NCBI RefSeq assembly: GCF_000203915.1
Contig: NC_008391.1
Span: forward strand, 806,001 to 870,000
DNA from: Burkholderia ambifaria AMMD
GTDB lineage: Bacteria; Pseudomonadota; Gammaproteobacteria; Burkholderiales; Burkholderiaceae
DNA: 64,000 bases
Reading direction: 5' to 3'
Part shown: one piece after another, positions 1-64,000 of the stretch
How positions within the stretch are numbered: position 1 is the first letter of the stretch
Layout of the letters: every line of letters starts with the position of its first letter
The notes under the pieces: model-generated
Told to the model about the DNA's origin: nothing
Seen by the model: only the letters and a program-made list of their open reading frames with translations
Databases searched by the model: none
Program-made: the position numbers and the translations under genes

Positions 1-248
1 CCTCGTCGCCGCGCACGTTGCGGCGCGGGCGCCGACGCGACGATGCGTTCGACGAGCGCCGGCGCGGGCGGCGCGACCGTATCCTGTATGAGCCATGCAT
101 CGAGCTCGGCGGCATCGTCGAGCGCCGCGAGCGCATCGCGCGGATGCGCTTGCGCCCACGCTTCGGCCGCCGCGCGTTCGTCTTGCGGCCAGCGCCGCGC
201 ATCCGAGCCGTACGCGGCGACGATGGTACGGAATCGTTCGGGTGTCAT
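1..248 (-). CDS. Putative anti-sigma factor, N-terminal part (cut by window edge)
   Basis: Only the first 82 residues are in the window, beginning MTPERFRTIVAAYGSDARRW. The ATG overlaps the TGA of the ECF sigma gene in an ATGA junction, so the two are translationally coupled. A gene in this position after an ECF sigma factor is usually its membrane anti-sigma factor. The visible part is acidic and helical with no membrane segment yet, as expected for a cytoplasmic sigma-binding region. The function rests on context only, because the membrane and periplasmic parts lie outside the window. Confidence 0.65.
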   Translation of the reverse strand, partial: MTPERFRTIVAAYGSDARRWPQDERAAAEAWAQAHPRDALAALDDAAELDAWLIQDTVAPPAPALVERIVASAPAPQRARRR

Positions 249-901
249 CGCTTGTCCTCGCTAGGTGGGTCGCCGGCCAGTTGCGCGCGCAGGTTGCGCC
301 TCGCGCGCGCGAGCAGGCTTTCCAGCGCATCGACGGTGATGCCCATCAGGTTGGCCGCTTCAATATTCGACATGTCCTGATAGTACTGGAGCACGAGCGC
401 TTCCCGCTGCCGGGGCGGCAACGCAGCGAGCGCCTGGCGCACGCGCGCGTCGCGCGAGCGTAACTCCGCTTGCGCGGCCGGCTCGGGTTGCGTGTCAGGC
501 ACGTCGGGCAGCATGTCGACCGGCTCCTCGCGTCGTCCGCGCAAGCGGTCGTAGCACAAGTTCAGCACGACGCGATGCAGCCACGTGTCGAAGCGTGCTT
601 CACCGGCCCGCCAGCGCGGCGCTTGATTCCAGATCCGCAGGAAGGTTTCCTGCGCAACGTCTTCGGCTTCGGCCCGGTCGCCGAGCATGCGCGTCGCGAG
701 CGCGAGCAATCGCGGCAGCTTGCGTGCGACGAGCACGCGCACGGCCGACGCGTCGCGCGCGCCGACCCGCGCGACGAGTTCCGCGTCCGGATCGGCGTCG
801 CTCAACGCAGGCCGCTCCGCAACGTGCCGTGCGAACGCCGCATGCTGCAAGCGGGTAGGCCCGCGGTCCGGCTGAAGCTCATCGTCGTGCTCTCCTTGCA
901 T
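245..901 (-). CDS. ECF-family RNA polymerase sigma factor
   Basis: The protein has both ECF sigma regions. Region 2 contains RMLGDRAEAEDVAQETFLRIW. Region 4 contains LPPRQREALVLQYYQDMSNIEAANLMGI followed by a helix-turn-helix ending LLARARRNLRAQLA. No C-terminal extension is present. The start is uncertain: ATG at 901 gives 218 residues, and an in-frame ATG at 997 would add 32 residues of no clear domain. The AAGGAG near 895 is spaced for an out-of-frame ATG and does not settle it. The gene lies downstream of two small envelope genes and overlaps the probable anti-sigma gene by 4 bases, suggesting one operon responding to an envelope signal. Confidence 0.9.
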   Translation of the reverse strand: MQGEHDDELQPDRGPTRLQHAAFARHVAERPALSDADPDAELVARVGARDASAVRVLVARKLPRLLALATRMLGDRAEAEDVAQETFLRIWNQAPRWRAGEARFDTWLHRVVLNLCYDRLRGRREEPVDMLPDVPDTQPEPAAQAELRSRDARVRQALAALPPRQREALVLQYYQDMSNIEAANLMGITVDALESLLARARRNLRAQLAGDPPSEDKR

Positions 902-1031
902 GCGTCGCGCGGGCACCGGACGGCGCCAGGACGACGCGTCGGCAACGCGCCCGAGATCGGCCCGGGCAGTTTCGTCGACATCCGGCTCGAACGGCATATC
1001 GATCCTGTCGATCGCTCGCCGACCGGCGCGA

Positions 1032-1145
1032 TCAATATACGACGACCGGCGCGGGCCGGTAATACACCGGACGCGCCGGCACCACGACACAGCCGGCCAG
1101 CACGATGGCCGCGGCTGCCAGGATCACGAGAGTTCGAAAAGGCAT
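1032..1145 (-). CDS. Small lipoprotein, 37 aa
   Basis: This short reading frame encodes MPFRTLVILAAAAIVLAGC followed by 18 residues ending VYYRPAPVVVY. It has a basic N-terminus, a hydrophobic core and a lipobox LAGC with the cysteine at residue 19, so it should be a lipidated envelope peptide. The mature part is rich in Val, Pro and Tyr, like other tiny Burkholderia lipoproteins. It sits between the WXXGXW gene and the sigma factor gene on the same strand. Its role is unknown. It could be part of, or a target of, the adjacent ECF regulon. Confidence 0.7.
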   Translation of the reverse strand: MPFRTLVILAAAAIVLAGCVVVPARPVYYRPAPVVVY

Positions 1146-1214
1146 GGCTCGACGGATGAGGTTACGTGGAAGTCCCGCCACACGGGCGCAGCGCGCCGCG
1201 CGGCACGCTGCGCA

Positions 1215-1514
1215 TCACGCCCAGTGACCGGGCACCCAGCGCCAGTTTGGCCCACCCGCGACCCAATGCCCGGGCACCCAGTGATAACCGGCGCGCACCC
1301 CTTGCCAGTGCCCGGGAATCCACACGTAACGGCCATGCCGCCAGTGCCAGTGGCCCTGATCCCACACGTAGCCCGCGCGCGGCGCCGGCATCACTTCGAC
1401 GCGCGGCGGCGGCGGTGCGACCGGCGCGACGATGACGGCCTGGGCGAATACGGCGGACGTCGCCAGCGCGGCTACGCATGCCGCGGCAAACCGTAATGAA
1501 ATGGAAAGTTTCAT
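1215..1514 (-). CDS. Secreted WXXGXW-repeat protein, 99 aa
   Basis: A signal peptide (MKLSISLRFAAACVAALATS, cleavage near AVFA-QA) is followed by a proline-rich linker and about four short repeats of the form Y-x-W-x-x-G-H-W (YVWDQGHW, YVWIPGHW, YHWVPGHW, WRWVPGHW). This is the WXXGXW/YXWGXW repeat pattern common in Burkholderiales secreted proteins. Function is not established, though aromatic repeats of this kind suggest polymer or surface binding. It is probably the first gene of the operon running leftwards through the lipoprotein to the ECF sigma factor. Confidence 0.85.
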   Translation of the reverse strand: MKLSISLRFAAACVAALATSAVFAQAVIVAPVAPPPPRVEVMPAPRAGYVWDQGHWHWRHGRYVWIPGHWQGVRAGYHWVPGHWVAGGPNWRWVPGHWA

Positions 1515-1541
1515 GCAAGACTCCGAAGCGTCGTGTATCGA

Positions 1542-1571
1542 CCGTTCATGCCCGGAAGCGGCCGTTCATGC
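1542..1571. repeat. Two 10-bp direct repeats upstream of the WXXGXW gene
   Basis: The sequence ccgttcatgc occurs at 1542-1551 and again at 1562-1571, exactly 20 bases apart, within the 317-base gap (1515-1831) between the WXXGXW gene and the phosphatase. Two helical turns of spacing fits a protein-binding site, but no regulator is identified. Apart from this the gap shows no gene or clear promoter. Confidence 0.4.
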
Positions 1572-1831
1572 GTTAAACGACGCATTCGGCAAAATCCGTC
1601 GCGAAACCGACAAATAAATTTCCGCCGCGCCGGCAACGAACGAAACGAATGCCGCGCGCCCATCGCCGCATCGTGTCCGTACTGTGATTACCGCCTGTCA
1701 CAACCCGGCAAAACTGCGCTTCGACAATGCATGTCACCGGGATCCCGCTCGTTTCCGGCCCACGCCCCCGACGCGCTCGCGCACGACCGGGCGGTTCCGC
1801 ATTTCGCGTGTCATTCAACGAAAATACGATC

Positions 1832-3526
1832 ATGTCGAACCAGGACAACTTCCCCGCCGAGTCGAACGAGTCGAACGAGCCGGCCGCTTCCGTATCGCGT
1901 CGCGGCTTCCTGAAACTGGCCGGCGTCTCCGGCCTCGCCACCGCCGCGGGCGGGCTCGCGGCCGCGCGTGCCGCCGCGTCGAATCCGGACGGCACACCCG
2001 AGCAGGTGCACCTGACGTGGGGCAACGACCCGGCGTCCGAAGTCGTGATCACGTGGGCGTCGCTCGCGCCGGCCGTCAATCCGCGCGCACGCATCCTCGC
2101 CGACGGTGAGCCGGCACGCACCGTGCATGGGGTTCAGCGCCTCTACACCGACGGCCTGAACGGCGAAACCGTGTTCACGTACCACGCCCGCGTGCACGGG
2201 CTGAAGCCGAACACGCGCTACCGCTATGAACTCACGGCCGACAACGACAGCAACGCCGCGCAGCCGTTTGCCGCAATCTTCACGACCGCGCCGCGCGGCC
2301 GCGCACGGTTTCGCTTCACGAGCTACGGCGACTTGGCGACGCCGAACGGCGCGTGGGTGCTGTCCTCGCCGCAAAGCCGCTTCGCGGTGCAGGCCGTCGA
2401 GCAGTTCCAGCCGCTGTTCCACCTGCTGAACGGCGACCTCTGCTACGCGAACCTGAACCCCGCGCATCAGCCGGAAGTGTGGCGCGACTTCGGCAACAAC
2501 AACCAGACGTCGGCCGCGAATCGCCCGTGGATGCCGTGCCCCGGCAATCACGAGATCGAATTCCACAACGGCCCGCAGGGGCTCGACTCGTATCTCGCGC
2601 GCTATATGCTGCCCGAGAACGGCACGCGCTTTCCGGGCCGCTGGTACAGCTTCCGCGTGAGCTCGGTGCTGTTCATCTCGCTCGACGCCGACGATGTCGT
2701 GTACCAGGACGCGGCCGCCTTCGTCGGCGGGCCCGACCCGCTGGTGCCGGCCGCGAGCACCGGCCATGCGCCGATCGAACCGGGCACGTCGTTCTACGTG
2801 CGCGGCTACAGCAACGGCGAGCAGACGCGCTGGCTCGAACATACGCTGCGGCACGCGTCGCACGACGACGACATCGACTGGATCGTCGTGCAGATGCACC
2901 AGGACGCACTGAGTTCGTCGAAAACGGGCAACGGCTCGGACAAGGGCATCCGCGAGGCGTGGCTGCCGCTGTTCGACCGTTACGGCGTCGACCTCGTACT
3001 GTGCGGTCACGATCACGACTACGAGCGCAGCTACCCGGTGCGAGGCTGCAATCACCGCGCGGGCGTCGATGCATCGACCGGCGAAGTCGTCGAGACGCTG
3101 CAGCCGCGTCCGGTCGGATCGACGGACCCCGACCGCACGACGTTCGACACGAGCCACGGCACGATCCACCTGATCCTCGGCGGCGGCGGCACGAGTGCGC
3201 CGCTCGACGTGTACGGCGCGAACCCTGCGACCGGCTATGTGCAGGCCAAGGTCTTCACGAAGCCGAACCGGCCGGTGCCGGGCACGGCGGCGAACACGTT
3301 CGTGCGCAAGCCGGCCGATGCGCTGGAGGATGCGATCTGGTCCGCGCGCCGCGATACGGGCACGGGCTACGGGATCGCGGTGTTCGATCACGATCCGGGC
3401 AAGCCGGGCGGCCACACGACGATCACGATGCGCTACTACCACGCGCCGGGCGCGGATCAGCACCCGAGCGCGCAGTACGAGCTGTTCGAGACGATCGAGC
3501 TGAGCAAGAAGCGCGGCGAGCGCTGA
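1832..3526 (+). CDS. Tat-exported purple acid phosphatase
   Basis: A 564-residue metallophosphoesterase. The Tat signal has the twin arginine at residues 23-24 (SRRGFLKL) and a hydrophobic stretch ending ARAAA. An N-terminal fibronectin-like domain (QVHLTWGNDPASEVVITWAS) precedes the catalytic domain. That domain carries the five purple acid phosphatase blocks in order: SYGDLATPN, NGDLCYANLN, CPGNHEIEF, VVQMHQ and CGHDHDYERSY. These supply the dinuclear metal ligands, including the Tyr that gives the charge-transfer colour. It should hydrolyse phosphomonoesters in the periplasm or outside the cell. ATG 1832 was chosen because it directly precedes the Tat region. Confidence 0.92.
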   Translation: MSNQDNFPAESNESNEPAASVSRRGFLKLAGVSGLATAAGGLAAARAAASNPDGTPEQVHLTWGNDPASEVVITWASLAPAVNPRARILADGEPARTVHGVQRLYTDGLNGETVFTYHARVHGLKPNTRYRYELTADNDSNAAQPFAAIFTTAPRGRARFRFTSYGDLATPNGAWVLSSPQSRFAVQAVEQFQPLFHLLNGDLCYANLNPAHQPEVWRDFGNNNQTSAANRPWMPCPGNHEIEFHNGPQGLDSYLARYMLPENGTRFPGRWYSFRVSSVLFISLDADDVVYQDAAAFVGGPDPLVPAASTGHAPIEPGTSFYVRGYSNGEQTRWLEHTLRHASHDDDIDWIVVQMHQDALSSSKTGNGSDKGIREAWLPLFDRYGVDLVLCGHDHDYERSYPVRGCNHRAGVDASTGEVVETLQPRPVGSTDPDRTTFDTSHGTIHLILGGGGTSAPLDVYGANPATGYVQAKVFTKPNRPVPGTAANTFVRKPADALEDAIWSARRDTGTGYGIAVFDHDPGKPGGHTTITMRYYHAPGADQHPSAQYELFETIELSKKRGER

Positions 3527-3533
3527 TGCGACT

Positions 3534-3567
3534 GCCGGCCGCCGCGCGTCATGGCGCGGCGGCCGGC
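3534..3567 (+). terminator. Perfect 14-bp hairpin after the phosphatase gene
   Basis: A 14-bp perfect inverted repeat (3534-3547 with 3554-3567, six-base loop) begins 7 bases after the phosphatase stop codon. It lacks a run of T, so it is either a factor-assisted terminator or an mRNA 3'-end stabiliser. Confidence 0.6.
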
Positions 3568-3638
3568 GGAAAGTTCTGTCATGCGATGCAGCGCTATCCG
3601 CTTGTCCGGTCCCCATCCACCGCAAGCCGCCCCGCGAT

Positions 3639-4271
3639 CTAGCTTCGCGACTCGAGCGCGATGCGCACGGCCAGCCCCGCCAGCACGGTCCCCATCAACC
3701 AGCGCTGCCCCCGCGCCCAGGCCGGCCGATCGGCAAGAAACCCCGCGATCGAGCCGGCCATGCTCGCGATCAGCGCGTTGACGCAGACGCTGACCGCGAT
3801 CTGCACGCAGCCCAGTGCCAGCGATTGCACGAGCACGCTGCCGTGCCCCGGCGAAATGAACTGCGGCAGCAGCGACAGATACATCACCGCGATCTTCGGG
3901 TTCGCGAGGTTGGTGACGAAGCCCATCGTGAAGAGCCTCGCGTCGCTGTCGTGCGGCAATTGCCGGACCTGAAACGCCGAGCGGCCGCCCGGCTTGAGCG
4001 CCTGCCACGCGAGATACGCGAGGTACAGCGCGCCTGCAAAACGCAGCGCGTCATACGCGTACGGCACGGTCATCACCAGCGCGGTGATGCCGAATGCCGC
4101 GCAGAACATGTAGAACACGAACCCCAGCGCCACGCCGCCGAGCGACACCAGCCCCGCGCGGCGCCCCTGGCAGATCGAACGGGAAATCAGGTAGATCATG
4201 TTCGGGCCGGGCGTCAGGACCATGCCGAGCGACACGAGTCCGAAAGCAATCAGGGTGGGCAAGGCCGGCAC
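3639..4271 (-). CDS. LysE/RhtB-family amino-acid exporter
   Basis: A 210-residue membrane protein with the LysE fold: six hydrophobic segments and the conserved N-terminal motif GMVLTPGPNMIYLISRS. Family members export amino acids or related small molecules; the substrate cannot be told from sequence. The start is GTG at 4271, supported by AGGAG six bases upstream. It lies 130 bases downstream of a LysR gene on the same strand, so the LysR protein may control it, although such pairs are more often divergent. Confidence 0.88.
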   Translation of the reverse strand: MPALPTLIAFGLVSLGMVLTPGPNMIYLISRSICQGRRAGLVSLGGVALGFVFYMFCAAFGITALVMTVPYAYDALRFAGALYLAYLAWQALKPGGRSAFQVRQLPHDSDARLFTMGFVTNLANPKIAVMYLSLLPQFISPGHGSVLVQSLALGCVQIAVSVCVNALIASMAGSIAGFLADRPAWARGQRWLMGTVLAGLAVRIALESRS

Positions 4272-4400
4272 GGTGGTCTCCTACGATGCAATGAAGTCAG
4301 GGCGGTGTGCAGCAATGTATTGCATGTCGATGGCTGTCGGCATGAATAAACTGCAAGCCGCCCATGAGCGCGCTTCATCGCGTCATTGCCCGTCGATGCG

Positions 4401-5297
4401 CTAGCTGCCCTTTTTCGTCCGTGCCTGAATCGCCTTCCCCGCCTTCGCGCGTTGCGCGTCGACCAGCTTCACGAATGCGTCGGCGACCGCATTGCCGGTC
4501 GCGTTCCACGACAGTCGCACGCTACGTTGCAGCCTGGGCGACAGCTCCAGCACCCGGCCGCCGAACCGTGTATAGGTGAGCGTGATGCGCGGGACGATCG
4601 ACACGCCCATTCCCGCCTCGGCCATCGACAGGATGGTCCGCATCTCGACCACGTTGAACGCCGCGCGAAGCGACGCACCGTTGCGCGCGAAATAATCGGC
4701 GATGACCGGCCCGCACCCGGCCTTCGAGAAAATGAACGGCATCGCGGACAACAGTTTCGCCGACACGCGCTTGCGGCGGTCGAACATGCCGTCCGCCGCC
4801 ACCGCGACGAAATCCTCGTCGAGCAGCGGCAGATTGTGCGCGAAAGTCTTCGTGCCGGCGACCACGCCGATGTCGGCGGTGCCGTCCTCGAGCCACCCTT
4901 CGACTTCCGCGTCGGTGCCTTCGAGCAGCACCGCCGTCACGCCCTCGTGCGCCGCTTTCAACGCCTCGAGCGCGGGGACGACGAACGCGAGCGATACGCT
5001 CGGCAGCGACGCGACGACCAGCCGCCCTTCGAGCTTGCCGCGCGCGAGGCCGAACTGCTGGCGCAATGTCTGCGCTTCCCGGACGACGTTCTGCACGTAC
5101 GGCCACAGACGTTCGCCGGCGGCGGTCAGGACGACCGGCTGGCGGTCGCGCAACAGCAGCTTGACCTCGGTGATGTCCTCCAGCTCGGTCAACGCGTGGC
5201 TGATCGCCGACTGGCTGCGACTGAGCCGGTCGGCCGCGGCCGTGAGCGAGCCGAGTTCGACCACGGCCGCCAGGGCCTGCAATTGCGCGAGCGTCAT
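4401..5297 (-). CDS. LysR-family transcriptional regulator
   Basis: A 298-residue LysR protein. The winged helix-turn-helix occupies about residues 1-60 (TLAQLQALAAVVELGSLTAA, SRSQSAISHALTELE). A substrate-binding domain follows from about residue 90. Downstream on the same strand is a LysE-type exporter, a plausible target. A perfect 6-7-6 palindrome lies about 20 bases upstream of the start and may be an autoregulatory site. The inducer is unknown. Confidence 0.9.
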   Translation of the reverse strand: MTLAQLQALAAVVELGSLTAAADRLSRSQSAISHALTELEDITEVKLLLRDRQPVVLTAAGERLWPYVQNVVREAQTLRQQFGLARGKLEGRLVVASLPSVSLAFVVPALEALKAAHEGVTAVLLEGTDAEVEGWLEDGTADIGVVAGTKTFAHNLPLLDEDFVAVAADGMFDRRKRVSAKLLSAMPFIFSKAGCGPVIADYFARNGASLRAAFNVVEMRTILSMAEAGMGVSIVPRITLTYTRFGGRVLELSPRLQRSVRLSWNATGNAVADAFVKLVDAQRAKAGKAIQARTKKGS

Positions 5298-5316
5298 CGC
5301 GCCTCCTTGTTTCGGG

Positions 5317-5335
5317 TCATGTATTTTTCACATGA
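5317..5335. promoter_or_regulatory. Palindrome upstream of the LysR gene
   Basis: The sequence TCATGT-ATTTTTC-ACATGA is a perfect inverted repeat with a seven-base AT-rich centre. It ends 20 bases before the ATG of the LysR gene. It fits a dimer-binding operator for autoregulation. The rest of the 305-base gap to the next gene (5298-5602) shows no other clear signal. Confidence 0.5.
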
Positions 5336-5602
5336 TAGAGCGACGCGTCATGAATGGTATTGAAGCGGGCCAACGAGCTCGACGGCGCGCGGTTCCGTGA
5401 TCACGACCGATGCGCCGCGGCGCGCTCGGGCAAGAATCGGCCTCGGACCATATCGAACGCGGTCGCCCCGGCTCGCGCCGGCGCGGCAAAGCGCGCCCCT
5501 CGGCACCCGATCCGGTGCGCTCGGCCGCGTCGCGCCCGCGAGTCCAGTCCCCGCCCGCTACCGCCCTCTGCCGCGATCCGCAAGACGCGTTAGACTGTCC
5601 GG

Positions 5603-5860
5603 ATGGAACAATGCCGTTATTGCCAGAGAATCCGCGATGAATGGGATTGCCACGGGGACGAATGCCGCCGGGCAATCGCGAAGGCACTGCGCCGGCAGCG
5701 CGCGGGCCTGCCGATGGTGCCCGATCGCATCCGCAACGAGCTGCCGTCCGGCGCGCCGACCCAGCAGGTGATCGCGGTCCTGTCGCGCCAGCGCCTGCGC
5801 GCGCGTCGCGGCAACGAGGAACGCCGCGAGCGCAAGGAAATCGACGACGACGGCGTCTGA
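5603..5860 (+). CDS. Small cysteine-containing hypothetical protein, 85 aa
   Basis: I do not recognise a family. The N-terminus MEQCRYCQRIRDEWDCHGDEC carries four cysteines arranged C-x2-C-x8-C-x4-C, which could bind zinc. The rest is basic and helical (AKALRRQRAG, SRQRLRARRGNEERRERK) and ends with an acidic tail. This suggests a small zinc-binding nucleic-acid or protein-binding factor. It stands alone between a LysR gene and a DUF4148 gene and has no strong ribosome site, so some doubt remains that it is translated. Confidence 0.5.
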   Translation: MEQCRYCQRIRDEWDCHGDECRRAIAKALRRQRAGLPMVPDRIRNELPSGAPTQQVIAVLSRQRLRARRGNEERRERKEIDDDGV

Positions 5861-6137
5861 TTCGGCAACGCCTCGGTCCTCCCCTCTCCTGGCGCCATGC
5901 CGCCAGACGTTCGCGCCTGCCCGGCAGAACGCTTCCCCATCTTCTGCACCGACTCGTTTGCAATTCCTGCAACACGCAATAGGGACGGAACGAATTTTCC
6001 TAGTGATTATTGCCGCGCCCGCAAGGATCTTTCGCTATAACCCGCGTTTACCGTCCATCATCCGAAGCCTACGATGTAATCAATCGCTTAAGACATTGTG
6101 TCGACAGCGAAGTCAGTAGAGAACATCGGAGGTCATC

Positions 6138-6437
6138 ATGAAATCGCTCGTTTCCGCAGTTGTTGCCGCTGTCGCCCTGTCCGCTTCGTTCGGCGCATTC
6201 GCTCAAAGCACCGTCACCCGCGCACAAGTGCGCAACGAACTCGTCCAGCTCGAAAAGGCCGGCTACAAGCCGAGCCAGTCGAGCCCGCACTACCCGAACG
6301 ACCTCCTGGCAGCCGAAGCACGTGTTCGCGCCGCCGATGGCAGCGGCTACGGCGCGCAAGCGGCCCCGGTCGTCCAGGGCGGCGCACCGGTAGTCAAGCC
6401 GCAGAACGCGCGCGACTCGGTCTACTTCGGCCACTAA
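6138..6437 (+). CDS. DUF4148 secreted protein, 99 aa
   Basis: A cleavable signal peptide (MKSLVSAVVAAVALSASFGA, cut near AFA-QS) is followed by the DUF4148 pattern TRAQVRNELVQLEKAGYKPS and HYPNDLLAAEARV. DUF4148 proteins are small periplasmic proteins very common in Burkholderia and of unknown function. Burkholderia genomes usually carry many paralogues. The start is well supported by GGAGGTC 6-8 bases upstream. It is monocistronic and followed by a hairpin. Confidence 0.88.
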   Translation: MKSLVSAVVAAVALSASFGAFAQSTVTRAQVRNELVQLEKAGYKPSQSSPHYPNDLLAAEARVRAADGSGYGAQAAPVVQGGAPVVKPQNARDSVYFGH

Positions 6438-6480
6438 GCCCGCCGCTGCGCGCACCGGGCGCAGTCCGCGCAAGCTACAG

Positions 6481-6504
6481 CGAGCCCGTCCCGCGACGGG
6501 CTCG
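6481..6504 (+). terminator. Probable terminator after the DUF4148 gene
   Basis: A 10-bp perfect stem (CGAGCCCGTC with GACGGGCTCG, four-base loop) lies 44 bases after the DUF4148 stop. The T-run after it is weak. The convergent GGDEF gene ends at 6539, so the hairpin may serve both directions. Confidence 0.6.
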
Positions 6505-6538
6505 TCGCGTTTGTGCCGCCCCAACGGCCGGCCTGCCG

Positions 6539-8323
6539 TCAGCGGCTGCCACCCGCCGCCATGCGGCCGGCCGCATCTGCGTCAACGCCACCGACGCCGC
6601 CACCCAGCAGCTCCTGATAACGCACGCACGCGCACTGCGCGGACGCCTTCGCCGCATACATCGCCGCGTCGGCCTTCACCAGCAGTTCCTCGGCGGACGC
6701 GCCATCGGCCGGATATTCGCTGACGCCGATGCTCGCCCCCACGGCCAGCAGCCGGTCGCCGAACTCCAGTTCCTCGGCCATCACGATCTGGATACGCGAC
6801 GCGATATCGCCGATCACCGCCGGCGCTCGCACGTCCGACAGCAGCACGATGAATTCGTCGCCGCCGAGCCGCGCGGCCATGTCGCCGCTGCGCAGCACCT
6901 GGTTCAGCCGTTTCGCGACCGCGACGAGCGTGCGATCGCCGGCCGCATGTCCATGCTGGTCGTTGATCTGCTTGAAGCGATCGAGATCGACGAACATCAC
7001 CGCCAGCCCCTCGCTCGCGGCGGCCGCATGCCGGATCGCGGCATCGAGATGCTCCATGAACAACAGGCGGTTCGGCAGACCGGTCAGCGGATCGTGACCG
7101 GCGAGGTGCGTGAGCTCGAGCTGCTTCGCGCGCAGCATCGCGACCTGCGTGCGGATCTCGACGCGCATGCTGTCGAAACAGCGCGCCAGCACGCCGATCT
7201 CGTCGGCCCGTGCAACGGGCAGCCGTTCGGCGGCCGGATCGTCGAACACGTGCGTGGCCGCGCGCGCGAGCATCTGCAACGGCCGCGTGATCGCGCGCGC
7301 GAACAGGATCGCGAGAATCACCGCCGCCACGCTCAGCAACAGCACCATCCGGATGATCCGTTCGCCGAGAATCGCGGCCGGCGCCAGCACGTCGGTGAGC
7401 GGACGCGCCATGCCGAGCACGACGAAGCGGTTGCCCTCGCTGTTGCCGAACGGCGTGCGCACGAACGCGAACATCTGGCCCGGCGCATCGTCGGGCTGCG
7501 CGAGACCGTCGAGCGTCACGTTCGTGCGCATGCCGACGAACAGCAGCCGCGTGGCGGGAAAGCTGTCCTGCATCAGCACGCGCCGCCCGCGATCGAAACC
7601 GAACGTCTGCGACGGATCGGGATGCACGATGAAATCGCCCCACTCGTTCGCGAGATACACCACGTAGTCTTCCGGCAAATCGCGCTCGAGCCGGTCGAAC
7701 ACGCGCGACAGTTCGATGTCGACGACCAGCGCGCCGACGACCTGGCCGAACGTGTCGACCACCGGTGTGCCCACGCGCAGGATCGGCAGCCCTTCGGCCG
7801 CATGCGAACCGGTCTCGTGATTGATTTCGATCGGCGACAGGTAGATATGACCGGGCGCCGTCGCGAGCGTATCGATCACGTAGGAAAACTGCCCTTTCTC
7901 CTGGAATGCATTCTCCGGCAGCACGACGACGCCGCGCGCGTCGCGATCGACCCGGATCCGTTCGAGCCCGTAGTCGCCGCGCGCGATCAACCGGATCTGC
8001 AGATACTCGGGGTGATTCCTCATGAAGCTGCGATACACGTGCTCGAGCCGCGTGCGCGGCGCGCGATCGGCGCTGTCGCCGCCGGCGACGAGCACCGACG
8101 ACGGCAATTGCGCGAGCACGAGCGCATCGTCGGCCACGTCGGACAGGGCGGTCGTGAAGCGCTGTCCGAGCAAGTGCGTCGACATCAGCAGGCTGTGCTG
8201 CGCTTCCTGCACGAGCATCGTCCGGTTCGCGCGGTAGGTGTAGTAGCCGGTCGTGCCGGACGCGATCACGCCGATGCACGCGAACAGCACCGACAGCTTC
8301 GACGTGAGTCCGAGCATGATCAT
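6539..8323 (-). CDS. Membrane diguanylate cyclase (periplasmic sensor, HAMP, GGDEF)
   Basis: A 594-residue protein. It has an N-terminal membrane segment (SKLSVLFACIGVIASGTTGYY), a periplasmic sensor domain of about 270 residues with dCache-like features (HIYLSPIEINHETGS, VGALVVDIELSRVFDRLE), a second membrane segment (IIRMVLLLSVAAVILAILFA), a HAMP region, and a C-terminal GGDEF domain. The active site is intact as RLGGDEF, with GHDPLTGLPNR and DLDRFKQINDQHGH upstream, so it should make c-di-GMP. No EAL domain follows. The ATG at 8323 overlaps the stop of the upstream binding-protein gene (ATGA), so expression is coupled. The binding protein is the obvious candidate partner of its periplasmic domain. 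Confidence 0.9.
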   Translation of the reverse strand: MIMLGLTSKLSVLFACIGVIASGTTGYYTYRANRTMLVQEAQHSLLMSTHLLGQRFTTALSDVADDALVLAQLPSSVLVAGGDSADRAPRTRLEHVYRSFMRNHPEYLQIRLIARGDYGLERIRVDRDARGVVVLPENAFQEKGQFSYVIDTLATAPGHIYLSPIEINHETGSHAAEGLPILRVGTPVVDTFGQVVGALVVDIELSRVFDRLERDLPEDYVVYLANEWGDFIVHPDPSQTFGFDRGRRVLMQDSFPATRLLFVGMRTNVTLDGLAQPDDAPGQMFAFVRTPFGNSEGNRFVVLGMARPLTDVLAPAAILGERIIRMVLLLSVAAVILAILFARAITRPLQMLARAATHVFDDPAAERLPVARADEIGVLARCFDSMRVEIRTQVAMLRAKQLELTHLAGHDPLTGLPNRLLFMEHLDAAIRHAAAASEGLAVMFVDLDRFKQINDQHGHAAGDRTLVAVAKRLNQVLRSGDMAARLGGDEFIVLLSDVRAPAVIGDIASRIQIVMAEELEFGDRLLAVGASIGVSEYPADGASAEELLVKADAAMYAAKASAQCACVRYQELLGGGVGGVDADAAGRMAAGGSR

Positions 8324-9444
8324 TTTTCGAACCACTCCGGCCGGTCGCCCGACACGATGCGGCTCCACAGCGACTCGCGCCGCGCGATGTCCTCGACCGG
8401 CTGGAGCCACACGAGGTGCTGATGGCCGGTCTGGAGACCGGATGGCGGCGCGAGCGTATTCGCAAGCCCCTGGCGCTCGGTCAGCAGCGCGCCGATCGCG
8501 GGCTCGAGCATGTAATTGATCCACGCGAACGCGAGCTCGCGATGCTCCGCGCCACGCGTGACGCCCCAGCAGTCGAGCCACGCGAGCGCGCCTTCGTCCG
8601 GAATCACGTAGCCCACATCCGCACCGGCGCGACGCAGTTGCTCGACCTGCTGCGTGCCGTAGTTGCCGAACATCAGCGCCGCGCGATGCCGGATGAACAG
8701 CGCGGTCGCTTCTTCGGGAAGCGTGTAATACGTGAGCAGGTTGCGTCGCAGATCGATCAGCTTGTGCGCGACGGCGAGCGTTTGCGAGGGTGACAGGTGA
8801 AACGGATCGGCATAGCCGAGCGCGAGCGCGGTGAACGAAAAATTATGCTGCGCGCTGTTGAAGTCGAGCACCTTGCCGCGGTAGCGCGGGTTCCAGAGCG
8901 CGAGCATCGAGCGCGGCGGGGCCGGCACCTGCTTGCGATCGTAGATCAGCCCCATCGACGAATACGTGAACGGAATCGCGTAGGTCGAGCCGTTGCGCAC
9001 GAGGCCGCCGATCGTCGCGAGCTGCTGGAAATTCGGCAGTTGCCGCCGGCGGTTCGGGATCTGCGACAGGTCGATCGGCGTCAGCAGGTCGTCGTGCGCG
9101 TAGCGCTGGATCTCGGCCGTGTTGGCCGCGAGCACGTCGTACGGCGGTGGCGATGCGCTGTGCATCCGCGTCCACAACGCTTCGTCGGAATCGACGAACG
9201 TCACTTCGACGCGTACATGAAAGTGCGTCTCAAATGCATTGACGACATCGCTGTCCGCATAGCCGGGCCACGCGAGCACACGCAGCACGTTGTCGCCGAC
9301 GACTTCGGGAGAAGCGGCACACGCAGGCAGGGCCGGCAGGCCCAGTGAGAAGACGACAAGCAACCGGCACACGGCACGGCGCGCACGCCGAGGCGCGCCG
9401 ATTCCCCTGACCAATCGGTCCCCGTCCGAATTCCCCGTATGCAT
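8320..9444 (-). CDS. Periplasmic PotD-like binding protein, orphan, paired with a GGDEF gene
   Basis: A 374-residue extracellular solute-binding protein of the spermidine/putrescine type. A signal peptide (about residues 21-44, ending LPACAAS) precedes NVLRVLAWPGYADSDVVNAFE. Other PotD-like stretches are YDVLAANTAEIQRYAHDDLL, YSSMGLIYDRKQV, PEEATALFIRHRAALMFGNY and INYMLEPAIGALLTERQG. No ABC permease or ATPase gene is nearby. Instead the stop codon overlaps the start of a membrane diguanylate cyclase gene. The start at 9444 follows AGGAAAG. By analogy with NspS it may sense a polyamine-like ligand for the cyclase rather than transport it. Confidence 0.85.
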   Translation of the reverse strand: MHTGNSDGDRLVRGIGAPRRARRAVCRLLVVFSLGLPALPACAASPEVVGDNVLRVLAWPGYADSDVVNAFETHFHVRVEVTFVDSDEALWTRMHSASPPPYDVLAANTAEIQRYAHDDLLTPIDLSQIPNRRRQLPNFQQLATIGGLVRNGSTYAIPFTYSSMGLIYDRKQVPAPPRSMLALWNPRYRGKVLDFNSAQHNFSFTALALGYADPFHLSPSQTLAVAHKLIDLRRNLLTYYTLPEEATALFIRHRAALMFGNYGTQQVEQLRRAGADVGYVIPDEGALAWLDCWGVTRGAEHRELAFAWINYMLEPAIGALLTERQGLANTLAPPSGLQTGHQHLVWLQPVEDIARRESLWSRIVSGDRPEWFEK

Positions 9445-9820
9445 TCGACTTTCCTTTTTTCGAGTCGATGCGCGATCGTGCAACAAGACCATAAAAAATA
9501 TAGCCGCGCAATTGGAACAAGCCGCACGCATGCCGTATCCGCGCAGCCGAAACGGCATACGTGCGTGCGTTCGATCGCGTGTCGTCGCACGCAAACGATC
9601 CCGTATCGGCGAATGAAGAATGATCAGGAGAAAGTCGTTACACGATGTCGGGCGGTTGCAGTTGCAACGAGGGCGGCATACGGCATGTAGGCGCACGCAT
9701 TCGGTGCAGTCGATGCGGGTGTCCTCGCGCGAGTATGTTGATCGCATCGCCCACGTCGTCGCGATCATCGGCACGCACGCACCCGACACAACCGAACGCA
9801 GCCTGACTTGACGAAGCACA

Positions 9821-9854
9821 GGAAGCGCGACCGCCAGCCGCCGTCGCGCTTTCC
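9821..9854 (+). terminator. Terminator-like hairpin before the MocR gene
   Basis: GGAAGCGCGAC (9821-9831) pairs with GTCGCGCTTTCC (9843-9854, one bulged T) and is followed by TTTTC. It reads as an intrinsic terminator on the plus strand, but I see no convincing gene upstream of it. The 503-base gap (9445-9947) is relatively AT-rich on its left half, where the binding-protein promoter should lie, and holds no recognisable gene. The hairpin could end a small RNA or form part of the 5' leader of the regulator gene. Confidence 0.45.
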
Positions 9855-9947
9855 TTTTCGGGCCGCCCGTCGGACAATGAGCGCGCCCGCCGGCGCGGCG
9901 CCGCACCGGCTCCCGCGCATGGCGGCCACGTGCTCCCGTCCGCACCG

Positions 9948-11381
9948 ATGAAACGCTACGAAACCCTCGCCCACACGATCGCCGACGAAATCCGCAACGG
10001 TAACCTCGCGGTCGGCACGCGCCTGCCGTCGCTGCGGCAGATCATCGCGCAACATGGCGTGAGCCAGTCGACGGTGTTTCGCGCGTACTACCTGCTCGAA
10101 CAGTGGGGGTTGATCCGCGCGCGCGAGCGCTCCGGTTATTACGTCGCGCCGGGCGCGAGCCCCGCGGCGAACGCGCCCGCGAAACGCCGCGCGAGCCGCG
10201 CCGGCGCGACGCGCAAGGTCGACATCAGCGATCTCGTGTTCTCCGTGCTCGACGCCGCGACGCAGCCCGGCATCGTGCCGCTCGGCTCCGCATTCCCGTC
10301 GCCGCAACTGTTTCCGCTGCAGCGCCTCGCGAAGTCGCTCGCGCAGGCGACGCGGCTCGTCAGCCCGTGGAGCACGGTCGTCGACCTGCCGCCCGGCAAC
10401 GAGGCGCTGCGCCAGCAGATCGCGCGACGCTATCTGGCGACCGGCATCGCGCAGCCCGTCGACGAGATCGTCGTCACGAACGGCGCGCTGGAAGCGCTGA
10501 ACCTGTGCCTGATGGCTGTCACGCGGCCGGGCGATATCGTCGCGGTCGAGTCCCCCGGCTTCTATGCGGCGCTGCAGGCGATCGAGCGGCTCGACCTGCG
10601 TGCGGTCGAGATTCCCGTCGATCCTCGCACGGGCCTCGATCTCGACGCGCTCGAGAACGCGCTGGAGCGACACGACATCCGCGCGTGCTGGTTCATGACC
10701 AATTTCCAGAATCCGACCGGCGTCACGCTGTCGGCCGACAAGAAACGCGCGCTCGTGGAGATGCTGGCCGCGCGCGAGGTGCCGCTGATCGAGGACGACG
10801 TGTACGGCGAGCTGCATTTTGGCGCCGACTACCCGCTACCCGCGCGCGCCTACGACCGCAACGGCCTCGTGATGCATTGCAGTTCGTTCTCGAAGACGCT
10901 CGCGCCCGGCTACCGGATCGGCTGGGCCGCGGCCGGCCGTTTCGCGGAAAAGGTGCAGCGGCTCAAGCTGATGACCACGCTGTCGGCGAGCATTCCCGCG
11001 CAGGCCGGCATCGCGAACTACCTGGAGCATGGCGGCTACGATCGTCACCTGCGCAAGCTGCGCGGTGCGCTGCAGACGCAGCTCGCCCGCATGGACGACG
11101 CACTGCGGCGCTGGCTGCCGCCCGGCGTGGAATGGGTGCGGCCGGACGGCGGATATTTTCTGTGGCTGTCGTTTCCCGAGGCGATCGACGCGATGGAACT
11201 GCATCGCCAGGCGATCGCGCGCGGCATCAGCTTCGCACCCGGGCCGCTGTTCTCGGCCGCGCACGGCTTCGAGCGCTGCGTGCGCGTGAACTTCGGCCAT
11301 CCGTGGAGCCGCGACATCGAACGCGCGATCCGCGTGCTCGGCGAGCTTGTCGCCGAACCGGCGGTACGCAAGGCCGGGTAA
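9948..11381 (+). CDS. MocR-type regulator (GntR winged helix fused to aminotransferase fold)
   Basis: A 477-residue two-domain protein. An N-terminal GntR winged helix (about residues 1-70: ADEIRNGNLAVGTRLPSLRQ, GVSQSTVFRAYYLLEQWGLI) is joined by a linker to a fold-type I PLP aminotransferase domain. The Schiff-base lysine lies in HCSSFSKTLAPGYRIGW, and FQNPTGVTLSADKKRAL and EDDVYGELHFG are also present. Such proteins are PLP-dependent regulators, usually of a neighbouring gene. The nearest downstream gene is the 133-residue cysteine protein. The true target and effector are unknown. Confidence 0.9.
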   Translation: MKRYETLAHTIADEIRNGNLAVGTRLPSLRQIIAQHGVSQSTVFRAYYLLEQWGLIRARERSGYYVAPGASPAANAPAKRRASRAGATRKVDISDLVFSVLDAATQPGIVPLGSAFPSPQLFPLQRLAKSLAQATRLVSPWSTVVDLPPGNEALRQQIARRYLATGIAQPVDEIVVTNGALEALNLCLMAVTRPGDIVAVESPGFYAALQAIERLDLRAVEIPVDPRTGLDLDALENALERHDIRACWFMTNFQNPTGVTLSADKKRALVEMLAAREVPLIEDDVYGELHFGADYPLPARAYDRNGLVMHCSSFSKTLAPGYRIGWAAAGRFAEKVQRLKLMTTLSASIPAQAGIANYLEHGGYDRHLRKLRGALQTQLARMDDALRRWLPPGVEWVRPDGGYFLWLSFPEAIDAMELHRQAIARGISFAPGPLFSAAHGFERCVRVNFGHPWSRDIERAIRVLGELVAEPAVRKAG

Positions 11382-11477
11382 GCCCCACGCAAGCCGCACG
11401 CGCACCGCCGCCGTGCAGCCGTCGCGCAACCGGGTTACATTGCGATCCCCTTCGCTCCTTCACACGAGTCCCATCTG

Positions 11478-11879
11478 ATGAGCGCATTGCCCTACCTCGA
11501 TCCCGCCGCGCTGCTGAAGCTCGCGGCCGAAGCCACCGGCGTCACGCAGCCGTGCACCTGCACGAAGACGTCGCTGGCGGGCTGGACGAGCCTGCCGCTG
11601 TCGCTGCCGGACGCACAGCTCGCCGAAGTGGCGACGCTCGCGCCGCCCGACGACCCCGAGCCGACCTACGACGAATACCATCCGGCCGGCACGCGCTACG
11701 CGTCCGACGACGCGCCGATCGCGCCGCGCCACTTCCCGTACAACCGCTGCGACGTCAGCCGCTGCGTGACGTGCGGCCGGCTGTATCTGCGCTATCAGGA
11801 AGGCGGCGGCTACTTCATCGACCAGCGCATCCGCGCACTCGATCCGGCGTTGATCGTCGACGCACCCGCGCAAGCCTGA
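11478..11879 (+). CDS. Conserved-looking hypothetical protein with cysteine pairs, 133 aa
   Basis: No family is recognised. The protein has no signal peptide or membrane segment. It carries C-x-C near residue 27 (QPCTCTK) and a second cluster, CDVSRCVTCGRLYLRYQEGGGY, near residue 93, which looks like a metal-binding knuckle. Codon usage is normal for the window and the start is ATG. It follows the MocR gene by 96 bases on the same strand and ends in a strong hairpin. It may be that regulator's target, but nothing in the sequence proves this. Confidence 0.7.
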   Translation: MSALPYLDPAALLKLAAEATGVTQPCTCTKTSLAGWTSLPLSLPDAQLAEVATLAPPDDPEPTYDEYHPAGTRYASDDAPIAPRHFPYNRCDVSRCVTCGRLYLRYQEGGGYFIDQRIRALDPALIVDAPAQA

Positions 11880-11886
11880 ATCTCAC

Positions 11887-11911
11887 CCGGGCATGCGCCG
11901 CGCATGCCCGG
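11887..11911 (+). terminator. Strong hairpin after the 133-aa gene
   Basis: An 11-bp perfect stem (CCGGGCATGCG with CGCATGCCCGG, three-base loop) starts 7 bases after the stop codon. There is no long T-run. It probably separates this transcript from the siroheme reductase gene. Confidence 0.6.
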
Positions 11912-12073
11912 CCTTCGCCGGCGCGCCACGATCTGCTGCGCCCTTTTCGTCCCGATCTGCTGCTTGTCCCGCCGCCTAGCGTTCCCTACGCTGTCTCCGG
12001 TTGCCCGACACCCGTCGCAACGTCCCCTCCCGAGCGGCGCCCCTGCGTCGTCGCTCATCTCGCGTATCACGTC

Positions 12074-13858
12074 ATGTACCGATATACCGATTTCGACCGG
12101 GCGCTCGTGCACAGCCGCGCCGCCCAGTTCCGCGACCAGCTCGAGCGCTGGCAGCACGGCACGCTGAGCGAGGACGCGTTCCGGCCGTTGCGCCTGCAGA
12201 ACGGCTGGTACGTGCAGCGCCATGCGCCGATGCTGCGCGTCGCCGTGCCGTACGGCGAACTGTCGAGCGCGCAGCTTCGCGTGCTCGCGCGGATCGCACG
12301 CGACTACGACGTGCCCGACGACGCCACCTATCGCGCCGCCTGCGACGCGCAGGCGTTGCTCGGCACGCTGCGCCTGCCGACCGGCAATGCGCACTTCACG
12401 ACCCGCACCAACGTGCAGTTCAACTGGATTCCGCTCGCGAAGGCGGCCGACGTGATGGACCTGCTCGCGACCGTCGACATGCACGGGATCCAGACGAGCG
12501 GCAATTGCATCCGCAACATTTCCTGCGACGAACGCGCGGGCGTCGCGCCGGACGAGATCGCCGATCCGCGTCCGTTCGCCGAGGCGATGCGCCAGTGGAC
12601 GACGCTGCATCCGGAATTCGCGTTCCTGCCGCGCAAGTTCAAGATCGCGATCACCGGCGCGGCCGAGGATCGTGCGGCGACTGACTGGCACGACGTCGGG
12701 CTGAAGCTCGTGCGCAACGACGCCGGCGAACTCGGCTTTCGCGTGAGCGTCGGCGGCGGCATGGGCCGCACGCCGCTGATCGCGACGCTGCTGCGCGCGT
12801 TCCTGCCGTGGCAGCACGTGATGAACTACATCGAGGCGATCGTCCGCGTGTACAACCGCTACGGGCGGCGCGACAACAAGTACAAGGCGCGCATCAAGAT
12901 CCTCGTGAAGAGCGAGGGGCAGCGCTATATCGACGACGTCGAGGAAGAGTTCCGCCAGATCGTCGAGCACGACGGCGGCCCGCACACGATCCCGCAGGCC
13001 GAGTTCGACCGCATCGCGGCATCGTTCGTCCCGCCACGGCTGACGTCGCGCACGCTCGACCTCGACGCCGCCGAAGCGCGCATGACCGCGCACGCCAATC
13101 GCCATCCGGCGTTCGCGCGCTGGCTCGCGCGCAATGTCGCCGCGCACCGCGACCGCGCGCTGCGCATCGTCACGCTGTCGTTCAAGCGCCGCCTGCAGGC
13201 GCCCGGCGACGCGTCACCCGAGCAGCTCGACGCGCTCGCGGAGCTCGCCGATCGCTTCTCGGCCGGCGAGGCGCGCGTCACGCACGCGCAGAACATGGTG
13301 CTGCCGTGGGTGCACGTCGACGATCTGTTCCTGCTGTGGGAACACGCACGTGCGATCGGCCTGGCCAGCGCGAACGTCGGACTCCTGACCGACATGATCG
13401 CGTGCCCGGGCGGCGATTTCTGCGCGCTCGCGAACGCGCGCTCGATCCCGATCGCCGACGCGATCGCCGAACGGTTCCGGGATCTCGACATGCTGCACGA
13501 CGTCGGCGACATCGACCTGCACATCAGCGGCTGCATCAACTCGTGCGGCCACCATCACAGCGGACACATCGGCATCCTCGGCGTCGACAAGGACGGCGCG
13601 GAGTGGTACCAGGTGACGCTCGGCGGCTCGGATGGTTCGAGCGCGAGCGGCCCCGCCCGGCCGGGCAAGGTGATCGGACCGTCGTTCTCTGCGGACGAGA
13701 TCGTCGATGTCGTGGATGCGCTCGTCAACGTGTATCTCGACGCGCGGCTCGACGCCGACGGGCGCTGCGAGCGCTTCATCGACACGGTGCGCCGCATCGG
13801 CGCCGAACCCTTCAAGGCCGCGGCGAACGACGCACGTCACCACGCGGAGCACGCATGA
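12074..13858 (+). CDS. Nitrite/sulfite reductase, siroheme [4Fe-4S] hemoprotein
   Basis: A 594-residue protein of the CysI/NirA family. It shows the duplicated ferredoxin-like and siroheme-binding layout (TTRTNVQFNWIPL, TSGNCIRNISCDERAG). The cluster-siroheme motif is intact near the C-terminus: CPGGDFC (C-x5-C) and CINSC (C-x3-C). It should carry out a six-electron reduction of sulfite to sulfide or nitrite to ammonium. The downstream overlapping DUF934 gene is the usual companion of CysI in beta-proteobacteria, which favours sulfite. No cysH, cysD or cysN follows, so this is probably an isolated or second copy. The start is taken at ATG 12074. Confidence 0.88.
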   Translation: MYRYTDFDRALVHSRAAQFRDQLERWQHGTLSEDAFRPLRLQNGWYVQRHAPMLRVAVPYGELSSAQLRVLARIARDYDVPDDATYRAACDAQALLGTLRLPTGNAHFTTRTNVQFNWIPLAKAADVMDLLATVDMHGIQTSGNCIRNISCDERAGVAPDEIADPRPFAEAMRQWTTLHPEFAFLPRKFKIAITGAAEDRAATDWHDVGLKLVRNDAGELGFRVSVGGGMGRTPLIATLLRAFLPWQHVMNYIEAIVRVYNRYGRRDNKYKARIKILVKSEGQRYIDDVEEEFRQIVEHDGGPHTIPQAEFDRIAASFVPPRLTSRTLDLDAAEARMTAHANRHPAFARWLARNVAAHRDRALRIVTLSFKRRLQAPGDASPEQLDALAELADRFSAGEARVTHAQNMVLPWVHVDDLFLLWEHARAIGLASANVGLLTDMIACPGGDFCALANARSIPIADAIAERFRDLDMLHDVGDIDLHISGCINSCGHHHSGHIGILGVDKDGAEWYQVTLGGSDGSSASGPARPGKVIGPSFSADEIVDVVDALVNVYLDARLDADGRCERFIDTVRRIGAEPFKAAANDARHHAEHA

Positions 13859-14316
13859 AACCGACCGACGAACCCGCCGGCACGAACCCGCGCATCCGGC
13901 TGCTGACGCCGGCCGAACACGCCGACGATGCAAACGCGGCCGGCACTGCTGCCCTGACGATCGGCAACGACGAGGAACTGCCGCCGCTCGCCGCACGGAT
14001 CGCGCAGGCCACGCGCATCGATTTGCATTTCCCGTCCTTCACCGACGGCCGCGCGTACAGCCAGGCGTACCTGCTGCGCAAGCGCTTCGGCTTCGCCGGC
14101 GACCTGCGCGCGACGGGCGACGTGCTGATCGATCAACTGCTGCTGATGGAGCGCACCGGGTTTTCGAGCGCGGTGCTGGCTGCCGATGCCGATCTCGCGG
14201 CCGCGCAGCGTCAGCTCGACCGGTTTCCCGGCTTCTATCAGCGCGACGCGAGAACGGCGACACCGCGGCAGGACGCCGCGACGCTAGCGGAAACGGAAAA
14301 GGAAACGGAAAAATGA
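13855..14316 (+). CDS. DUF934 protein, partner of the siroheme reductase
   Basis: A 153-residue protein whose ATG overlaps the reductase stop codon (ATGA). The DUF934 core is visible: LPPLAARIAQATRIDLHFPS, FTDGRAYSQAYLLRKRFGF and GDLRATGDVLIDQLLLMERTGF. The family is almost always encoded next to assimilatory sulfite reductase and is thought to help electron delivery or assembly; its biochemical role is unproven. The C-terminus is a low-complexity Glu/Thr/Lys tail (ETEKETEK). Confidence 0.88.
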   Translation: MKPTDEPAGTNPRIRLLTPAEHADDANAAGTAALTIGNDEELPPLAARIAQATRIDLHFPSFTDGRAYSQAYLLRKRFGFAGDLRATGDVLIDQLLLMERTGFSSAVLAADADLAAAQRQLDRFPGFYQRDARTATPRQDAATLAETEKETEK

Positions 14317-14319
14317 AAA

Positions 14320-14341
14320 CGGGCGGCCCGCAGGCCGCCCG
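14320..14341 (+). terminator. Terminator hairpin after DUF934
   Basis: A 9-bp perfect stem (CGGGCGGCC with GGCCGCCCG, four-base loop) begins 3 bases after the DUF934 stop codon. It terminates the reductase operon facing the convergent acvB gene. Confidence 0.65.
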
Positions 14342-14361
14342 TCCGATGAACCGCAAGCGCC

Positions 14362-14383
14362 GCGCCCGCCGCGAAGCGGGCGC
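14362..14383 (-). terminator. Hairpin after acvB
   Basis: An 8-bp perfect stem (GCGCCCGC with GCGGGCGC) lies just past the acvB stop on the minus strand. With the neighbouring hairpin at 14320-14341 it forms a back-to-back terminator pair between convergent operons. Confidence 0.55.
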
Positions 14384-14389
14384 CGGCGT

Positions 14390-15670
14390 TCAGCGCGCCG
14401 CCACCGGCTTGCCGAACGCGCCGAGGATCTTCTTCTCGAGCGCGATGTAGTCGTGGCCGAAGTGGTGGTCGCCGCCCGTCTTGATCACGTCGGCGCCGGT
14501 ATTCGCGAGCGCCGGGCACATCGTGTCCTGCTCTTCCGCGCCGTAGAAGCACTGCACGAGCGACGGCGGCACCTTCGCGATTTCCGGCGCGACCTTCATC
14601 GCCTTGTCGCTCGCCGGCATCCCGAGCCAGCCCGTCACGCGGATCTGGAAATCCGCCGCCGGCGCGAAACCGAGCAGCGACATCACCGCGACCTTGTCAC
14701 GCAGGTCGGCCGGCAGCCGGTTGTACGCGAACGGCATCACGTCCGCGCCGAACGAGTAGCCGACCAGCGCCACGCGGTTCGCATGCCAGCGCGCCATGTA
14801 CGTGCGCATCACGCGCGCGAGGTCGCGGCTCACCTGTGCGGGCGGCTTCTCGCTCCAGAAATAGCGCAGGCTGTCGATGCCGACCACCGACACGCCGTCG
14901 CGCTGCAGCGCCTCGGCGATCGTCTTGTCGAGATCGCGCCAGCCGCCGTCGCCCGAGATCACGATCGCGAGGCGGTCGCTGCCGCCCTTGGCCGGCAGCT
15001 CGACGAGCGGCAGGTCCGACACGTCGAGCTCGTCGTTGCTGCTGGTGTCGTGCAGGTGCGACGTGACGAGCGACACGAGCTTCGCGGTGTCGCCGGCCGC
15101 GGCCGTTTCGACGAAGCCCGGCATCGCGCGGCGCACGATCGTCGGATCGGGCGGGCACGGCTTGAAGCGCGCATCGAGCTTCGCCGCCGGCTGGACCGAC
15201 ACGACGCCAGCGATCGTATTCTCCGGCGCCATCGACAGGATCTGCTTCGCGATCGCGCCGCCCTGGCCCACGCCCGCGACGATCGGCGTGTAGTAACGCG
15301 CCGATTGCGCGAGGCGTTCGAGCTGGTGGCTGACTGCCTCGGCGTCGCCGTCGAGATGGTGACAGGTTTCCTGCTTCGCGGCGAGATTCGCCGCATAGCG
15401 CGCCGAATCCACGCCGACCGTCATCGCGCCCGCTTTCGCGAGCGCGTCGGCCGCCTGCTGGTCGGCGGCACCCCAGCCGCGCTCACGCGAGAACAGCACG
15501 ACGAAGCCGCGCAGCGGACCGCTCGGCTTCGTCACGGTCACGGGGCCGTAGCGGCCGCCCGACACGGTTTCCGGTTTCGCCGCCGCCGGCTGCGCCGCGA
15601 GTGCGGCGCCGGCCAGCATCATTCCCGCACAGGCGACCGCCGCCTGCGCGATACCCTTCTTCAACATCAT
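14390..15670 (-). CDS. acvB: AcvB/VirJ-family periplasmic aminoacyl-phosphatidylglycerol hydrolase
   Basis: A 426-residue secreted alpha/beta-hydrolase. The signal peptide (AVACAGMMLAGAALAAQP) is followed by an N-terminal VirJ-like domain (GFVVLFSRERGWGAADQQAA, IVAGVGQGGAIA). A second hydrolase domain follows, with ISGDGGWRDLDKTIA, the nucleophile elbow GYSFGADVMPFAYNRL and the C-terminal His in KTGGDHHFGHDY. In rhizobia and Agrobacterium the homologous AcvB removes lysine from lysyl-phosphatidylglycerol made by its MprF/LpiA partner. Here the ATG overlaps the mprF stop by 4 bases, the same pairing, so I infer the same role. Start codons ATG 15670 and 15667 are adjacent; the first gives the ATGA overlap. 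Confidence 0.88.
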   Translation of the reverse strand: MMLKKGIAQAAVACAGMMLAGAALAAQPAAAKPETVSGGRYGPVTVTKPSGPLRGFVVLFSRERGWGAADQQAADALAKAGAMTVGVDSARYAANLAAKQETCHHLDGDAEAVSHQLERLAQSARYYTPIVAGVGQGGAIAKQILSMAPENTIAGVVSVQPAAKLDARFKPCPPDPTIVRRAMPGFVETAAAGDTAKLVSLVTSHLHDTSSNDELDVSDLPLVELPAKGGSDRLAIVISGDGGWRDLDKTIAEALQRDGVSVVGIDSLRYFWSEKPPAQVSRDLARVMRTYMARWHANRVALVGYSFGADVMPFAYNRLPADLRDKVAVMSLLGFAPAADFQIRVTGWLGMPASDKAMKVAPEIAKVPPSLVQCFYGAEEQDTMCPALANTGADVIKTGGDHHFGHDYIALEKKILGAFGKPVAAR

Positions 15671-18261
15671 GAGCGCCGACCTCCAGCCAGCAGGGACAGG
15701 TCCGCGAGCGTGACGAACACGCCGACCGAGCCCGAGGCCGCGAGATAGCGCGGCTCCCAGTGCGGCTCGAACTTGCTCTTGAATGCACGCAAGCCACGGA
15801 AGTTGTAGAAGCGGCCGCCGAAGCGCCAGACCATCAGCCCGAACCGGTGCCACGGCGACGGCATCTTCGCCGCCCCCATCCCCGAGAACGGCGCGATACC
15901 CAGGCTCAGCTTGAGGAACCCCGCTTCCTTCAGATGCAGCGCGAGCTGCGTAAACAGATACTCCATCGCATACGGCGACGCTTCCGGCAGGTGACGCATC
16001 ACGCCGACCGTCGCCTCGGTGTTGAGGTCGGTCGTCATGAACGTGACGAACGCGATCGGCTTGTCGGCCTGGCGCACCAGCATCACCGACTGCGTCGCGA
16101 GATAGCCGTCGTGGAACGCGGCCACCGAGAAGCTCTTCTCGCGCGCATCGCGGCTGTCGAGCCAGCCGTCCGAGATGTCGCGCAGCGCCGGCAGCGCGGC
16201 CGGCACGTCGCACGGCGCGATCACCTCGACACTCAGCGCGTCCTTGTCGCCGCGGCGCAGCGCGTAGCGCAGGTGCGAACGGTTCGAGCCCTTCAGGTCG
16301 AACCGGTCGAGCGCGATGTGCGCTTCCTCGCCGAGCTTCATCAGCGTGAGCCCCGCGTCGAGGTACAGCGGCAGCGCGTTCGCGCGCACCTGGTAGAACG
16401 CCGCGCGGCCGCTGTGCGCATGCGCCAGCGCAATGAACTTGCTGATCAGCGCCGGCCATTCCTCGCGCGGGCCGACCGGATCGTGCAGCGCGGCCCACGT
16501 GCGGCCGTTTTTCGCGTACATCAGGAACGCGCGGCGCGATTCGGAGAACAGGAACGACTTGTCGCCCATCAGCGCGAGGCCCGCATCGCTGCACTCCTGC
16601 GCGCGGATGATCTGCTCGGCGTCGAGCAGATCCTGCGCGACCGGCTTCACGAAACGGCCCGGCGCGGGGCGCAGCAGCTGCCACAGCGCGAACAGCGCGA
16701 CGAACACGCCGGACGCGAGCGTGGCGCGCAGCGCGCGCGGCGCCCGTGCGTCGAACGAGAAATGCGACCACAGATCGCGCGTGTACGGCACATCGCGGAA
16801 CGCGAAGCACAGCACCCACACCGCGAGGATCAGCACCATCGTCACCGACACGAACCAGCTCACCGTGAAGCGCTCGGCGAGCAGCGACGAATGCCGGCTG
16901 AAGCGGCGGCGGCTGACGAGCAGCAGCACCAGCAGCGTGCCGAGCACGCCGGCCTCGACGAACGCGAGGCCCTTCGCCAGCGACAGCGCGAGGCTCGCGA
17001 GCGTCAGCGCGAAGGTCATCCACCACGCGCCGTCCAGCCGGCGCAGCAGCCCGCGCGCGACGAACAGCAGCGCGACACCCAGCACGCTGCAGATCACCTG
17101 CGAGCCTTCGAGCACCCACAGCGGCACGATGTTGCGCAGGATCGCGATCCGATGCCAGAACGCGGGCGTCGCGCTCGAGATCACCAGCATCCCGCCGACC
17201 GCGAAGGTCACGAGGCTCAGGAACAGCGGCGCCAGTTGCGACACGCGCGCGGCCTGCCGCGACACGAGCCGGCGCCGCAGCGCGCGGCCCTCGAAGCCGG
17301 CCAGCAGGCCGGCCGACAGCACGAGCGGCACGCCGAAGTAGATCGCGCGATAGGCGATCAGCGCGGCGACCATTGCGTGCGCGGGCACTTCGCGGCCCAG
17401 CGTGAACACCATCGCGGCTTCGAACACGCCGATCCCGCCCGGCGTATGACCGATCATCCCGAGCAGCAGCGCGGCCGCGTAGACCGTGATGAAGGTCGGG
17501 AAGCCGACCGGCGCGACCGGCAGCAACACCCACAGCGTCAGGCCGGCGGCCACGACGTCGAGCACCGCGTAGACGACCTGCGCGACGAGGTCGCGCCGTG
17601 CCGGCACGTCGAACGCGAGCCATTTGAAGCGCGTGACGACCGGACGCGCGGTGTTGCCGCACAGCGCGACCACAACGGCCAGCACCACGAGCAGCGCGGC
17701 GCCGCTCCACGTGAGCACACCCGGTGCGACATGCAGCATCGCGGCGAGCGTCTGCGGCACGCAGACCATGCCGACCGCCGTCATCAGCACCAGCGCGAGT
17801 GCGAGCGTGCCGCTGGTGAATACCGTCATCCGGCCGATCTGCGCGGGCGTGACGCCCGACACGCCGTACACGCGCGCGCGCACGGCGCCGCCCGTGAGCG
17901 CGCCGAAGCCGGTCGCGTTGCCGAGCGCGGAGCCGGCGATCGAGCCGATCCACAGCGCGGCGCGCGGCACCTTCGCGGCGACGTAGCGTAGGCCCACCGC
18001 ATCGCGGGCGACGAGCGCGAGATAGCTGAGGGCCGTCGCGGCGAGCGATGCGCCCCATTCGCCGACGGACATGTGGCGCAGCTGGCGGATCACCGACCGG
18101 TAGTCGACGGATTCGGACAGGTGCTGGAAAACCACGATCAGCAGCAGGCCGATGCCGAGCGCGAGCAGCGGCGACAGCACGCGCTCGTTGCGGATCAGCG
18201 TCGACACACGGGCGAGCGCCGCCGCGGCGCGGCCGGGCGGACCAGAGTGGCGGGAAGACAT
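15667..18261 (-). CDS. mprF: Bifunctional lysylphosphatidylglycerol flippase/synthetase MprF
   Basis: An 864-residue protein of standard MprF length. The N-terminal half carries many membrane helices of the flippase domain (SYLALVARDAVGLRYVAAKV, GGIGVFEAAMVFTLGR, RAIYFGVPLVLSAGLLA). From about residue 530 comes the cytosolic synthetase (DUF2156) domain, with LALMGDKSFLFSESRRAFLM, GPREEWPALISKF and LSLGIAPFSGMG. It transfers an amino acid from charged tRNA to phosphatidylglycerol and flips the product outward. This lowers surface charge and protects against cationic peptides and acid. It is followed by acvB, the predicted opposing hydrolase. Confidence 0.94.
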   Translation of the reverse strand: MSSRHSGPPGRAAAALARVSTLIRNERVLSPLLALGIGLLLIVVFQHLSESVDYRSVIRQLRHMSVGEWGASLAATALSYLALVARDAVGLRYVAAKVPRAALWIGSIAGSALGNATGFGALTGGAVRARVYGVSGVTPAQIGRMTVFTSGTLALALVLMTAVGMVCVPQTLAAMLHVAPGVLTWSGAALLVVLAVVVALCGNTARPVVTRFKWLAFDVPARRDLVAQVVYAVLDVVAAGLTLWVLLPVAPVGFPTFITVYAAALLLGMIGHTPGGIGVFEAAMVFTLGREVPAHAMVAALIAYRAIYFGVPLVLSAGLLAGFEGRALRRRLVSRQAARVSQLAPLFLSLVTFAVGGMLVISSATPAFWHRIAILRNIVPLWVLEGSQVICSVLGVALLFVARGLLRRLDGAWWMTFALTLASLALSLAKGLAFVEAGVLGTLLVLLLVSRRRFSRHSSLLAERFTVSWFVSVTMVLILAVWVLCFAFRDVPYTRDLWSHFSFDARAPRALRATLASGVFVALFALWQLLRPAPGRFVKPVAQDLLDAEQIIRAQECSDAGLALMGDKSFLFSESRRAFLMYAKNGRTWAALHDPVGPREEWPALISKFIALAHAHSGRAAFYQVRANALPLYLDAGLTLMKLGEEAHIALDRFDLKGSNRSHLRYALRRGDKDALSVEVIAPCDVPAALPALRDISDGWLDSRDAREKSFSVAAFHDGYLATQSVMLVRQADKPIAFVTFMTTDLNTEATVGVMRHLPEASPYAMEYLFTQLALHLKEAGFLKLSLGIAPFSGMGAAKMPSPWHRFGLMVWRFGGRFYNFRGLRAFKSKFEPHWEPRYLAASGSVGVFVTLADLSLLAGGRRS

Positions 18262-18620
18262 AGATTGTTCAGTGGCGGTGCATAGCTTGTCGCGGCGCGG
18301 GACGGCCGGGCGGCGACGAATCTTGGTTGTTGTGCGAGGGCGGCCGGCTTAGGTCCAAAGCACGGGCGCCTGAATCAGAACTGACGAGTATACGGAACTT
18401 ATATTACAGAATCTTTCGGTCTCGCACCGGGCGGTTGGGCGCGGCAGGTGCATCAAATCATGCGCATGGTGCGCATCATACCGGGAACCGCCCGAGATTT
18501 TTCGTCGGTTGACTGACGAATCGCCCATTCGGGAAGAATTCTCCCGGCCGCCCCGCCCGAATGAGCAAAAACCGCGAGCCCGCGCGGGTTCAGCGAAAGG
18601 GGACGGATCTTGACGCGTCG
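18262..18620. other. 359-base gap between mprF and the next leftward gene
   Basis: No gene is visible. The middle (about 18385-18420) is the most AT-rich part and contains TATAAG-like sequence on the minus strand, the likely area of the mprF promoter, but no convincing -35 partner was found. The right side holds a separate terminator at 18567-18587. Confidence 0.35.
18567..18587 (-). terminator. Intrinsic terminator after the 144-aa secreted protein gene
   Basis: On the minus strand a CCGCG/CGCGG stem with a six-base loop is followed directly by TTTTTGC. It lies 34 bases after the stop of the gene at 18621-19055 and insulates mprF from it. Confidence 0.65.
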
Positions 18621-19055
18621 TCATTTCGCCCGCTCATGCTCCGCCAGCCCGATCGCCTTGTAGTCGTAGGTCGGGTAGAACTCGGTGCGGTAAGCGCCCC
18701 ACGCCGTGTCCTCGAGCACGCGATTGACCTCCCGCACGCGCGACGCGGGCAACCGCAACACGACGATCTGCCCGATCCCCATCGCCACGGTCCAGCTCAC
18801 CACCTCGACGCCCGGCGGCGGAAACGCCTTGTAGAACCCCTGCTTTGCAAGTTGCGCGTTCAGCTCGGCGAGCGGGCGCGACTGGTCGTGCTTGAGAAAG
18901 ACCGTCAGCAGCACCGCGTTGTCGGGCGTCGCGGCAGCCGTGCTCGTCGGCACGGTCGACGTCTGGCCGACAGCGGGCGCGCAGCCGAGTGCGGCGGCGG
19001 CCAGCGATGCGGTAATCACGAGGGTTCGAAGCGGGAAATTCCGGCGTGCCGTCAT
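18621..19055 (-). CDS. Exported hypothetical protein, possible lipoprotein, 144 aa
   Basis: The N-terminus (MTARRNFPLRTLVITASLAA, then AALGC) is a signal peptide with a possible lipobox ALGC. The mature protein reads AVLLTVFLKHDQSRPLAELN, then GFYKAFPPPGVEVVSWTVAM and GIGQIVVLRLPASRVREVNR. This looks like a small two-layer alpha/beta domain. I do not know the family. The start is placed at 19055 because CCAGGAG lies 7-9 bases upstream. It follows the nitrate reductase fusion gene in the same direction after 108 bases, so it may or may not be part of that operon. Confidence 0.75.
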   Translation of the reverse strand: MTARRNFPLRTLVITASLAAAALGCAPAVGQTSTVPTSTAAATPDNAVLLTVFLKHDQSRPLAELNAQLAKQGFYKAFPPPGVEVVSWTVAMGIGQIVVLRLPASRVREVNRVLEDTAWGAYRTEFYPTYDYKAIGLAEHERAK

Positions 19056-19163
19056 GACGCGACTCCTGGGCTGCGTGAGTGAAGCCGCCATCATGCGCCG
19101 TCCGGCGCATCGTTGCAGGGCCGGCCGTGGCGCCGGCACGATCCGACCGTGCCGCCGATACGC

Positions 19164-22100
19164 TCAGTACACGTCCCGCATGTAGCGCCGCGCCTTCGCG
19201 AGCCGCGCGACGTAATCGTTCGCGGCTTCGTCCGACATCCCGCCGTGCTCGGCGACGACCGCCTTCAGCGCGGTATCGACATCCTTCGCCATCCGCGCGG
19301 CGTCGCCGCACACGTAGAAGTGCGCGCCCTCCTCCAGCCACCTGTACAGCTCGGCGCCCTGCTCGCGCATCCGGTCCTGCACGTAGATCTTGTCGGCCTG
19401 GTCGCGCGAGAACGCGAGATCGAGCCGCGTCAGGAAGCCGCTGTCGCGCATCGCTTCGAGCTCGTCGCCGTAGTAGAAGTCGGTCTGCGCATGCTGCTCG
19501 CCGAAGAACAGCCAGTTGCGTCCGCGCGCGCCGCGCGCCTGCCGCTCGTGCAGGAAGCCGCGGAACGGCGCGACGCCCGTGCCGGGGCCGACCATCACGA
19601 CCGGCACGTCGCCGTTCACCGGCGGCCGGAAATGCGCGGACTTCTGCACGAACACCGGCACGCGTCCGTCGTCCGCGCGATCGGCGAGGAACGTCGACGC
19701 GACGCCTTTGCGCGCGCGCCGGCCGTTGTGATAGCGCACGGCCGACACCGTCAGGTGGATCTCGCCCGGGTGCGCGCTCGGGCTCGACGCGATCGAATAC
19801 AGCCGCGGCTGCAGCCGCTTCAGCATCGCGACCAGCTCCGCGCCCGACAGCTCGACCGGAAACTCGTGCAGCACGTCCGCCAGCTGTTGCCCCCACAACC
19901 ATTGCTTCAGGTCGGCCTTGCGATCGTCGCCGAGCAGCGCCTTCAGCGCGCCGTTCGCGCTGCGCGATGCAATGAACGCGAGCGTATCGGGGTGCGGGCG
20001 CGTGATGTCGAAGTGGCGCGCCAGCGCCTCGCCCAGGCGCATGTCGCCGACGCCGTCGATCGACACCGGCGCGTCGGCCTTCAGCGCGGTGACCGACAGC
20101 AACTCGTCGACCAGCTCCGGGCAGTTGGTCGGCCACACGCCGAGCGCGTCGCCGGCTTCGTATTCGAGGTTCGCGCCTTCGGTCGACAGCGACACGTAGC
20201 GCGTGTCCTTCGCGGCGCCCGGCCGGTTGAGCCGCAGGTTCGCGACGAGCTTCGACGGCGCCGGACGCGCCTTGGTCGGCAGCAGCCCCGACGCGCTCAA
20301 TCCGGCGGACGGCACCGCGTGCAGCGCCGCATCCGCATCCTTGATCCGGGCGACCACGCGTTCGAGCCACTGATCCGCCTCGCGCTGGAACTCGACGTCG
20401 CAATCGACGCGTGCGCACAAGCGCGCAGCACCGAGCTCCGCGAGCCGTGCATCGAGCCGGCGGCCGTGGCCGCAGAACTGGTCGTAGTTGCGATCGCCGA
20501 ACGCGAGCACCGCGAAGTGCACGCCGTCGAGGCGCGCGGCGCCGTCGGCCTGCAGCGCATCCCAGAACTCGCTGCCGTTGTCGGGCGCATCGCCGTCGCC
20601 GAACGTGCTCGTCATCAGCAGCACGTATTGCGCGCCAGCCAGCGACGCGACCGGATAGTCGGACATGCACGCGGTGCGGATCTCGAAGCCCGCATTCATC
20701 AGCTGCGTCGCGTAGTCCTCGGTCAGCGATTCGATGTTGCCCGTCTGCGACGCCCACAGCAGCACGACCTTCGGACGCGTGCGCACGATCCGCACGCCGC
20801 CGGGCGCGGCGGCCTCGGCCGGCAGCGCGGGCGCCGCACCCTCCGCCGGGTGGGCGGGCAGCGAGCGGCTGAACAGCCCCGCGAGCATCCCGTCGAGCCA
20901 GAACCGCACCGGCGGCGCGAGCGGCGCGCCGGCCGGCAGCACCGGCACGCCGCCTTCGCGCCGCCCCGCGCTCGCCTTCAGCCCGCTGACGAGGCCGGCC
21001 ACGTACAGGCGCTCCGCCTCGGTGAGCGGCGGCGGCGCGAGATCGGCCACGCCGAGCGCCGCCGCGAAAGTGTCGAGGTCTGCCATGTCGGATTCCTGTG
21101 AAGCCGTGATCTGCACCGATGCCGGCGCGGGCCGCGCATCGGCATCGGCCGCGCTGGCATCGGGCCGCGCCGTGTCGTCGTCGGCGGACGCGAACGCGTC
21201 CGTGTCGACGCGCGTCAGTGCGACCGCGCAGTATTTCAATTCGGGTTGCTGCGATTCCGGATCGATCGCGTCGTTCGTCACCGCGTTGATGCACAGGTCG
21301 TCGCCGTACACGTCGTTCCAGTGCATCGGCGCGAAGCAGTTGCCGCGCTGCACGCGCTCAGTCACGACGGCCGGCAGCACCGCGCGGCCGCGCGCCGAAC
21401 GGATCTCGACGCTGTCCTTCGTCGCGATGCCGAGCGCGCCCGCGTCGTCCGGATGCAGCTCGACGAACGGACGCGGATTGAGCTTGTTCAGCATCGGCAC
21501 CTTGCCCGTCTTCGTCATCGTGTGCCATTGATGCTGCAGCCGCCCGGTGTTCAGCACGATCGGGAACGTGTCGTCCGGCAGTTCGGCCGGCGCGACGTGT
21601 GGCCGCGCGAAGAAGCGCGCCTTGCCCGACGGCGTCGGGAACGCGATGCGCGGCGCATCGTGCCCGCCGTCGGCCGCGCGCGGCGTCTGGCTCACGCCGT
21701 CGTTCAGGTAGCGGATCGGGTGCCGCTCGCGCGCGGTGCCCGGCGCGACCGGCCATTGCACCGGGCCGTCGCGCAGCGCCGCATGGCTCGCGCCGCGCAG
21801 GTCGTAGCCGGTCGCCGGATTCGAAAAGCGCACGATCTCGTCGAACACGTCGGCCGCCGACGCATAGTCGAACGCATCGCCGAAGCCCATCGCGCGCGCG
21901 ACCTCCGCGACGATGCGCCAGTCGGGCAGCGCGTCGCCGGGCGGCGCGATCGCGGCGCGCATCAGCGTCATGTTGCGCTCGGAGTTGACCATCACGCCGT
22001 CGCCCTCGGCCCACAGCGCGCCGGGCAGCAGGATGTCCGCGTAGCGGTTGGTCTCGGTGTCGAGGAACGCGTCCTGCGCGATCACCAGCTCAGCGGCCTG

Positions 22101-23357
22101 CAGCCCCGCGATCACGTTCTGCCGGTTCGGCACGGTCGCGACCGGATTCGTGCAGACGATCCAGCACGCCTTGATGTCGCCGGCCGCCATCCGCTCGAAC
22201 AGGTCGACCGTGCCGTTGCCGGTTTCCTTGCGCAGCGTGCCGGCCGGCACGCGCCACAGGTTCTCGACGAAGCGCCGGTCGTCGTCGGACAGCACCGAGC
22301 GCTGGCCCGGCAGGCCGGCGCCCATGTAGCCCATCTCGCGCCCGCCCATCGCGTTCGGCTGGCCGGTCAGCGAAAATGGCCCGCTGCCCGGGCGGCAGAT
22401 CGTGCCCGTCGCGAGATGCAGGTTGCAGATCGCGTTGGTGTTCCACACGCCGTGCGTGCTCTGGTTGAGCCCCATGGTCCAGCAGCTCATCCATTCCTGC
22501 GCGTCGCCGATCCATTGCGCGGCCGTGCGGATGTCGGCTTCGGCGAGCCCCGTGATTTCGGCGACGCGCTCAGGCGTGTAGTCGGCGAGGAACGCGGGCA
22601 TCGCGTCCCAGCCTTCGGTGTACGCGTCGATGAACGCGGCATCGGTGCGGCCGTTCGCGTGCAGCAGGTGCAGCAGTCCGTTGGTCAGCGCGAGATCGGT
22701 GCCAGGCCGGATCTGCAGGAACAGGTCGGCCTTGTCGGCGGTGCCGGTGCGGCGCGGATCGACGACGATCAGCTTCGCGCCGGCCTTCACGCGATCCATC
22801 ATCCGCAGGAACAGGATCGGGTGGCAGTCGGCCATGTTCGCGCCGATCACGAAGAACAGGTTCGCGCGATCGAAGTCCTGGTACGACCCGGGCGGGCCGT
22901 CCGCGCCGAGCGACTGCTTGTAGCCGGTGCTCGCGCTCGCCATGCAGAGGCGCGAGTTCGACTCGATGTTGTTGGTGCCGACGAAGCCCTTCGCGAGCTT
23001 GTTCACGAGGTATTGCGCCTCGATCGACATCTGCCCCGACACGTAGAACGACAGCGCATCGGGCCCGTGCGTGTCGAGCACCGCGCGCAGCCGCCGCGCG
23101 GTTTCGGCGATCGCGTCGCGGGCCGGCAGCGGCACGAGATCGTCCTCCCGCGCGCGCCGCACGAACGTGCGATCGAGCCGCCCGGAGCGGCGCAACGCGA
23201 CGTGCGCGGACGAGCCCTTCGTGCACAGCCGCCCGAAGTTGGTCGGATGCTCGGAGTCGCCGGACACCTTGACGACCTCGCCATCCTCGACGTGCAGCAC
23301 CATTCCGCAGCCGACACCGCAGTACGGGCACACGCTCTTGATGGGGGTGGCGCTCAT
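19164..23357 (-). CDS. nasA: Assimilatory nitrate reductase fused to a CysJ-like NADPH flavoprotein
   Basis: A 1397-residue fusion. Residues 1 to about 735 are a molybdopterin nitrate reductase with an N-terminal [4Fe-4S] site (CPYCGVGC, GRLCTKG) and Mo-cofactor regions (FFVIGANMADCHPILFLRMM, GQPNAMGGREMGYM, LNTGRLQHQWHTMTKTGKVP). From about residue 865 comes a flavodoxin domain (LLWASQTGNIESLTEDYATQ, STFGDGDAPDNG), then an FAD/NADPH reductase like CysJ (LYSIASSPSAHPGEIHLTVS, GPGTGVAPFRGFLHERQARG). The protein should take electrons from NADPH through FMN/FAD to the Mo site and convert nitrate to nitrite in one chain. It is the last of the leftward nitrate genes after nirD. An in-frame ATG at 21086 with AGGA before it could start a separate flavoprotein. 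Confidence 0.93.
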   Translation of the reverse strand: MSATPIKSVCPYCGVGCGMVLHVEDGEVVKVSGDSEHPTNFGRLCTKGSSAHVALRRSGRLDRTFVRRAREDDLVPLPARDAIAETARRLRAVLDTHGPDALSFYVSGQMSIEAQYLVNKLAKGFVGTNNIESNSRLCMASASTGYKQSLGADGPPGSYQDFDRANLFFVIGANMADCHPILFLRMMDRVKAGAKLIVVDPRRTGTADKADLFLQIRPGTDLALTNGLLHLLHANGRTDAAFIDAYTEGWDAMPAFLADYTPERVAEITGLAEADIRTAAQWIGDAQEWMSCWTMGLNQSTHGVWNTNAICNLHLATGTICRPGSGPFSLTGQPNAMGGREMGYMGAGLPGQRSVLSDDDRRFVENLWRVPAGTLRKETGNGTVDLFERMAAGDIKACWIVCTNPVATVPNRQNVIAGLQAAELVIAQDAFLDTETNRYADILLPGALWAEGDGVMVNSERNMTLMRAAIAPPGDALPDWRIVAEVARAMGFGDAFDYASAADVFDEIVRFSNPATGYDLRGASHAALRDGPVQWPVAPGTARERHPIRYLNDGVSQTPRAADGGHDAPRIAFPTPSGKARFFARPHVAPAELPDDTFPIVLNTGRLQHQWHTMTKTGKVPMLNKLNPRPFVELHPDDAGALGIATKDSVEIRSARGRAVLPAVVTERVQRGNCFAPMHWNDVYGDDLCINAVTNDAIDPESQQPELKYCAVALTRVDTDAFASADDDTARPDASAADADARPAPASVQITASQESDMADLDTFAAALGVADLAPPPLTEAERLYVAGLVSGLKASAGRREGGVPVLPAGAPLAPPVRFWLDGMLAGLFSRSLPAHPAEGAAPALPAEAAAPGGVRIVRTRPKVVLLWASQTGNIESLTEDYATQLMNAGFEIRTACMSDYPVASLAGAQYVLLMTSTFGDGDAPDNGSEFWDALQADGAARLDGVHFAVLAFGDRNYDQFCGHGRRLDARLAELGAARLCARVDCDVEFQREADQWLERVVARIKDADAALHAVPSAGLSASGLLPTKARPAPSKLVANLRLNRPGAAKDTRYVSLSTEGANLEYEAGDALGVWPTNCPELVDELLSVTALKADAPVSIDGVGDMRLGEALARHFDITRPHPDTLAFIASRSANGALKALLGDDRKADLKQWLWGQQLADVLHEFPVELSGAELVAMLKRLQPRLYSIASSPSAHPGEIHLTVSAVRYHNGRRARKGVASTFLADRADDGRVPVFVQKSAHFRPPVNGDVPVVMVGPGTGVAPFRGFLHERQARGARGRNWLFFGEQHAQTDFYYGDELEAMRDSGFLTRLDLAFSRDQADKIYVQDRMREQGAELYRWLEEGAHFYVCGDAARMAKDVDTALKAVVAEHGGMSDEAANDYVARLAKARRYMRDVY

Positions 23358-23373
23358 GCGTGCTCCGGGGCTC

Positions 23374-23721
23374 TCAGGCGGCAATCCACACGAACCCGTC
23401 CTCGATCCGCGACGGATACGCGCTCACCGACTTCTCGGGCGCTTCCAGGCATTCGCCGGTACGCAGGTCGAAATGCTGTTTGTACAGCGGCGACGCGACG
23501 ACCACGCGCTCGCCGAGGCTGCCGATCAGCCCGCGCGACATCACGGCCGCCTGCGACACCGGGTCGACGTTGTCGATCGCGAACACGCCGCCGGCTTCAG
23601 CATGCGCGACGTGAAACACCGCGACCTGCTCGCCGTTGACGAGCGCGCACACGCCGGTGTTCGGCACGATGTCGTCGAGCGGGCACACACGGGTCCAGGA
23701 CAGGGGAAGACGATCGTTCAT
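23374..23721 (-). CDS. nirD: Nitrite reductase small subunit NirD
   Basis: A 115-residue Rieske-like protein (RVCPLDDIVPNTGVCALVNG, AVFHVAHAEAGGVFAIDNVD, PLYKQHFDLRTGECLEAPEK). Like other NirD proteins it lacks the Rieske Cys/His ligands. It is the small subunit of NADH-dependent assimilatory nitrite reductase. It sits between nirB and the nitrate reductase gene with gaps of 38 and 16 bases, consistent with one operon. The start at 23721 was chosen because it gives the normal NirD length. Confidence 0.92.
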   Translation of the reverse strand: MNDRLPLSWTRVCPLDDIVPNTGVCALVNGEQVAVFHVAHAEAGGVFAIDNVDPVSQAAVMSRGLIGSLGERVVVASPLYKQHFDLRTGECLEAPEKSVSAYPSRIEDGFVWIAA

Positions 23722-23759
23722 GATGGGCTCCTTGGAAAAGACGCGGGTGTCGGTCAGGG

Positions 23760-26363
23760 TCAAACGGTTGCCGATTCGGTTGCAGATTCAGTTGCGGACT
23801 CCGTGGCCGCTTCGGCGACAACGGGAATCCGGACGGGCCTGCCGCCCACGCGCTCGTCGGGCGTCGCGGGACGGATCTGGCCGCGCGTCTCCACGAATGC
23901 GATGGTCGCGTCGGGCGCGTCGCTGTTCACGAAGTGGCGGAAGCGTTTGCGCGTTTCCGGATCGGTGACGGCCTTCTTCCATTCGCATTCGTAGGTGTCG
24001 ACCACGTGCTGCATGTCGGCCTCGAGTTCGGCCGCGATGCCGAGCTTGTCGTGCACGACGACGTCGGTCAGGTAGTCGAGCCCGCCTTCGAGGTTGTCGC
24101 GCCACACGCTGGTGCGCTGCAGCCGGTCGGCGGTGCGCACGTAGAACATCAGGAAGCGGTCGATGTAGCGGATCAGCGTGGCACGGTCGAGGTCGGACGC
24201 GATCAGTTCCGCGTGGCGCGGCTTCATCCCGCCGTTGCCGCACACGTACAGGTTCCAGCCCTTCTCGGTCGCGATGATCCCGATGTCCTTGCCCTGCGCT
24301 TCCGCGCACTCGCGCGTGCAGCCCGACACGCCGAACTTGATCTTGTGCGGCGCGCGCAAGCCCTTGTAGCGGTTCTCGATGTCGATCGCGAGGCCGACCG
24401 AATCGTCGACGCCGTAGCGGCACCACGTCGAGCCGACGCACGACTTCACGGTGCGCACCGACTTGCCGTACGCATGCCCCGATTCGAAGCCGGCGGCAAT
24501 CAGCTCTTCCCAGATCGACGGCAACTGCTCGACGCGCGCGCCGAACAGGTCGACGCGCTGGCCGCCCGTGATCTTCGTGTAGAGGCCGTACTTGCGCGCG
24601 ACCTGGCCGACCGCGATCAGCCCTTCCGGCGTCACCTCGCCGCCCGGCATGCGCGGCACGACCGAGTACGTGCCGTCGCGCTGGATGTTCGCGAGGTAGT
24701 AGTCGTTCGAGTCCTGCAGCCCCGCATGCTCCTTCTTCAGCACGAACTCGTTGAAGCACGACGCGAGGATGCCCGCGACGGCCGGCTTGCACACGTCGCA
24801 GCCCAGGCCGCGACCGTGCTTCGCGAGCAGTTCGCCGAAGGTCGTGATGCGCTCGACGCGGATCAGGTGGAACAGCTCCTGGCGCGAATGCGGGAAGTGC
24901 TCGCACAGATGGTTGTTGACCGCGAGGCCCTGCTTCTTCATCTCGGCCTTCATGATCTGCGTGACGAGCGGCACGCAGCCGCCGCACGACGTGCCCGCGC
25001 CCGTGCACGATTTCAGTGCGCCGAGGCTCGTCGCGCCGTCGGCCACCGCCGCGCAGATCTGCGACTTCGACACGTTGTTGCACGAGCAGATCTGCGCGCC
25101 GTCCGGCAGCGCATCCACGCCGATCGCCGGCTTGGCTGCGCCATCCGATGACGGCAGGATCAGGAATTCCGGCGACTCGGGCAACTCGATGCGGTTCAGC
25201 ATCATCTGCAGCAGCGTGCCGTATTCGGCCGCGTCGCCGACCATCACCGCGCCATGCAGGAACTTGCCGCAATCCGACACCACCAGCTTCTTGTAGACCT
25301 GGCGACGCTCGTCCGCATACTGGTAGGTGCAGCTGCCGGCCGTCGTGCCGTGCGCGTCGCCGATGCTCGCGACGTCGACGCCCATCAGCTTGAGCTTCGT
25401 GCTCATGTCGGCGCCGGCGAATGCGGCCGCTTCGTCAGCGTCACCCGCGAGCTGCTTCGCGACCACGCGCGCCATGTCGTAGCCCGGCGCGACGAGGCCG
25501 TACACCATGCCGTTCCAGGCCGCGCATTCGCCGATCGCGTAGATGTCGGCGTCGCTCGTGCGGCACGCGTCGTCGATCGCGACGCCGCCGCGCGGGCCGA
25601 TCTCCAGGCCGCACGCGCGTGCCAGTTCGTCGCGCGCGCGGATGCCGGCCGAGAACACGATCATGTCGGTGTCGAGATGCGAGCCGTCGGCGAACGCCAT
25701 CCGATGGGTACCTTCTTCACCGTCGACGATCTCGAGCGTGTTCTTGCCCGTATGCACGGTCACGCCGAGCGCCTCGATCTTCGCGCGCAGCATCCGGCCG
25801 CCGCCGTCGTCGACCTGCACGGCCATCAGTCGCGGCGCGAATTCGACGACGTGCGTCTCGAGCCCCATGTCGCGCAGCGCCTTCGCGCATTCGAGGCCGA
25901 GCAGCCCGCCGCCGATCACCACGCCACGCTTCGCGTGCGCGCCGCACGCCTGCATCGCCTCGAGATCCTCGATCGTCCGGTACACGAAGCAGCCCGGGCG
26001 GTCGCGGCCCGGCACCGGCGGCACGAACGGACGCGAGCCCGTCGCGAGCACCAGCTTGTCGTACGCGAGCGTCTCGCCCGACGCGAGCGTGACCGTGTGC
26101 GCGGCGCGGTCGATCGACGCGACGCACGCGTTCAGGCGCAGGTCGAACTGCGGATGGCGTTCGAAGAAGCCGGGCTCGACGAGCGACAGGTCGTCCACCG
26201 ACTTGCCCGCGAAGAATTCCGACAGGTGCACGCGGTCGTATGCCGGGCGCGGCTCCTCGCCGAGCACCGTGACCTGCAGCGCATCCGCCGCGCCGGCTTG
26301 CGCCGCGACGCATTCGAGGAGCTTGTGGCCGACCATTCCGTGGCCGATGACGATGAGTTTCAT
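23760..26363 (-). CDS. nirB: NADH-dependent nitrite reductase large subunit NirB
   Basis: An 867-residue protein of usual NirB architecture. An FAD/NADH domain (KLIVIGHGMVGHKLLE, KLVLATGSRPFVPPVPG) is followed by a BFD-like [2Fe-2S] domain (CSCNNVSK, CTGAGTSCGGC), a nitrite/sulfite reductase ferredoxin half-domain, and the siroheme/[4Fe-4S] site CVGSTWC with CTREC. It reduces nitrite to ammonium in the cytoplasm together with NirD, using siroheme made via CobA encoded divergently. The C-terminus ends in a short repeat of ATES units that is not part of the conserved protein. Confidence 0.95.
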   Translation of the reverse strand: MKLIVIGHGMVGHKLLECVAAQAGAADALQVTVLGEEPRPAYDRVHLSEFFAGKSVDDLSLVEPGFFERHPQFDLRLNACVASIDRAAHTVTLASGETLAYDKLVLATGSRPFVPPVPGRDRPGCFVYRTIEDLEAMQACGAHAKRGVVIGGGLLGLECAKALRDMGLETHVVEFAPRLMAVQVDDGGGRMLRAKIEALGVTVHTGKNTLEIVDGEEGTHRMAFADGSHLDTDMIVFSAGIRARDELARACGLEIGPRGGVAIDDACRTSDADIYAIGECAAWNGMVYGLVAPGYDMARVVAKQLAGDADEAAAFAGADMSTKLKLMGVDVASIGDAHGTTAGSCTYQYADERRQVYKKLVVSDCGKFLHGAVMVGDAAEYGTLLQMMLNRIELPESPEFLILPSSDGAAKPAIGVDALPDGAQICSCNNVSKSQICAAVADGATSLGALKSCTGAGTSCGGCVPLVTQIMKAEMKKQGLAVNNHLCEHFPHSRQELFHLIRVERITTFGELLAKHGRGLGCDVCKPAVAGILASCFNEFVLKKEHAGLQDSNDYYLANIQRDGTYSVVPRMPGGEVTPEGLIAVGQVARKYGLYTKITGGQRVDLFGARVEQLPSIWEELIAAGFESGHAYGKSVRTVKSCVGSTWCRYGVDDSVGLAIDIENRYKGLRAPHKIKFGVSGCTRECAEAQGKDIGIIATEKGWNLYVCGNGGMKPRHAELIASDLDRATLIRYIDRFLMFYVRTADRLQRTSVWRDNLEGGLDYLTDVVVHDKLGIAAELEADMQHVVDTYECEWKKAVTDPETRKRFRHFVNSDAPDATIAFVETRGQIRPATPDERVGGRPVRIPVVAEAATESATESATESATV

Positions 26364-26383
26364 GATGGCGTTTCCTCGGTCGA

Positions 26384-27709
26384 TCAGTTCGCGGCTTGAG
26401 CGGCGGCCAGCGCGCGATCGCGCAGCTCGGCCTCGCGTGCCTTGTGTTCTTCGCTGAAGCGCACGGCCATCGCGCACAACGCGGTCGCGGTGACGGCGAG
26501 CCCGAGCAGGCTCAGCGTGTGCTGCACGTCGCCGACGCCTTTGAGCAGGAACGACGCGGCCACCGCGCCGACGTTGCCGCCCGCGCCGATGATCCCCGCG
26601 ACGCCGCCGAGCGCCTTGCGGTCGATGAACGGCACGAGCGCATAGGTCGCGCCGCAGGCCATGTGCGTGAAGAGGCCGAAGGTCAGCATCGCGACGAGCG
26701 CCATGCCGATGCCTTGCGCATGCGAGAACCAGATCAGCCCGAGCCCTTCGCCGACGATCAGCGCGCACAGCAGCGCCGCGCGCACGTCGAGGCTGCGGCG
26801 CGTGGCGATCTTGTCCGACAGCCAGCCGCCGAGCGCGCGGGCGAACAGCGCGAGCATCCCGAACAGGCCGACCGCGAAGCCGGCATCCTTCAGCGACAGG
26901 TGGAAGTGGTCGACGTAGTACAGCGCGGCGATGTTGTGGATGAACACCTCGACGCCGAAGCACGCGCCGTACGTGACGAACAGCATCCACACGCGATAGT
27001 TGCCGCACGCCGCGAAGAAGCTCGCCCAGCCGCCCTTCTTGCCGCTGTCGACCGTCACGCCCTGCTTGCGCAGCGCGACGAAGTCGCCTTGCGGGCAGTC
27101 CTGCGTGAAGCGCCAGTACGCCCAGGCCATCGCGAGCATCGCGACGCCCGGCACGATCAGCGCGATGCGCCACGACGCGCTGTCACCGAAGCCGAGGATC
27201 AGGCCGGCCGCGACGAGCAGCGGCATCATCGCCTGCGTCGCGCCCGCACCGGCGTTGCCCCAGCCGGCCGTCGTCGCGTTCGCGGTGCCGACCACGTTCG
27301 GCGCGAACATCACCGACGTGTGGTACTGCGTGATCACGAAGCCGGCGCCGATCGCGCCGATGCCCAGGCGGCAGATCAGGAACCACAGATAGTCGTGCGT
27401 AAACGACACCGCGAACACGGGAATCGCGCCGAGCACGAGCAGCCCGGCATACACGCGACGCGGGCCGAAGCGGTCGCACAGCGGGCCGACCAGCAGCCGC
27501 ACGGCGATCGTCGCGGCCACCGCGGCGATGTTGATGTTCGCAACCTGTGCCGCGGTGAGGTGGAATTCGCGCGCGATCAGCGGCATCAGCGGCGCGCATG
27601 CGAACCATGCGAAGAAGCACACGAAGAACGCCATCCACGTCATGTGGAATGCGCGCATCGGCGCGGTGCGGAACGAGAAGAGATCGATACGGGTAGCTTT
27701 GTCGGTCAT
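26384..27709 (-). CDS. narK: Nitrate/nitrite MFS transporter (NarK/NasA type)
   Basis: A 441-residue, 12-helix major facilitator protein. Nitrate-porter signatures are present: NANIN-like stretch NINIAAVAATIAVRLLVGPL, the first nitrate signature region GWGNAGAGATQAMMPLL, and the second GGVAGIIGAGGNVGAVAASF. It should import nitrate for the reductases encoded downstream. It is the first gene of the leftward operon, 20 bases before nirB. Its mRNA begins with a 145-base leader carrying a hexaloop hairpin and an intrinsic terminator, indicating NasT-controlled antitermination. Confidence 0.93.
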   Translation of the reverse strand: MTDKATRIDLFSFRTAPMRAFHMTWMAFFVCFFAWFACAPLMPLIAREFHLTAAQVANINIAAVAATIAVRLLVGPLCDRFGPRRVYAGLLVLGAIPVFAVSFTHDYLWFLICRLGIGAIGAGFVITQYHTSVMFAPNVVGTANATTAGWGNAGAGATQAMMPLLVAAGLILGFGDSASWRIALIVPGVAMLAMAWAYWRFTQDCPQGDFVALRKQGVTVDSGKKGGWASFFAACGNYRVWMLFVTYGACFGVEVFIHNIAALYYVDHFHLSLKDAGFAVGLFGMLALFARALGGWLSDKIATRRSLDVRAALLCALIVGEGLGLIWFSHAQGIGMALVAMLTFGLFTHMACGATYALVPFIDRKALGGVAGIIGAGGNVGAVAASFLLKGVGDVQHTLSLLGLAVTATALCAMAVRFSEEHKAREAELRDRALAAAQAAN

Positions 27710-27720
27710 GTCATCCGCCA

Positions 27721-27782
27721 AACGAAAAACGGCGTCCTGCGCACCCGGTCTCGTCGAGAGACCCGATGCGTAGGACGCCGTT
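27721..27782 (-). terminator. Leader terminator (attenuator) upstream of narK-nirBD-nasA
   Basis: On the minus strand a long stem (27758-27782 with 27728-27752) is closed by AACGGCGTCC/GGACGCCGTT and followed by TTTTTCGTTT. It lies inside the leader, 12 bases before the narK start codon. An intrinsic terminator in this position only makes sense with antitermination. The nasT gene in the divergent operon encodes the expected RNA-binding antiterminator. Confidence 0.85.
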
Positions 27783-27828
27783 GCCCATGAAGAAGCCCGT
27801 TGCCGGGCGCGTTCAGTAATCGGTGCTG

Positions 27829-27854
27829 CGGACGAATCGCCGTTGATTCGCCCG
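27829..27854 (-). ncRNA. NasT (ANTAR) target hairpin in the narK leader
   Basis: At the predicted 5' end of the transcript the RNA forms a 10-bp stem (CGGGCGAATC with GATTCGTCCG, one G-U pair) with the hexaloop AACGGC. A at loop position 1 and G at position 4 are the features known for ANTAR-protein targets. A second small hairpin (GCCCG-GCAA-CGGGC, 27795-27808) follows but does not show the A1/G4 hexaloop. The terminator comes next. Confidence 0.7.
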
Positions 27855-27865
27855 GACCACCTAAC

Positions 27866-27880
27866 GCAAGCGCCGTGCCA
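27866..27880 (-). promoter_or_regulatory. Sigma-54 promoter for narK-nirBD-nasA
   Basis: The minus strand reads TGGCACG-GCGC-TTGC, a perfect match to the -24/-12 consensus with correct GG-to-GC spacing. Transcription would start near 27854, exactly at the first hairpin of the leader. Tandem NtrC-like boxes lie about 135-156 bases upstream. Confidence 0.82.
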
Positions 27881-27981
27881 TGTCGGCCCGAATCGCGCCG
27901 AAAGCCCCGCCGCACAACGCTCGCCGCCCGTCACTCCCCTCTTTGCGGCGCGCCGCGCGCGATTCGTTGGAATGCATCGAG

Positions 27982-28017
27982 GCACAGATGTGGTGCGCTG
28001 CAGCACTGTCGCCGTGC
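27982..28017. promoter_or_regulatory. Tandem NtrC-like enhancer boxes
   Basis: Two sites of the form GCAC-N7-GTGC occur at 27982-27996 and 28003-28017, with centres 21 bases apart (two helical turns). This matches the core of the NtrC site TGCACCA-N3-TGGTGCA. They lie between two divergent sigma-54 promoters and could activate both under nitrogen limitation. Confidence 0.7.
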
Positions 28018-28162
28018 GACATCACGGTGCGCGCCGACGGTGCGTGATGCATGCCGATGCGTCAGTGCGTGGGCCCTGAGCCTTCGGCCACATGCGTGTG
28101 CAGCACCGATGCAGCCATCGGGCGGCGCATGCCGGCACGCGCGCCGTACCGTTCGCGCAGGC

Positions 28163-28177
28163 TGGCCCGGATATTGC
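28163..28177 (+). promoter_or_regulatory. Sigma-54 promoter for cobA-nasT-nasS
   Basis: The plus strand reads TGGCCCG-GATA-TTGC, with one mismatch to the -24/-12 consensus and the invariant GG and GC in place. The start would be near 28189, giving a leader of about 196 bases before cobA. The NtrC-like boxes are about 180-200 bases upstream. Confidence 0.7.
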
Positions 28178-28192
28178 TGAATCGAATGCACA

Positions 28193-28212
28193 CACCGGCA
28201 ATGGAGCCGGTG
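28193..28212 (+). ncRNA. Possible NasT (ANTAR) hairpin in the cobA leader
   Basis: Four bases after the predicted start the RNA forms CACCGGC-AATGGA-GCCGGTG, a 7-bp perfect stem with a hexaloop carrying A1 and G4. This mirrors the hairpin of the divergent narK leader and suggests NasT also acts on its own operon. A second hairpin with the same loop rule and a T-rich terminator were not found here. Confidence 0.5.
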
Positions 28213-28384
28213 GGCGGCCCCCCGCGATGCGGGCGCGCCGTCGCAGGCAGGTACAGCAGACCGGACAACGACGTCCCTCCCGTGCACGGCACGGCCGGAT
28301 GCCGTGGTCGCTTCGACCGCCCGCCGCCGCCGCGCGCACCGATACGCTCTCGACCGCCGCACGCACGCGGTACAGGAACACGAC

Positions 28385-29155
28385 ATGACGACTGGCAAAG
28401 TCACGCTGCTGGGCGCCGGCCCCGGCGATCCCGATCTCCTCACGCTGAAGGCCGTGAAGGCGCTGGCGGCCGCCGACGTGCTGCTGCTCGACGATCTCGT
28501 CGCGCCCGGCATCGTCGAACTCGCGCCGCACGCGCGCGTGATCCGCGTCGGCAAGCGCGGCGGCTGCCGCTCCACGCCGCAGGCGTTCATCGAGAAACTG
28601 ATGCGCCGCTATGCGCTGCGCGGCGCGCACGTCGTGCGCGTCAAGGGCGGCGACGCGCTGCTGTTCGGCCGCGCCGGCGAAGAACTCGCGACGCTGCGCG
28701 CCGCCGCGATTCCGGTGGACATCATCAACGGCATCTCGTCGGGATTCGCGGCCGCCGCGAGCCTCGGCATCTCGCTCACGCACCGCGAGCACTGCCAGGG
28801 CGTCACGTTCGTCACCGCGCACCGCCAGGACCACGGTGAGCCGAATTGGACGGCACTCGCGGCCACCGGCACCACGCTCGCGATCTACATGGGGATGAGC
28901 CGCGTCGACAGCATCGCGGCCGGCCTGCTCGCCGCCTTGCCTGCGTCGACGCCGGCCGCCGCCGTGCAATGGGCCGGCACGCCGCACGAGCGCCGCTGGA
29001 CCGGCACGCTCGGCGGCCTCGCACGCGGTGTGGCCGCAGCCGGGCTCGGCAGCCCGGCGGTGATCCTCGTCGGCGGCGCAATCGGCGAAGCGGCCGTGCA
29101 GCGCGTGCCGGACGCAAGCACCGCGATCGAAACGGCGTTCTCCCGTGCCGCGTAG
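28385..29155 (+). CDS. cobA: Uroporphyrinogen-III C-methyltransferase (siroheme synthesis)
   Basis: A 256-residue SAM-dependent methyltransferase of the CobA/SumT family. It has the N-terminal LLGAGPGDPDLLTLKAVKAL, DVLLLDDLV, RVIRVGKRGG and VRVKGGDALLFGRAGEEL blocks and YMGM in the C-terminal half. It methylates uroporphyrinogen III at C2 and C7 to give precorrin-2, the precursor of siroheme needed by NirB. The CysG oxidase/ferrochelatase domain is absent, so those steps must be encoded elsewhere. It is first in an operon with nasT and nasS, divergent from the nitrate reductase genes. Confidence 0.93.
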   Translation: MTTGKVTLLGAGPGDPDLLTLKAVKALAAADVLLLDDLVAPGIVELAPHARVIRVGKRGGCRSTPQAFIEKLMRRYALRGAHVVRVKGGDALLFGRAGEELATLRAAAIPVDIINGISSGFAAAASLGISLTHREHCQGVTFVTAHRQDHGEPNWTALAATGTTLAIYMGMSRVDSIAAGLLAALPASTPAAAVQWAGTPHERRWTGTLGGLARGVAAAGLGSPAVILVGGAIGEAAVQRVPDASTAIETAFSRAA

Positions 29156-29320
29156 CATGTTCGACGCCACGCGGCACCGGCCGCCCACCTATCATGAAAA
29201 CAGCGGTGCCGATGGCGCCGGCCGCCGGACCGCCGCGTGCTGCGGCGGCCCGGTTTCCGCACGAGGCCGCCGCGCCCGATCCGCGCATCGCACCACGATT
29301 TCGCCGCAGCCGTTCGCCTC

Positions 29321-29917
29321 ATGAGTACGCCTGTTCCTCCCCTCCGCCTGCGCGTGCTGCTCGTCACCGACACCGACAAGCCGATCGGCGAGCTCGGCGA
29401 CGCGCTCGCGCGCCTCGGCTACGAAATGCTCAACGACGTCGCGACGCCCGCGCGCCTGCCGGCCGCCGTCGAGGAGCAGCGCCCCGACGTCGTGATCATC
29501 GATACCGATTCGCCGTCGCGCGACACGCTCGAGCAACTCGCCGTAATGCACGCCACGGCCCCGCGCCCCGTGCTGATGTTCAGCCACGATGCCGATCAGG
29601 ACCTGATTCACGCGGCGGTCGGCGCGGGCGTCAGCGCGTATCTCGTCGAAGGGCTGTCGGCCGAGCGTCTCGCGCCGATCCTCGAAGTCGCGCTCGCGCG
29701 CTTCTCGCACGACGATGCGCTGCGCCGCCGGCTCGCCGACGTCGAGCGCGAACTCGCCGAGCGCAAGCTGATCGACCGCGCGAAGCGACTGCTGATGGAC
29801 CAGCGCAAGCTGTCCGAACACGATGCGTATGCGTTCCTGCGCAAACGCGCGATGGATCAGGGGCTGCGCATCGTCGACGTCGCCCGGCAACTGTACGACG
29901 CGTCATCCCAATCTTGA
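29321..29917 (+). CDS. nasT: ANTAR response regulator NasT (antiterminator)
   Basis: A 198-residue protein with an N-terminal receiver-like domain (RVLLVTDTDKPIGELGDALA, DVVIIDTDSPSRDTLEQL) and a C-terminal ANTAR RNA-binding domain (AERKLIDRAKRLLMDQRKLS, then EHDAYAFLRKRAMDQGLRIV). NasT binds hexaloop RNA hairpins in leaders and prevents termination; NasS sequesters it when nitrate is absent. Its predicted target is the narK leader. The gene is followed by nasS after only 5 bases. ATG 29321 gives the normal N-terminus. Confidence 0.93.
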   Translation: MSTPVPPLRLRVLLVTDTDKPIGELGDALARLGYEMLNDVATPARLPAAVEEQRPDVVIIDTDSPSRDTLEQLAVMHATAPRPVLMFSHDADQDLIHAAVGAGVSAYLVEGLSAERLAPILEVALARFSHDDALRRRLADVERELAERKLIDRAKRLLMDQRKLSEHDAYAFLRKRAMDQGLRIVDVARQLYDASSQS

Positions 29918-29922
29918 ATGCC

Positions 29923-30966
29923 ATGACATCTTCGCCTCCCGCCGCGCCGGAACGCGCGCATCTTCGTCTCGGGTTCGTCGCGCTGAGCGACGCGGCCCCG
30001 CTGATCGTCGCGCAGCAGTTGAATCTCGGCGCACGCCATGGCCTGACGCTGGAACTGAGCCGCCAGCCGTCGTGGGCCACCGTGCGCGACAAGCTGCTGA
30101 CCGGCGAGCTCGACGCCGCGCATGCGCTGTATGGGCTCGTGTGCGGGCTGCAGCTCGGCATCGGCGGCCCGCAGACCGACATGGCCGCGCTGATGGTGCT
30201 GAACCGCAACGGCCAGGCGATCACGTTCGCGCGCGGCCTCGCCGACGCGTATCGCGAAAGCGGCGACGTGCGCGCGGCGCTCGCGACGCTCGGCCGCAAG
30301 CCGCTGCTCGCGCAGACCTTTCCGACCGGCACGCATGCGATGTGGCTGAATCATTGGCTCGCGTCGCACGGCGTCGATCCGCTGCGCGACGTGCGCAGCG
30401 TCGTGATTCCGCCGCCCGAGATGGTCGCGGCGCTCGCGAGCGGCGAGCTCGACGGCTTCTGCGCGGGCGAGCCGTGGCACGCGGTGGCCGAGGCCTGCGG
30501 CGCGGGCCGGACCGTCGCCGTCACGAGCGAGATCTGGCCCGATCATCCGGAGAAGGTGCTCGCCGCGCGCCGCGAATTCGTCGCGCTGTATCCGGCCACG
30601 GCGCGCGCGCTGATCCGCACGCTCGTCGATGCGTGCGCGTGGCTGGACGATCCCGCGCACCGCCGCGAGGCGGCCGGCTGGCTTGCATCGCCCGACGCGC
30701 TCGGCGTGCCGGCCCGCCTGATCGCGCCGCGCCTGCTCGGCGACTACGGCGCGGGGCCGTTCGCGCAGCCGCCGCTGCCGATCCGCTTCCACGACGGCGG
30801 CGCCGTGAACCGGCCGGATCCGCGCGACGGCCAGTGGTTCCTGTCGCAATACCGGCGCTGGGGCATGCTCGACGGCGAGCACGACGACGCGGGGATCGCC
30901 GCAGCGATCGCGCAGACGGCGTTGTATGATGCTGCGGTCGCCGAAGGCGGTTCAGCGGGCGAGTGA
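29923..30966 (+). CDS. nasS: Nitrate sensor NasS (CmpA/NrtA-like)
   Basis: A 347-residue periplasmic-binding-protein fold without a signal peptide, as expected for cytoplasmic NasS. Typical stretches are LRLGFVALSDAAPLIVAQQL, LLTGELDAAHALYGLVCGLQ, QTDMAALMVLNRNGQAIT, FPTGTHAMWLNHWLASHGVD and GFCAGEPWHAVA. It binds nitrate or nitrite and releases NasT. No nrtBC transporter genes are nearby, which supports a sensor role rather than transport. It is the last gene of cobA-nasT-nasS. Confidence 0.92.
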   Translation: MTSSPPAAPERAHLRLGFVALSDAAPLIVAQQLNLGARHGLTLELSRQPSWATVRDKLLTGELDAAHALYGLVCGLQLGIGGPQTDMAALMVLNRNGQAITFARGLADAYRESGDVRAALATLGRKPLLAQTFPTGTHAMWLNHWLASHGVDPLRDVRSVVIPPPEMVAALASGELDGFCAGEPWHAVAEACGAGRTVAVTSEIWPDHPEKVLAARREFVALYPATARALIRTLVDACAWLDDPAHRREAAGWLASPDALGVPARLIAPRLLGDYGAGPFAQPPLPIRFHDGGAVNRPDPRDGQWFLSQYRRWGMLDGEHDDAGIAAAIAQTALYDAAVAEGGSAGE

Positions 30967-31133
30967 TCCTTCCGATTCGCAGGATGCCGGCGCCATGGGG
31001 CCGCAGGATCGACGCACCGCGCGATGCCGCGCCCTGCGGGCACGCCTGACGCGATGCGCCGGGCGGCACACGCACCGGCGCCGCCCGGACGCAGCGATAT
31101 CCGCGCCGCCCCTTCCGTCCCCGTTCAGAATCA

Positions 31134-31733
31134 ATGCCGAAACGAACGCGCACGCCGCTCGACGTGCTGCTCACTGAAATCCGCGCGTGCCGCGCCTGCG
31201 AAGCCGACCTGCCGCTCGGCCCGCGTCCGGTCGTGCGCGCCCATCGCGACGCGCGCATCCTGATCGTCGGGCAGGCGCCCGGCGCCCGCGTCCATGCGAG
31301 CGGGATCCCGTGGGACGATGCGAGCGGCAAGCGGCTGCGCGACTGGCTGGGCGTCGACGCCGACACCTTCTACGACGAGACGCGCTTCGCGATCGTGCCG
31401 ATGGGCTTCTGCTATCCGGGCCGCGGCGCGAGCGGCGACAACCCGCCGCGCCCCGAATGCGCGCCACTGTGGATCGACCGGCTGCTCGCCGAACTGCCGT
31501 CGATCCGGCTGACGCTGCTGATCGGCCAGTACGCGCAGCGGCATTTCCTGCGCGACACGCGCAAGGCGACGCTGACCGACACCGTGCAGGCGTGGCGCGA
31601 CTACGGCCCCGACGTGCTGCCGCTGCCGCATCCGTCGCCGCGCAACCAGGCGTGGTTCAAGCATCATCCGTGGTTCGACGCCGAGGTCGTGCCCGAGCTG
31701 CGCCGGCGCGTCGCGCCGCTGGTGGCGGGCTGA
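31134..31733 (+). CDS. Uracil-DNA glycosylase family protein
   Basis: A 199-residue protein with the UDG superfamily fold. The first motif is ILIVGQAPGARVHASGIPWD and the C-terminal motif is LPLPHPSPRNQAWFKHHPW. The N-terminus contains CRACEADLPLG, as in iron-sulfur UDGs, but only this cysteine pair plus scattered cysteines are present. It may excise uracil or be a noncanonical superfamily member. The subfamily was not resolved. It is followed after 32 bases by the YkgJ-type gene on the same strand. Confidence 0.82.
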   Translation: MPKRTRTPLDVLLTEIRACRACEADLPLGPRPVVRAHRDARILIVGQAPGARVHASGIPWDDASGKRLRDWLGVDADTFYDETRFAIVPMGFCYPGRGASGDNPPRPECAPLWIDRLLAELPSIRLTLLIGQYAQRHFLRDTRKATLTDTVQAWRDYGPDVLPLPHPSPRNQAWFKHHPWFDAEVVPELRRRVAPLVAG

Positions 31734-31765
31734 CCGCAGCCGCTCGCATCGCGCTTCCCATCGAC

Positions 31766-32557
31766 ATGAATCACCACGACATCGACTTTTCATGCACCGG
31801 CTGCGGCCGCTGCTGCCACGACCTGCGCATTCCGTTGACCGTCGCCGAGGCCGTTGCGTGGCTGCGGCGCGGCGGCCACGTGGAGCTGCTGTGCGACGCC
31901 ATGCCGTGGCCCGTCGAACCGGCCGCCGACGACGCGTTCGCCGCGTACAAGCGGGCACGTTCGTCGCCCGCGTTCAGCGGCACGTTGCCGATACGTGTCA
32001 CCACCATCCTCACCGCATCGCATGCGGGGCCGTGCCCGAACCTGCGCGACGACCTGCGCTGCGGCATCTACGACGAACGACCGCTGGTGTGCCGGATCTA
32101 TCCGGTCGAGGTCAATCCGTTCGTGCCGCTGATGCCGGACGGCAAGCAGTGCCCGCCCGACGCGTGGCAGCACGCGCCGCTCGCGCGCCACGGCATGATC
32201 GTCGACGTGCAAACGCGCGAGAACATCGCGCGCTCGCGGGAAGCAAGCGCGGCTGAGGCGCCGCTGCGCGCGCGACTGTGCGCGGCGCTCGGTATCGATG
32301 CGGCGGCCGTCGCGAACGAAGGCTTCGCGATTCATGCGCCGCCCGCCGATACGCTGCTGTCCGAACTGAACGCGCTTGCCGATCCGTACACGGCGGCGGC
32401 GGCGATGGCCGACGATCGCGCGGCTCCGGCATGGACGCTGCTGACAAATCGCACCGCGACTGCCGACACGCTCCGCTCGGTCGGCGCATCAAGCCGGCTC
32501 GCAAACGACGAGGCCGGCACGCGCTGCGGCTACCTCGGCTTCCATCCGGCAACGTAA
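31766..32557 (+). CDS. YkgJ-family cysteine-cluster protein
   Basis: A 263-residue protein with the YkgJ metal-chelating domain: FSCTGCGRCCHDLRIPLTVA at the N-terminus, then GPCPNLRDDLRCGIYDERPL and VCRIYPVE. These supply about seven to eight cysteines in the family order. It is predicted to bind zinc or an iron-sulfur cluster; the cellular role is unknown. The C-terminal 80 residues are less conserved. It is probably cotranscribed with the UDG-family gene upstream. Confidence 0.85.
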   Translation: MNHHDIDFSCTGCGRCCHDLRIPLTVAEAVAWLRRGGHVELLCDAMPWPVEPAADDAFAAYKRARSSPAFSGTLPIRVTTILTASHAGPCPNLRDDLRCGIYDERPLVCRIYPVEVNPFVPLMPDGKQCPPDAWQHAPLARHGMIVDVQTRENIARSREASAAEAPLRARLCAALGIDAAAVANEGFAIHAPPADTLLSELNALADPYTAAAAMADDRAAPAWTLLTNRTATADTLRSVGASSRLANDEAGTRCGYLGFHPAT

Positions 32558-32683
32558 TTCGCCGTCACCGCGCGGAGCGCCCCGCCATCCGACCAGCCCG
32601 CGCGGATCGACCAGCAGATTCCGGCCGCGCGCGGTTCGCTGTACCATCGCGGCTCAACCGCGTCACGAACAGCAGAATCCTTC

Positions 32684-33625
32684 ATGCCCTCCACCGCCCC
32701 GCCGCGCCTGTACGGGATGCCCGAACGCAGCGACCGGCTCGATTTCTACATCCGCGACCAGACGTCGCGCCAGGCGATCACCGAGCCGCACCGTCACGCG
32801 TATTTCCAGATCCAGTTCAACCTCGGCGGCGACACCGAGCAGCGGATCGGCGGCGTCACGCGGCCGTTTCCGCGCGGCGCGCTCGCGTTCGTGCTGCCGC
32901 ACCGCGAGCACCTGATTCCGCATCCGGACGGCGCGCACTTCATCGTGATCAACTTCAGCCAGGCGTTCCTGCGCGCCGATCTCGACGTCGATCCGCTCGA
33001 TCTCGAGGACGTTCCCGCACACCGCTTTCCCGAGCTGACGCCGTTCCGCTTCCAGGAGCATCTCGACTTCATCCTGACCGGCGACGCGTTCGACGAGGCG
33101 CGCCGCCTGGCGCTCTGCATGCTCGACGCCGACCGCGTGCGCACCTTCGGCTCGACCACGCTGCTGCGCGGCTACCTGCTGCAGCTGATCGGGCTCGTCT
33201 GCACGCAGTACGCGGGCGCGCTCGACAAGCTCGCGCAGCGCGGCGCCCAGCGCGCGGGCCGGCGCGACGCACTCGCGCGCGTGCTGCGCCACGTGCGCGC
33301 GAACCTGACCCGCGAGGACCTGACGCTCGCGGCCACCGCCGAGGCCGCGTTCCTGTCGCCGAACTACCTCGCGCACCTCGTGCGCAAGGAAACCGGCAGC
33401 ACCTTCACCGATCTCGTGACCGAGCGCCGGATCGCGCTCGCGCAATCGCTGCTCGCGCATACGAGCCGCCGCATCGCGGACATCGCGCGCTCGGTCGGCT
33501 TCCGCGACGAAGGGTATTTCGCGCGGCGCTTCCGCGCGCGGGTCGGCGTGTCGCCGAAGGCGTACCGGGACGCCAACGCCGCGTTGCCGGACGCCGACGC
33601 CGCACCGGCGGCCGGCGACGCGTAG
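32684..33625 (+). CDS. AraC-family transcriptional regulator
   Basis: A 313-residue regulator with an N-terminal cupin-type sensor domain (EPHRHAYFQIQFNLGGDTEQ, RGALAFVLPHREHLIPHP). The C-terminal double helix-turn-helix (DALARVLRHVRANLTREDLT, FLSPNYLAHLVRKETGSTF) ends in the AraC signature IADIARSVGFRDEGYFARRF. The target is unknown. The FAH-family hydrolase gene starts 130 bases downstream and may be controlled by it. Confidence 0.9.
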   Translation: MPSTAPPRLYGMPERSDRLDFYIRDQTSRQAITEPHRHAYFQIQFNLGGDTEQRIGGVTRPFPRGALAFVLPHREHLIPHPDGAHFIVINFSQAFLRADLDVDPLDLEDVPAHRFPELTPFRFQEHLDFILTGDAFDEARRLALCMLDADRVRTFGSTTLLRGYLLQLIGLVCTQYAGALDKLAQRGAQRAGRRDALARVLRHVRANLTREDLTLAATAEAAFLSPNYLAHLVRKETGSTFTDLVTERRIALAQSLLAHTSRRIADIARSVGFRDEGYFARRFRARVGVSPKAYRDANAALPDADAAPAAGDA

Positions 33626-33754
33626 ATTTGTCCGGTTAAAACGCAGTTGCGTCGCATCCGGGCGCGCATGCGTCGGGTATCGTTCCATGCATGCCGGCCC
33701 GCGGCGCACTGCGCGGGCGGCGGCATCCGTCTTTCCATCGAACGAGGCCATCCG

Positions 33755-34453
33755 ATGTCCGCATATGTCATCGACGCTTCCGAGCGTCCTTCCGTCGAAG
33801 TCGATCAGTCGTCCGCGCGCTTTCCGGTGCGCCGCGTGTTCTGCGTCGGCCGCAACTACGCCGATCACGCGCGCGAAATGGGCGCCGATCCCGACCGCGA
33901 ACCGCCGTTCTTCTTCATGAAGCCGGCGGACGCGATCGTCCCGGCCGGCGGCACCGTCCCGTATCCGCCGCTGACCAGCGACCTGCATCACGAAATCGAG
34001 CTGGTCGTCGCGATCGGCAAGGACGGCCGGTCGATCGACCCGGCCGATGCGCTGTCGCACGTGTGGGGCTACGGCGTCGGCGTCGACCTCACGCGCCGCG
34101 ACCTGCAGGCCGAGGCAAAGAAACTGAGCCGGCCGTGGGACTGGGCGAAGGGCTTCGACGCGTCGGGCCCCGTGACCGCGCTGCGCTCGGCGAGCGTCAC
34201 CGGCCATCCGGCGAGCGGGCGGATCTGGCTCGCGGTGAACGGCGAAACGCGCCAGCAAGGCGATCTCGCCGACATGATCTGGGCCGTGCCGGACGTGATC
34301 GCGTACGTGTCGCGCTCGGTCGAGCTGAAGGCCGGCGACCTCATCTTCACCGGCACGCCGGCCGGCGTCGGCGCGCTGCAGCCGGGCGATCGCGTGACGG
34401 GTGGCGTCGATGGCGTGGCGACGTTCGAGTTCGTGATGGGGGCGAAGCCGTAA
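33755..34453 (+). CDS. Fumarylacetoacetate hydrolase family protein
   Basis: A 232-residue FAH-fold enzyme. The core reads RRVFCVGRNYADHAREMG, PPFFFMKPADAIVPAGGTVP, DLHHEIELVVAIGK (metal ligands E-x-E), GYGVGVDLTRRDLQAEAKK and DLIFTGTPAGVGALQPGD. The closest groups are acylpyruvases and fumarylpyruvate hydrolases, which cleave C-C bonds in ring-degradation products. The exact substrate is unknown. ATG 33755 was chosen because it gives the normal FAH N-terminus and AACGAGG lies about 8 bases upstream. Confidence 0.88.
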   Translation: MSAYVIDASERPSVEVDQSSARFPVRRVFCVGRNYADHAREMGADPDREPPFFFMKPADAIVPAGGTVPYPPLTSDLHHEIELVVAIGKDGRSIDPADALSHVWGYGVGVDLTRRDLQAEAKKLSRPWDWAKGFDASGPVTALRSASVTGHPASGRIWLAVNGETRQQGDLADMIWAVPDVIAYVSRSVELKAGDLIFTGTPAGVGALQPGDRVTGGVDGVATFEFVMGAKP

Positions 34454-34571
34454 GGGGATATCCAGGCCCATGCGACGCGACGTCCATCCGACGGCCGTCG
34501 CGTCGATCCCTGCCGATCCGCGCCGCGAAGCCATCGCGCCGGATCGGCATGCCGTTCATGCGTGCCGTCGA

Positions 34572-35783
34572 TCACGCATCCTGTTCGCGTGCGTCGAAGA
34601 TGCGGATGCACCCGGCCGCCGCCAACGCGATTGCCGCGGACAGCAACATCACGACCAAAGGCGCATAACCTGCGTTGCGCACGGTCAGCACCGCGCCCGT
34701 CAGCGACGACAGCGCGGCGCCGCCCGCGATCGTCATCGCCCCGACCAGCCCCGATGCGCTACCGGCCAGGTCCGGCCGCACCGACATCGCGCCGGCATGC
34801 GCACCGGGATTCGACAGCCCGTTGCCGACGCCGATCAGCACGCACGGCCCGAACCATGCGATCGCATGCGTCGCACCGCCAAACAACAGCGCGAGCGCGA
34901 TCACCGGCCCCATGCATGCGACCACGCGTGCGCACAGGATCGTCGCGGCGAGCGGATAGCGGTGCGCGTGACGCGCGGCCAGAAAGCTGCCGCACACGAA
35001 GCCGGCCGTGATCGTCCCCATGTACAAACCGATTTCCGCCGGCGGGATGCCGAACTTCGCTTGCGCGGCGAGCGGCGCGCCGGCCAGGAACGCGTAGAAC
35101 GCGCCGGTCGAAAAGGCCATGCAAAGCGCATACGCCCAGAAGCGGCGCGCACGCAGCAGCGCCGGATACGCGCGAAGCTGATGCGCAAGCGTGGTGGCGC
35201 GCTTCGTATGGGTTTCCGCGAGATCGAACCCGCACCAGCCGAGCAGCGCGATACCGGCCGCGCCGAGCAGCCAGAAACTCGATCGCCAGCCGACCGTCTG
35301 ATCGAGCGCGCCGCCGAGCGTCGGGCCGATCATCGGCGCGAACGCGGCCGCCATCGCCGCATAGCCGATGCGGCTCGCCGCGCGTTCGCCGCCGGCGGTG
35401 TCACGCAGCGTCGCCATCGACACCGGATAGACCGACGTGATCGCCGCCTGCATCAGCCGGCACGCAAGGAACATGCGGATATCGGTCGCCATCGCGCAGC
35501 CCAGCGACCCGAGCGTGAAGACGCCGAGGCTCGCCAGCATGATCGGCCGTCGCCCGAACCGGTCCGACAACGGCCCCATCACGAACTCGAGCGACGCGGC
35601 AACCGCCGCGTATCCGCCGAGCGCCAGCGCGACGAGCCCGTAGTCGGCGTGCAGGTCGCGCGCGATCGCGGGCAACGACGGCAGCAACATGCTCAACGGC
35701 AGCACGGAAAACGCGCACAACAGGATCAGCGTCGCGTGTCGGGGCGACGCCGGTTCGGAAGCAATCGGCAGGTTCGGTTGCAA
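34572..35783 (-). CDS. Bcr/CflA-family MFS drug efflux transporter, TTG start
   Basis: A 403-residue, 12-helix MFS protein of the Bcr/CflA drug:H+ antiporter group. The first periplasmic boundary reads LLPSLPAIARDLHADYGLVA, and the loop 2-3 motif is GPLSDRFGRRPIMLASLG. The start is TTG at 35783, because GAGGAGGG sits 7 bases upstream; an upstream in-frame ATG would lie inside the attenuator and has no ribosome site. Forty-five bases before the TTG is an intrinsic terminator, and before that a 16-codon leader peptide with its own promoter. Expression is therefore probably induced by a translation-stalling compound, likely a substrate of the pump. Confidence 0.9.
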   Translation of the reverse strand: MQPNLPIASEPASPRHATLILLCAFSVLPLSMLLPSLPAIARDLHADYGLVALALGGYAAVAASLEFVMGPLSDRFGRRPIMLASLGVFTLGSLGCAMATDIRMFLACRLMQAAITSVYPVSMATLRDTAGGERAASRIGYAAMAAAFAPMIGPTLGGALDQTVGWRSSFWLLGAAGIALLGWCGFDLAETHTKRATTLAHQLRAYPALLRARRFWAYALCMAFSTGAFYAFLAGAPLAAQAKFGIPPAEIGLYMGTITAGFVCGSFLAARHAHRYPLAATILCARVVACMGPVIALALLFGGATHAIAWFGPCVLIGVGNGLSNPGAHAGAMSVRPDLAGSASGLVGAMTIAGGAALSSLTGAVLTVRNAGYAPLVVMLLSAAIALAAAGCIRIFDAREQDA

Positions 35784-35827
35784 GCGGATACCCTCCTCGC
35801 ACGCGCCGCGGGGGCCGTGCGCGATGC

Positions 35828-35853
35828 AAAAAAACCCCCGAGCAAGTCGGGGG
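35828..35853 (-). terminator. Attenuator terminator upstream of the MFS efflux gene
   Basis: On the minus strand CCCCCGA-CTTGC-TCGGGGG is followed by seven T. This textbook intrinsic terminator lies between the leader peptide and the efflux gene. The segment GGCGCA inside the leader's arginine codons can pair with TGCGCC, which includes the first C residues of the terminator arm, offering a possible competing structure. Confidence 0.88.
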
Positions 35854-35877
35854 CGCATGGGTGCCGGCGCGGTGCCG

Positions 35878-35928
35878 CTACCGGCCCCTGCGCCTGCGTA
35901 CTACCACGTTGAAGTTTGCCGCTTTCAT
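35878..35928 (-). CDS. Leader peptide MKAANFNVVVRRRRGR (attenuator)
   Basis: A 16-residue frame reads MKAANFNVVVRRRRGR. It is preceded by CAGGAG nine bases upstream of the ATG and ends at TAG, 25 bases before the terminator stem. The Val-Val-Val-Arg-Arg-Arg-Arg segment contains Arg-x-Arg, the type of motif at which macrolide-bound ribosomes stall in erm leaders. A ribosome held there would cover the RNA before the terminator and could favour readthrough into the efflux gene. Translation is supported by the ribosome site and layout but not proven. Confidence 0.75.
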   Translation of the reverse strand: MKAANFNVVVRRRRGR

Positions 35929-35975
35929 GCCGGATGGCTCCTGAACGCCCGAATCCCGGGCAGCGATGTCGGACG

Positions 35976-36005
35976 ATGGTAGGCCCACGCCCGCGCTCCC
36001 GTCAA
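35976..36005 (-). promoter_or_regulatory. Sigma-70 promoter of the efflux attenuator
   Basis: The minus strand carries TTGACG (36005-36000), an 18-base spacer and TACCAT (35981-35976). The start would be near 35969, about 40 bases before the leader-peptide ATG. It lies directly after the htrA stop codon, so leader and efflux gene form their own transcript. Confidence 0.65.
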
Positions 36006-36009
36006 CGCC

Positions 36010-37635
36010 CTACCGCGCCCGCACGGACACGAACTTGCGCGCGTTCTCGCGCTGGATCAGCACCGCGATCACGCCGCCGCTCGCTTCGAGCGCCGGCACG
36101 TCTTCCGGCGTTTCGAGCAGCGTGTCGTTGAGTTCCAGCACGACGTCGCCCGGCCGGATGCCCGCGCGCGCGGCCGGCCCGTGCACCGCATCCACCATCA
36201 TCCCGACCGCGAGCCCGGTCGACCGCCGTTCGGCATCGCTCAGCGGATGCATCGTCAGCCCGAGCCGATCGCCGCCATCGGCCGGCCGTGCGGCGGCCAT
36301 CGCCACGCCCGCCGCCCCGGCAGTGCCTACCGTGCCTGCGCTGCCCGTCGCGGGCGCGTTGTAGGGCGCGTTGTAAGCCGCGGTGTCGATCGCGTCACCA
36401 GTCGCCGCTCCCGTGACCGTCAGCCGCATCGGCGTGCGGTTGCGGATCAGCCGCAGCGGCACCTTCCCGCCAGGCGGCAACGCGGCGGCCAGGTCGTTCA
36501 GCTCGGCAGCCTGGCCGATCGGCTTGTCGCCGAACTGCACGATCACGTCGCCGGGCTTCACGCCGGCCGCGGCGGCCGGCGAGCCGGGATCGACGCCGTT
36601 GACGAGCGCGCCCACCGGACGCGGCAGACCGAACGCGGCGGCCAACCCGGCGCCGACATCCTGTACGTCGACGCCCAGCGCGTTGCCGGACGACACGGAC
36701 GACATGCGCTGCGCCTGCGCGTTGGTCCGCATCTGCGCCTGCGCTTGCGCACGCACCTTCATGGCGAACGCGATCGGGATCGCGAACGTCGTGCTCGCGT
36801 AGCGGTCGGCGCCGGTATAGACCTGCACCGCGATGCCGATCACCTCGCCCGCGCGGTTGAACACCGGGCCGCCCGAGTTGTCGGGATTCACCGCGATGTC
36901 GGTCTGGAAGAACGGAAACGCGCTGCCGTCCGGCAGCGGATGCGCCGTCGCGCTGACGATGCCGGCCGTGACCGTATTGCCCGAGCCGTCGGGCGCGCCG
37001 ATCGTCATCACCGGTTCGCCGGCGCGCACCCGCGCCGAATCGCCGATGCGCACGAACGGCAGCTTCGTCGCGTCGACGCGCAGCACCGCGACGTCGCTCT
37101 GCGGATCGACGGCCAGCACCGTCGCCTTCAGGTCACGACGATCGGCCAGTCGCACCGTCACGTCGGTCGCGTCGGCGACGATATGCGCAGACGTCAGGAT
37201 CAGCCCGTCGGGGCTGACGATGAAGCCCGAGCCGCTGCCCGCGATCGCGCGCGGCGACGTATCGGGCAACGGCGCCTGCGGGCCCTGCCCGGGCATGAGC
37301 GGAGGCGGGGGCGCAGGCGGCTGCGCGCCGCGGCGGAAGAACCCGGTGAGCGGATCGTCGGGTTCGAGGATCGCGAAGGCGGGGCCACCGGGCTGCTGGT
37401 CGGGGCCGGTGGTCATGATGGTCACGACCGCCGGGCCGTAGCGGTCGACGATCGCCGGAAAGTCGACCGGCATCGAGTAAGCGCGTGTGGCGGGCCTGCT
37501 TTTCATGACAGGCGGTGGGGCGGGCGTCGCGACGGTCCCGGCACGGGTGGGCGGCGACGACGACAAAATGCCGGCGAATACGCCCCCGATCAACGCGGTG
37601 CGAAGCACGGCGCGAGCAAGCGTCTGGCGAACCAC
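36010..37635 (-). CDS. HtrA/Deg-family periplasmic serine protease with two PDZ domains
   Basis: A 541-residue exported protease. The N-terminus VVRQTLARAVLRTALIGGVF is a signal peptide; the start is GTG at 37635, six bases after GGGAGG. The trypsin-like domain has the triad His in LTSAHIVADA, Asp in DPQSDVAVLRV and Ser in NPDNSGGPVFN. The residue before NSGG is Asp where HtrA proteins normally have Gly. Two PDZ domains follow (NGVDPGSPAAAAGVKPGDVI; VHGPAARAGIRPGDVVLELN), separated by a Gly/Ala/Thr-rich linker of about 60 residues. It probably degrades or refolds damaged envelope proteins. Confidence 0.9.
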   Translation of the reverse strand: MVRQTLARAVLRTALIGGVFAGILSSSPPTRAGTVATPAPPPVMKSRPATRAYSMPVDFPAIVDRYGPAVVTIMTTGPDQQPGGPAFAILEPDDPLTGFFRRGAQPPAPPPPLMPGQGPQAPLPDTSPRAIAGSGSGFIVSPDGLILTSAHIVADATDVTVRLADRRDLKATVLAVDPQSDVAVLRVDATKLPFVRIGDSARVRAGEPVMTIGAPDGSGNTVTAGIVSATAHPLPDGSAFPFFQTDIAVNPDNSGGPVFNRAGEVIGIAVQVYTGADRYASTTFAIPIAFAMKVRAQAQAQMRTNAQAQRMSSVSSGNALGVDVQDVGAGLAAAFGLPRPVGALVNGVDPGSPAAAAGVKPGDVIVQFGDKPIGQAAELNDLAAALPPGGKVPLRLIRNRTPMRLTVTGAATGDAIDTAAYNAPYNAPATGSAGTVGTAGAAGVAMAAARPADGGDRLGLTMHPLSDAERRSTGLAVGMMVDAVHGPAARAGIRPGDVVLELNDTLLETPEDVPALEASGGVIAVLIQRENARKFVSVRAR

Positions 37636-37895
37636 GGTGCACCTCCCCCGGCAGTCGCGGCGACGTCTCGCGCGAGACACGCGGACGCCCGGCAGGCGCC
37701 GGTACACGCATCCATTTATAGTCCACACGGCGTCGGCCATATACGATTCGGAAACCCGCATGCCAGCGGTCGAATGGCGGCAAAACCGCCCCGGCGTTCG
37801 TTCCGGACAAGTTTCGCGGTTCGTCAATCGGAATATTCACCACACATTGCGTGCGAGGCGCGCGGCCGCGATAGATCCCGCACCACCGTCCCGCG

Positions 37896-38771
37896 CTACC
37901 ACGCTAGCGCCAGAAAATTGCGCACGACCGCGGACGGATCATCGCGTCGCGACGCGATCGCGAGCCTCGCGCGCAAACCATCGCCGGCGACCGGCCGATA
38001 CACGACGCCCGCGACCTGCACCTGCGTGATCGCCTTCGGCACGATCGACACGCCGAGCCCGGCCGCGACGAGCGTCACCGCGGACGTGATCTGCGGCGCG
38101 GGCTGCGCCATGCGCGGTTGAAACCCGGCGGCATTGCACGCGGCGACGATGTCGTCGAACAGCGCGCTGCCGGCTTCGCGCGGCACCTGCACGAATGCTT
38201 CGTCGGTCAGCTCCGCCAGATCGATCCGGCGCCGCTGCGCGAGCCGATGCGCGACCGGCAACGCGACGAACATCGGTTCCTCGTCCCAGTCCGCCCCCAC
38301 CAACGTGTCGGCGATACGCCGCTCGGGGCGCACGATCGCGACATCGAGCCGCCCGGCCTCCAGCGCCTCGAGCAGCACGCCGGAGGTCGCCTCCTGCAAC
38401 GTCAGCTCGGCGTCCGGAAACGCTTCGCGAAAGCGGCGAATCAGGTCGGCCACTTTCGAATTGAACGCCGCCGTGCCGGTAAAACCCACGCGAAGCTGCC
38501 CGATTTCCCCGCGCGCGGCCCGCTTTGCCGCGCGTGCCGCGCGCTCGGCATCGTCGAGCACGCGCCGCGCCTCTTCCGCGAACACCTCGCCGGCGACGGT
38601 CAGTTCGGCGCCGCGCGCGGTCCGCTTGAACAGTTCCACGCCGAGTTCGCTTTCGAGCGCCTTGATTTGCTGGCTCAGCGGCGGCTGCCCCATGCCGAGC
38701 GTTTCCGCGGCCTTCGTGAAGTTCGACGTGGCGGCCACGGCCAGAAAGTATCGGAGATGCCGAAGTTCCAT
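37896..38771 (-). CDS. LysR-family regulator divergent from an MFS gene
   Basis: A 291-residue LysR protein. The DNA-binding domain is MELRHLRYFLAVAATSNFTK with GMGQPPLSQQIKALESELGV. The effector domain follows (RVGFTGTAAFNSKVADLIRR, LEALEAGRLDVAIVRPERRI). It resembles the BenM/CatM group in the first 100 residues. It is divergent from an MFS transporter gene 149 bases away, the classical LysR arrangement, so it probably controls that transporter. Confidence 0.9.
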   Translation of the reverse strand: MELRHLRYFLAVAATSNFTKAAETLGMGQPPLSQQIKALESELGVELFKRTARGAELTVAGEVFAEEARRVLDDAERAARAAKRAARGEIGQLRVGFTGTAAFNSKVADLIRRFREAFPDAELTLQEATSGVLLEALEAGRLDVAIVRPERRIADTLVGADWDEEPMFVALPVAHRLAQRRRIDLAELTDEAFVQVPREAGSALFDDIVAACNAAGFQPRMAQPAPQITSAVTLVAAGLGVSIVPKAITQVQVAGVVYRPVAGDGLRARLAIASRRDDPSAVVRNFLALAW

Positions 38772-38851
38772 GTGCGAGGTGATCCCGGGGTGGATGGAAG
38801 CGCGACGTGCGCGTCCAGGTCAGTCGTAAAACGTATCGCTACGGTTTCTTT

Positions 38852-38868
38852 CATATATTGGACATATG
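38852..38868. promoter_or_regulatory. Possible LysR operator between divergent genes
   Basis: CATAT-ATTGGAC-ATATG is an inverted repeat with a T-N11-A core inside the 149-base divergent region between the LysR gene (37896-38771) and the MFS gene (38921-40174). It fits a LysR binding site. Confidence 0.5.
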
Positions 38869-38920
38869 TATGAGCGTGCGCAAGAATTCGGGGTATTCCC
38901 TGGACAATCAGGTGCAAACC

Positions 38921-40174
38921 ATGTCTTCCCCTGCGATTCCGCCCGCCGCGACCCGCGTCCCGAACGCCACGCCCGATGCGCTGCCCGCCGGCGTGTCGCC
39001 GCGATCCGCGGCCTACAAGCGCATCGCGCTGGCGCTGTTCCTGGCCGGCTTTTCCACCTTCTCGCTGCTGTATTGCGTCCAGCCTTTGCTGCCCGCGTTC
39101 GCGCGCGAGTTCCATATCGGCGCGGCGTCGAGCTCGCTGTCCCTGTCACTGTCGACCGGGCTGCTGGCGGTCTCGATCCTGTGCGCGGGCGCGCTGTCCG
39201 AACGCGTCGGGCGGCGCGGGCTGATGTTCGCGTCGATGACGCTGGCCGCGCTGTTCAACGTGCTGGCGGCGATTTCGCCGAACTGGAACCTGCTGCTGAT
39301 CTGGCGCGCGCTCGAAGGTTTCGCGCTCGGCGGCGTTCCGGCCGTGGCGATGGCCTATCTTGCCGAGGAAATCGCGCCCGACGGGCTCGGGCTGTCGATG
39401 GGGCTCTACGTCGGCGGCACCGCGTTCGGCGGCATGGTCGGGCGGATCGGGATGAGCGCGCTCGAAGAGTACTTCTCGTGGCGCACCGCGATGCTGACGA
39501 TCGGCGTCGTCGACCTCGTCGCGGCGATCGCATTCGTGATGCTGCTGCCGCAGTCGCGGCGCTTCGTGAAGCGAACCGACCTGACGCTGCGCCATCACCT
39601 GCGGCTATGGAACGCGCAACTGCATCACGCGCGGCTTCCGTTCGTGTTCGCGATCGGCTTTCTCGTGATGGGCTCGTTCGTGACGGTGTACAACTACGCC
39701 GCGTTCCGGCTGACGGCCGCGCCGTTCAACCTGAGCGCGACCGCGTGCGGGCTGATCTTCGGCGCCTACCTGTTCGGGATGGTGTCGTCGTCGAGCGCGG
39801 GCGCCCTCGCCGATCGGCTCGGGCGCGCACCCGTCCTCGTCAGCGGCATTCTCGTGTTCGCGGCCGGTCTCGCGCTGACGCTGTCGCATTCGCTCGTCGC
39901 GATCATCGTCGGGATCGTGCTGATCACGATCGGCTTCTTCGTCGCCCATGCGGTCGCGAGCGGCTGGGTCGGGCACCTTGCCGGATCGGCGAAGGGGCAC
40001 GCCGCGTCGCTGTATCTGCTGGCCTATTACCTCGGATCGAGCGTGCTGGGTTCGGCCGGCGGCACGGTGTGGCAGCACGGCGCATGGGGTGCGGTGGTCG
40101 CATATGTCGCGGTGTTACTCGCATTGAGCCTGGTGGCCGCGCGCCGGATCATTCGCGCGGAACGCGTGCGGTAA
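38921..40174 (+). CDS. MFS transporter (YnfM-like)
   Basis: A 417-residue, 12-helix MFS protein. The first helix is ALALFLAGFSTFSLLYCVQP with the following LLPAFAREFHIGAASSSLSL, as in YnfM/arabinose-efflux-type exporters. The loop motif GALSERVGRRGLMFASM and a second copy GALADRLGRAPVLVSG are intact. The substrate is unknown. It is divergent from a LysR gene that likely regulates it. The start is ATG 38921, giving a short cytoplasmic tail before helix 1. Confidence 0.88.
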   Translation: MSSPAIPPAATRVPNATPDALPAGVSPRSAAYKRIALALFLAGFSTFSLLYCVQPLLPAFAREFHIGAASSSLSLSLSTGLLAVSILCAGALSERVGRRGLMFASMTLAALFNVLAAISPNWNLLLIWRALEGFALGGVPAVAMAYLAEEIAPDGLGLSMGLYVGGTAFGGMVGRIGMSALEEYFSWRTAMLTIGVVDLVAAIAFVMLLPQSRRFVKRTDLTLRHHLRLWNAQLHHARLPFVFAIGFLVMGSFVTVYNYAAFRLTAAPFNLSATACGLIFGAYLFGMVSSSSAGALADRLGRAPVLVSGILVFAAGLALTLSHSLVAIIVGIVLITIGFFVAHAVASGWVGHLAGSAKGHAASLYLLAYYLGSSVLGSAGGTVWQHGAWGAVVAYVAVLLALSLVAARRIIRAERVR

Positions 40175-40239
40175 GCGGCGTCGCGTCACGCGCGGGCCGG
40201 CACACGGCCCGCGGACCGCTTGCGGCTCGACTCCGCGAT

Positions 40240-40377
40240 CTGCTGTTCGGCAATCCACACCCTGTCGCGATCGCGACCGAGGCGATCGCCGACTACAAGG
40301 AACGCGTGTCGCTGCCCTGCTTCCAGTGGCATCACGCGGCCGTTGTGCCGGCCGACCACCCGCTATTCAATCCCCCG
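40240..40377 (+). pseudogene. Relic of a CysB/Cbl-type LysR gene
   Basis: A 46-codon open stretch on the plus strand encodes LLFGNPHPVAIATEAIADYK, then ERVSLPCFQWHHAAVVPADH and PLFNPP. This matches the middle of the CysB/Cbl effector domain (IATEAL...LPCYxWNR...VPPDHPL). The rest of the gene is absent: MFS sequence ends just before it, and it runs into the 3' end of the MocR gene. I read it as a leftover of a deleted sulfur-metabolism regulator. Confidence 0.65.
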
Positions 40378-41839
40378 CGACCCGATGCGCGATCGCCGAC
40401 AGCGTCCGCAGCATCGGCGCGAACGCATCGGCCGACGTATTGCCGAAGCCGAGCACGAGCCCGTTGGCCGCCGACGTCGCGTGGAGCGAAAAACCCGACA
40501 GCGGAAACGGCCCGATCCCATGCTCGCGCGCCGCCTCGACGATCGCGCGGTCGCGATAGCGCGCCGGCAGCCGCAGCGCCAGATGCAGCCCGCACGGCCC
40601 GCCTTCGACCTGATGCGGCGCGGTGAACGCGTCGTCCAGCGCGGCGAGCAGCGCGCGCCGCCGGTCGCGATACAGCCGGCGCATCCGCCCCAGATGCCGC
40701 CCGTACTCCCCCGACTCGATGAAATCGGCAAGCGCGAGCTGCACGTGGCGCGTCCCGCCGCGCAGCATCTCCGGCAGCGCCGGCCGCACCGCCGCCAGCA
40801 GCGCGTCGGGCAGCACGAGAAAACCGATCCGCAGCGCCGGAAACATCGTCTTGCTGAACGAGCCGAGATAGACGACCGGCGAATCGGCCGCGAGCCCCTG
40901 CAACGCGCCGATCGGCTCGCCGGTGTGACGAAACTCGCTGTCGTAGTCGTCCTCGATGATCCACGCGCGATGCCCGCGCGCGGCGTCGATCAGCGCGAGC
41001 CGGCGCGAGATCGACAGCACCGCGCCGGTCGGAAACTGGTTCGACGGCGTCGTATAGACGAGCCGCGGCGTCCGTTCGCGCCAGTCCGCGTCTTCCGCGC
41101 GCAGCCCCTCCGCGTCGACCGGCATCGGCACGACGTCGAGATCGGCCGCCTGCATCGCAGTGCGCGCGCCACGATAGCCGGGCTCCTCGACCCAGACCGT
41201 ATCGCCGGGATTCGTCAGCAGCTGCGCGCACAGCGCGATCGCGCCCTGTGCGCCTTCGGTGATCACGATCTGCTCGGGATCGCAGCGCACGCCGCGCGTC
41301 ACGGCCAGATGGCGCGCGATCGACTCGCGCAGCGCGCGCTCGCCGAGCGGGTCGCCGTACGCGAGCAGGTCGCGGCCGGCGCGGCGCAGCGCGCGGTCGA
41401 TCGCGTGCCGCCACGCATCGATCGGAAAATGCGACAGCGCGGGCACGCCCGGCCGAAAAGCGTCCGACTCGCCGGTGCCGATCAGGCTCGGACGCATCCG
41501 GCCGAGCCGTTGCGCGACGACCGGCGGAGCGGCCCGCCGACGCGGCGGCGCCGGCCGCGACAGGCCCACCACGCGCGTGCCGCGACGATCGGATTGCAGG
41601 AAGCCTTCGGCGACGAGCTGCTCGTAGACGGCCGCCGTCGTATTGCGCGACACGCCGAGCGTCTCGGCCAGCGCGCGCGTGCCGGGCAGCCGCGTGCCGG
41701 CCGGCATCGCGCCGCCGAGAATCGCGTCGCGCACGCGTCGCAGCAATTGCCGCTGCAACGAAGGCGCACCGGCCGTGCGCGCGAGCGGCGCGTCGAGCGG
41801 CATTACCGGCGCGGTGCCGGAAGGAAGGGTTGTCGTCAT
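40367..41839 (-). CDS. MocR/PdxR-type regulator (GntR + aminotransferase)
   Basis: A 490-residue MocR protein. The winged helix reads QLLRRVRDAILGGAMPAGTR, then RALAETLGVSRNTTAAVYEQ. The aminotransferase domain contains EDDYDSEFRHTGEPIGALQG and the PLP lysine in YLGSFSKTMFPALRIGFLV. It is divergent from the double acetyltransferase gene across a 400-base region filled with long direct repeats, so it probably controls that gene and perhaps itself. The start is ATG 41839. Confidence 0.9.
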   Translation of the reverse strand: MTTTLPSGTAPVMPLDAPLARTAGAPSLQRQLLRRVRDAILGGAMPAGTRLPGTRALAETLGVSRNTTAAVYEQLVAEGFLQSDRRGTRVVGLSRPAPPRRRAAPPVVAQRLGRMRPSLIGTGESDAFRPGVPALSHFPIDAWRHAIDRALRRAGRDLLAYGDPLGERALRESIARHLAVTRGVRCDPEQIVITEGAQGAIALCAQLLTNPGDTVWVEEPGYRGARTAMQAADLDVVPMPVDAEGLRAEDADWRERTPRLVYTTPSNQFPTGAVLSISRRLALIDAARGHRAWIIEDDYDSEFRHTGEPIGALQGLAADSPVVYLGSFSKTMFPALRIGFLVLPDALLAAVRPALPEMLRGGTRHVQLALADFIESGEYGRHLGRMRRLYRDRRRALLAALDDAFTAPHQVEGGPCGLHLALRLPARYRDRAIVEAAREHGIGPFPLSGFSLHATSAANGLVLGFGNTSADAFAPMLRTLSAIAHRVAGD

Positions 41840-42125
41840 CAGCGTATGGCGGCGTGGAGGTTTCGGTGCATGGCGCGGCGATCGGTGGCGCAATCCCGGC
41901 GCCGTCGCGGGCATCAACGTGGCGCACCCGTGGCAGCATCAATCAGCGTATGGCGGCGTGAAGGTCTCGGGGCATGGCGCGGCAATCGATGGCGCAATCA
42001 CGGCGCCGTCGCGGGCACCAACGTGGCGCCATAAATCAGGGTATGGCGGCGGGGAAGTCTTAATGCACGGCGCGTCGATCGCGGCACAATCACGGCACCG
42101 TCGCGGACACCGACATGGCGCCGCT
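41838..42125. repeat. Three imperfect ~93-104-bp direct repeats between MocR and GNAT genes
   Basis: Units begin with atcag(c/g)gtatggcggcg at 41838, 41942 and 42035, giving periods of 104 and 93 bases. Each contains the same series of short elements: gtatggcggcg, gcatggcgcgg (or gcacggcgcg), ggcgcaatc and gcgccgtcgcggg. The unequal periods do not keep a reading frame. The third copy is the most diverged. The array fills most of the divergent promoter region, so a role as multiple operators is possible. Confidence 0.8.
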
Positions 42126-42245
42126 GCGGCACCCCCGTGGCACCATAAATTCATCGTCATCTGGCGCTTCTCATGGTACCTCGCCGGGACTACGATCGTC
42201 TGCATGCCGGCATGTCGCCGGCCGCCAACCGAAGCGAGATCGACC

Positions 42246-43445
42246 TTGTCCACGCTCACCAACGACTTCCAGCAGCCGATCGGCCGCCCCGTTCCCGACT
42301 GGTCCGCGCGCCCGCGCCCGGAGCGCATCGTGCTCGAGGGCCGCTACTGCCGCCTCGAACCGCTCGACGCCGACCGCCACGCCGCCGACCTGTACGCCGC
42401 ATACGCGCAGGCGCCCGACGGCGCCGACTGGACCTATCTCGCGCACGGCCCGTACGCCGACGAGTCGAGCTACCGCGACTACGCGCGCGGCGCGGCGGCG
42501 AGCACCGATCCGCTGCACTACACGGTGATCGACCGCGCGACGAACCGCGCGGTCGGCACGCTCGCGCTGATGCGCATCGATCCGGCCAACGGCGTGATCG
42601 AGGTCGGTTCCGTCACGTTCTCGCCGCTGCTCAAGCGCACGCCGATTTCGACCGAAGCGCAGTACCTGCTGATGAAGTACGCGTTCGACACGCTCGGCTA
42701 CCGGCGCTACGAATGGAAGTGCGACGACCTGAACGCGCCGTCGCGCAAGGCCGCCGCCCGGCTCGGCTTCCGTTACGAAGGCACGTTCCGGCAGGCGATC
42801 ATCTACAAGGGACGCAGTCGCGACACCGCCTGGTTCTCGATCGTCGACGGCGAATGGCCGGCCGTGCGCGCCGCGTTCGAAGCCTGGCTCGCGCCGGAGA
42901 ACTTCGACGCCGGCGGCGTGCAGCGCGAGTCGCTCGTCGCGATCCGCCACGCGCAGGCGCGTGCCCGCGACGCGGCCGGCCGTGCGAACGACGCGACGCG
43001 CGTCACGGTCCGGCCGCTCGTCGCCGCCGACGAAGCCGCGTGGCGCCCGCTGTGGCAGGGTTATCAGAAGTTCTATGACACCGCGCTGAGCGACGCCGTG
43101 TTCGCGACGACGTGGGCGCGCCTGATGGATCCCGCCGAACCGATGTTCGTGCTCGGCGCATTCGACGCGTCGGGTGCGTTGATCGGCATCGTGCACGCGA
43201 TCTACCACCGCTCGTGCTGGACCGAAGGGCCGTACTGCTACCTGCAGGACCTGTTCACGGCGGCCGACGCGCGCGGGCAAGGCGCCGGCGGCGCGCTGAT
43301 CGAGGCCGTGTACGAGCGGGCCCGCGAAGCCGGTGCGAGCCGCGTGTACTGGCTCACGCACGAAACCAATACGGCCGCCCGCGCCCTGTACGACAAGCTC
43401 GCGAACAACGCGGGGTTCATCCAGTACCGGAAGGATCTCAAGTAA
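42246..43445 (+). CDS. Tandem GNAT acetyltransferase (two domains), TTG start
   Basis: A 399-residue protein with two acetyltransferase domains. The first (about residues 25-210) is RimJ/RimL-like: RYCRLEPLDADRHAADLYAA, EVGSVTFSPLLKRTPISTEA, then KAAARLGFRYEGTFRQA. The second (about 255-399) is a standard GNAT: LQDLFTAADARGQGAGGALI and NTAARALYDKLANNAGFIQY. Substrates are unknown. The start is most likely TTG at 42246, giving MSTLTNDFQQPIGRP; an ATG at 42204 would add 14 residues. The divergent MocR gene and repeat array suggest local regulation. Confidence 0.85.
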   Translation: MSTLTNDFQQPIGRPVPDWSARPRPERIVLEGRYCRLEPLDADRHAADLYAAYAQAPDGADWTYLAHGPYADESSYRDYARGAAASTDPLHYTVIDRATNRAVGTLALMRIDPANGVIEVGSVTFSPLLKRTPISTEAQYLLMKYAFDTLGYRRYEWKCDDLNAPSRKAAARLGFRYEGTFRQAIIYKGRSRDTAWFSIVDGEWPAVRAAFEAWLAPENFDAGGVQRESLVAIRHAQARARDAAGRANDATRVTVRPLVAADEAAWRPLWQGYQKFYDTALSDAVFATTWARLMDPAEPMFVLGAFDASGALIGIVHAIYHRSCWTEGPYCYLQDLFTAADARGQGAGGALIEAVYERAREAGASRVYWLTHETNTAARALYDKLANNAGFIQYRKDLK

Positions 43446-43467
43446 CGCGTGGATGCAACCGCCGCGT

Positions 43468-43920
43468 TCAGCCGAGGGCGTCGACCGGGTCCGCCGCCTC
43501 GCCGCGGGCCGGCGCAACGTGACGCACGATGCCGGCCGCGTCCGGCACCGACGCGGGGTGGATCATCTCGTCGCCATTGACGGGCACCGGCCGCCGCACC
43601 GGCCGGTACACCGGCTCGCCCGGCTCGATCGGCTGCCCCGAGATCGCGCAGCGGCCCGGCTGCGACGCGGCGTGCAAGCGCCAGCGCTGCTCGCCGTAAT
43701 GACAGCGCCCGCTTTCGCTCCAGCGCACCAGCAAGCCGTTGTCGCCGGCCTCCAGGACCGTGACGAACAGTTGCGGCCGCAACGGTGAAACGCCGGCCGC
43801 GACAGGCTCCGGCACCGGTGCGCGATCGTCGCTCGCCGACGGCATGACGTCCCGCTCGTCGGCTACCAGCATGTGATACGACACGTATTCGCAGATCAGG
43901 CTTTCGATGAAGTTCGGCAT
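43468..43920 (-). CDS. DUF3331 protein
   Basis: A 150-residue soluble protein. The C-terminal part, LLVRWSESGRCHYGEQRWRL and GRCAISGQPIEPGEPVYRP, matches the DUF3331 pattern with conserved cysteines, found mainly in Burkholderia. Function is unknown; the cysteine arrangement suggests a zinc-binding fold. ATG at 43920 and an in-frame ATG at 43932 are both possible starts. It is divergent from the butanediol dehydrogenase gene with 461 bases between them. Confidence 0.75.
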   Translation of the reverse strand: MPNFIESLICEYVSYHMLVADERDVMPSASDDRAPVPEPVAAGVSPLRPQLFVTVLEAGDNGLLVRWSESGRCHYGEQRWRLHAASQPGRCAISGQPIEPGEPVYRPVRRPVPVNGDEMIHPASVPDAAGIVRHVAPARGEAADPVDALG

Positions 43921-44111
43921 GCTTGACGACATTCCGTTGAAATTGACACGGGCCGCGCACCGCGCGCGATCGGGCTGCCGCAGATGATACAAATTGAAGT
44001 TAACTTCAAGTAAAGCGGAATGTGCGCAACGATGCGTTTCGCTGATCGGCACAATGGGCTGGCATAACGGCATGCGACGGAGCCCGCCGCCGAGCCACCC
44101 GTCTCGCATTT

Positions 44112-44148
44112 CGTCTCAAACGGCTGAGACGAATGTCCCGGCGTCTCA
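44112..44148. promoter_or_regulatory. Inverted repeats upstream of the butanediol dehydrogenase gene
   Basis: CGTCTCA-AACGGC-TGAGACG is a perfect 7-6-7 palindrome (44112-44131), followed by another CGTCTCA at 44142-44148, and CGTCTCG occurs at 44100-44106. They lie about 165-210 bases upstream of the predicted sigma-54 start, the right distance for an enhancer-binding activator such as AcoR. The remainder of the 461-base gap (43921-44381) holds only the promoter at 44285. Confidence 0.55.
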
Positions 44149-44284
44149 CGCGAACCCCGCCATCGCAATTGCAGCAAATTCCGCGAGCAATTCTCGCGAC
44201 ATCGCCGGATGCCAACGCAAGACATACCTGCTGCACCGCACACCCTCTCCCCGCCCCGCTCGCCACCCGAGCGCCGATTCAAGC

Positions 44285-44299
44285 TGGCCCCGTTCCTGC
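44285..44299 (+). promoter_or_regulatory. Sigma-54-like promoter of the butanediol dehydrogenase gene
   Basis: TGGCCCC-GTTC-CTGC has the invariant GG and GC at correct spacing with three mismatches elsewhere. The start would be near 44311, about 70 bases before the GTG start codon. Acetoin and butanediol genes in related bacteria are often sigma-54/AcoR controlled, which fits. Confidence 0.5.
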
Positions 44300-44381
44300 A
44301 TATCGGTCGCTCGCGCAATCGCGCGACGGACGCACCGGCCGCTTGCCGCGCGTCCGACGACAACCTGACGGAGACAGCAAC

Positions 44382-45479
44382 GTGAGCACACCGGCATCGA
44401 ACACCGCACCCAGCATGAAGGCCGCCGTCTGGCACGGCCGCAACGACATCCGCGTGGAAGAAGTTCCCGTTCCGGCGCACCCGCCGGCCGGCTGGGTCCA
44501 GATCCGCGTGCACTGGTGCGGAATCTGCGGGTCCGACCTGCACGAATACGTCGCCGGGCCCGTATTCATCCCGGTCGACGCGCCGCACCCGCTGACGGGC
44601 CTGAAGGGCCAGTGCATCCTCGGCCACGAGTTCAGCGGCGAAATCGCGGCGCTCGGCGCGGGCGTGACGGGCTTCGCCCTCGGCGACCGCGTGACGGCCG
44701 ACGCGTGCCAGCACTGCGGCACCTGCTGGTATTGCAAGCATGGGCTGTACAACATCTGCGAGAACCTGGCGTTCACCGGGCTGATGAACAACGGCGCGTT
44801 CGCCGAATACGTGAACGTGCCGGCCGAGCTGCTGTACAAGCTGCCCGAGAACTTCCCGACCGAGGCCGGCGCGCTGATCGAACCGCTCGCGGTCGGCCTG
44901 CACGCGGTGAAGAAGGCCGGCAACATCGTCGGCCAGACCGTCGTCGTGGTCGGCGCCGGCACGATCGGGCTGTGCACGATCATGTGCGCGAAGGCCGCGG
45001 GCGCCGGGCGCGTGATCGCGCTGGAAATGTCGGCCGCGCGCAAGCAGAAGGCGCTGGAGGTCGGCGCGACGGTCGTGATCGATCCGAAGGCGTCGGACGC
45101 GATCGCGGAAATCAAGGCGCTGACGGGCGGCTACGGCGCCGACGTGTCGTTCGAGTGCATCGGGCACACGGCCACCGCGCAGCTCGCGATCGACGTGATC
45201 CGCAAGGCCGGCAAGTCGGTGATGGTCGGCATCTTCGAGGAGCCGACGTCGTTCAACTTCTTCGACATCGTGTCGACCGAGAAGGAAGTGATCGGCTCGC
45301 TCGCGTACAACGGCGAATTCGCGGACGTGATCCGCTTCATCGCGGACGGCCGCATCGACGTGCAGCCGCTGATCACCGGGCGAATCACGCTCGGCGACAT
45401 CGTCACGCACGGCTTCCAGGAGCTGGTCAACCACAAGGACCGGAACGTGAAGATCATCGTCCAGCCCGCGACGGCCTGA
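44382..45479 (+). CDS. 2,3-butanediol dehydrogenase-like zinc alcohol dehydrogenase
   Basis: A 365-residue medium-chain dehydrogenase. The catalytic zinc ligands appear in VHWCGICGSDLHEY and CILGHEFSGEI. The structural zinc lobe, CQHCGTCWYCKHGLYNIC, has four cysteines. The Rossmann motif is VVVVGAGTIGLCTIMCAKAA. The match to GPVFIPVDAPHPLTG is typical of 2,3-butanediol dehydrogenases, which interconvert butanediol and acetoin with NAD. The start is GTG 44382 with CGGAGA upstream; an ATG 33 bases later is the alternative. An upstream palindrome cluster and sigma-54-like promoter suggest induction by substrate. Confidence 0.9.
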   Translation: MSTPASNTAPSMKAAVWHGRNDIRVEEVPVPAHPPAGWVQIRVHWCGICGSDLHEYVAGPVFIPVDAPHPLTGLKGQCILGHEFSGEIAALGAGVTGFALGDRVTADACQHCGTCWYCKHGLYNICENLAFTGLMNNGAFAEYVNVPAELLYKLPENFPTEAGALIEPLAVGLHAVKKAGNIVGQTVVVVGAGTIGLCTIMCAKAAGAGRVIALEMSAARKQKALEVGATVVIDPKASDAIAEIKALTGGYGADVSFECIGHTATAQLAIDVIRKAGKSVMVGIFEEPTSFNFFDIVSTEKEVIGSLAYNGEFADVIRFIADGRIDVQPLITGRITLGDIVTHGFQELVNHKDRNVKIIVQPATA

Positions 45480-45492
45480 CGAACGCGAGACC

Positions 45493-45537
45493 GGGCAACC
45501 GGGCAAGCGGGCAAGCGGGCAAGCGGGCAAGCGGGCG
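45493..45537. repeat. 8-bp tandem repeat (gggcaagc) after the dehydrogenase gene
   Basis: Four exact copies of gggcaagc (45501-45532) are flanked by a near-copy gggcaacc and a partial fifth unit. The array is non-coding and starts 14 bases after the dehydrogenase stop. Copy number may vary between strains by slippage. Confidence 0.8.
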
Positions 45538-45744
45538 ATGATCGCCGCGTGACGGCCGGACGCGGTGCCGGGCGGCCGCAAGCGGCCCCCTCGGTAGCAT
45601 AGGCACGACTCGCCGTCCGCCCGGCCCGCACGCCCGCCCGCATCCGGTGCATGCACAACGGCGCCGGGTGCGGCGCGCGGGGTCCGACTTCGATATACTC
45701 GAACCGACCTCACCGCCCCGCGCGCCACCCGCGCGCCCGCTTCC

Positions 45745-46401
45745 GTGAAACGACGAGCCGGCCTGATCCTCGAACTCTTCGTCAACCTGGCGCTGCCCTG
45801 GGTCGCCTACCGGATCGCGCATCCGTATTTCGGCGAAACCGGCGCGCTGTACGCGTCCGCGATTCCGCCCATCGTCTGGTCCATCGTCGAATTCATCCGC
45901 TCGCGCCGCGTCGATGCGGTGGCCGCCGTCGTGCTGCTCGGCATCGCGCTGTCGATCGCCGGCATGGCGCTCGGCGGCAGCGCGCGCACGCTGCTGATGC
46001 GCGAATCGCTCGCGTCCGGCGCAATCGGCGTCGTGTTCCTGCTGTCGCTGTTCCGCGATCGCCCGCTGATCTTCTACCTCACCCGCGCGACGGTCGCCCG
46101 CGAGATGGCCGGCGGCGCCGCGCGTTTCGAGACGGTGTGGGCCGAGCAGCCGGGGCTGCGCCAGATGCTCCGGCTGATGACCTTCGTGTGGGGCGCATGC
46201 ATGACGCTGGAGATGCTGCTGCGCCTGTGGATGGTCGTCGCGTGGCCCGTCGAGCGCGTGCTCGTCGTGTCGCCGATCATGGGTTACACGGTGTTCGGCA
46301 CGCTCCTGCTGTGGACCTTCTGGTACCGGCGGCGGATGCGCGATCGCAACAGCGTCGACATCCCGACCCGCGACGGCGTCACCGAGATCGCCGGCCGCTG
46401 A
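45745..46401 (+). CDS. VC0807-like integral membrane protein, 218 aa
   Basis: A hydrophobic protein with about six predicted membrane helices (LILELFVNLALPWVAYRIAH, ASAIPPIVWSIVEFIRSRRV, DAVAAVVLLGIALSIAGMAL, GVVFLLSLFRDRPLIFYLTR). The pattern resembles the VC0807/septation-like family of unknown function. It begins at GTG 45745. It stands 66 bases before the CPBP protease gene on the same strand. Confidence 0.75.
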   Translation: MKRRAGLILELFVNLALPWVAYRIAHPYFGETGALYASAIPPIVWSIVEFIRSRRVDAVAAVVLLGIALSIAGMALGGSARTLLMRESLASGAIGVVFLLSLFRDRPLIFYLTRATVAREMAGGAARFETVWAEQPGLRQMLRLMTFVWGACMTLEMLLRLWMVVAWPVERVLVVSPIMGYTVFGTLLLWTFWYRRRMRDRNSVDIPTRDGVTEIAGR

Positions 46402-46466
46402 GCGCCGGCCCCGCCCGGTGGCATGTCACTGTCGCTGGGGTATGATGCGCGGCGTCTCGTTCCACC

Positions 46467-47345
46467 ATGCATCGCCCCATGTCCCTTTCGCTTCTCCCGT
46501 GTGCCACGATCTGCCTCGCGCTATTCGCTGCCGCCGCATTCGCGTGGCTGCGTCCGCTGCACGGCCCGAGCATCGCTGTCGCGGTGCTCGGCTATGCCGG
46601 CGCGCTGGCGGTCGGCAAGCTTTCTCCGATCGTGCTCGCGCCGCTCGCGCTGCTCGTGGCCGCCGCCTGGGGCGTCGCCCCAAGCCGCCCGCTCGCGGTG
46701 CGGATCGCCGCGCACGTCGTATTTGCCGCGCTCGCGATCGCGCTGAGCCTGCACCTGATTCCCGGCTTCCATAATCCGCGTGTGATCGAGCCGACACGCT
46801 TCACGCCGGACGCCGTTCCGTTCACGATGTACCTGAATTTCGACAAGCCGCTGGTCGGCCTGTGGCTGCTGTGGGTGCTGCCGTGGGTCATGCCCGACGT
46901 CCCGCCGGCGCGCGCGCTGCGCACCGGTGTCATAGCGTGCATCGCAACGGCCGCGGTCTGCCTCATCGGCGCGCTCGCGTTCGGGATGGTCGGCTGGGCG
47001 CCGAAATGGCCGGCGTCGGGCTGGATGTGGCTCGTCAACAACGTGCTGCTCGTGACGCTCACCGAGGAAGCGCTGTTCCGCGGCTACGTGCAAGGCGGGC
47101 TCACGCGCGTGCTCGGCCGCTTCGGCTGGGGGCCGTGGGCCGCGCTCGCGATCGGCGCGCTGCTGTTCGGCGCCGCGCACGCGGCCGCCGGCTGGCAGTG
47201 GATCGTGCTCGGCACGGTGGCCGGCATCGGTTACGGCCTGGCATGGCGGCGCGGCGGGCTGCTCGCGTCGGCGGTCGCGCATGCGGGGCTGAACGTGATC
47301 CACTTCGGGCTGTTCACATACCCGATGCTCGCCGCCGCGCGCTGA
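46467..47345 (+). CDS. CPBP-family intramembrane metalloprotease
   Basis: A 292-residue protein with about eight membrane helices. The Abi/CPBP motifs are intact: EEALFRG (motif 1, with the Glu pair), LFGAAHA (motif 2 histidine) and HAGLNVIHF (motif 4). This is the glutamyl intramembrane protease family of Rce1; bacterial members act in peptide processing or immunity but mostly have unknown substrates. No bacteriocin genes are visible nearby. Confidence 0.87.
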   Translation: MHRPMSLSLLPCATICLALFAAAAFAWLRPLHGPSIAVAVLGYAGALAVGKLSPIVLAPLALLVAAAWGVAPSRPLAVRIAAHVVFAALAIALSLHLIPGFHNPRVIEPTRFTPDAVPFTMYLNFDKPLVGLWLLWVLPWVMPDVPPARALRTGVIACIATAAVCLIGALAFGMVGWAPKWPASGWMWLVNNVLLVTLTEEALFRGYVQGGLTRVLGRFGWGPWAALAIGALLFGAAHAAAGWQWIVLGTVAGIGYGLAWRRGGLLASAVAHAGLNVIHFGLFTYPMLAAAR

Positions 47346-47366
47346 GCGTCGCGTACGGCGGCGCCC

Positions 47367-47402
47367 GCCGGTTTCACCCGGTGGAACTCAGTTGAAACCG
47401 GC
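47367..47402. terminator. Inverted repeat between convergent genes
   Basis: GCCGGTTTCA (47367-47376) pairs perfectly with TGAAACCGGC (47393-47402), with a 16-base loop. It lies between the ends of the CPBP gene and the aldo/keto reductase gene and includes the last codons of the latter. It may act as a bidirectional terminator. Confidence 0.5.
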
Positions 47403-48368
47403 CACCGCGTGCGGCACGTACGGGCCTTCGAGCGCCGCGATTTCGTCGTCCGTCAGCTTCAGTTCCAATGCACCGAGCGCATCGTCCAGATGATGCGGCT
47501 TCGAGATGCCGACGATCGGCGCGGTGATGCCGCGCTTGTGCGCGACCCACGCGAGCGCGACCTGCGCACGCGGCACGTTGCGCGCGGCGGCAATCGCCGC
47601 GACGGCCTCGACGATCGCGCGATCGGCATCGGCCGTCGCGTCATAGAGCCGCTGGCCGACATCGTCGCTCTGCTGCCGGCCGGACGACTCGTCCCAGTTG
47701 CGCGTCAGCCGGCCGCGCGCGAGCGGGCTCCACGGAATCACCGCGATGCCCTCGGCCTCGCACAGCGGCAGCATCTCCCGCTCCTCCTCCCGATACAGCA
47801 GGTTCACGTGGTTCTGCATGCTGACGAAGCGGGTCCAGCCGTTCTGCGTCGACGTATGCAGCGCCTTCGCGAACTGCCACGCGAACATCGACGACGCGCC
47901 GATGTAGCGCGCCTTGCCCGCCTTCACGACGTCGTGCAGCGCCTCCAGCGTCTCCTCGATCGGCGTGCTGTAATCCCAGCGGTGGATCTGGTACAGGTCG
48001 ACGTAGTCGGTGCCGAGCCGCTGCAGGCTCTGGTCGATGTCGGTCATGATCGCCTTGCGCGACAGCCCCGCGCCGTTCGGCCCCGGCCGCATCCGGTAGA
48101 ACACCTTGGTCGCGATCACGACGTCGTCGCGTTTCGCGAAGTCGCGCAGCGCGCGGCCGACGATCTCTTCCGACGTGCCGTCCGAATACATGTTCGCGGT
48201 ATCGAAGAAATTGATGCCGGCCTCGATCGCGCGCTGGAGGATCGGGCGGCTTTCCGCTTCCGGCAGTGTCCACGGATGCGTGCCGCGCGACGGCTCGCCG
48301 AACGTCATGCAGCCCAGCACCAGCTTCGACACGTCCATCCCGGTCGACCCGAATTTCACGTATTCCAT
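47388..48368 (-). CDS. Aldo/keto reductase
   Basis: A 326-residue TIM-barrel oxidoreductase. The catalytic tetrad is visible: Asp and Tyr in FFDTANMYSDGTSE, Lys in VVIATKVFYRM and His in YQIHRWDYSTP. The NADPH region reads APIVGISKPHHLDDALGALE. It belongs to the AKR11-like general reductases of unknown physiological carbonyl substrate. The start ATG 48368 follows GAGGCGAG. Confidence 0.9.
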   Translation of the reverse strand: MEYVKFGSTGMDVSKLVLGCMTFGEPSRGTHPWTLPEAESRPILQRAIEAGINFFDTANMYSDGTSEEIVGRALRDFAKRDDVVIATKVFYRMRPGPNGAGLSRKAIMTDIDQSLQRLGTDYVDLYQIHRWDYSTPIEETLEALHDVVKAGKARYIGASSMFAWQFAKALHTSTQNGWTRFVSMQNHVNLLYREEEREMLPLCEAEGIAVIPWSPLARGRLTRNWDESSGRQQSDDVGQRLYDATADADRAIVEAVAAIAAARNVPRAQVALAWVAHKRGITAPIVGISKPHHLDDALGALELKLTDDEIAALEGPYVPHAVAGFN

Positions 48369-48622
48369 CGCTCGCCTCGTCATTGAAGGGGGGTTGCAGC
48401 CGGATGCGCGCCGCGCGTCGGTGCACCGCGCACGGACGCCGGGGCGTGCATCGGCCGGACGTCGCATGGTATCCCGCGGCGCGCAAACGCGTGTCGGCGC
48501 GTCTCGGCACGCTCGGGCGCCGCCGAGTTGGATCGGGTCGAACCGACGAAAGACGAACGCGACCCGCAGCCCGCACGCATCGCGCGGGGCCGGGCCGGGT
48601 CACACATCGGAGAAAGAACGGC

Positions 48623-49294
48623 TTACTTGATCTGGTCGGCGAGCGGCCGCAGGAACTCGGAGAACCCGGTCAGCATGATCTGCACGCCGATGCACAGCAG
48701 CAGGAACGCGGACACGCGCTTCGCGACCTTGGTGCCTTCGATGCCGAGATAGCGCGACAGCAGCGCGGCGCGGCTGTAGGTCAGCCAGATCACGACCGCG
48801 ACGAGCGCGGACACCGCGATCGACACGATGCTCGACAGCATGAATTCCGACAGCTTGTGCGTGCGGTTCGCGTTCAACGCGATCGCGGTGGCGATCGAAC
48901 CGGGGCCGACCGTCAGCGGCACGGTCAGCGGGAAGAACGCGCGGGTCATGATCGCGTTCGCGTCGATCGGCTTGACCGGCGTGTCGCCGCCGCCCGGGCC
49001 GTCCGGCTCGTTGAGCATCTGCCATCCCGCGACGGCGACCGCGAAGCCGCCGCCGATCCGCAGTGCTTCCATCGAGATCCCGAAGAAATGCAGCACCGGC
49101 GTGCCGGCGAAGAACGCGACCAGCAACACGATGAAGGCGTTGAACGCCACCTTCTTCGCGAGCAGGTTCCGTTCGTGCTCGGTCAGCGCCTCGGTGCGTT
49201 CGAGAAACAGGAATGCAATGCCGATCGGATTGATGATGCCGATCAGGCCGGTAAAGCCGAACAGGATCTCGGAGATAAGGCGGTCGACGATCAT
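48623..49294 (-). CDS. MarC-family (UPF0056) membrane protein
   Basis: A 223-residue protein with six membrane helices in two halves, carrying the MarC signatures GLIGIINPIGIAFLFLE and AFFPLTVPLTVGPGSIATAI. It is a NAAT-type transporter homologue. Despite the name no drug resistance role has been shown for MarC. The start at 49294 gives the standard N-terminus. Confidence 0.9.
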   Translation of the reverse strand: MIVDRLISEILFGFTGLIGIINPIGIAFLFLERTEALTEHERNLLAKKVAFNAFIVLLVAFFAGTPVLHFFGISMEALRIGGGFAVAVAGWQMLNEPDGPGGGDTPVKPIDANAIMTRAFFPLTVPLTVGPGSIATAIALNANRTHKLSEFMLSSIVSIAVSALVAVVIWLTYSRAALLSRYLGIEGTKVAKRVSAFLLLCIGVQIMLTGFSEFLRPLADQIK

Positions 49295-49424
49295 CGGGGC
49301 GAGGAAACGATCAGGGCTGGGGCCGGCGGCGCGCCGGAGGTCACGCATTGTAGAGCAAGCGCCCGCGCCCGAGATGCAATTCGCGACCCGCGCCCCGCGG
49401 GCCGCGCCACAGCCTCAATCGGCC

Positions 49425-50225
49425 TCAGTCGGTGCCCGGCTCCCACGCCGGCGGCCGCTTCGCGAAGAACGCGGCGAAGCCCTCCTTCGCTTCCGGCGTG
49501 GCCCGCACGCGCGAGATCGTCTGCGCGGTGAACGCCGAGCGTTCTTCCGACGGCGGGTACTCGCCGATCGCGTCGAAAAAGCGCTTGATCTCCATCAGCG
49601 CGTTGGGGCCGTTGCGGCTCAGCTCCGCGAGCGTCTTGTCGAGTGCTGCGTCGAGCGCGTCGAGCGGCACGGCCTGGTGGATCAGCCCGATCGCGACGGC
49701 TTCGCCGGCCGCGAGCTGCGTCGCGGTCAGCGCGAGCCGGCGCGCCTGGCGCTGGCCGACCGCTTCGACCAGATACGGGCCGATCACCGACGGCAGGATC
49801 CCGAACCGTGCCTCGCTGACCGAAAAACGCGCATGATCGCTCGCGATCACGATGTCGCAGGCCGCGCACAGGCCGACGCCGCCGCCGAACGCGTGGCCCT
49901 GCACGCGGGCGACCGTCGGCTTCGGGCACTGCCGGATCGCGCGCATCATCGCGGCGAACCGCTCGGCGTCGCGCAGGTTCGCGGCCGCGTCGTTCGCGCT
50001 CGCGCGCTGCATCCACTGCAGGTCGGCGCCCGCGCAGAACGCGCGGCCGTCCGAGCGCAGCACGATCGCGCGCACGTCGTCGCGCCGGCCGAGCGTCGTG
50101 AACGCGTCGGTCAGCTCGGCGATCATCGTTTCGTCGAACGCGTTGAGCACGTCGCCGCGCTGCAGCGCGACGGTCGCGATGCCGCGCGCATCGACGGCAA
50201 CGGCCAGGGTCTTCAATCCATCCAT
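49425..50225 (-). CDS. Enoyl-CoA hydratase/isomerase in the phenylacetate block
   Basis: A 266-residue crotonase. The oxyanion-hole regions are RAFCAGADLQWM and GHAFGGGVGLCAACDIVIAS, and the catalytic Glu region is SEARFGILPSVIGPYL. It groups with methylglutaconyl-CoA and PaaF/PaaG-like hydratases, which cannot be separated by eye. Its position 41 bases after paaK suggests a role in phenylacetyl-CoA beta-oxidation steps. Leucine or isovalerate degradation is the alternative. Confidence 0.85.
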   Translation of the reverse strand: MDGLKTLAVAVDARGIATVALQRGDVLNAFDETMIAELTDAFTTLGRRDDVRAIVLRSDGRAFCAGADLQWMQRASANDAAANLRDAERFAAMMRAIRQCPKPTVARVQGHAFGGGVGLCAACDIVIASDHARFSVSEARFGILPSVIGPYLVEAVGQRQARRLALTATQLAAGEAVAIGLIHQAVPLDALDAALDKTLAELSRNGPNALMEIKRFFDAIGEYPPSEERSAFTAQTISRVRATPEAKEGFAAFFAKRPPAWEPGTD

Positions 50226-50265
50226 CGAACAGGTTTCCTCGCGGTAAAACAGGGAATGGTCAAAC

Positions 50266-51588
50266 TCAGGCGGCCTGCCGGCGGTCGATCACGCGCCGGG
50301 CCTTGCCGGTCGCGGTCGCGGGAATGCCGCCGGCGGCGAGCACCGTCACGCCGGCCGACACGCCGATCATCGTCTTGATCCGGTGTTGCAGCTCGCGCGC
50401 GATCGCCGCGCGCTCGCCGTCGGTCACGCACGCGACGGCCTCGGAGCGCAGCTCGACCGCGAGGTCGAGCCGGTCCATGTGGCCGTCGCGCGAGATCGTC
50501 ACCTGGAACTGGCCCGACAGCTTCGGCTGCGCGACCACGATTTCCTCGATCTGGCTCGGGAACACGTTCACGCCGCGCACGATCAGCATGTCGTCGGAGC
50601 GGCCCGTGATCTTCGCGAGCCGGCGCATCGCGCGCGCGGTCGGCGGCAGCAGTGCGGTGAGGTCGCGCGTGCGGTAGCGGATCACCGGCATCGCTTCCTT
50701 CGTCAGCGACGTGAACACGAGCTCGCCCTCGCTGCCGTCCGGCAGCACTTCACCGGTCACGGGATCGATGATCTCCGGATAGAAGTGGTCTTCCCAGATC
50801 ACCGGGCCGTCCTTCGTCTCGACGCATTCGCACGCGACGCCGGGGCCCATCACTTCCGACAGCCCGTAGATGTCGAGCGCGTCGATGCCCACGCGCGTCT
50901 CCACTTCGTCGCGCAGCGCCTGCGTCCACGGCTCCGCCCCGAAGATGCCGATCTTCAGCGACGACGCGGCCGGGTCCATCCCCTGCCGCACCATCTCGTC
51001 GATCAGGTTCAGCATGTACGACGGCGTGACCAGGATGATCTTCGGCTCGAAATCGCGGATCAGCTGCACCTGCTTCTCGGTCTGCCCGCCCGACATCGGC
51101 ACGACCATGCAGCCGAGCCGCTCCGCGCCGTAGTGAATCCCGAGGCCGCCCGTGAAGAGCCCGTAGCCGAACGCGTTGTGCAGCGTGTCGCCCGGGCGGC
51201 CGCCGGCCGCGCGGATCGAGCGCGCGGTCACGTTCGCCCAGGTGTCGATGTCGCGCGCCGTGTAGCCGACCACCGTCGGCTTGCCCGTCGTGCCGCTCGA
51301 CGCATGCACGCGCACGACCTGCTCGCGCGGCACCGCGAACAGCCCGAACGGATAGTTGTCGCGCAAGTCATTCTTGGTCGAGAACGGGAATTTCGCGAGA
51401 TCGGCGAGCGTTTTGAGGTCGTCGGGGTGCACGCCCGCCGTGTCGAACGTCCGACGATAGTGCGGGACGTTGTCGTACGCGTGGCGCAGCGACCACTTGA
51501 GGCGCTCGAGCTGCAGCGCCTGCAGTTCGTCGCGGCTGGCGGTCTCGATCGGATCGAGGGCGGCGGCGGGATGCGTCGGGTGAGTCAT
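50266..51588 (-). CDS. paaK: Phenylacetate-CoA ligase
   Basis: A 440-residue AMP-forming ligase of the PaaK family. The ATP motif is RVHASSGTTGKPTVVGYTAR. Other family blocks are NAFGYGLFTGGLGIHYGAER, IFGAEPWTQALRDEVE, DIYGLSEVMGPGVACECVET and RSDDMLIVRGVNVFPSQIEE. It activates phenylacetate to phenylacetyl-CoA, the first step of the hybrid degradation pathway. The start has AGGAG seven bases upstream. It lies between paaH and the hydratase gene. Confidence 0.95.
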   Translation of the reverse strand: MTHPTHPAAALDPIETASRDELQALQLERLKWSLRHAYDNVPHYRRTFDTAGVHPDDLKTLADLAKFPFSTKNDLRDNYPFGLFAVPREQVVRVHASSGTTGKPTVVGYTARDIDTWANVTARSIRAAGGRPGDTLHNAFGYGLFTGGLGIHYGAERLGCMVVPMSGGQTEKQVQLIRDFEPKIILVTPSYMLNLIDEMVRQGMDPAASSLKIGIFGAEPWTQALRDEVETRVGIDALDIYGLSEVMGPGVACECVETKDGPVIWEDHFYPEIIDPVTGEVLPDGSEGELVFTSLTKEAMPVIRYRTRDLTALLPPTARAMRRLAKITGRSDDMLIVRGVNVFPSQIEEIVVAQPKLSGQFQVTISRDGHMDRLDLAVELRSEAVACVTDGERAAIARELQHRIKTMIGVSAGVTVLAAGGIPATATGKARRVIDRRQAA

Positions 51589-51647
51589 CGGGGTGCTCCT
51601 CCAGTGGAGTGATGTCGTTATCGTGATCGGGGTGATGCGGCCGCCGG

Positions 51648-53201
51648 CTAGCGGAACGTGCGGCCGGCCGCGTGCAACGCGGCGAGGCGCGGCGACACGC
51701 GATAGCGGTCCTCGCCGTAGCTCGCCGCGAGGTTCGACAGCACGCGATGCACGCGGCCGATGCCGATCGCATCGGCCCACGCGAGCGGGCCGCACGGGTA
51801 GTTCACGCCCTTCTCCATCGCGAGATCGAGATCGGCGGGCGAGCACACGCCCTGGTTGATCGTGTCGGCCGCCTCGTTCGCGAGCATCGCGACGGTGCGC
51901 ATCGCAACCATGCCCGGCACGTCGGCGACGCCGACGACGCGGAAACCGGCTCGCTGGAACAGGCCGACCGCATCGGCGTAGGCGGCGTCGCCGCACTGGA
52001 GCGCGCGCGTCAGCGCGACCAGCCCGGCCTGCGTGTAGTCGCGCGCGAGATCGACAAGCACGAGATCGGCCACGCCGGTTTGCGCGGCGCGCACCGTCGC
52101 GGTGCGGCCGTCGGTCAGCGCGATCGACGCACGCCCGGCCACGGCGAGCAGTTCGTCCGCATGCGCGCCGTCGCGCCGCGCACCCGCGATGCGTTCGGCC
52201 AAGCGTGCATGCAGCGCGGCGGCCGGGCCGTCCTGCGCGAACAGCACGACGGCGGCCGGCGCGTCGCGCGGCGCTTCGAGTTCCGGCGCGGGCGGCGTCG
52301 CACCGTCCGCATACGAATAGAAGCCGCGCCCCGACTTGCGCCCGAGGAAGCCCGCGTTCACGAGTTCCTGCTGGATCAGCGACGGCGTGTAGCGCGGATC
52401 GTTGAAGTACGCGCGGAACACCGACTCGGTCACCGCGAAGTTCACGTCGTGGCCGATCAGGTCCATCAGCTCGAACGGCCCCATGCGGAAGCCGCCGGCG
52501 TCGCGCATCACCGCGTCGATCGAGGCCGGCGTGCCGCCCTGCTCGTTCAGCACGCGCAGCGCCTCCGCGTAATATGGCCGGGCGACGCGGTTCACGATGA
52601 AGCCCGGTGTCGATTTCGCCATCACGGGCTGCTTGCCCCACGCGGCGGCGGTCGCATGGAGCGCCTGCGCGACTTCCGGCGCGGTCGCGAGCCCGCTGAC
52701 CACCTCGACGAGCGCCATCAGCGGCGCCGGATTGAAGAAGTGCATGCCGGCCACGCGCTGGGGCGCGCGCAGCCCGGCCGCGATCGACGTGATCGAGATC
52801 GACGACGTGTTGGTCGCCAGCACGCAAGTCTCGTCGACATGGCGCTCGAGCGTCGCGAAGATCTCGCGCTTCACGTCGAGACGCTCGGCCGCCGCCTCGA
52901 CGATCAGCGCGGCGCCAGCGAACTCGGCCAGCGCGCGCACCGCGCGAATCCGGTTGCCGGCCGCGTCGGCCTGCGCCGGCTCCATGCGCCCCTTCTCCGC
53001 GAGTCGCGCGAACTGCGCGCGGATGCCGGCGAGCGCCTTGTCGCACGCCGCCTCGTTCAGGTCGTACAGCAGCACGGTATGACCGGCGGCCGCCGCGACC
53101 TGCGCGATGCCCGCGCCCATCGCGCCCGCGCCGATCACGCCGACGACCGCCGACGGCGCCAGCGCGCCCGAATTCACCGAATATGCAGAAGAACCAGCCA
53201 T
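51648..53201 (-). CDS. paaH: 3-hydroxyadipyl-CoA dehydrogenase PaaH
   Basis: A 517-residue 3-hydroxyacyl-CoA dehydrogenase. The NAD motif VVGVIGAGAMGAGIAQVAAA starts near residue 19. LATNTSSISITSIAAGL and GMHFFNPAPLMALVEVVSGL carry the catalytic His. A duplicated C-terminal domain follows (GFIVNRVARPYYAEALRVLN; NQGVCSPADLDLAMEKGVNY). The length and second C-terminal domain match PaaH rather than FadB-type enzymes. It oxidises 3-hydroxyadipyl-CoA in phenylacetate breakdown. It is first in the operon and controlled by the palindrome at 53245. Confidence 0.92.
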   Translation of the reverse strand: MAGSSAYSVNSGALAPSAVVGVIGAGAMGAGIAQVAAAAGHTVLLYDLNEAACDKALAGIRAQFARLAEKGRMEPAQADAAGNRIRAVRALAEFAGAALIVEAAAERLDVKREIFATLERHVDETCVLATNTSSISITSIAAGLRAPQRVAGMHFFNPAPLMALVEVVSGLATAPEVAQALHATAAAWGKQPVMAKSTPGFIVNRVARPYYAEALRVLNEQGGTPASIDAVMRDAGGFRMGPFELMDLIGHDVNFAVTESVFRAYFNDPRYTPSLIQQELVNAGFLGRKSGRGFYSYADGATPPAPELEAPRDAPAAVVLFAQDGPAAALHARLAERIAGARRDGAHADELLAVAGRASIALTDGRTATVRAAQTGVADLVLVDLARDYTQAGLVALTRALQCGDAAYADAVGLFQRAGFRVVGVADVPGMVAMRTVAMLANEAADTINQGVCSPADLDLAMEKGVNYPCGPLAWADAIGIGRVHRVLSNLAASYGEDRYRVSPRLAALHAAGRTFR

Positions 53202-53737
53202 CGCTTGCGATCCGTCAATGAAGTGGAAGTGCGAGCGATTATAAACCGACCGGTCGGTAGATTTATGTCAGGGCGAGCCCGAATTTGTCGTGCAAGAGAG
53301 CGTTACGCAAACTGCAAAAACAAAAAAATCGACCGATTGGGGCACTTTTTGCAAACCGAAAGGTCAATGAAAGCGTTCGAATATGAGATAGCGACCCCCG
53401 AACGCCTGATAAAATTCGACAAATCGCCGGATTTCAGGGGAAACCGCGTGTCACGCCGCCGCCCATTGCCCGCCGCCCTTTCGGGGCCGGCTCCGAACCG
53501 CAGCGCCGCCAGACGGCGCGCCCCGCCATCGGCACCGGTCGCATCGATCCGTTTCATCCCGCGACGGGCTTCGGCCCGCCCGCGCCCCTCGCCGCCTCAG
53601 CGCGGCGAACCGGAGGCAGCACCGTTGCGCGCTGCCGCCCATCAGCATCATCGTCCTCGTTCGGCGGATTATCCGGCCGGGCTTCGTCAATCCGTGACGG
53701 CGCGTCGCGCGCCGCCACTCGCATAGGGAAACCGTCC
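53202..53737. other. 536-base gap upstream of paaH and the antiporter gene
   Basis: No convincing gene is present. The left end contains the PaaR-type operator and -10 element of paaH. A degenerate second copy (ATCGACCGATTGG, 53328-53340) lies 70 bases further. The remainder up to the antiporter start is ordinary high-GC sequence with open frames but no ribosome sites or family match. Confidence 0.5.
53238..53258 (-). promoter_or_regulatory. PaaR-type operator overlapping the paaH promoter
   Basis: ACCGACCGGTCGGT (53245-53258) is a perfect 14-bp palindrome, directly next to TATAAT on the minus strand (53243-53238). Phenylacetate genes in Burkholderia are repressed by the TetR-type PaaR at sites of this kind. 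A repressor bound here would block the -10 element. No paaR gene lies in the window. Confidence 0.8.
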
Positions 53738-54826
53738 ATGCCGATCTCGTCCAACCAGCTCCCGCGCTGGACCCTCTGGGCCCCGCTTGCCGCGTGGCTG
53801 GTACTCGCGCTGTCGCGCGTCGTGCCGGCCGAAGGCCTCGTCATCGCAGTGTTGGCCGCCGCGCTCGCCGGCGCCGTGTTCGCCGCCGTCCACCATGCCG
53901 AAGTCGTCGCGCACCGCGTCGGCGAGCCGTTCGGCACGCTCGTGCTCGCGGTCGCCGTAACCGTCATCGAAGTCGCGCTGATCGTGTCGGTGATGCTCGG
54001 CGCCGGTCCCGAGAAATCGGGCCTCGCGCGTGACACCGTGTTCGCCGCCGTGATGATCATCTGCAACGGCATCGTCGGCCTCTGCCTGCTGGTCGGTGCA
54101 TGGAAGCACGGCGAGCAGGACTTCCAGGGGCGCGGGGCGAGCAAGGCGCTTGCGGTGCTCGCGTCGCTGTCGGTGCTGTCGCTCGTGATGCCGAACTACC
54201 TGAGCGCCGCGCCCGGTCCGTTCTTTTCGAAATCGCAGCTGGCGTTCGCCGGCGTGTCGTCGCTCGTACTGTACGGCGCATTCGTATTCGTGCAGACCGT
54301 GCGTCACCGCGACTACTTCCTCACCGCGCACGACAGTGCGAATGAATCGGTGCACGCGGCACCGCCGACCGGCCGCACCGCGGCGATCAGCCTCGTGCTG
54401 CTGTTCGCGAGCCTCGTCGCGGTCGTGCTGCTCGCTAAGCTGTTGTCGCCGGCCGTCGAACATGCGGTGATGAAGCTCGGCGCACCCGAAGCGGCCGTCG
54501 GCATCGTGATCGCCGCACTCGTGCTGCTACCGGAAGGGCTCGCGGCCGTCACCGCCGCGCGCGCGAACCGCCTGCAGACCAGCATGAATCTCGCGCTCGG
54601 TTCGGCGCTCGCGAGCATCGGGCTCACGATCCCGACCGTCGCGGCCGTGTTCATCTGGGTCGGCCAGCCGCTCACGCTCGGCATCGGCGCGATGGAAACC
54701 GTGCTGCTGGCGCTCACGCTGCTCGTCAGCACGCTGACGCTTAGCCAGGGGCGCACGACGGTGCTGCACGGCGTCGTGCACCTGTCGCTGTTCGCGGCGT
54801 ATCTGTTCCTGTCGATCACTCACTGA
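53738..54826 (+). CDS. ChaA-like calcium/proton (cation) antiporter
   Basis: A 362-residue CaCA-superfamily transporter with about eleven membrane helices and two inverted alpha-repeats. The first is LAVAVTVIEVALIVSVMLG with the acidic residues in the membrane. The second is VIAALVLLPEGLAAVTAARA. This layout matches ChaA, which exchanges calcium, sodium or potassium for protons. The substrate is not resolved. Confidence 0.88.
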   Translation: MPISSNQLPRWTLWAPLAAWLVLALSRVVPAEGLVIAVLAAALAGAVFAAVHHAEVVAHRVGEPFGTLVLAVAVTVIEVALIVSVMLGAGPEKSGLARDTVFAAVMIICNGIVGLCLLVGAWKHGEQDFQGRGASKALAVLASLSVLSLVMPNYLSAAPGPFFSKSQLAFAGVSSLVLYGAFVFVQTVRHRDYFLTAHDSANESVHAAPPTGRTAAISLVLLFASLVAVVLLAKLLSPAVEHAVMKLGAPEAAVGIVIAALVLLPEGLAAVTAARANRLQTSMNLALGSALASIGLTIPTVAAVFIWVGQPLTLGIGAMETVLLALTLLVSTLTLSQGRTTVLHGVVHLSLFAAYLFLSITH

Positions 54827-54849
54827 ACACCTCAATGCGCGCGGCCCGG

Positions 54850-54915
54850 CTAGCGGCCCCGAATCACCAGATGCTGGCTGACCAGGATTCGCTTCAGGTT
54901 CGCCAGCTCGTTGCG
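54850..54915 (-). pseudogene. Short C-terminal gene relic
   Basis: After an in-frame TGA, the minus strand encodes RRNELANLKRILVSQHLVIR then GR and a TAG stop. The sequence looks like a real C-terminus but nothing upstream joins it. It lies between the antiporter and a LysR gene, near another relic at 55922, which suggests a decayed locus. The family is not recognised. Confidence 0.35.
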
Positions 54916-54936
54916 GCGTCAGACTAGTGCCTTGGG

Positions 54937-55845
54937 CTAAACGCCGCCACCATCCGCCCCTTCCGTCAGAAACCGCTCGACCATCGCGTTGAACACCGGC
55001 AGCGCCGGATTGTCGTTGTCCGCGCGCCAGGCGAGATACAGCTCGGCCGCCACGTCGACGCCCGCGAGCGGCCGGAACACCACGCCGTCCACATGCAGCT
55101 CGCGCGCCGACGCCGGCACCAGCGCGGCGCCGAGCCCCGCGCGCACCAGGCCGAGGATCGTATGCGTCTGCCCGACGTAATGCAGGTAGTTCGGCAAGCG
55201 GCCGGCGCCGGCGAACATCCCCGAGATCATGTCGTGGAAGTACTTCCCCTCGTTCGGCGAATACGCGATGAACGGCTGCCGGTCGAGTTCGTCCGGGCCG
55301 ATCCGTTCGTACGCGGCGAGCGTAGAGCCCTGCGCGACCGCGACGAGCATCGGCTCACGCTGCACGAGCCGGTATTCGAGCGGATGGCGCGCGGCGCGCT
55401 GGCGCACGAAGCCCGCATCGAGCATGCGCGACGCAAGCGCGTCGATCTGCACGGTCGACACCATTTCGCGCAACTCGACATCGACGTCCGGCAGCGCGTG
55501 CGCCGCATGCGCGAGCAGCACCGGAATCATCCGGTACGCGCTGACCGCCGTGAAGCCGAGCGTGATGCGGCCGGCCCCGCCGTGCGCGACGCGCTGCGCG
55601 GCCTGCTCGGCCCGTGCGGAAAACTCGAGGATGTGGCGCGCATCGCGCAGAAAGCGCTCGCCGGCCGCGGTCAGCCTGACCTGCCGGCTGCTGCGCTCGA
55701 GCAGCGCGATGCCGAGCGCGTGCTCGAGCAACTGGATCTGCCGGCTGAGCGGCGGCTGCGTCATGAACAGCCGCTTGGCCGCGCGCCCGAAATGCAGTTC
55801 CTCGGCGACGGCGACGAAGCAGCGAAGCTGGTTCAGTTCAATCAT
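54937..55845 (-). CDS. LysR-family regulator
   Basis: A 302-residue LysR protein. The DNA-binding domain reads MIELNQLRCFVAVAEELHFG, then RLFMTQPPLSRQIQLLEHAL, typical of the CatR/BenM-like branch. The effector domain has ITLGFTAVSAYRMIPVLLAH and VRAGLGAALVPASARELHVD. It is divergent from a truncated MFS gene, probably its former target, so it may now have no local partner. Confidence 0.88.
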   Translation of the reverse strand: MIELNQLRCFVAVAEELHFGRAAKRLFMTQPPLSRQIQLLEHALGIALLERSSRQVRLTAAGERFLRDARHILEFSARAEQAAQRVAHGGAGRITLGFTAVSAYRMIPVLLAHAAHALPDVDVELREMVSTVQIDALASRMLDAGFVRQRAARHPLEYRLVQREPMLVAVAQGSTLAAYERIGPDELDRQPFIAYSPNEGKYFHDMISGMFAGAGRLPNYLHYVGQTHTILGLVRAGLGAALVPASARELHVDGVVFRPLAGVDVAAELYLAWRADNDNPALPVFNAMVERFLTEGADGGGV

Positions 55846-55921
55846 TCAAATCTTGAATCAATCGATCGTCTTTTGATGTTAGACCGATATCGATACGATT
55901 CCCATACTCGGTTGCCCCGGA

Positions 55922-56220
55922 TTGAACGCCGTCGGGATCGCGCCGATGACGATCGCGGTCTTCGGCAAGGGGCTCGCGGCGGTCGGCTGGGCCGCGCTCG
56001 CCGACACCGCGGAAGGCATGGTCGGCCTGAGCGGCGGCATGTTCAGCGGCCTCGGCAACATCGCGGGGATCGTCACGCCGCTCGTGATCGGCTACTTCGT
56101 CGCGCACACGGGTTCATTCGCGGCGGCGCTGTGGTTCGTCGCCGCGTACGGGCTGCTCGGCGTCGCCGCCTATGCGTGGCTCGCCGGCCGCTTCGAGCCG
56201 ATTCGCATCACGCCCGGCCG
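55922..56220 (+). pseudogene. Truncated MFS transporter (C-terminal remnant)
   Basis: The open frame begins without a proper start and encodes NAVGIAPMTIAVFGKGLAAV, then DTAEGMVGLSGGMFSGLGNI and LWFVAAYGLLGVAAYAWLAG. This matches the last third of MFS hexuronate/glucarate-type permeases (GudP/ExuT-like). The N-terminal two thirds are missing. The frame then continues into unrelated sequence overlapping the next LysR gene. Only 76 bases separate it from the divergent LysR gene. Confidence 0.75.
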
Positions 56221-56270
56221 CGTGACCTGCGGCTCCGCGCCGCCCGGCAAGCGAACCGACGTCCGCGGCG

Positions 56271-57239
56271 TCACGCGCGCTGACGCTTGCCCGGCGTGTG
56301 CTCGACCGTGAGACGGTCGAGTTCGCGCAGGTCGTTTTCCAGCGCGGGCGTAAGCGTCGTGCGCAGATGGTCGAGGAAGGTGCGGATCTTCGCGTCCAGA
56401 TAGCGGCGCGTCGCATAGACGGCGTACACGCTGACCGTCTGCAGCCGATAGTCGGGCAGCACGCGGATCAGCCGCCCTTCGCGAAGGTCGTCGAGCACCG
56501 TGTACAGCGCGACGCACGCGATGCCGCGCCCCGCCCGCACCGCGACGCACAGTGCATCCGGCACGTTGACCTGGAACGGCGCCGGCTGCAGTTCGTAGAC
56601 GGTCTCCTCGTCGTCGCCGCGCTCGAGCCGCCACTCGCTGGCCGGCGACGCGGGCGTATCGAGGCGCAGGCACACGTGGTTCGGCAGGTCGTCCGGCGTC
56701 GTCGGCGTGCCGTGCCGCGCGAGGTAGTCGCGCGATGCAACCAGCACGCTGCAACTCGTGCCGCAGGTCTGCGCGACGTAGCCGGAATCGGGCAACTGCG
56801 ACGCGGTCACGATCGACACGTCGTAGCCCTCCTCGACGAGGTTCGGCATCCGCTGCGCGAGCGTCAGCTCGACCGACACGTCCGGGTTGTCTTCCTGATA
56901 GCGCACGATCGACGACACGACATGACTCTGCCCGAGCCCCGTCATCGCATGGATGCGCATCTTGCCGCTCGGCCGCAGCAGCGCGTTGCGCGCTTCGGCG
57001 TTCGCGTAGTCGATTTCGGCGAGGATCGATTTCGCCCGCTCGAAATAGCGCTCGCCGCTTTCGGTCAGGCCGAGATGGCGCGTCGTGCGATGCAGCAGGC
57101 GCGTCTGTACGTGGGCTTCGAGATTCGAAACCGCGCGCGACACCTGCGCGGTGGTCGCGTCGATTTCTTTCGCGACCGCGGTGAAACTGCCGGCTTCGAC
57201 AACGCGCACGAACAGGCGCATGTTTTCGAGCATGTCCAT
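56271..57239 (-). CDS. LysR-family regulator
   Basis: A 322-residue LysR protein of the CrgA/DmlR-like branch. It has MDMLENMRLFVRVVEAGSFT and DATTAQVSRAVSNLEAHVQT in the DNA-binding domain, then the effector domain (VELTLAQRMPNLVEEGYDVS, PDALCVAVRAGRGIACVALY). Proteins of this branch often control a single nearby gene. The neighbours here are a pseudogene and, divergently, the HPP-CBS gene 364 bases away. Confidence 0.9.
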   Translation of the reverse strand: MDMLENMRLFVRVVEAGSFTAVAKEIDATTAQVSRAVSNLEAHVQTRLLHRTTRHLGLTESGERYFERAKSILAEIDYANAEARNALLRPSGKMRIHAMTGLGQSHVVSSIVRYQEDNPDVSVELTLAQRMPNLVEEGYDVSIVTASQLPDSGYVAQTCGTSCSVLVASRDYLARHGTPTTPDDLPNHVCLRLDTPASPASEWRLERGDDEETVYELQPAPFQVNVPDALCVAVRAGRGIACVALYTVLDDLREGRLIRVLPDYRLQTVSVYAVYATRRYLDAKIRTFLDHLRTTLTPALENDLRELDRLTVEHTPGKRQRA

Positions 57240-57543
57240 TGAATTGGCTTGGGGAGGGTCGGTGGGGAAACGTCGGCGGCGCTCGCGTCAGAGGGGAATC
57301 GACGCGTGCGCGCCAACGCAGCGCAAGCGATCGCCATGCCGGGGAATGGGCGGGAGAGCGGGCATCGCGTGCGTGGCTGTGGCATATCGGGGAATTCGGT
57401 GGCCGGAATTGTACGCCGCCGCACGCAAAATTGCGCGATCGTGCAGCCGCCACGCTTTCATCCGATGAAAGGTTCTTGCAAGCCCGGCGCGTCATGCGCG
57501 GGCAACGCGTTGATGCGGCGCGACAATTTGTATCACAACGCGA

Positions 57544-57549
57544 TATAAT
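57544..57549 (+). promoter_or_regulatory. -10 element upstream of the HPP-CBS gene
   Basis: A perfect TATAAT lies 54 bases before the HPP-CBS start. The best -35 at normal spacing (near 57521) is weak. The rest of the 364-base gap (57240-57603) contains no gene or strong palindrome. Confidence 0.45.
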
Positions 57550-57603
57550 TCCGCTTTTCTTGCGCCGGATCATCCGCGCCGTCCTTTTTACCGCTTACCG
57601 TCC

Positions 57604-58779
57604 ATGTCGTCAGGCTCCTCCCCGTCGCGCCGCACGTTCCGCCAATGGCTGCACAGCTTCATTCCCCATCCGATGACGCTCGGCTGGCGCGAACGCATGC
57701 GCTCGTGCGCGGGCGCGCTCGTCGGCATCGCGACGGTCGGCGTCACGATGCGGCTGCTGCCCGGCGTGCCGGGCCTCATGCCGCTGCTCGTCGCGCCGAT
57801 GGGCGCGTCGGCCGTGCTGCTGTTCGCGGTGCCCGCGAGCCCGCTCGCGCAGCCGTGGTCCATCATCGGCGGCAATCTGGTGGCCGCGACCGTCGGCGTC
57901 GCGTGCGCGCAATGGATCGCCGATCCGATCACGGCCGCCGCGGTCGCGGTCGCCCTCGCGATCGGCGGCATGTTCGCGCTGCGCTGCGTGCACCCGCCGT
58001 CCGGCGCGGTCGCGCTGACGGCCGTGCTCGGCGGCCCGGCGATCCACGCGCTCGGCTTCGGCTTCGTGGTCGAGCCGATCGCGTTGCAATCGGGGATCCT
58101 GCTGTCGGCGGCGCTCGTGTATCACGCGCTGACGGGCCATCGCTATCCGCACGGCGGCGTGCGTCCCGACGCGAAACCGCAAGCCGGCAGCGCCGCGCCC
58201 GCACGCGGCGGCTTCACGCGCGCCGATCTCGACGCGGTGCTCAAGCGCCGCAGCGAATGGCTCGACGTCGATCCGGACGACCTCGAAATGCTGCTGCGCG
58301 AAACCGAGATGCAGGCGTATACGCGCACGTTCGGCCAGCTCACGTGCGCCGACCTGATGACGAAGAACGCGATCGAAGTCGCGCCGTCCACGTCGGTGGC
58401 GGCCGCGCTGACGCTGCTCGAGCGCCATCGCGTGAAGGCGCTGCCCGTCGTCGACGGCGACGCTCGCCTGATCGGCATCGTCACGCGCGCCGACCTCACG
58501 CGCCAGGCGCGCCGCCCGACGCCGCTGTGGCAGCGGCTGTCCGCGCGGTTGCCGCAGTCGTTCGGCGGCCAGCCGCCGAGCGTCGCCACCGTGATGACCC
58601 GCGACGTCGCGTCCGTGCCGCAGACCATGCCGCTTACCGCGCTGGTGCCGCTGTTTACGCACTCGGGCCACCACCACATCCCGGTCGTCGACGCGTCGCG
58701 CCGGCTCGTCGGGATCATTACGCAGACCGATCTCGTCACCGGCCTGTACCGGCAGACGCAGATGCTGGAAGCCGCGTAA
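57604..58779 (+). CDS. HPP-family membrane protein with tandem CBS domains
   Basis: A 391-residue protein. The N-terminal HPP domain has about four membrane helices (MPLLVAPMGASAVLLFAVPA, SPLAQPWSIIGGNLVAATVG) and the signature CVHPPSGAVALTAVLGG. The C-terminal half carries two CBS motifs (LMTKNAIEVAPSTSVAAALT; VATVMTRDVASVPQTMPLTA), which bind adenine nucleotides. HPP relatives in plants and cyanobacteria transport nitrite, but the role of this bacterial form is unknown. It is followed by a MarR regulator and a ClC channel on the same strand. Confidence 0.87.
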   Translation: MSSGSSPSRRTFRQWLHSFIPHPMTLGWRERMRSCAGALVGIATVGVTMRLLPGVPGLMPLLVAPMGASAVLLFAVPASPLAQPWSIIGGNLVAATVGVACAQWIADPITAAAVAVALAIGGMFALRCVHPPSGAVALTAVLGGPAIHALGFGFVVEPIALQSGILLSAALVYHALTGHRYPHGGVRPDAKPQAGSAAPARGGFTRADLDAVLKRRSEWLDVDPDDLEMLLRETEMQAYTRTFGQLTCADLMTKNAIEVAPSTSVAAALTLLERHRVKALPVVDGDARLIGIVTRADLTRQARRPTPLWQRLSARLPQSFGGQPPSVATVMTRDVASVPQTMPLTALVPLFTHSGHHHIPVVDASRRLVGIITQTDLVTGLYRQTQMLEAA

Positions 58780-58895
58780 CCGGAACGAACGGCACCGACG
58801 CACGACGCAATGCTGCGCATTCTGCCAAAAATCGGCCATTTAATCACGTTATGACATATTCCACGCTACCGAAACTGCCTGTCCGACCGACTGCA

Positions 58896-59309
58896 ATGAC
58901 CGATAACCGACGCTCGCTGACCAAAAGCGATTTCCAGCAACTGTCCGAATTCCGCTATCAGATGCGCCGCTTCGAGCGCTTCTCCGAACGCGCCGCGCAA
59001 AGCGAAGGCGTGACGCCGCTGCAATACCTGTTGCTGCTGCACATCAAAGGCTACCCGCACCGTGAATGGGCAACCATCGGGGAAATCGCCGAACGCCTGC
59101 AGGCGCAGCATCACGGCGTCGTCGCGCTGGTGACGCGCTGCGAGGCGCTCGGGCTCGTGAAGCGCAAGACGAGCGAAGCGGACCGCCGGCAGGTCGAGGT
59201 GCACCTCGAAGAGGCCGGCGAAACGCTGCTCGCGCGCCTCGCGGCCATGCATCGCGCCGAGCTGAAATCGCTCAAGGGCGCGTTCCAGGTTCCGCAGATC
59301 GATTACTGA
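58896..59309 (+). CDS. MarR-family transcriptional regulator
   Basis: A 137-residue MarR protein. It has the helix FQQLSEFRYQMRRFERFSER, then TPLQYLLLLHIKGYPHREWA, the recognition helix region IAERLQAQHHGVVALVTRCE and the wing VKRKTSEADRRQVEVHLEEA. It likely controls the ClC gene that starts 30 bases later and perhaps the HPP-CBS gene. Start choice is uncertain: ATG 58851 would add 15 residues. Neither start has a clear ribosome site. Confidence 0.87.
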   Translation: MTDNRRSLTKSDFQQLSEFRYQMRRFERFSERAAQSEGVTPLQYLLLLHIKGYPHREWATIGEIAERLQAQHHGVVALVTRCEALGLVKRKTSEADRRQVEVHLEEAGETLLARLAAMHRAELKSLKGAFQVPQIDY

Positions 59310-59339
59310 CCCACGCTTAACCGACCTTTCCTCACGCCG

Positions 59340-61127
59340 ATGAACGCACCACATAAACGCGATTTCTCGACCAACGAACGCCTGCCCAGGATCGCGTTGC
59401 TCGCCGCCGGGATCGGCTTGCTCAGCACGCTGGCGGCGTTCGTGCTGTTGAGCCTGATTCACCTGTTCACGAACCTGTTCTTCTTCCAGCAGTTTTCGTT
59501 CACCGAACGTTCGCCCGCGAACCATACGCTCGGCGCATGGGTGATCGTCGTGCCGGTGATCGGCGGATTGATCGTCGGGCTGATGGCGCGCTTCGGTTCG
59601 GAGAAGATCCGCGGCCACGGCATTCCCGAGGCGATCGAGGCGATCCTGTTCGGCAAGAGCCGCATGTCGCCGAAGGTCGCGATCCTCAAGCCGCTGTCGT
59701 CGGGCGTCGTGATCGGCAGCGGCGGCCCGTTCGGCGCCGAAGGCCCGATCATCATGACGGGCGGCGCGCTCGGCTCGCTGATCGCGCAATGCGTGCACGT
59801 GACCGCCGCCGAGCGCAAGACGCTGCTCGTCGCGGGCGCGGCCGCCGGCATGACCGCCGTGTTCGGCACGCCGGTCGCCGCCGTGCTGCTCGCGGTCGAG
59901 CTGCTGCTGTTCGAATGGCGTCCGCGCAGTTTCCTGCCGGTCGCGCTCGCCTGTGCGGTCGCCGGTTTCGCACGCGCGGTGTTCTTCGGCGTCGAGCCGC
60001 TGTTTCCGCTCACCACCGCATCGCCCACGCCCGTCGCGCTGCTGTCGTGCATCGTCGCGGGCTTGCTGTCGGGCATGCTCGCGTGCGGGCTGTCGGCGGC
60101 GCTGTACCGCGTCGAGGACACCTTCGCGAAGCTGCCGGTGCACTGGATGTGGTGGCCGGCGCTCGGCGCGATCGTGATCGGCATCGGCGGCTGGCTCGAG
60201 CCGCGCGCGCTCGGCGTCGGCTACGACGTGATCGGCGACCTGCTGCATCAGCACATCGCGCTGAAGATCGCGCTGGCACTGTTGATCGTGAAAGCCGTGA
60301 TGTGGGTGATCGCGCTCGGCTCCGGCACGTCCGGCGGTGTGCTCGCCCCGCTGCTGATGCTCGGCGCGGGCCTCGGCACCGTGCTGTCGCCGGTGCTGCC
60401 CGGCGGCGATCCGGCGCTGTGGCCGCTCGTCTGCATGGCCGCGACGCTCGGCGCCACGCTCGGTGCACCGCTCACCGCGATCGTGTTCGCGTTCGGCCTC
60501 ACGCACGACGCAAACGCGCTGCTGCCGCTGCTCGCGGCGACGCTCGTCGCGCACGGCTTCGCGACCATCGTGATGAAGCGCTCGATCATGACGGAAAAGA
60601 TCGCGCGCCGCGGTTATCACATCTATCGCGAATACGGCGTCGATCCGCTCGAACGTCATGACGTGACTGAAGTGATGACGCCCGCCGACGCGCTCGTCGC
60701 GATCGACGGCGCCACGCCGCTCGACGCCGTCGAGTCGCAATACTTCGGCGCGAAGCAGACGCATCGTGCGTACCCGGTCGTGCAGAATGGCCGCCTGCTC
60801 GGCCTCGTCGATCGCGCGACGCTCGACGCGCACCGCGCGCAAGCCGGGCCTGACGCACCGCTCGCGAGCGCGTTCGCCGATCGCGCACCGGCCGTCGCGC
60901 AGGCACACGAGACGTGCCGCGTGGTCGCATCGCGACTCGCGATGCTCGGCCTCGAACGGCTGCCGGTCGTCGACGATCCGCAATCGCTGCGCGTCACCGG
61001 CATCGTGTCGCGCAGCGACCTGATCAAGCCCGCGCTCCAGCACTTCGACGACGAACAGAAACGCGAGCGCTTCCGCCCGGTCGTGCCGGTCAACCTGCGC
61101 GATATCGGCGCCCGCAAGGTCGGCTGA
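59340..61127 (+). CDS. ClC-family chloride channel/transporter with CBS domains
   Basis: A 595-residue protein. The ClC core has the selectivity segments GSGGPFGAEGPIIMTGGALG, with the gating Glu in the GxEGP motif, and GTSGGVLAPLLMLGAGLG. GSGGP replaces the usual GSGIP. Two CBS domains follow (VMTPADALVAIDGATPLDAV; CRVVASRLAMLGLERLPVVD). It moves chloride or another anion across the inner membrane. The substitution in the selectivity filter makes the anion uncertain. Confidence 0.9.
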   Translation: MNAPHKRDFSTNERLPRIALLAAGIGLLSTLAAFVLLSLIHLFTNLFFFQQFSFTERSPANHTLGAWVIVVPVIGGLIVGLMARFGSEKIRGHGIPEAIEAILFGKSRMSPKVAILKPLSSGVVIGSGGPFGAEGPIIMTGGALGSLIAQCVHVTAAERKTLLVAGAAAGMTAVFGTPVAAVLLAVELLLFEWRPRSFLPVALACAVAGFARAVFFGVEPLFPLTTASPTPVALLSCIVAGLLSGMLACGLSAALYRVEDTFAKLPVHWMWWPALGAIVIGIGGWLEPRALGVGYDVIGDLLHQHIALKIALALLIVKAVMWVIALGSGTSGGVLAPLLMLGAGLGTVLSPVLPGGDPALWPLVCMAATLGATLGAPLTAIVFAFGLTHDANALLPLLAATLVAHGFATIVMKRSIMTEKIARRGYHIYREYGVDPLERHDVTEVMTPADALVAIDGATPLDAVESQYFGAKQTHRAYPVVQNGRLLGLVDRATLDAHRAQAGPDAPLASAFADRAPAVAQAHETCRVVASRLAMLGLERLPVVDDPQSLRVTGIVSRSDLIKPALQHFDDEQKRERFRPVVPVNLRDIGARKVG

Positions 61128-61608
61128 TCTTTGCAGCGATGCGCGGCGCGCCGGCCGCGTCCCGCTCTGTTCGCTATCTCCCGCAGTCCGAAACGGCGCG
61201 TCCGACGTTTGAACTTCGTTGACAATTCACCGGACGAAAGTTTGTCATCATGGTGCTCATGCGACGGGGCCACCATTCAGCCATTCCACTTCGTCATCCA
61301 ATAAAGAAGCGTCGCGGCGCGACATGCAGACACATGCAGCACGCCGCGGCCATCAATCCGCCACACCACAGGGCAGCGAGCCGACCTCACGAAGCATGAC
61401 GTCGTTGCCGCGTCCCCGCCTCCGTGCGGGCCGCACGCGACGCATGCCGCGGCGCAGCAGAACACACAGCATCCGGATCGCCGTTTGGCAAGTGCGTTAA
61501 CAACTTGTTGCGGAATCGCCGGAACCGCATGGGTCCGATGCAATCTCACAGAGACGCAGTTCTGCTGCGCATCCCACTCAATCAATCACGACTCGAGGGA
61601 GATAAAAC
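61128..61608. other. 481-base gap upstream of the 110-aa secreted protein
   Basis: No gene is recognised. TTGACA occurs at 61219-61224, but the region 17 bases on (TTGTCA) is a poor -10 and it lies far from the next start. The sequence just before the GTG start is AT-rich with a strong ribosome site. Confidence 0.35.
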
Positions 61609-61941
61609 GTGAACATGAAATACTTACCGCTCATCGCATTGACCGTGGCAATTTCTGCTCATGCTGCCGATCCGGCCATGCAGAATGTGGGACAAAGCCA
61701 GAAATCCGCTCCGGACGTCTCGGCATGCATCGCCAAGACCTGGGCTGACAAGTCGCAGCAACAGGTCGTCTCGCAGAACGTGCTCGCCAACGGTCTCGCG
61801 ACCGATGTCTACGTACCGGGCCAGCAACCGCCGAACGGCGCGGCCGCAATGGTTCGCCCGTCGGGGCAGCCGGGTGCGAAGACCTGGGTCGGCGTGCGTG
61901 GCGACGCCGCTTCCGCCGGCGACATCAGCGCCTGCCTGTAA
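61609..61941 (+). CDS. Small secreted protein, 110 aa
   Basis: A signal peptide (MNMKYLPLIALTVAISAHAA) is followed by a 90-residue mature domain with two cysteines (DVSACIAKTWADKSQQQVVS; the C-terminal GDISACL), which may form a disulphide. I do not recognise the family, though such small Burkholderia periplasmic proteins are common. The start is GTG 61609, seven bases after GAGGGAG; ATG 61615 is the alternative. It ends in a textbook terminator. Confidence 0.8.
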   Translation: MNMKYLPLIALTVAISAHAADPAMQNVGQSQKSAPDVSACIAKTWADKSQQQVVSQNVLANGLATDVYVPGQQPPNGAAAMVRPSGQPGAKTWVGVRGDAASAGDISACL

Positions 61942-61980
61942 GCCCCGCACCGCGCGGCATTGCGCCGTCCGCATGCGACG

Positions 61981-62008
61981 AGCCCCGCTTCGGCGGGGCT
62001 TTTGTTTT
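61981..62008 (+). terminator. Intrinsic terminator after the secreted protein gene
   Basis: AGCCCCGC-TTCG-GCGGGGCT is followed by TTTGTTTT. The 8-bp GC stem, UUCG loop and T-run make this the clearest plus-strand terminator in the window. Confidence 0.92.
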
Positions 62009-62052
62009 GGCGCGTCGGCCGCGCGCATGTGCGGCGACCGAAGCCTGCACGC

Positions 62053-62373
62053 TTACAGGTAGCTGCAGACGTAGTCGAGCGTCTCGAGCACTTCGATGTC
62101 GAAGCGGCTCTTGCCCGGCACCGAGAACGATTCGCCGGCGCCATAGGTTTGCCACTCGCTGCTGCCGTCGAGCTTCACGCGACACTTGCCGGCCTGCACT
62201 TCCATCAATTCGGGCGCGTCCGTGCCGAAGTTGAGCGCGCACGGCAGGATCACGCCGAGCGTCTTGCGCGTGCCCTCCGGGAAGAGCACGGTATGCGACA
62301 CGCACTTGCCGTCGAAGTAGACGTTCGCGCGCTTGACGACCGATACGTTGTCGAATTGGGTTGCACTGGTCAT
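62053..62373 (-). CDS. ppnP: Pyrimidine/purine nucleoside phosphorylase PpnP
   Basis: A 106-residue cupin protein of the YaiE/PpnP family. It shows [20 protein letters not shown], then [40 protein letters not shown] and [14 protein letters not shown]. PpnP cleaves several nucleosides with phosphate. The length is normal and the gene is monocistronic. Confidence 0.93.
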
Positions 62374-62550
62374 GTGATGCCTCTGATTGCTGGATGCCGG
62401 ATGGCGTGTTGTCGGAAGCCGGCCGGGGCGGCAGGCCGGCCGCTATGATACCGGCTCGCGGCGAGCGAGCCGCAAGCGGGCCCGACCGGGGATGCCCGGC
62501 AGATAGTCAGGATCACTACTTGATGCGACGCACGCCCTCGCCTGCACTGC

Positions 62551-63453
62551 TCATCCGAGCCCTTTGCGTCGCGCGGAATCGCGCAGGCAGTCGAGCAGCA
62601 TCGCCGCGGCCGGCGTGAGCGGGCTGTCGCGGCGCGTGACGACCTGCACGGACACACCAGGCAGCCGCTCGCGGATCGGCAGCACCGCGAGCTGGTCGCG
62701 CGCCCACTCGCCGTGCAGCAGTTGCTCGGGCATCGACGCGATCAGGTCGCAGCGCGTCATCAGGCTGTGCGCGAGCCCGAAGCTCGGGCATTCGACGACC
62801 CGCTGCGGCACCGGCAGCCCATACGCGACGAACGAGTTGAACAGCACCTGGGTCGAGCTTTCGGGAGAAGGATTCATCAGCCAGTCGGCGTCGACGAGAT
62901 CGGCGAGCGACGTGGCCGACGCGAGCGGATGGCCCTTGCGCGCGACGATCAGCGATCGGCTCGCATAGAGCTCCGCGTGATCGAACTCGGCAGCGAGCAA
63001 TTCGGGCACGACGACGGCCACCGCGAAATCGAGCGAGCCGTCGTGCAGCCGCGGCAGCGCGACGCCCGGAAACCCTTCGATGAGATTGACGCGCGCGACC
63101 GGAAAGCGCCGCCGGAACGCGCGAAACGCATCGGGCAGGATCGTCACCGCCGCCGCCGGCGTGATCGCCGCCGCGACGGAGCCGGTCATCGCGCCCTGCG
63201 CCTGCTCGATGTCGTCGCGCGCGCGCTGCATTTCGGCGACGATCAACCGCGCGCGCACCTGCAATTGCTGGCCGAACGCGGTGAGCTGCACGCCACGCGC
63301 GGTGCGCACCACGAGCGATACGCCAAGCGCGATCTCCAGCTCCTTGACCGCCTTCGTCAGCGCCGCCGGCGACACGTTCAGACGCCGCGCGGCCGCGCGG
63401 ATGCTCCCTTCTTCCGCGACGGTGACGAACGCTTTCAGCTGATGGTATTTCAT
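62551..63453 (-). CDS. LysR-family regulator divergent from an amidohydrolase gene
   Basis: A 300-residue LysR protein. It has MKYHQLKAFVTVAEEGSIRA, then RLNVSPAALTKAVKELEIAL, and an effector domain with ITPAAAVTILPDAFRAFRRR and MTRCDLIASMPEQLLHGEWA. It is close to the AbgR/TsaR-type branch that often sits beside amidohydrolases. It is divergent from the M20 gene with 182 bases between them, so it probably controls it. Confidence 0.9.
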   Translation of the reverse strand: MKYHQLKAFVTVAEEGSIRAAARRLNVSPAALTKAVKELEIALGVSLVVRTARGVQLTAFGQQLQVRARLIVAEMQRARDDIEQAQGAMTGSVAAAITPAAAVTILPDAFRAFRRRFPVARVNLIEGFPGVALPRLHDGSLDFAVAVVVPELLAAEFDHAELYASRSLIVARKGHPLASATSLADLVDADWLMNPSPESSTQVLFNSFVAYGLPVPQRVVECPSFGLAHSLMTRCDLIASMPEQLLHGEWARDQLAVLPIRERLPGVSVQVVTRRDSPLTPAAAMLLDCLRDSARRKGLG

Positions 63454-63635
63454 GGGGGCAATGCGTGATCCGTGGAAACCCTGTGCGCCGCGACGCTTGC
63501 CGGCTGAGGGTATTCCCGAGCGGCAACCAGTGGTGTGCACCAAAGCAATTTAGCAGCTTCTGGTACGCAAAAGAAATTTATATGCTTGCTCGTCATAGGC
63601 GCGTCAAACGCCCCACCGGCCCCACAGGAGACACC

Positions 63636-64000
63636 ATGCTGCAAGCCGTGAACCCCGTCATCCCCGGCATCGCCGCGATCGCCCCCGATCTGATCGAAGT
63701 ACGCCGCCGCATCCACGCACACCCCGAACTCGCGTTCGAGGAAACGCTGACGAGCGATCTCGTCGCCGAGCTGCTCACCGGCTGGGGCTACGAAGTGCAT
63801 CGCGGCATCGGCAAGACCGGCGTCGTCGGCGTGCTGCGCGAAGGCCAAGGCACGCGCACCGTCGGGCTGCGCGCCGACATGGATGCGCTGCCGATCGCCG
63901 AAGCCACCGGCCTGCCGTACACGAGCCGCCATGCGAACAAGATGCACGCGTGCGGCCACGACGGCCACACCGCGATGCTGCTGTGCGCGGCGCGTCACCT
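63636..64000 (+). CDS. M20-family amidohydrolase (hippurate hydrolase-like), N-terminal part
   Basis: The first 121 residues are in the window; the gene runs off the right edge. The frame encodes LIEVRRRIHAHPELAFEETL, VVGVLREGQGTRTVGLRADM and KMHACGHDGHTAMLLCAARH, matching M20D aminoacylase/hippurate hydrolases with metal ligands in the CGHDGH block. CAGGAG lies six bases before the ATG. It should hydrolyse N-acyl amino acids. Confidence 0.92.
   Translation, partial: MLQAVNPVIPGIAAIAPDLIEVRRRIHAHPELAFEETLTSDLVAELLTGWGYEVHRGIGKTGVVGVLREGQGTRTVGLRADMDALPIAEATGLPYTSRHANKMHACGHDGHTAMLLCAARH

Follow-up and report, generated by a model that had tools for sequence, protein, structure and literature searches.

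The gene for a Bcr/CflA-type transporter in Burkholderia ambifaria AMMD is preceded by a short leader that encodes a peptide and ends in a terminator. Which signal does this leader report to the gene? We addressed this question for a stretch of 64,000 nucleotides of contig NC_008391.1 (the window), which belongs to a genome of 7.5 Mb in four contigs. An earlier note on the window had proposed that the leader senses drugs: macrolide-bound ribosomes would stall at an Arg-x-Arg motif, described in the note as an established stalling site in erm leaders, and thereby permit readthrough into an efflux gene. Comparison across genomes suggests another signal: the leader is probably a branched-chain amino-acid attenuator, responding mainly to valine, of an MFS transporter gene. 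This reading is built on sequence evidence, namely a conserved ORF, conserved valines, Arg codons kept at the RNA level and two hairpins, and in addition on a likeness to acetolactate-synthase leaders and a lasting link to one MFS clade.

Leader architecture and distribution in Burkholderia

The promoter, ribosome site, 16-residue peptide, terminator, GAGGAGGG stretch and TTG start that the earlier note had described were all found where it had placed them. The features of the region are as follows.

35976..36005, minus strand: sigma-70-like promoter TTGACG-N18-TACCAT, beginning right behind the htrA stop codon (TTGACG at 36005-36000, an 18-nt spacer and TACCAT at 35981-35976, read in the sequence)
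35938..35943, minus strand: ribosome-binding site CAGGAG of the leader ORF, mostly kept in alignment A1 of the leaders
35878..35928 including the stop, minus strand: leader ORF MKAANFNVVVRRRRGR, 16 codons, ATG at 35928, stop TAG at 35880-35878
35899..35907, minus strand: candidate control codons Val8-Val9-Val10 (codon statistics)
35881..35894, minus strand: 5' arm of hairpin P1, within leader codons 12-16 (alignment and pairing)
35852..35867, minus strand: 3' arm of hairpin P1, the final 3 bases of which double as terminator base
35834..35854, minus strand: intrinsic terminator hairpin T, CCCCCGA-CTTGC-TCGGGGG
35828..35834, minus strand: seven-T run of the terminator
35791..35798, minus strand: ribosome-binding site GAGGAGGG of the transporter gene
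34572..35783, minus strand: Bcr/CflA-type MFS transporter, TTG start at 35783, 403 aa

P1 encloses the leader stop codon. The earlier note was right that GGCGCA, within the Arg codons, pairs with TGCGCC, at the base of the terminator: an RNA arm lies inside the Arg codons, and the pairing forms the base of this longer conserved hairpin. Within the window sequence alone, the parts of the leader are near chance. A span of 4 kb held one promoter-like site (0.3 expected) and two terminator-like sites (2.3 expected), and the 128-nt leader folded barely better than its shuffles (z -0.89). It is the comparison between genomes that decides. A loose promoter pattern was present in 37/37 Burkholderia leaders (pattern search, no control set).

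The expectation that the leader would recur upstream of orthologous efflux genes was borne out. Among 65 Burkholderia genomes, 37 carry the leader and 39 the orthologous MFS gene (E <=1e-120); both occur together in 35 and neither in 24. Foreign DNA separates leader and MFS gene in three of the 35 (G061, G033, G047). The exceptions are few. G051 has a leader with an altered terminator and no MFS gene was found there, and G054 keeps a leader with unaltered terminator before an internally deleted MFS gene. Conversely, the MFS gene stands without leader in G011 and G060, where foreign sequence reaches the terminator site, and in G032, where one deletion removed the leader together with the MFS start; in G023 the leader is eroded, its promoter still being discernible by eye. 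Since L057, L059 and L060 keep the leader before the MFS gene with no htrA match within the stretch, the leader goes with the MFS gene and not with htrA.

We sampled 299 genomes of the family. The leader model matched 24 of them (E 0.01, strict filters) and the MFS protein 27 (E 1e-95), each confined to one of the 25 genera sampled, which is the window's own. Two named Paraburkholderia also carry the pair. As the pair is otherwise rare in the family outside Burkholderia, horizontal transfer into Burkholderia/Paraburkholderia is possible. The window genome itself has a single match to the leader model. Putative second copies in Burkholderia, a 28-nt match at query positions 105-132 that recurs in many genomes, were taken as chance and rejected; this match was located in four of ten fetched regions, which share one conserved neighbourhood that is not leader-like.

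As a separate observation, foreign DNA was seen at the terminator in five Burkholderia genomes: L053 (G061), L054 (G033), L091 (G060), L090 (G011) and L058/L122 (G047). The insertions in G061, G060 and G011 have right ends that look alike, and the left end of the one in G033 resembles them when judged by eye. G047 has a group II intron at this point (RF00029, 41.8 bits on L122). The insertion in G033 measures about 9 kb and, according to PADLOC, holds at L054:5031-10531 a Gabija pair (GajA 1058.8 and GajB 919 bits) and a candidate defence gene, PDC-S15 (272.5 bits). The terminator seems to be a recurrent insertion target.

Codon conservation and a proposed attenuation mechanism

We analysed codon statistics for the 32 of 37 leaders that share the 16-codon register, counting a site seen twice once. 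The remaining five leaders have 17 or 19 codons, that is, their length differs by whole codons. Val8 and Val9 are invariant (32/32) and are written with four and three synonymous codons, respectively, which makes Val8-Val9 the strictest amino-acid-level conservation outside the hairpin. Val10 follows in 24 of the 32 leaders, and codon 7 is Ile in 27 (Asn7 in the window). Upstream, Ala or Thr occupies both codon 3 and codon 4 in all 32 leaders, with variable third bases; codon 4 is Ala in 30, with four Ala codons used, and codon 5 is free.

At the other end of the ORF, codon 13 is CGC in all 32 leaders, codon 16 is CGG in 31 and codon 14 is AGG in 28, the other four encoding Met, Lys or Gly. 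Most leaders have Arg at codons 12-14, three in a row. Codon 12 shows three synonymous AGG-to-CGG changes, all at the first base, which lies outside the P1 arm. Because the Arg codons barely change synonymously while the Arg of codon 14 is replaced, it is the RNA pairing that is kept here and not the amino acid.

The pairing itself was followed through 36 leaders. The 22 pairs of both hairpins (17 + 5) were formed in 97.9% of 792 cells, versus 38-56% when the hairpins were slid as a control. Covariation, which had been suggested as a check of the hairpin, did not appear within Burkholderia, where the 36 leaders show no double change. In the wider family, an ungapped helix of at least 9 bp was present near the expected place in 25 of 33 leaders, with compensatory versions in L179, L188, L190, L192 and L185. 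The other eight, including the window, have no such helix; the ungapped helix of the window measures 6 bp, and 185 of 300 shuffles were equally good. A MAFFT alignment of 29 divergent leaders misplaces the 3' arm and was excluded from these counts.

The locus thus has several marks of a branched-chain attenuator: a putative leader ORF, control codons conserved as amino acids and an intrinsic terminator before the gene. In the mechanism that we propose, plentiful charged Val-tRNA (and Ile-tRNA) would let the ribosome pass Ile7-Val8-Val9-Val10 (Asn7 in the window). Once past the Val codons it would cover the P1 5' arm, the terminator would form and the transporter would not be made. If Val or Ile were short, the ribosome would wait at codons 7-10, the downstream RNA would fold otherwise and the polymerase would read through.

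We modelled these states by folding 35 Burkholderia leaders with the ribosome as a mask (3 of 38 entries were dropped by hand, one duplicate and two decayed). The mean pair probability of the terminator base was 0.34 without ribosome; it rose to about 0.79 when the P-site lay at codons 3-8 and to 0.95-0.96 when it lay at codons 9-16. The window gave 0.12 without ribosome, about 0.46 at codons 3-8 and 0.9-1.0 from codon 9. The border in folding lies at the Val codons: a ribosome awaiting Val8 or Val9 leaves P1 free, and beyond them it does not. P1 and the terminator base compete over 3 nt in Burkholderia, which gives a weak shift in an equilibrium folding that is itself crude. Small as the shift is, these predictions fit a simple attenuator made of two hairpins, in which P1 acts as antiterminator.

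In 24 leaders from outside the class (L151 left out), P1 and terminator do not overlap, and the terminator is predicted to form mostly whatever the ribosome position. When an antiterminator was sought by folding, L159 and L146 lost the terminator with the ribosome at codon 11; L154, L171 and L172 lost it without ribosome, and L150 stayed at about 0.63 throughout. The antitermination step may therefore differ between Burkholderia and alphaproteobacterial leaders. An aptamer reading of P1 was considered and dropped because the inner loops are not common to the groups and the ORF is conserved.

Related leaders and the history of the transporter

Scanning one genome per species across 84,980 species for the MFS protein yielded 39 loci. 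An RNA model of the Burkholderia leaders detected the leader upstream of Paraburkholderia MFS genes (91.7 and 98.7 bits) and at the same site in a Kiloniellaceae bacterium (51.5 bits), with weak matches in Rhizobiales and others (<=25 bits). Homologous leaders stand before orthologous MFS genes in Paraburkholderia and Alphaproteobacteria, and there 14 of 17 scanned score as the Rfam family RF02502, 'Atu_C8 sRNA'. Among 20 scanned MFS loci (17 outside the genus, three Burkholderia), eight carry RF02502 above cut-off at this position and two a TPP riboswitch. The window scores 26.2 bits, under the gathering cut-off of 50. Its relation to RF02502 is a distant likeness and not membership; the two are collinear and alike in working. 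Eight further loci gave one listed match at E <=0.1 (L143, 28.6 bits). In 199 sampled genomes of the Rhizobium-like family, the MFS protein was found in 64 (E 1e-70), mostly at less than 42% identity. The nine closest (>=43%) have RF02502 (four), a TPP riboswitch (one), neither (two) or a leader seen by eye (L207, L211).

What else does RF02502 precede? We surveyed 398 genomes of the window's phylum; the genomes with hits discussed here lie outside its class and are taken as alphaproteobacterial. RF02502 matched 32 of the 398 at E 1e-3, 18 above cut-off with 22 hits, and of these hits 18 lie directly before an acetolactate synthase gene and four before the MFS gene. The 18 loci returned comprise 16 with acetolactate synthase and two with MFS downstream (conserved N-terminus or tblastn); the second copies, L194-L197, add two of each (tblastn). 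One acetolactate synthase was confirmed as TIGR00118 (L199, at the place of L167). In G429, G572 and G591 one RF02502 copy stands ahead of each of the two genes. This placement suggests that RF02502 is a branched-chain amino-acid attenuator serving two different genes. Below the cut-off, 12 of 14 hits were read: seven precede acetolactate synthase and five neither gene, the latter probably being chance. G365 (L166, L194) has two copies, each before an acetolactate synthase gene. By eye, no such leader precedes the closest acetolactate synthase gene of the window genome (56% identity to the query).

In a cross-match, the Burkholderia-only leader model found the acetolactate-synthase leader L189 (E 4e-7), with weaker matches to L178 (0.0016) and L173 (0.014). 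Peptides of such leaders include MKIATVLIVVGKRMGRMV and MKKALILVGRRVGKAV. Ile, Leu and Val make up 57% of in-frame codons 4-10 in the 37 Burkholderia MFS leaders, 59% in 21 other MFS leaders and 63% in 17 acetolactate-synthase leaders (from 23 loci read, six being dropped because the start was unclear or the peptide had already been counted), versus 2-19% in the other two frames of all three groups. Val-Val occurs in 34/37, 18/21 and 7/17 leaders of these groups and Leu in 7/37, 12/21 and 17/17, respectively; that is, MFS leaders are Val-richer and Leu-poorer than acetolactate-synthase leaders. Two of the 37 Burkholderia leaders, L055 and L056, have just one Ile and one Val before the Arg run.

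We built a tree of 61 MFS proteins, 27 of them assigned to no group. The window transporter falls inside a 40-row clade (100/100), of which 31 rows have the attenuator, three a TPP riboswitch and six neither, some of these labels being assigned by eye. Of the 21 rows outside the clade, 11 were scanned against Rfam and showed neither element above cut-off. The three TPP-riboswitch proteins cluster (99/93) as sister to Burkholderia plus Paraburkholderia. At the three Mesorhizobium-like loci L145, L158 and L208, the riboswitch (RF00059, 74-75 bits) lies directly upstream of the orthologous MFS gene. It takes the very place of the leader, replacing the attenuator, but is a ligand-binding aptamer without leader ORF. 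With a midpoint root and a program warning on long branches, this distribution is most simply explained by an attenuator that was ancestral to the clade, as it probably was, and a riboswitch that replaced it. In four Comamonadaceae loci (L153, L155, L157, L162), the 300 nt before the MFS gene share a motif that contains CTCCTGTTG and is followed by a CCCG.CA.GAG-like stretch; no leader ORF or terminator was seen by eye in this region, and here the transporter may be under another kind of regulator.

The best family match of the window protein is TIGR00710 (Bcr/CflA) with 189.1 bits, under the curated cut-off of 200.9; its orthologues L145 and L154 score 220.5 and 183.2 bits. CmlA/FloR comes second, far under cut-off, and the nearest solved structures by sequence are MdfA and EmrD (multidrug resistance protein D). 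Its regulation suggests that the pump may serve metabolism rather than, or besides, drug resistance. Both control by Val/Ile shortage and TPP control in a sister lineage speak for a metabolite as substrate. Because these two unrelated regulators share one site in orthologues, they provide a concrete lead to that substrate. Acetolactate synthase needs TPP. Tentatively, and as a possibility that we do not call likely, the 'drug efflux' MFS clade would transport a metabolite where valine and thiamine metabolism meet, with an ancestral branched-chain attenuator that gave way to a TPP riboswitch in one Mesorhizobium-like lineage; Atu_C8 would then be the terminated attenuator product of two unrelated genes and not trans-acting at heart. 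Under the attenuator reading, a transporter clade annotated as drug efflux moves into the branched-chain amino-acid regulon, and a function is proposed for RF02502, which Rfam files merely as a small RNA. Induction by starvation is, however, odd for an exporter and counts against this reading.

Alternative readings and known systems

The leader could instead report a general failure of translation: a drug that stops ribosomes within the first 7-8 codons would leave P1 free, and the pump would be made. Chloramphenicol is one such drug, and its stalling follows a context rule (Ala/Thr). The Ala or Thr at positions 3 and 4 of all 32 leaders (Ala/Thr3-Ala4) would suit it, as would the second-best match of the protein to CmlA/FloR, distant as it is, and folding favours P1 over the terminator base without a ribosome and somewhat so when none is past codon 8. 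Yet several MFS leaders outside the genus have lost Ala/Thr at 3-4 (MNVE, MSVD, MSVE, MTVG), for which reason we dropped the chloramphenicol context as main reading, and neither Val8-Val9 nor the acetolactate-synthase leaders are explained. We consider a general translation sensor rather improbable.

A second alternative takes the element as a free-standing gene for a trans-acting small RNA or small protein, as the label 'Rhizobiales sRNA' of Atu_C8 implies, with an incidental neighbour. Its own promoter and terminator would yield a short transcript, and PMC10117765 ascribes a dual function as sRNA to rnTrpL of Sinorhizobium, which derives from an attenuator. But a neighbour that is acetolactate synthase or MFS in 22/22 hits above cut-off in the phylum survey hardly looks incidental, and of the two leaders whose MFS gene is gone or cut, G051 has an altered terminator and G054 has not. 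An exclusively trans-acting role is improbable, but the element may have a trans role in addition to attenuation.

The macrolide model fares worse. An Arg-Leu-Arg motif occurs in resistance leaders (PMC8632094), most leaders offer three consecutive Arg codons, and the gene belongs to an efflux-type family. However, the Arg codons in the hairpin arm vary in amino acid (4/32 at codon 14) and hardly synonymously. In our folding, moreover, a ribosome on these codons covers the P1 arm and the terminator stays formed, and homologues outside the genus serve acetolactate synthase. Folding, codon statistics and these relatives together make the macrolide model highly improbable. What stands of the earlier note is a leader-peptide attenuator before a Bcr/CflA-type gene, with an RNA arm inside the Arg codons; drug sensing finds no support in the present analyses. 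Finally, a mere htrA terminator with a chance ORF would agree with the near-chance counts of promoters and terminators in 4 kb and with the position of the leader directly after htrA in the window, but is refuted by the comparison, in which leaders precede MFS genes without upstream htrA (L057, L059, L060) and show in-frame indels and amino-acid-level conservation.

For the branched-chain attenuator, we found no paper on the leader element or on Atu_C8 attenuation in the open-licence literature, judged by titles and the starts of abstracts, with subscription papers outside its scope. Attenuators of proteobacteria were reportedly surveyed by Vitreschak in 2004. The acetolactate-synthase side may partly be known already from that survey and from work on Caulobacter.

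RF02502 is among the closest known systems. Start codon, Val-rich ORF, P1 and terminator follow in the same order in both, the P1 5' arm starts near ORF nt 35 and P1 encloses the stop codon, and the same orthologous MFS gene lies downstream in several Rhizobiales. The Burkholderia version differs in that its predicted folds show no inner three-way junction, 3 nt are shared between P1 and the terminator, and the score stays below the cut-off (26.2 versus 50 bits). Furthermore, the Burkholderia ORF is led by a Shine-Dalgarno sequence, unlike the Rhizobiales ORFs (for example L154 and L165), which by eye start about 7 nt past the -10 box; the Rhizobiales leader is therefore probably a leaderless mRNA.

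The ilvGMEDA, ilvBN and leu leaders of E. coli have a short ORF with branched-chain codons and a terminator, as here. The likeness noted here is one of design, and we found no segment 2:3 antiterminator in the present leader. All three are named as attenuators in PMC1183508. In Caulobacter crescentus, the ilvBN genes have an attenuator (Tarleton, Malakooti and Ely 1994). As described in PMC4117421, which cites that work, it has a leader with Ile and Val codons, a rho-independent terminator and pausing on uncharged tRNA, but its target is acetolactate synthase and no transporter. In Agrobacterium, a 2013 survey moved three previously listed sRNAs to the 5' UTR leaders (PMC3738593). The trpL/rnTrpL of Sinorhizobium is, according to PMC10117765, a leaderless leader ORF in Rhizobiales and an attenuator recorded as small RNA, which differs from the present leader in being a Trp attenuator of trpE.
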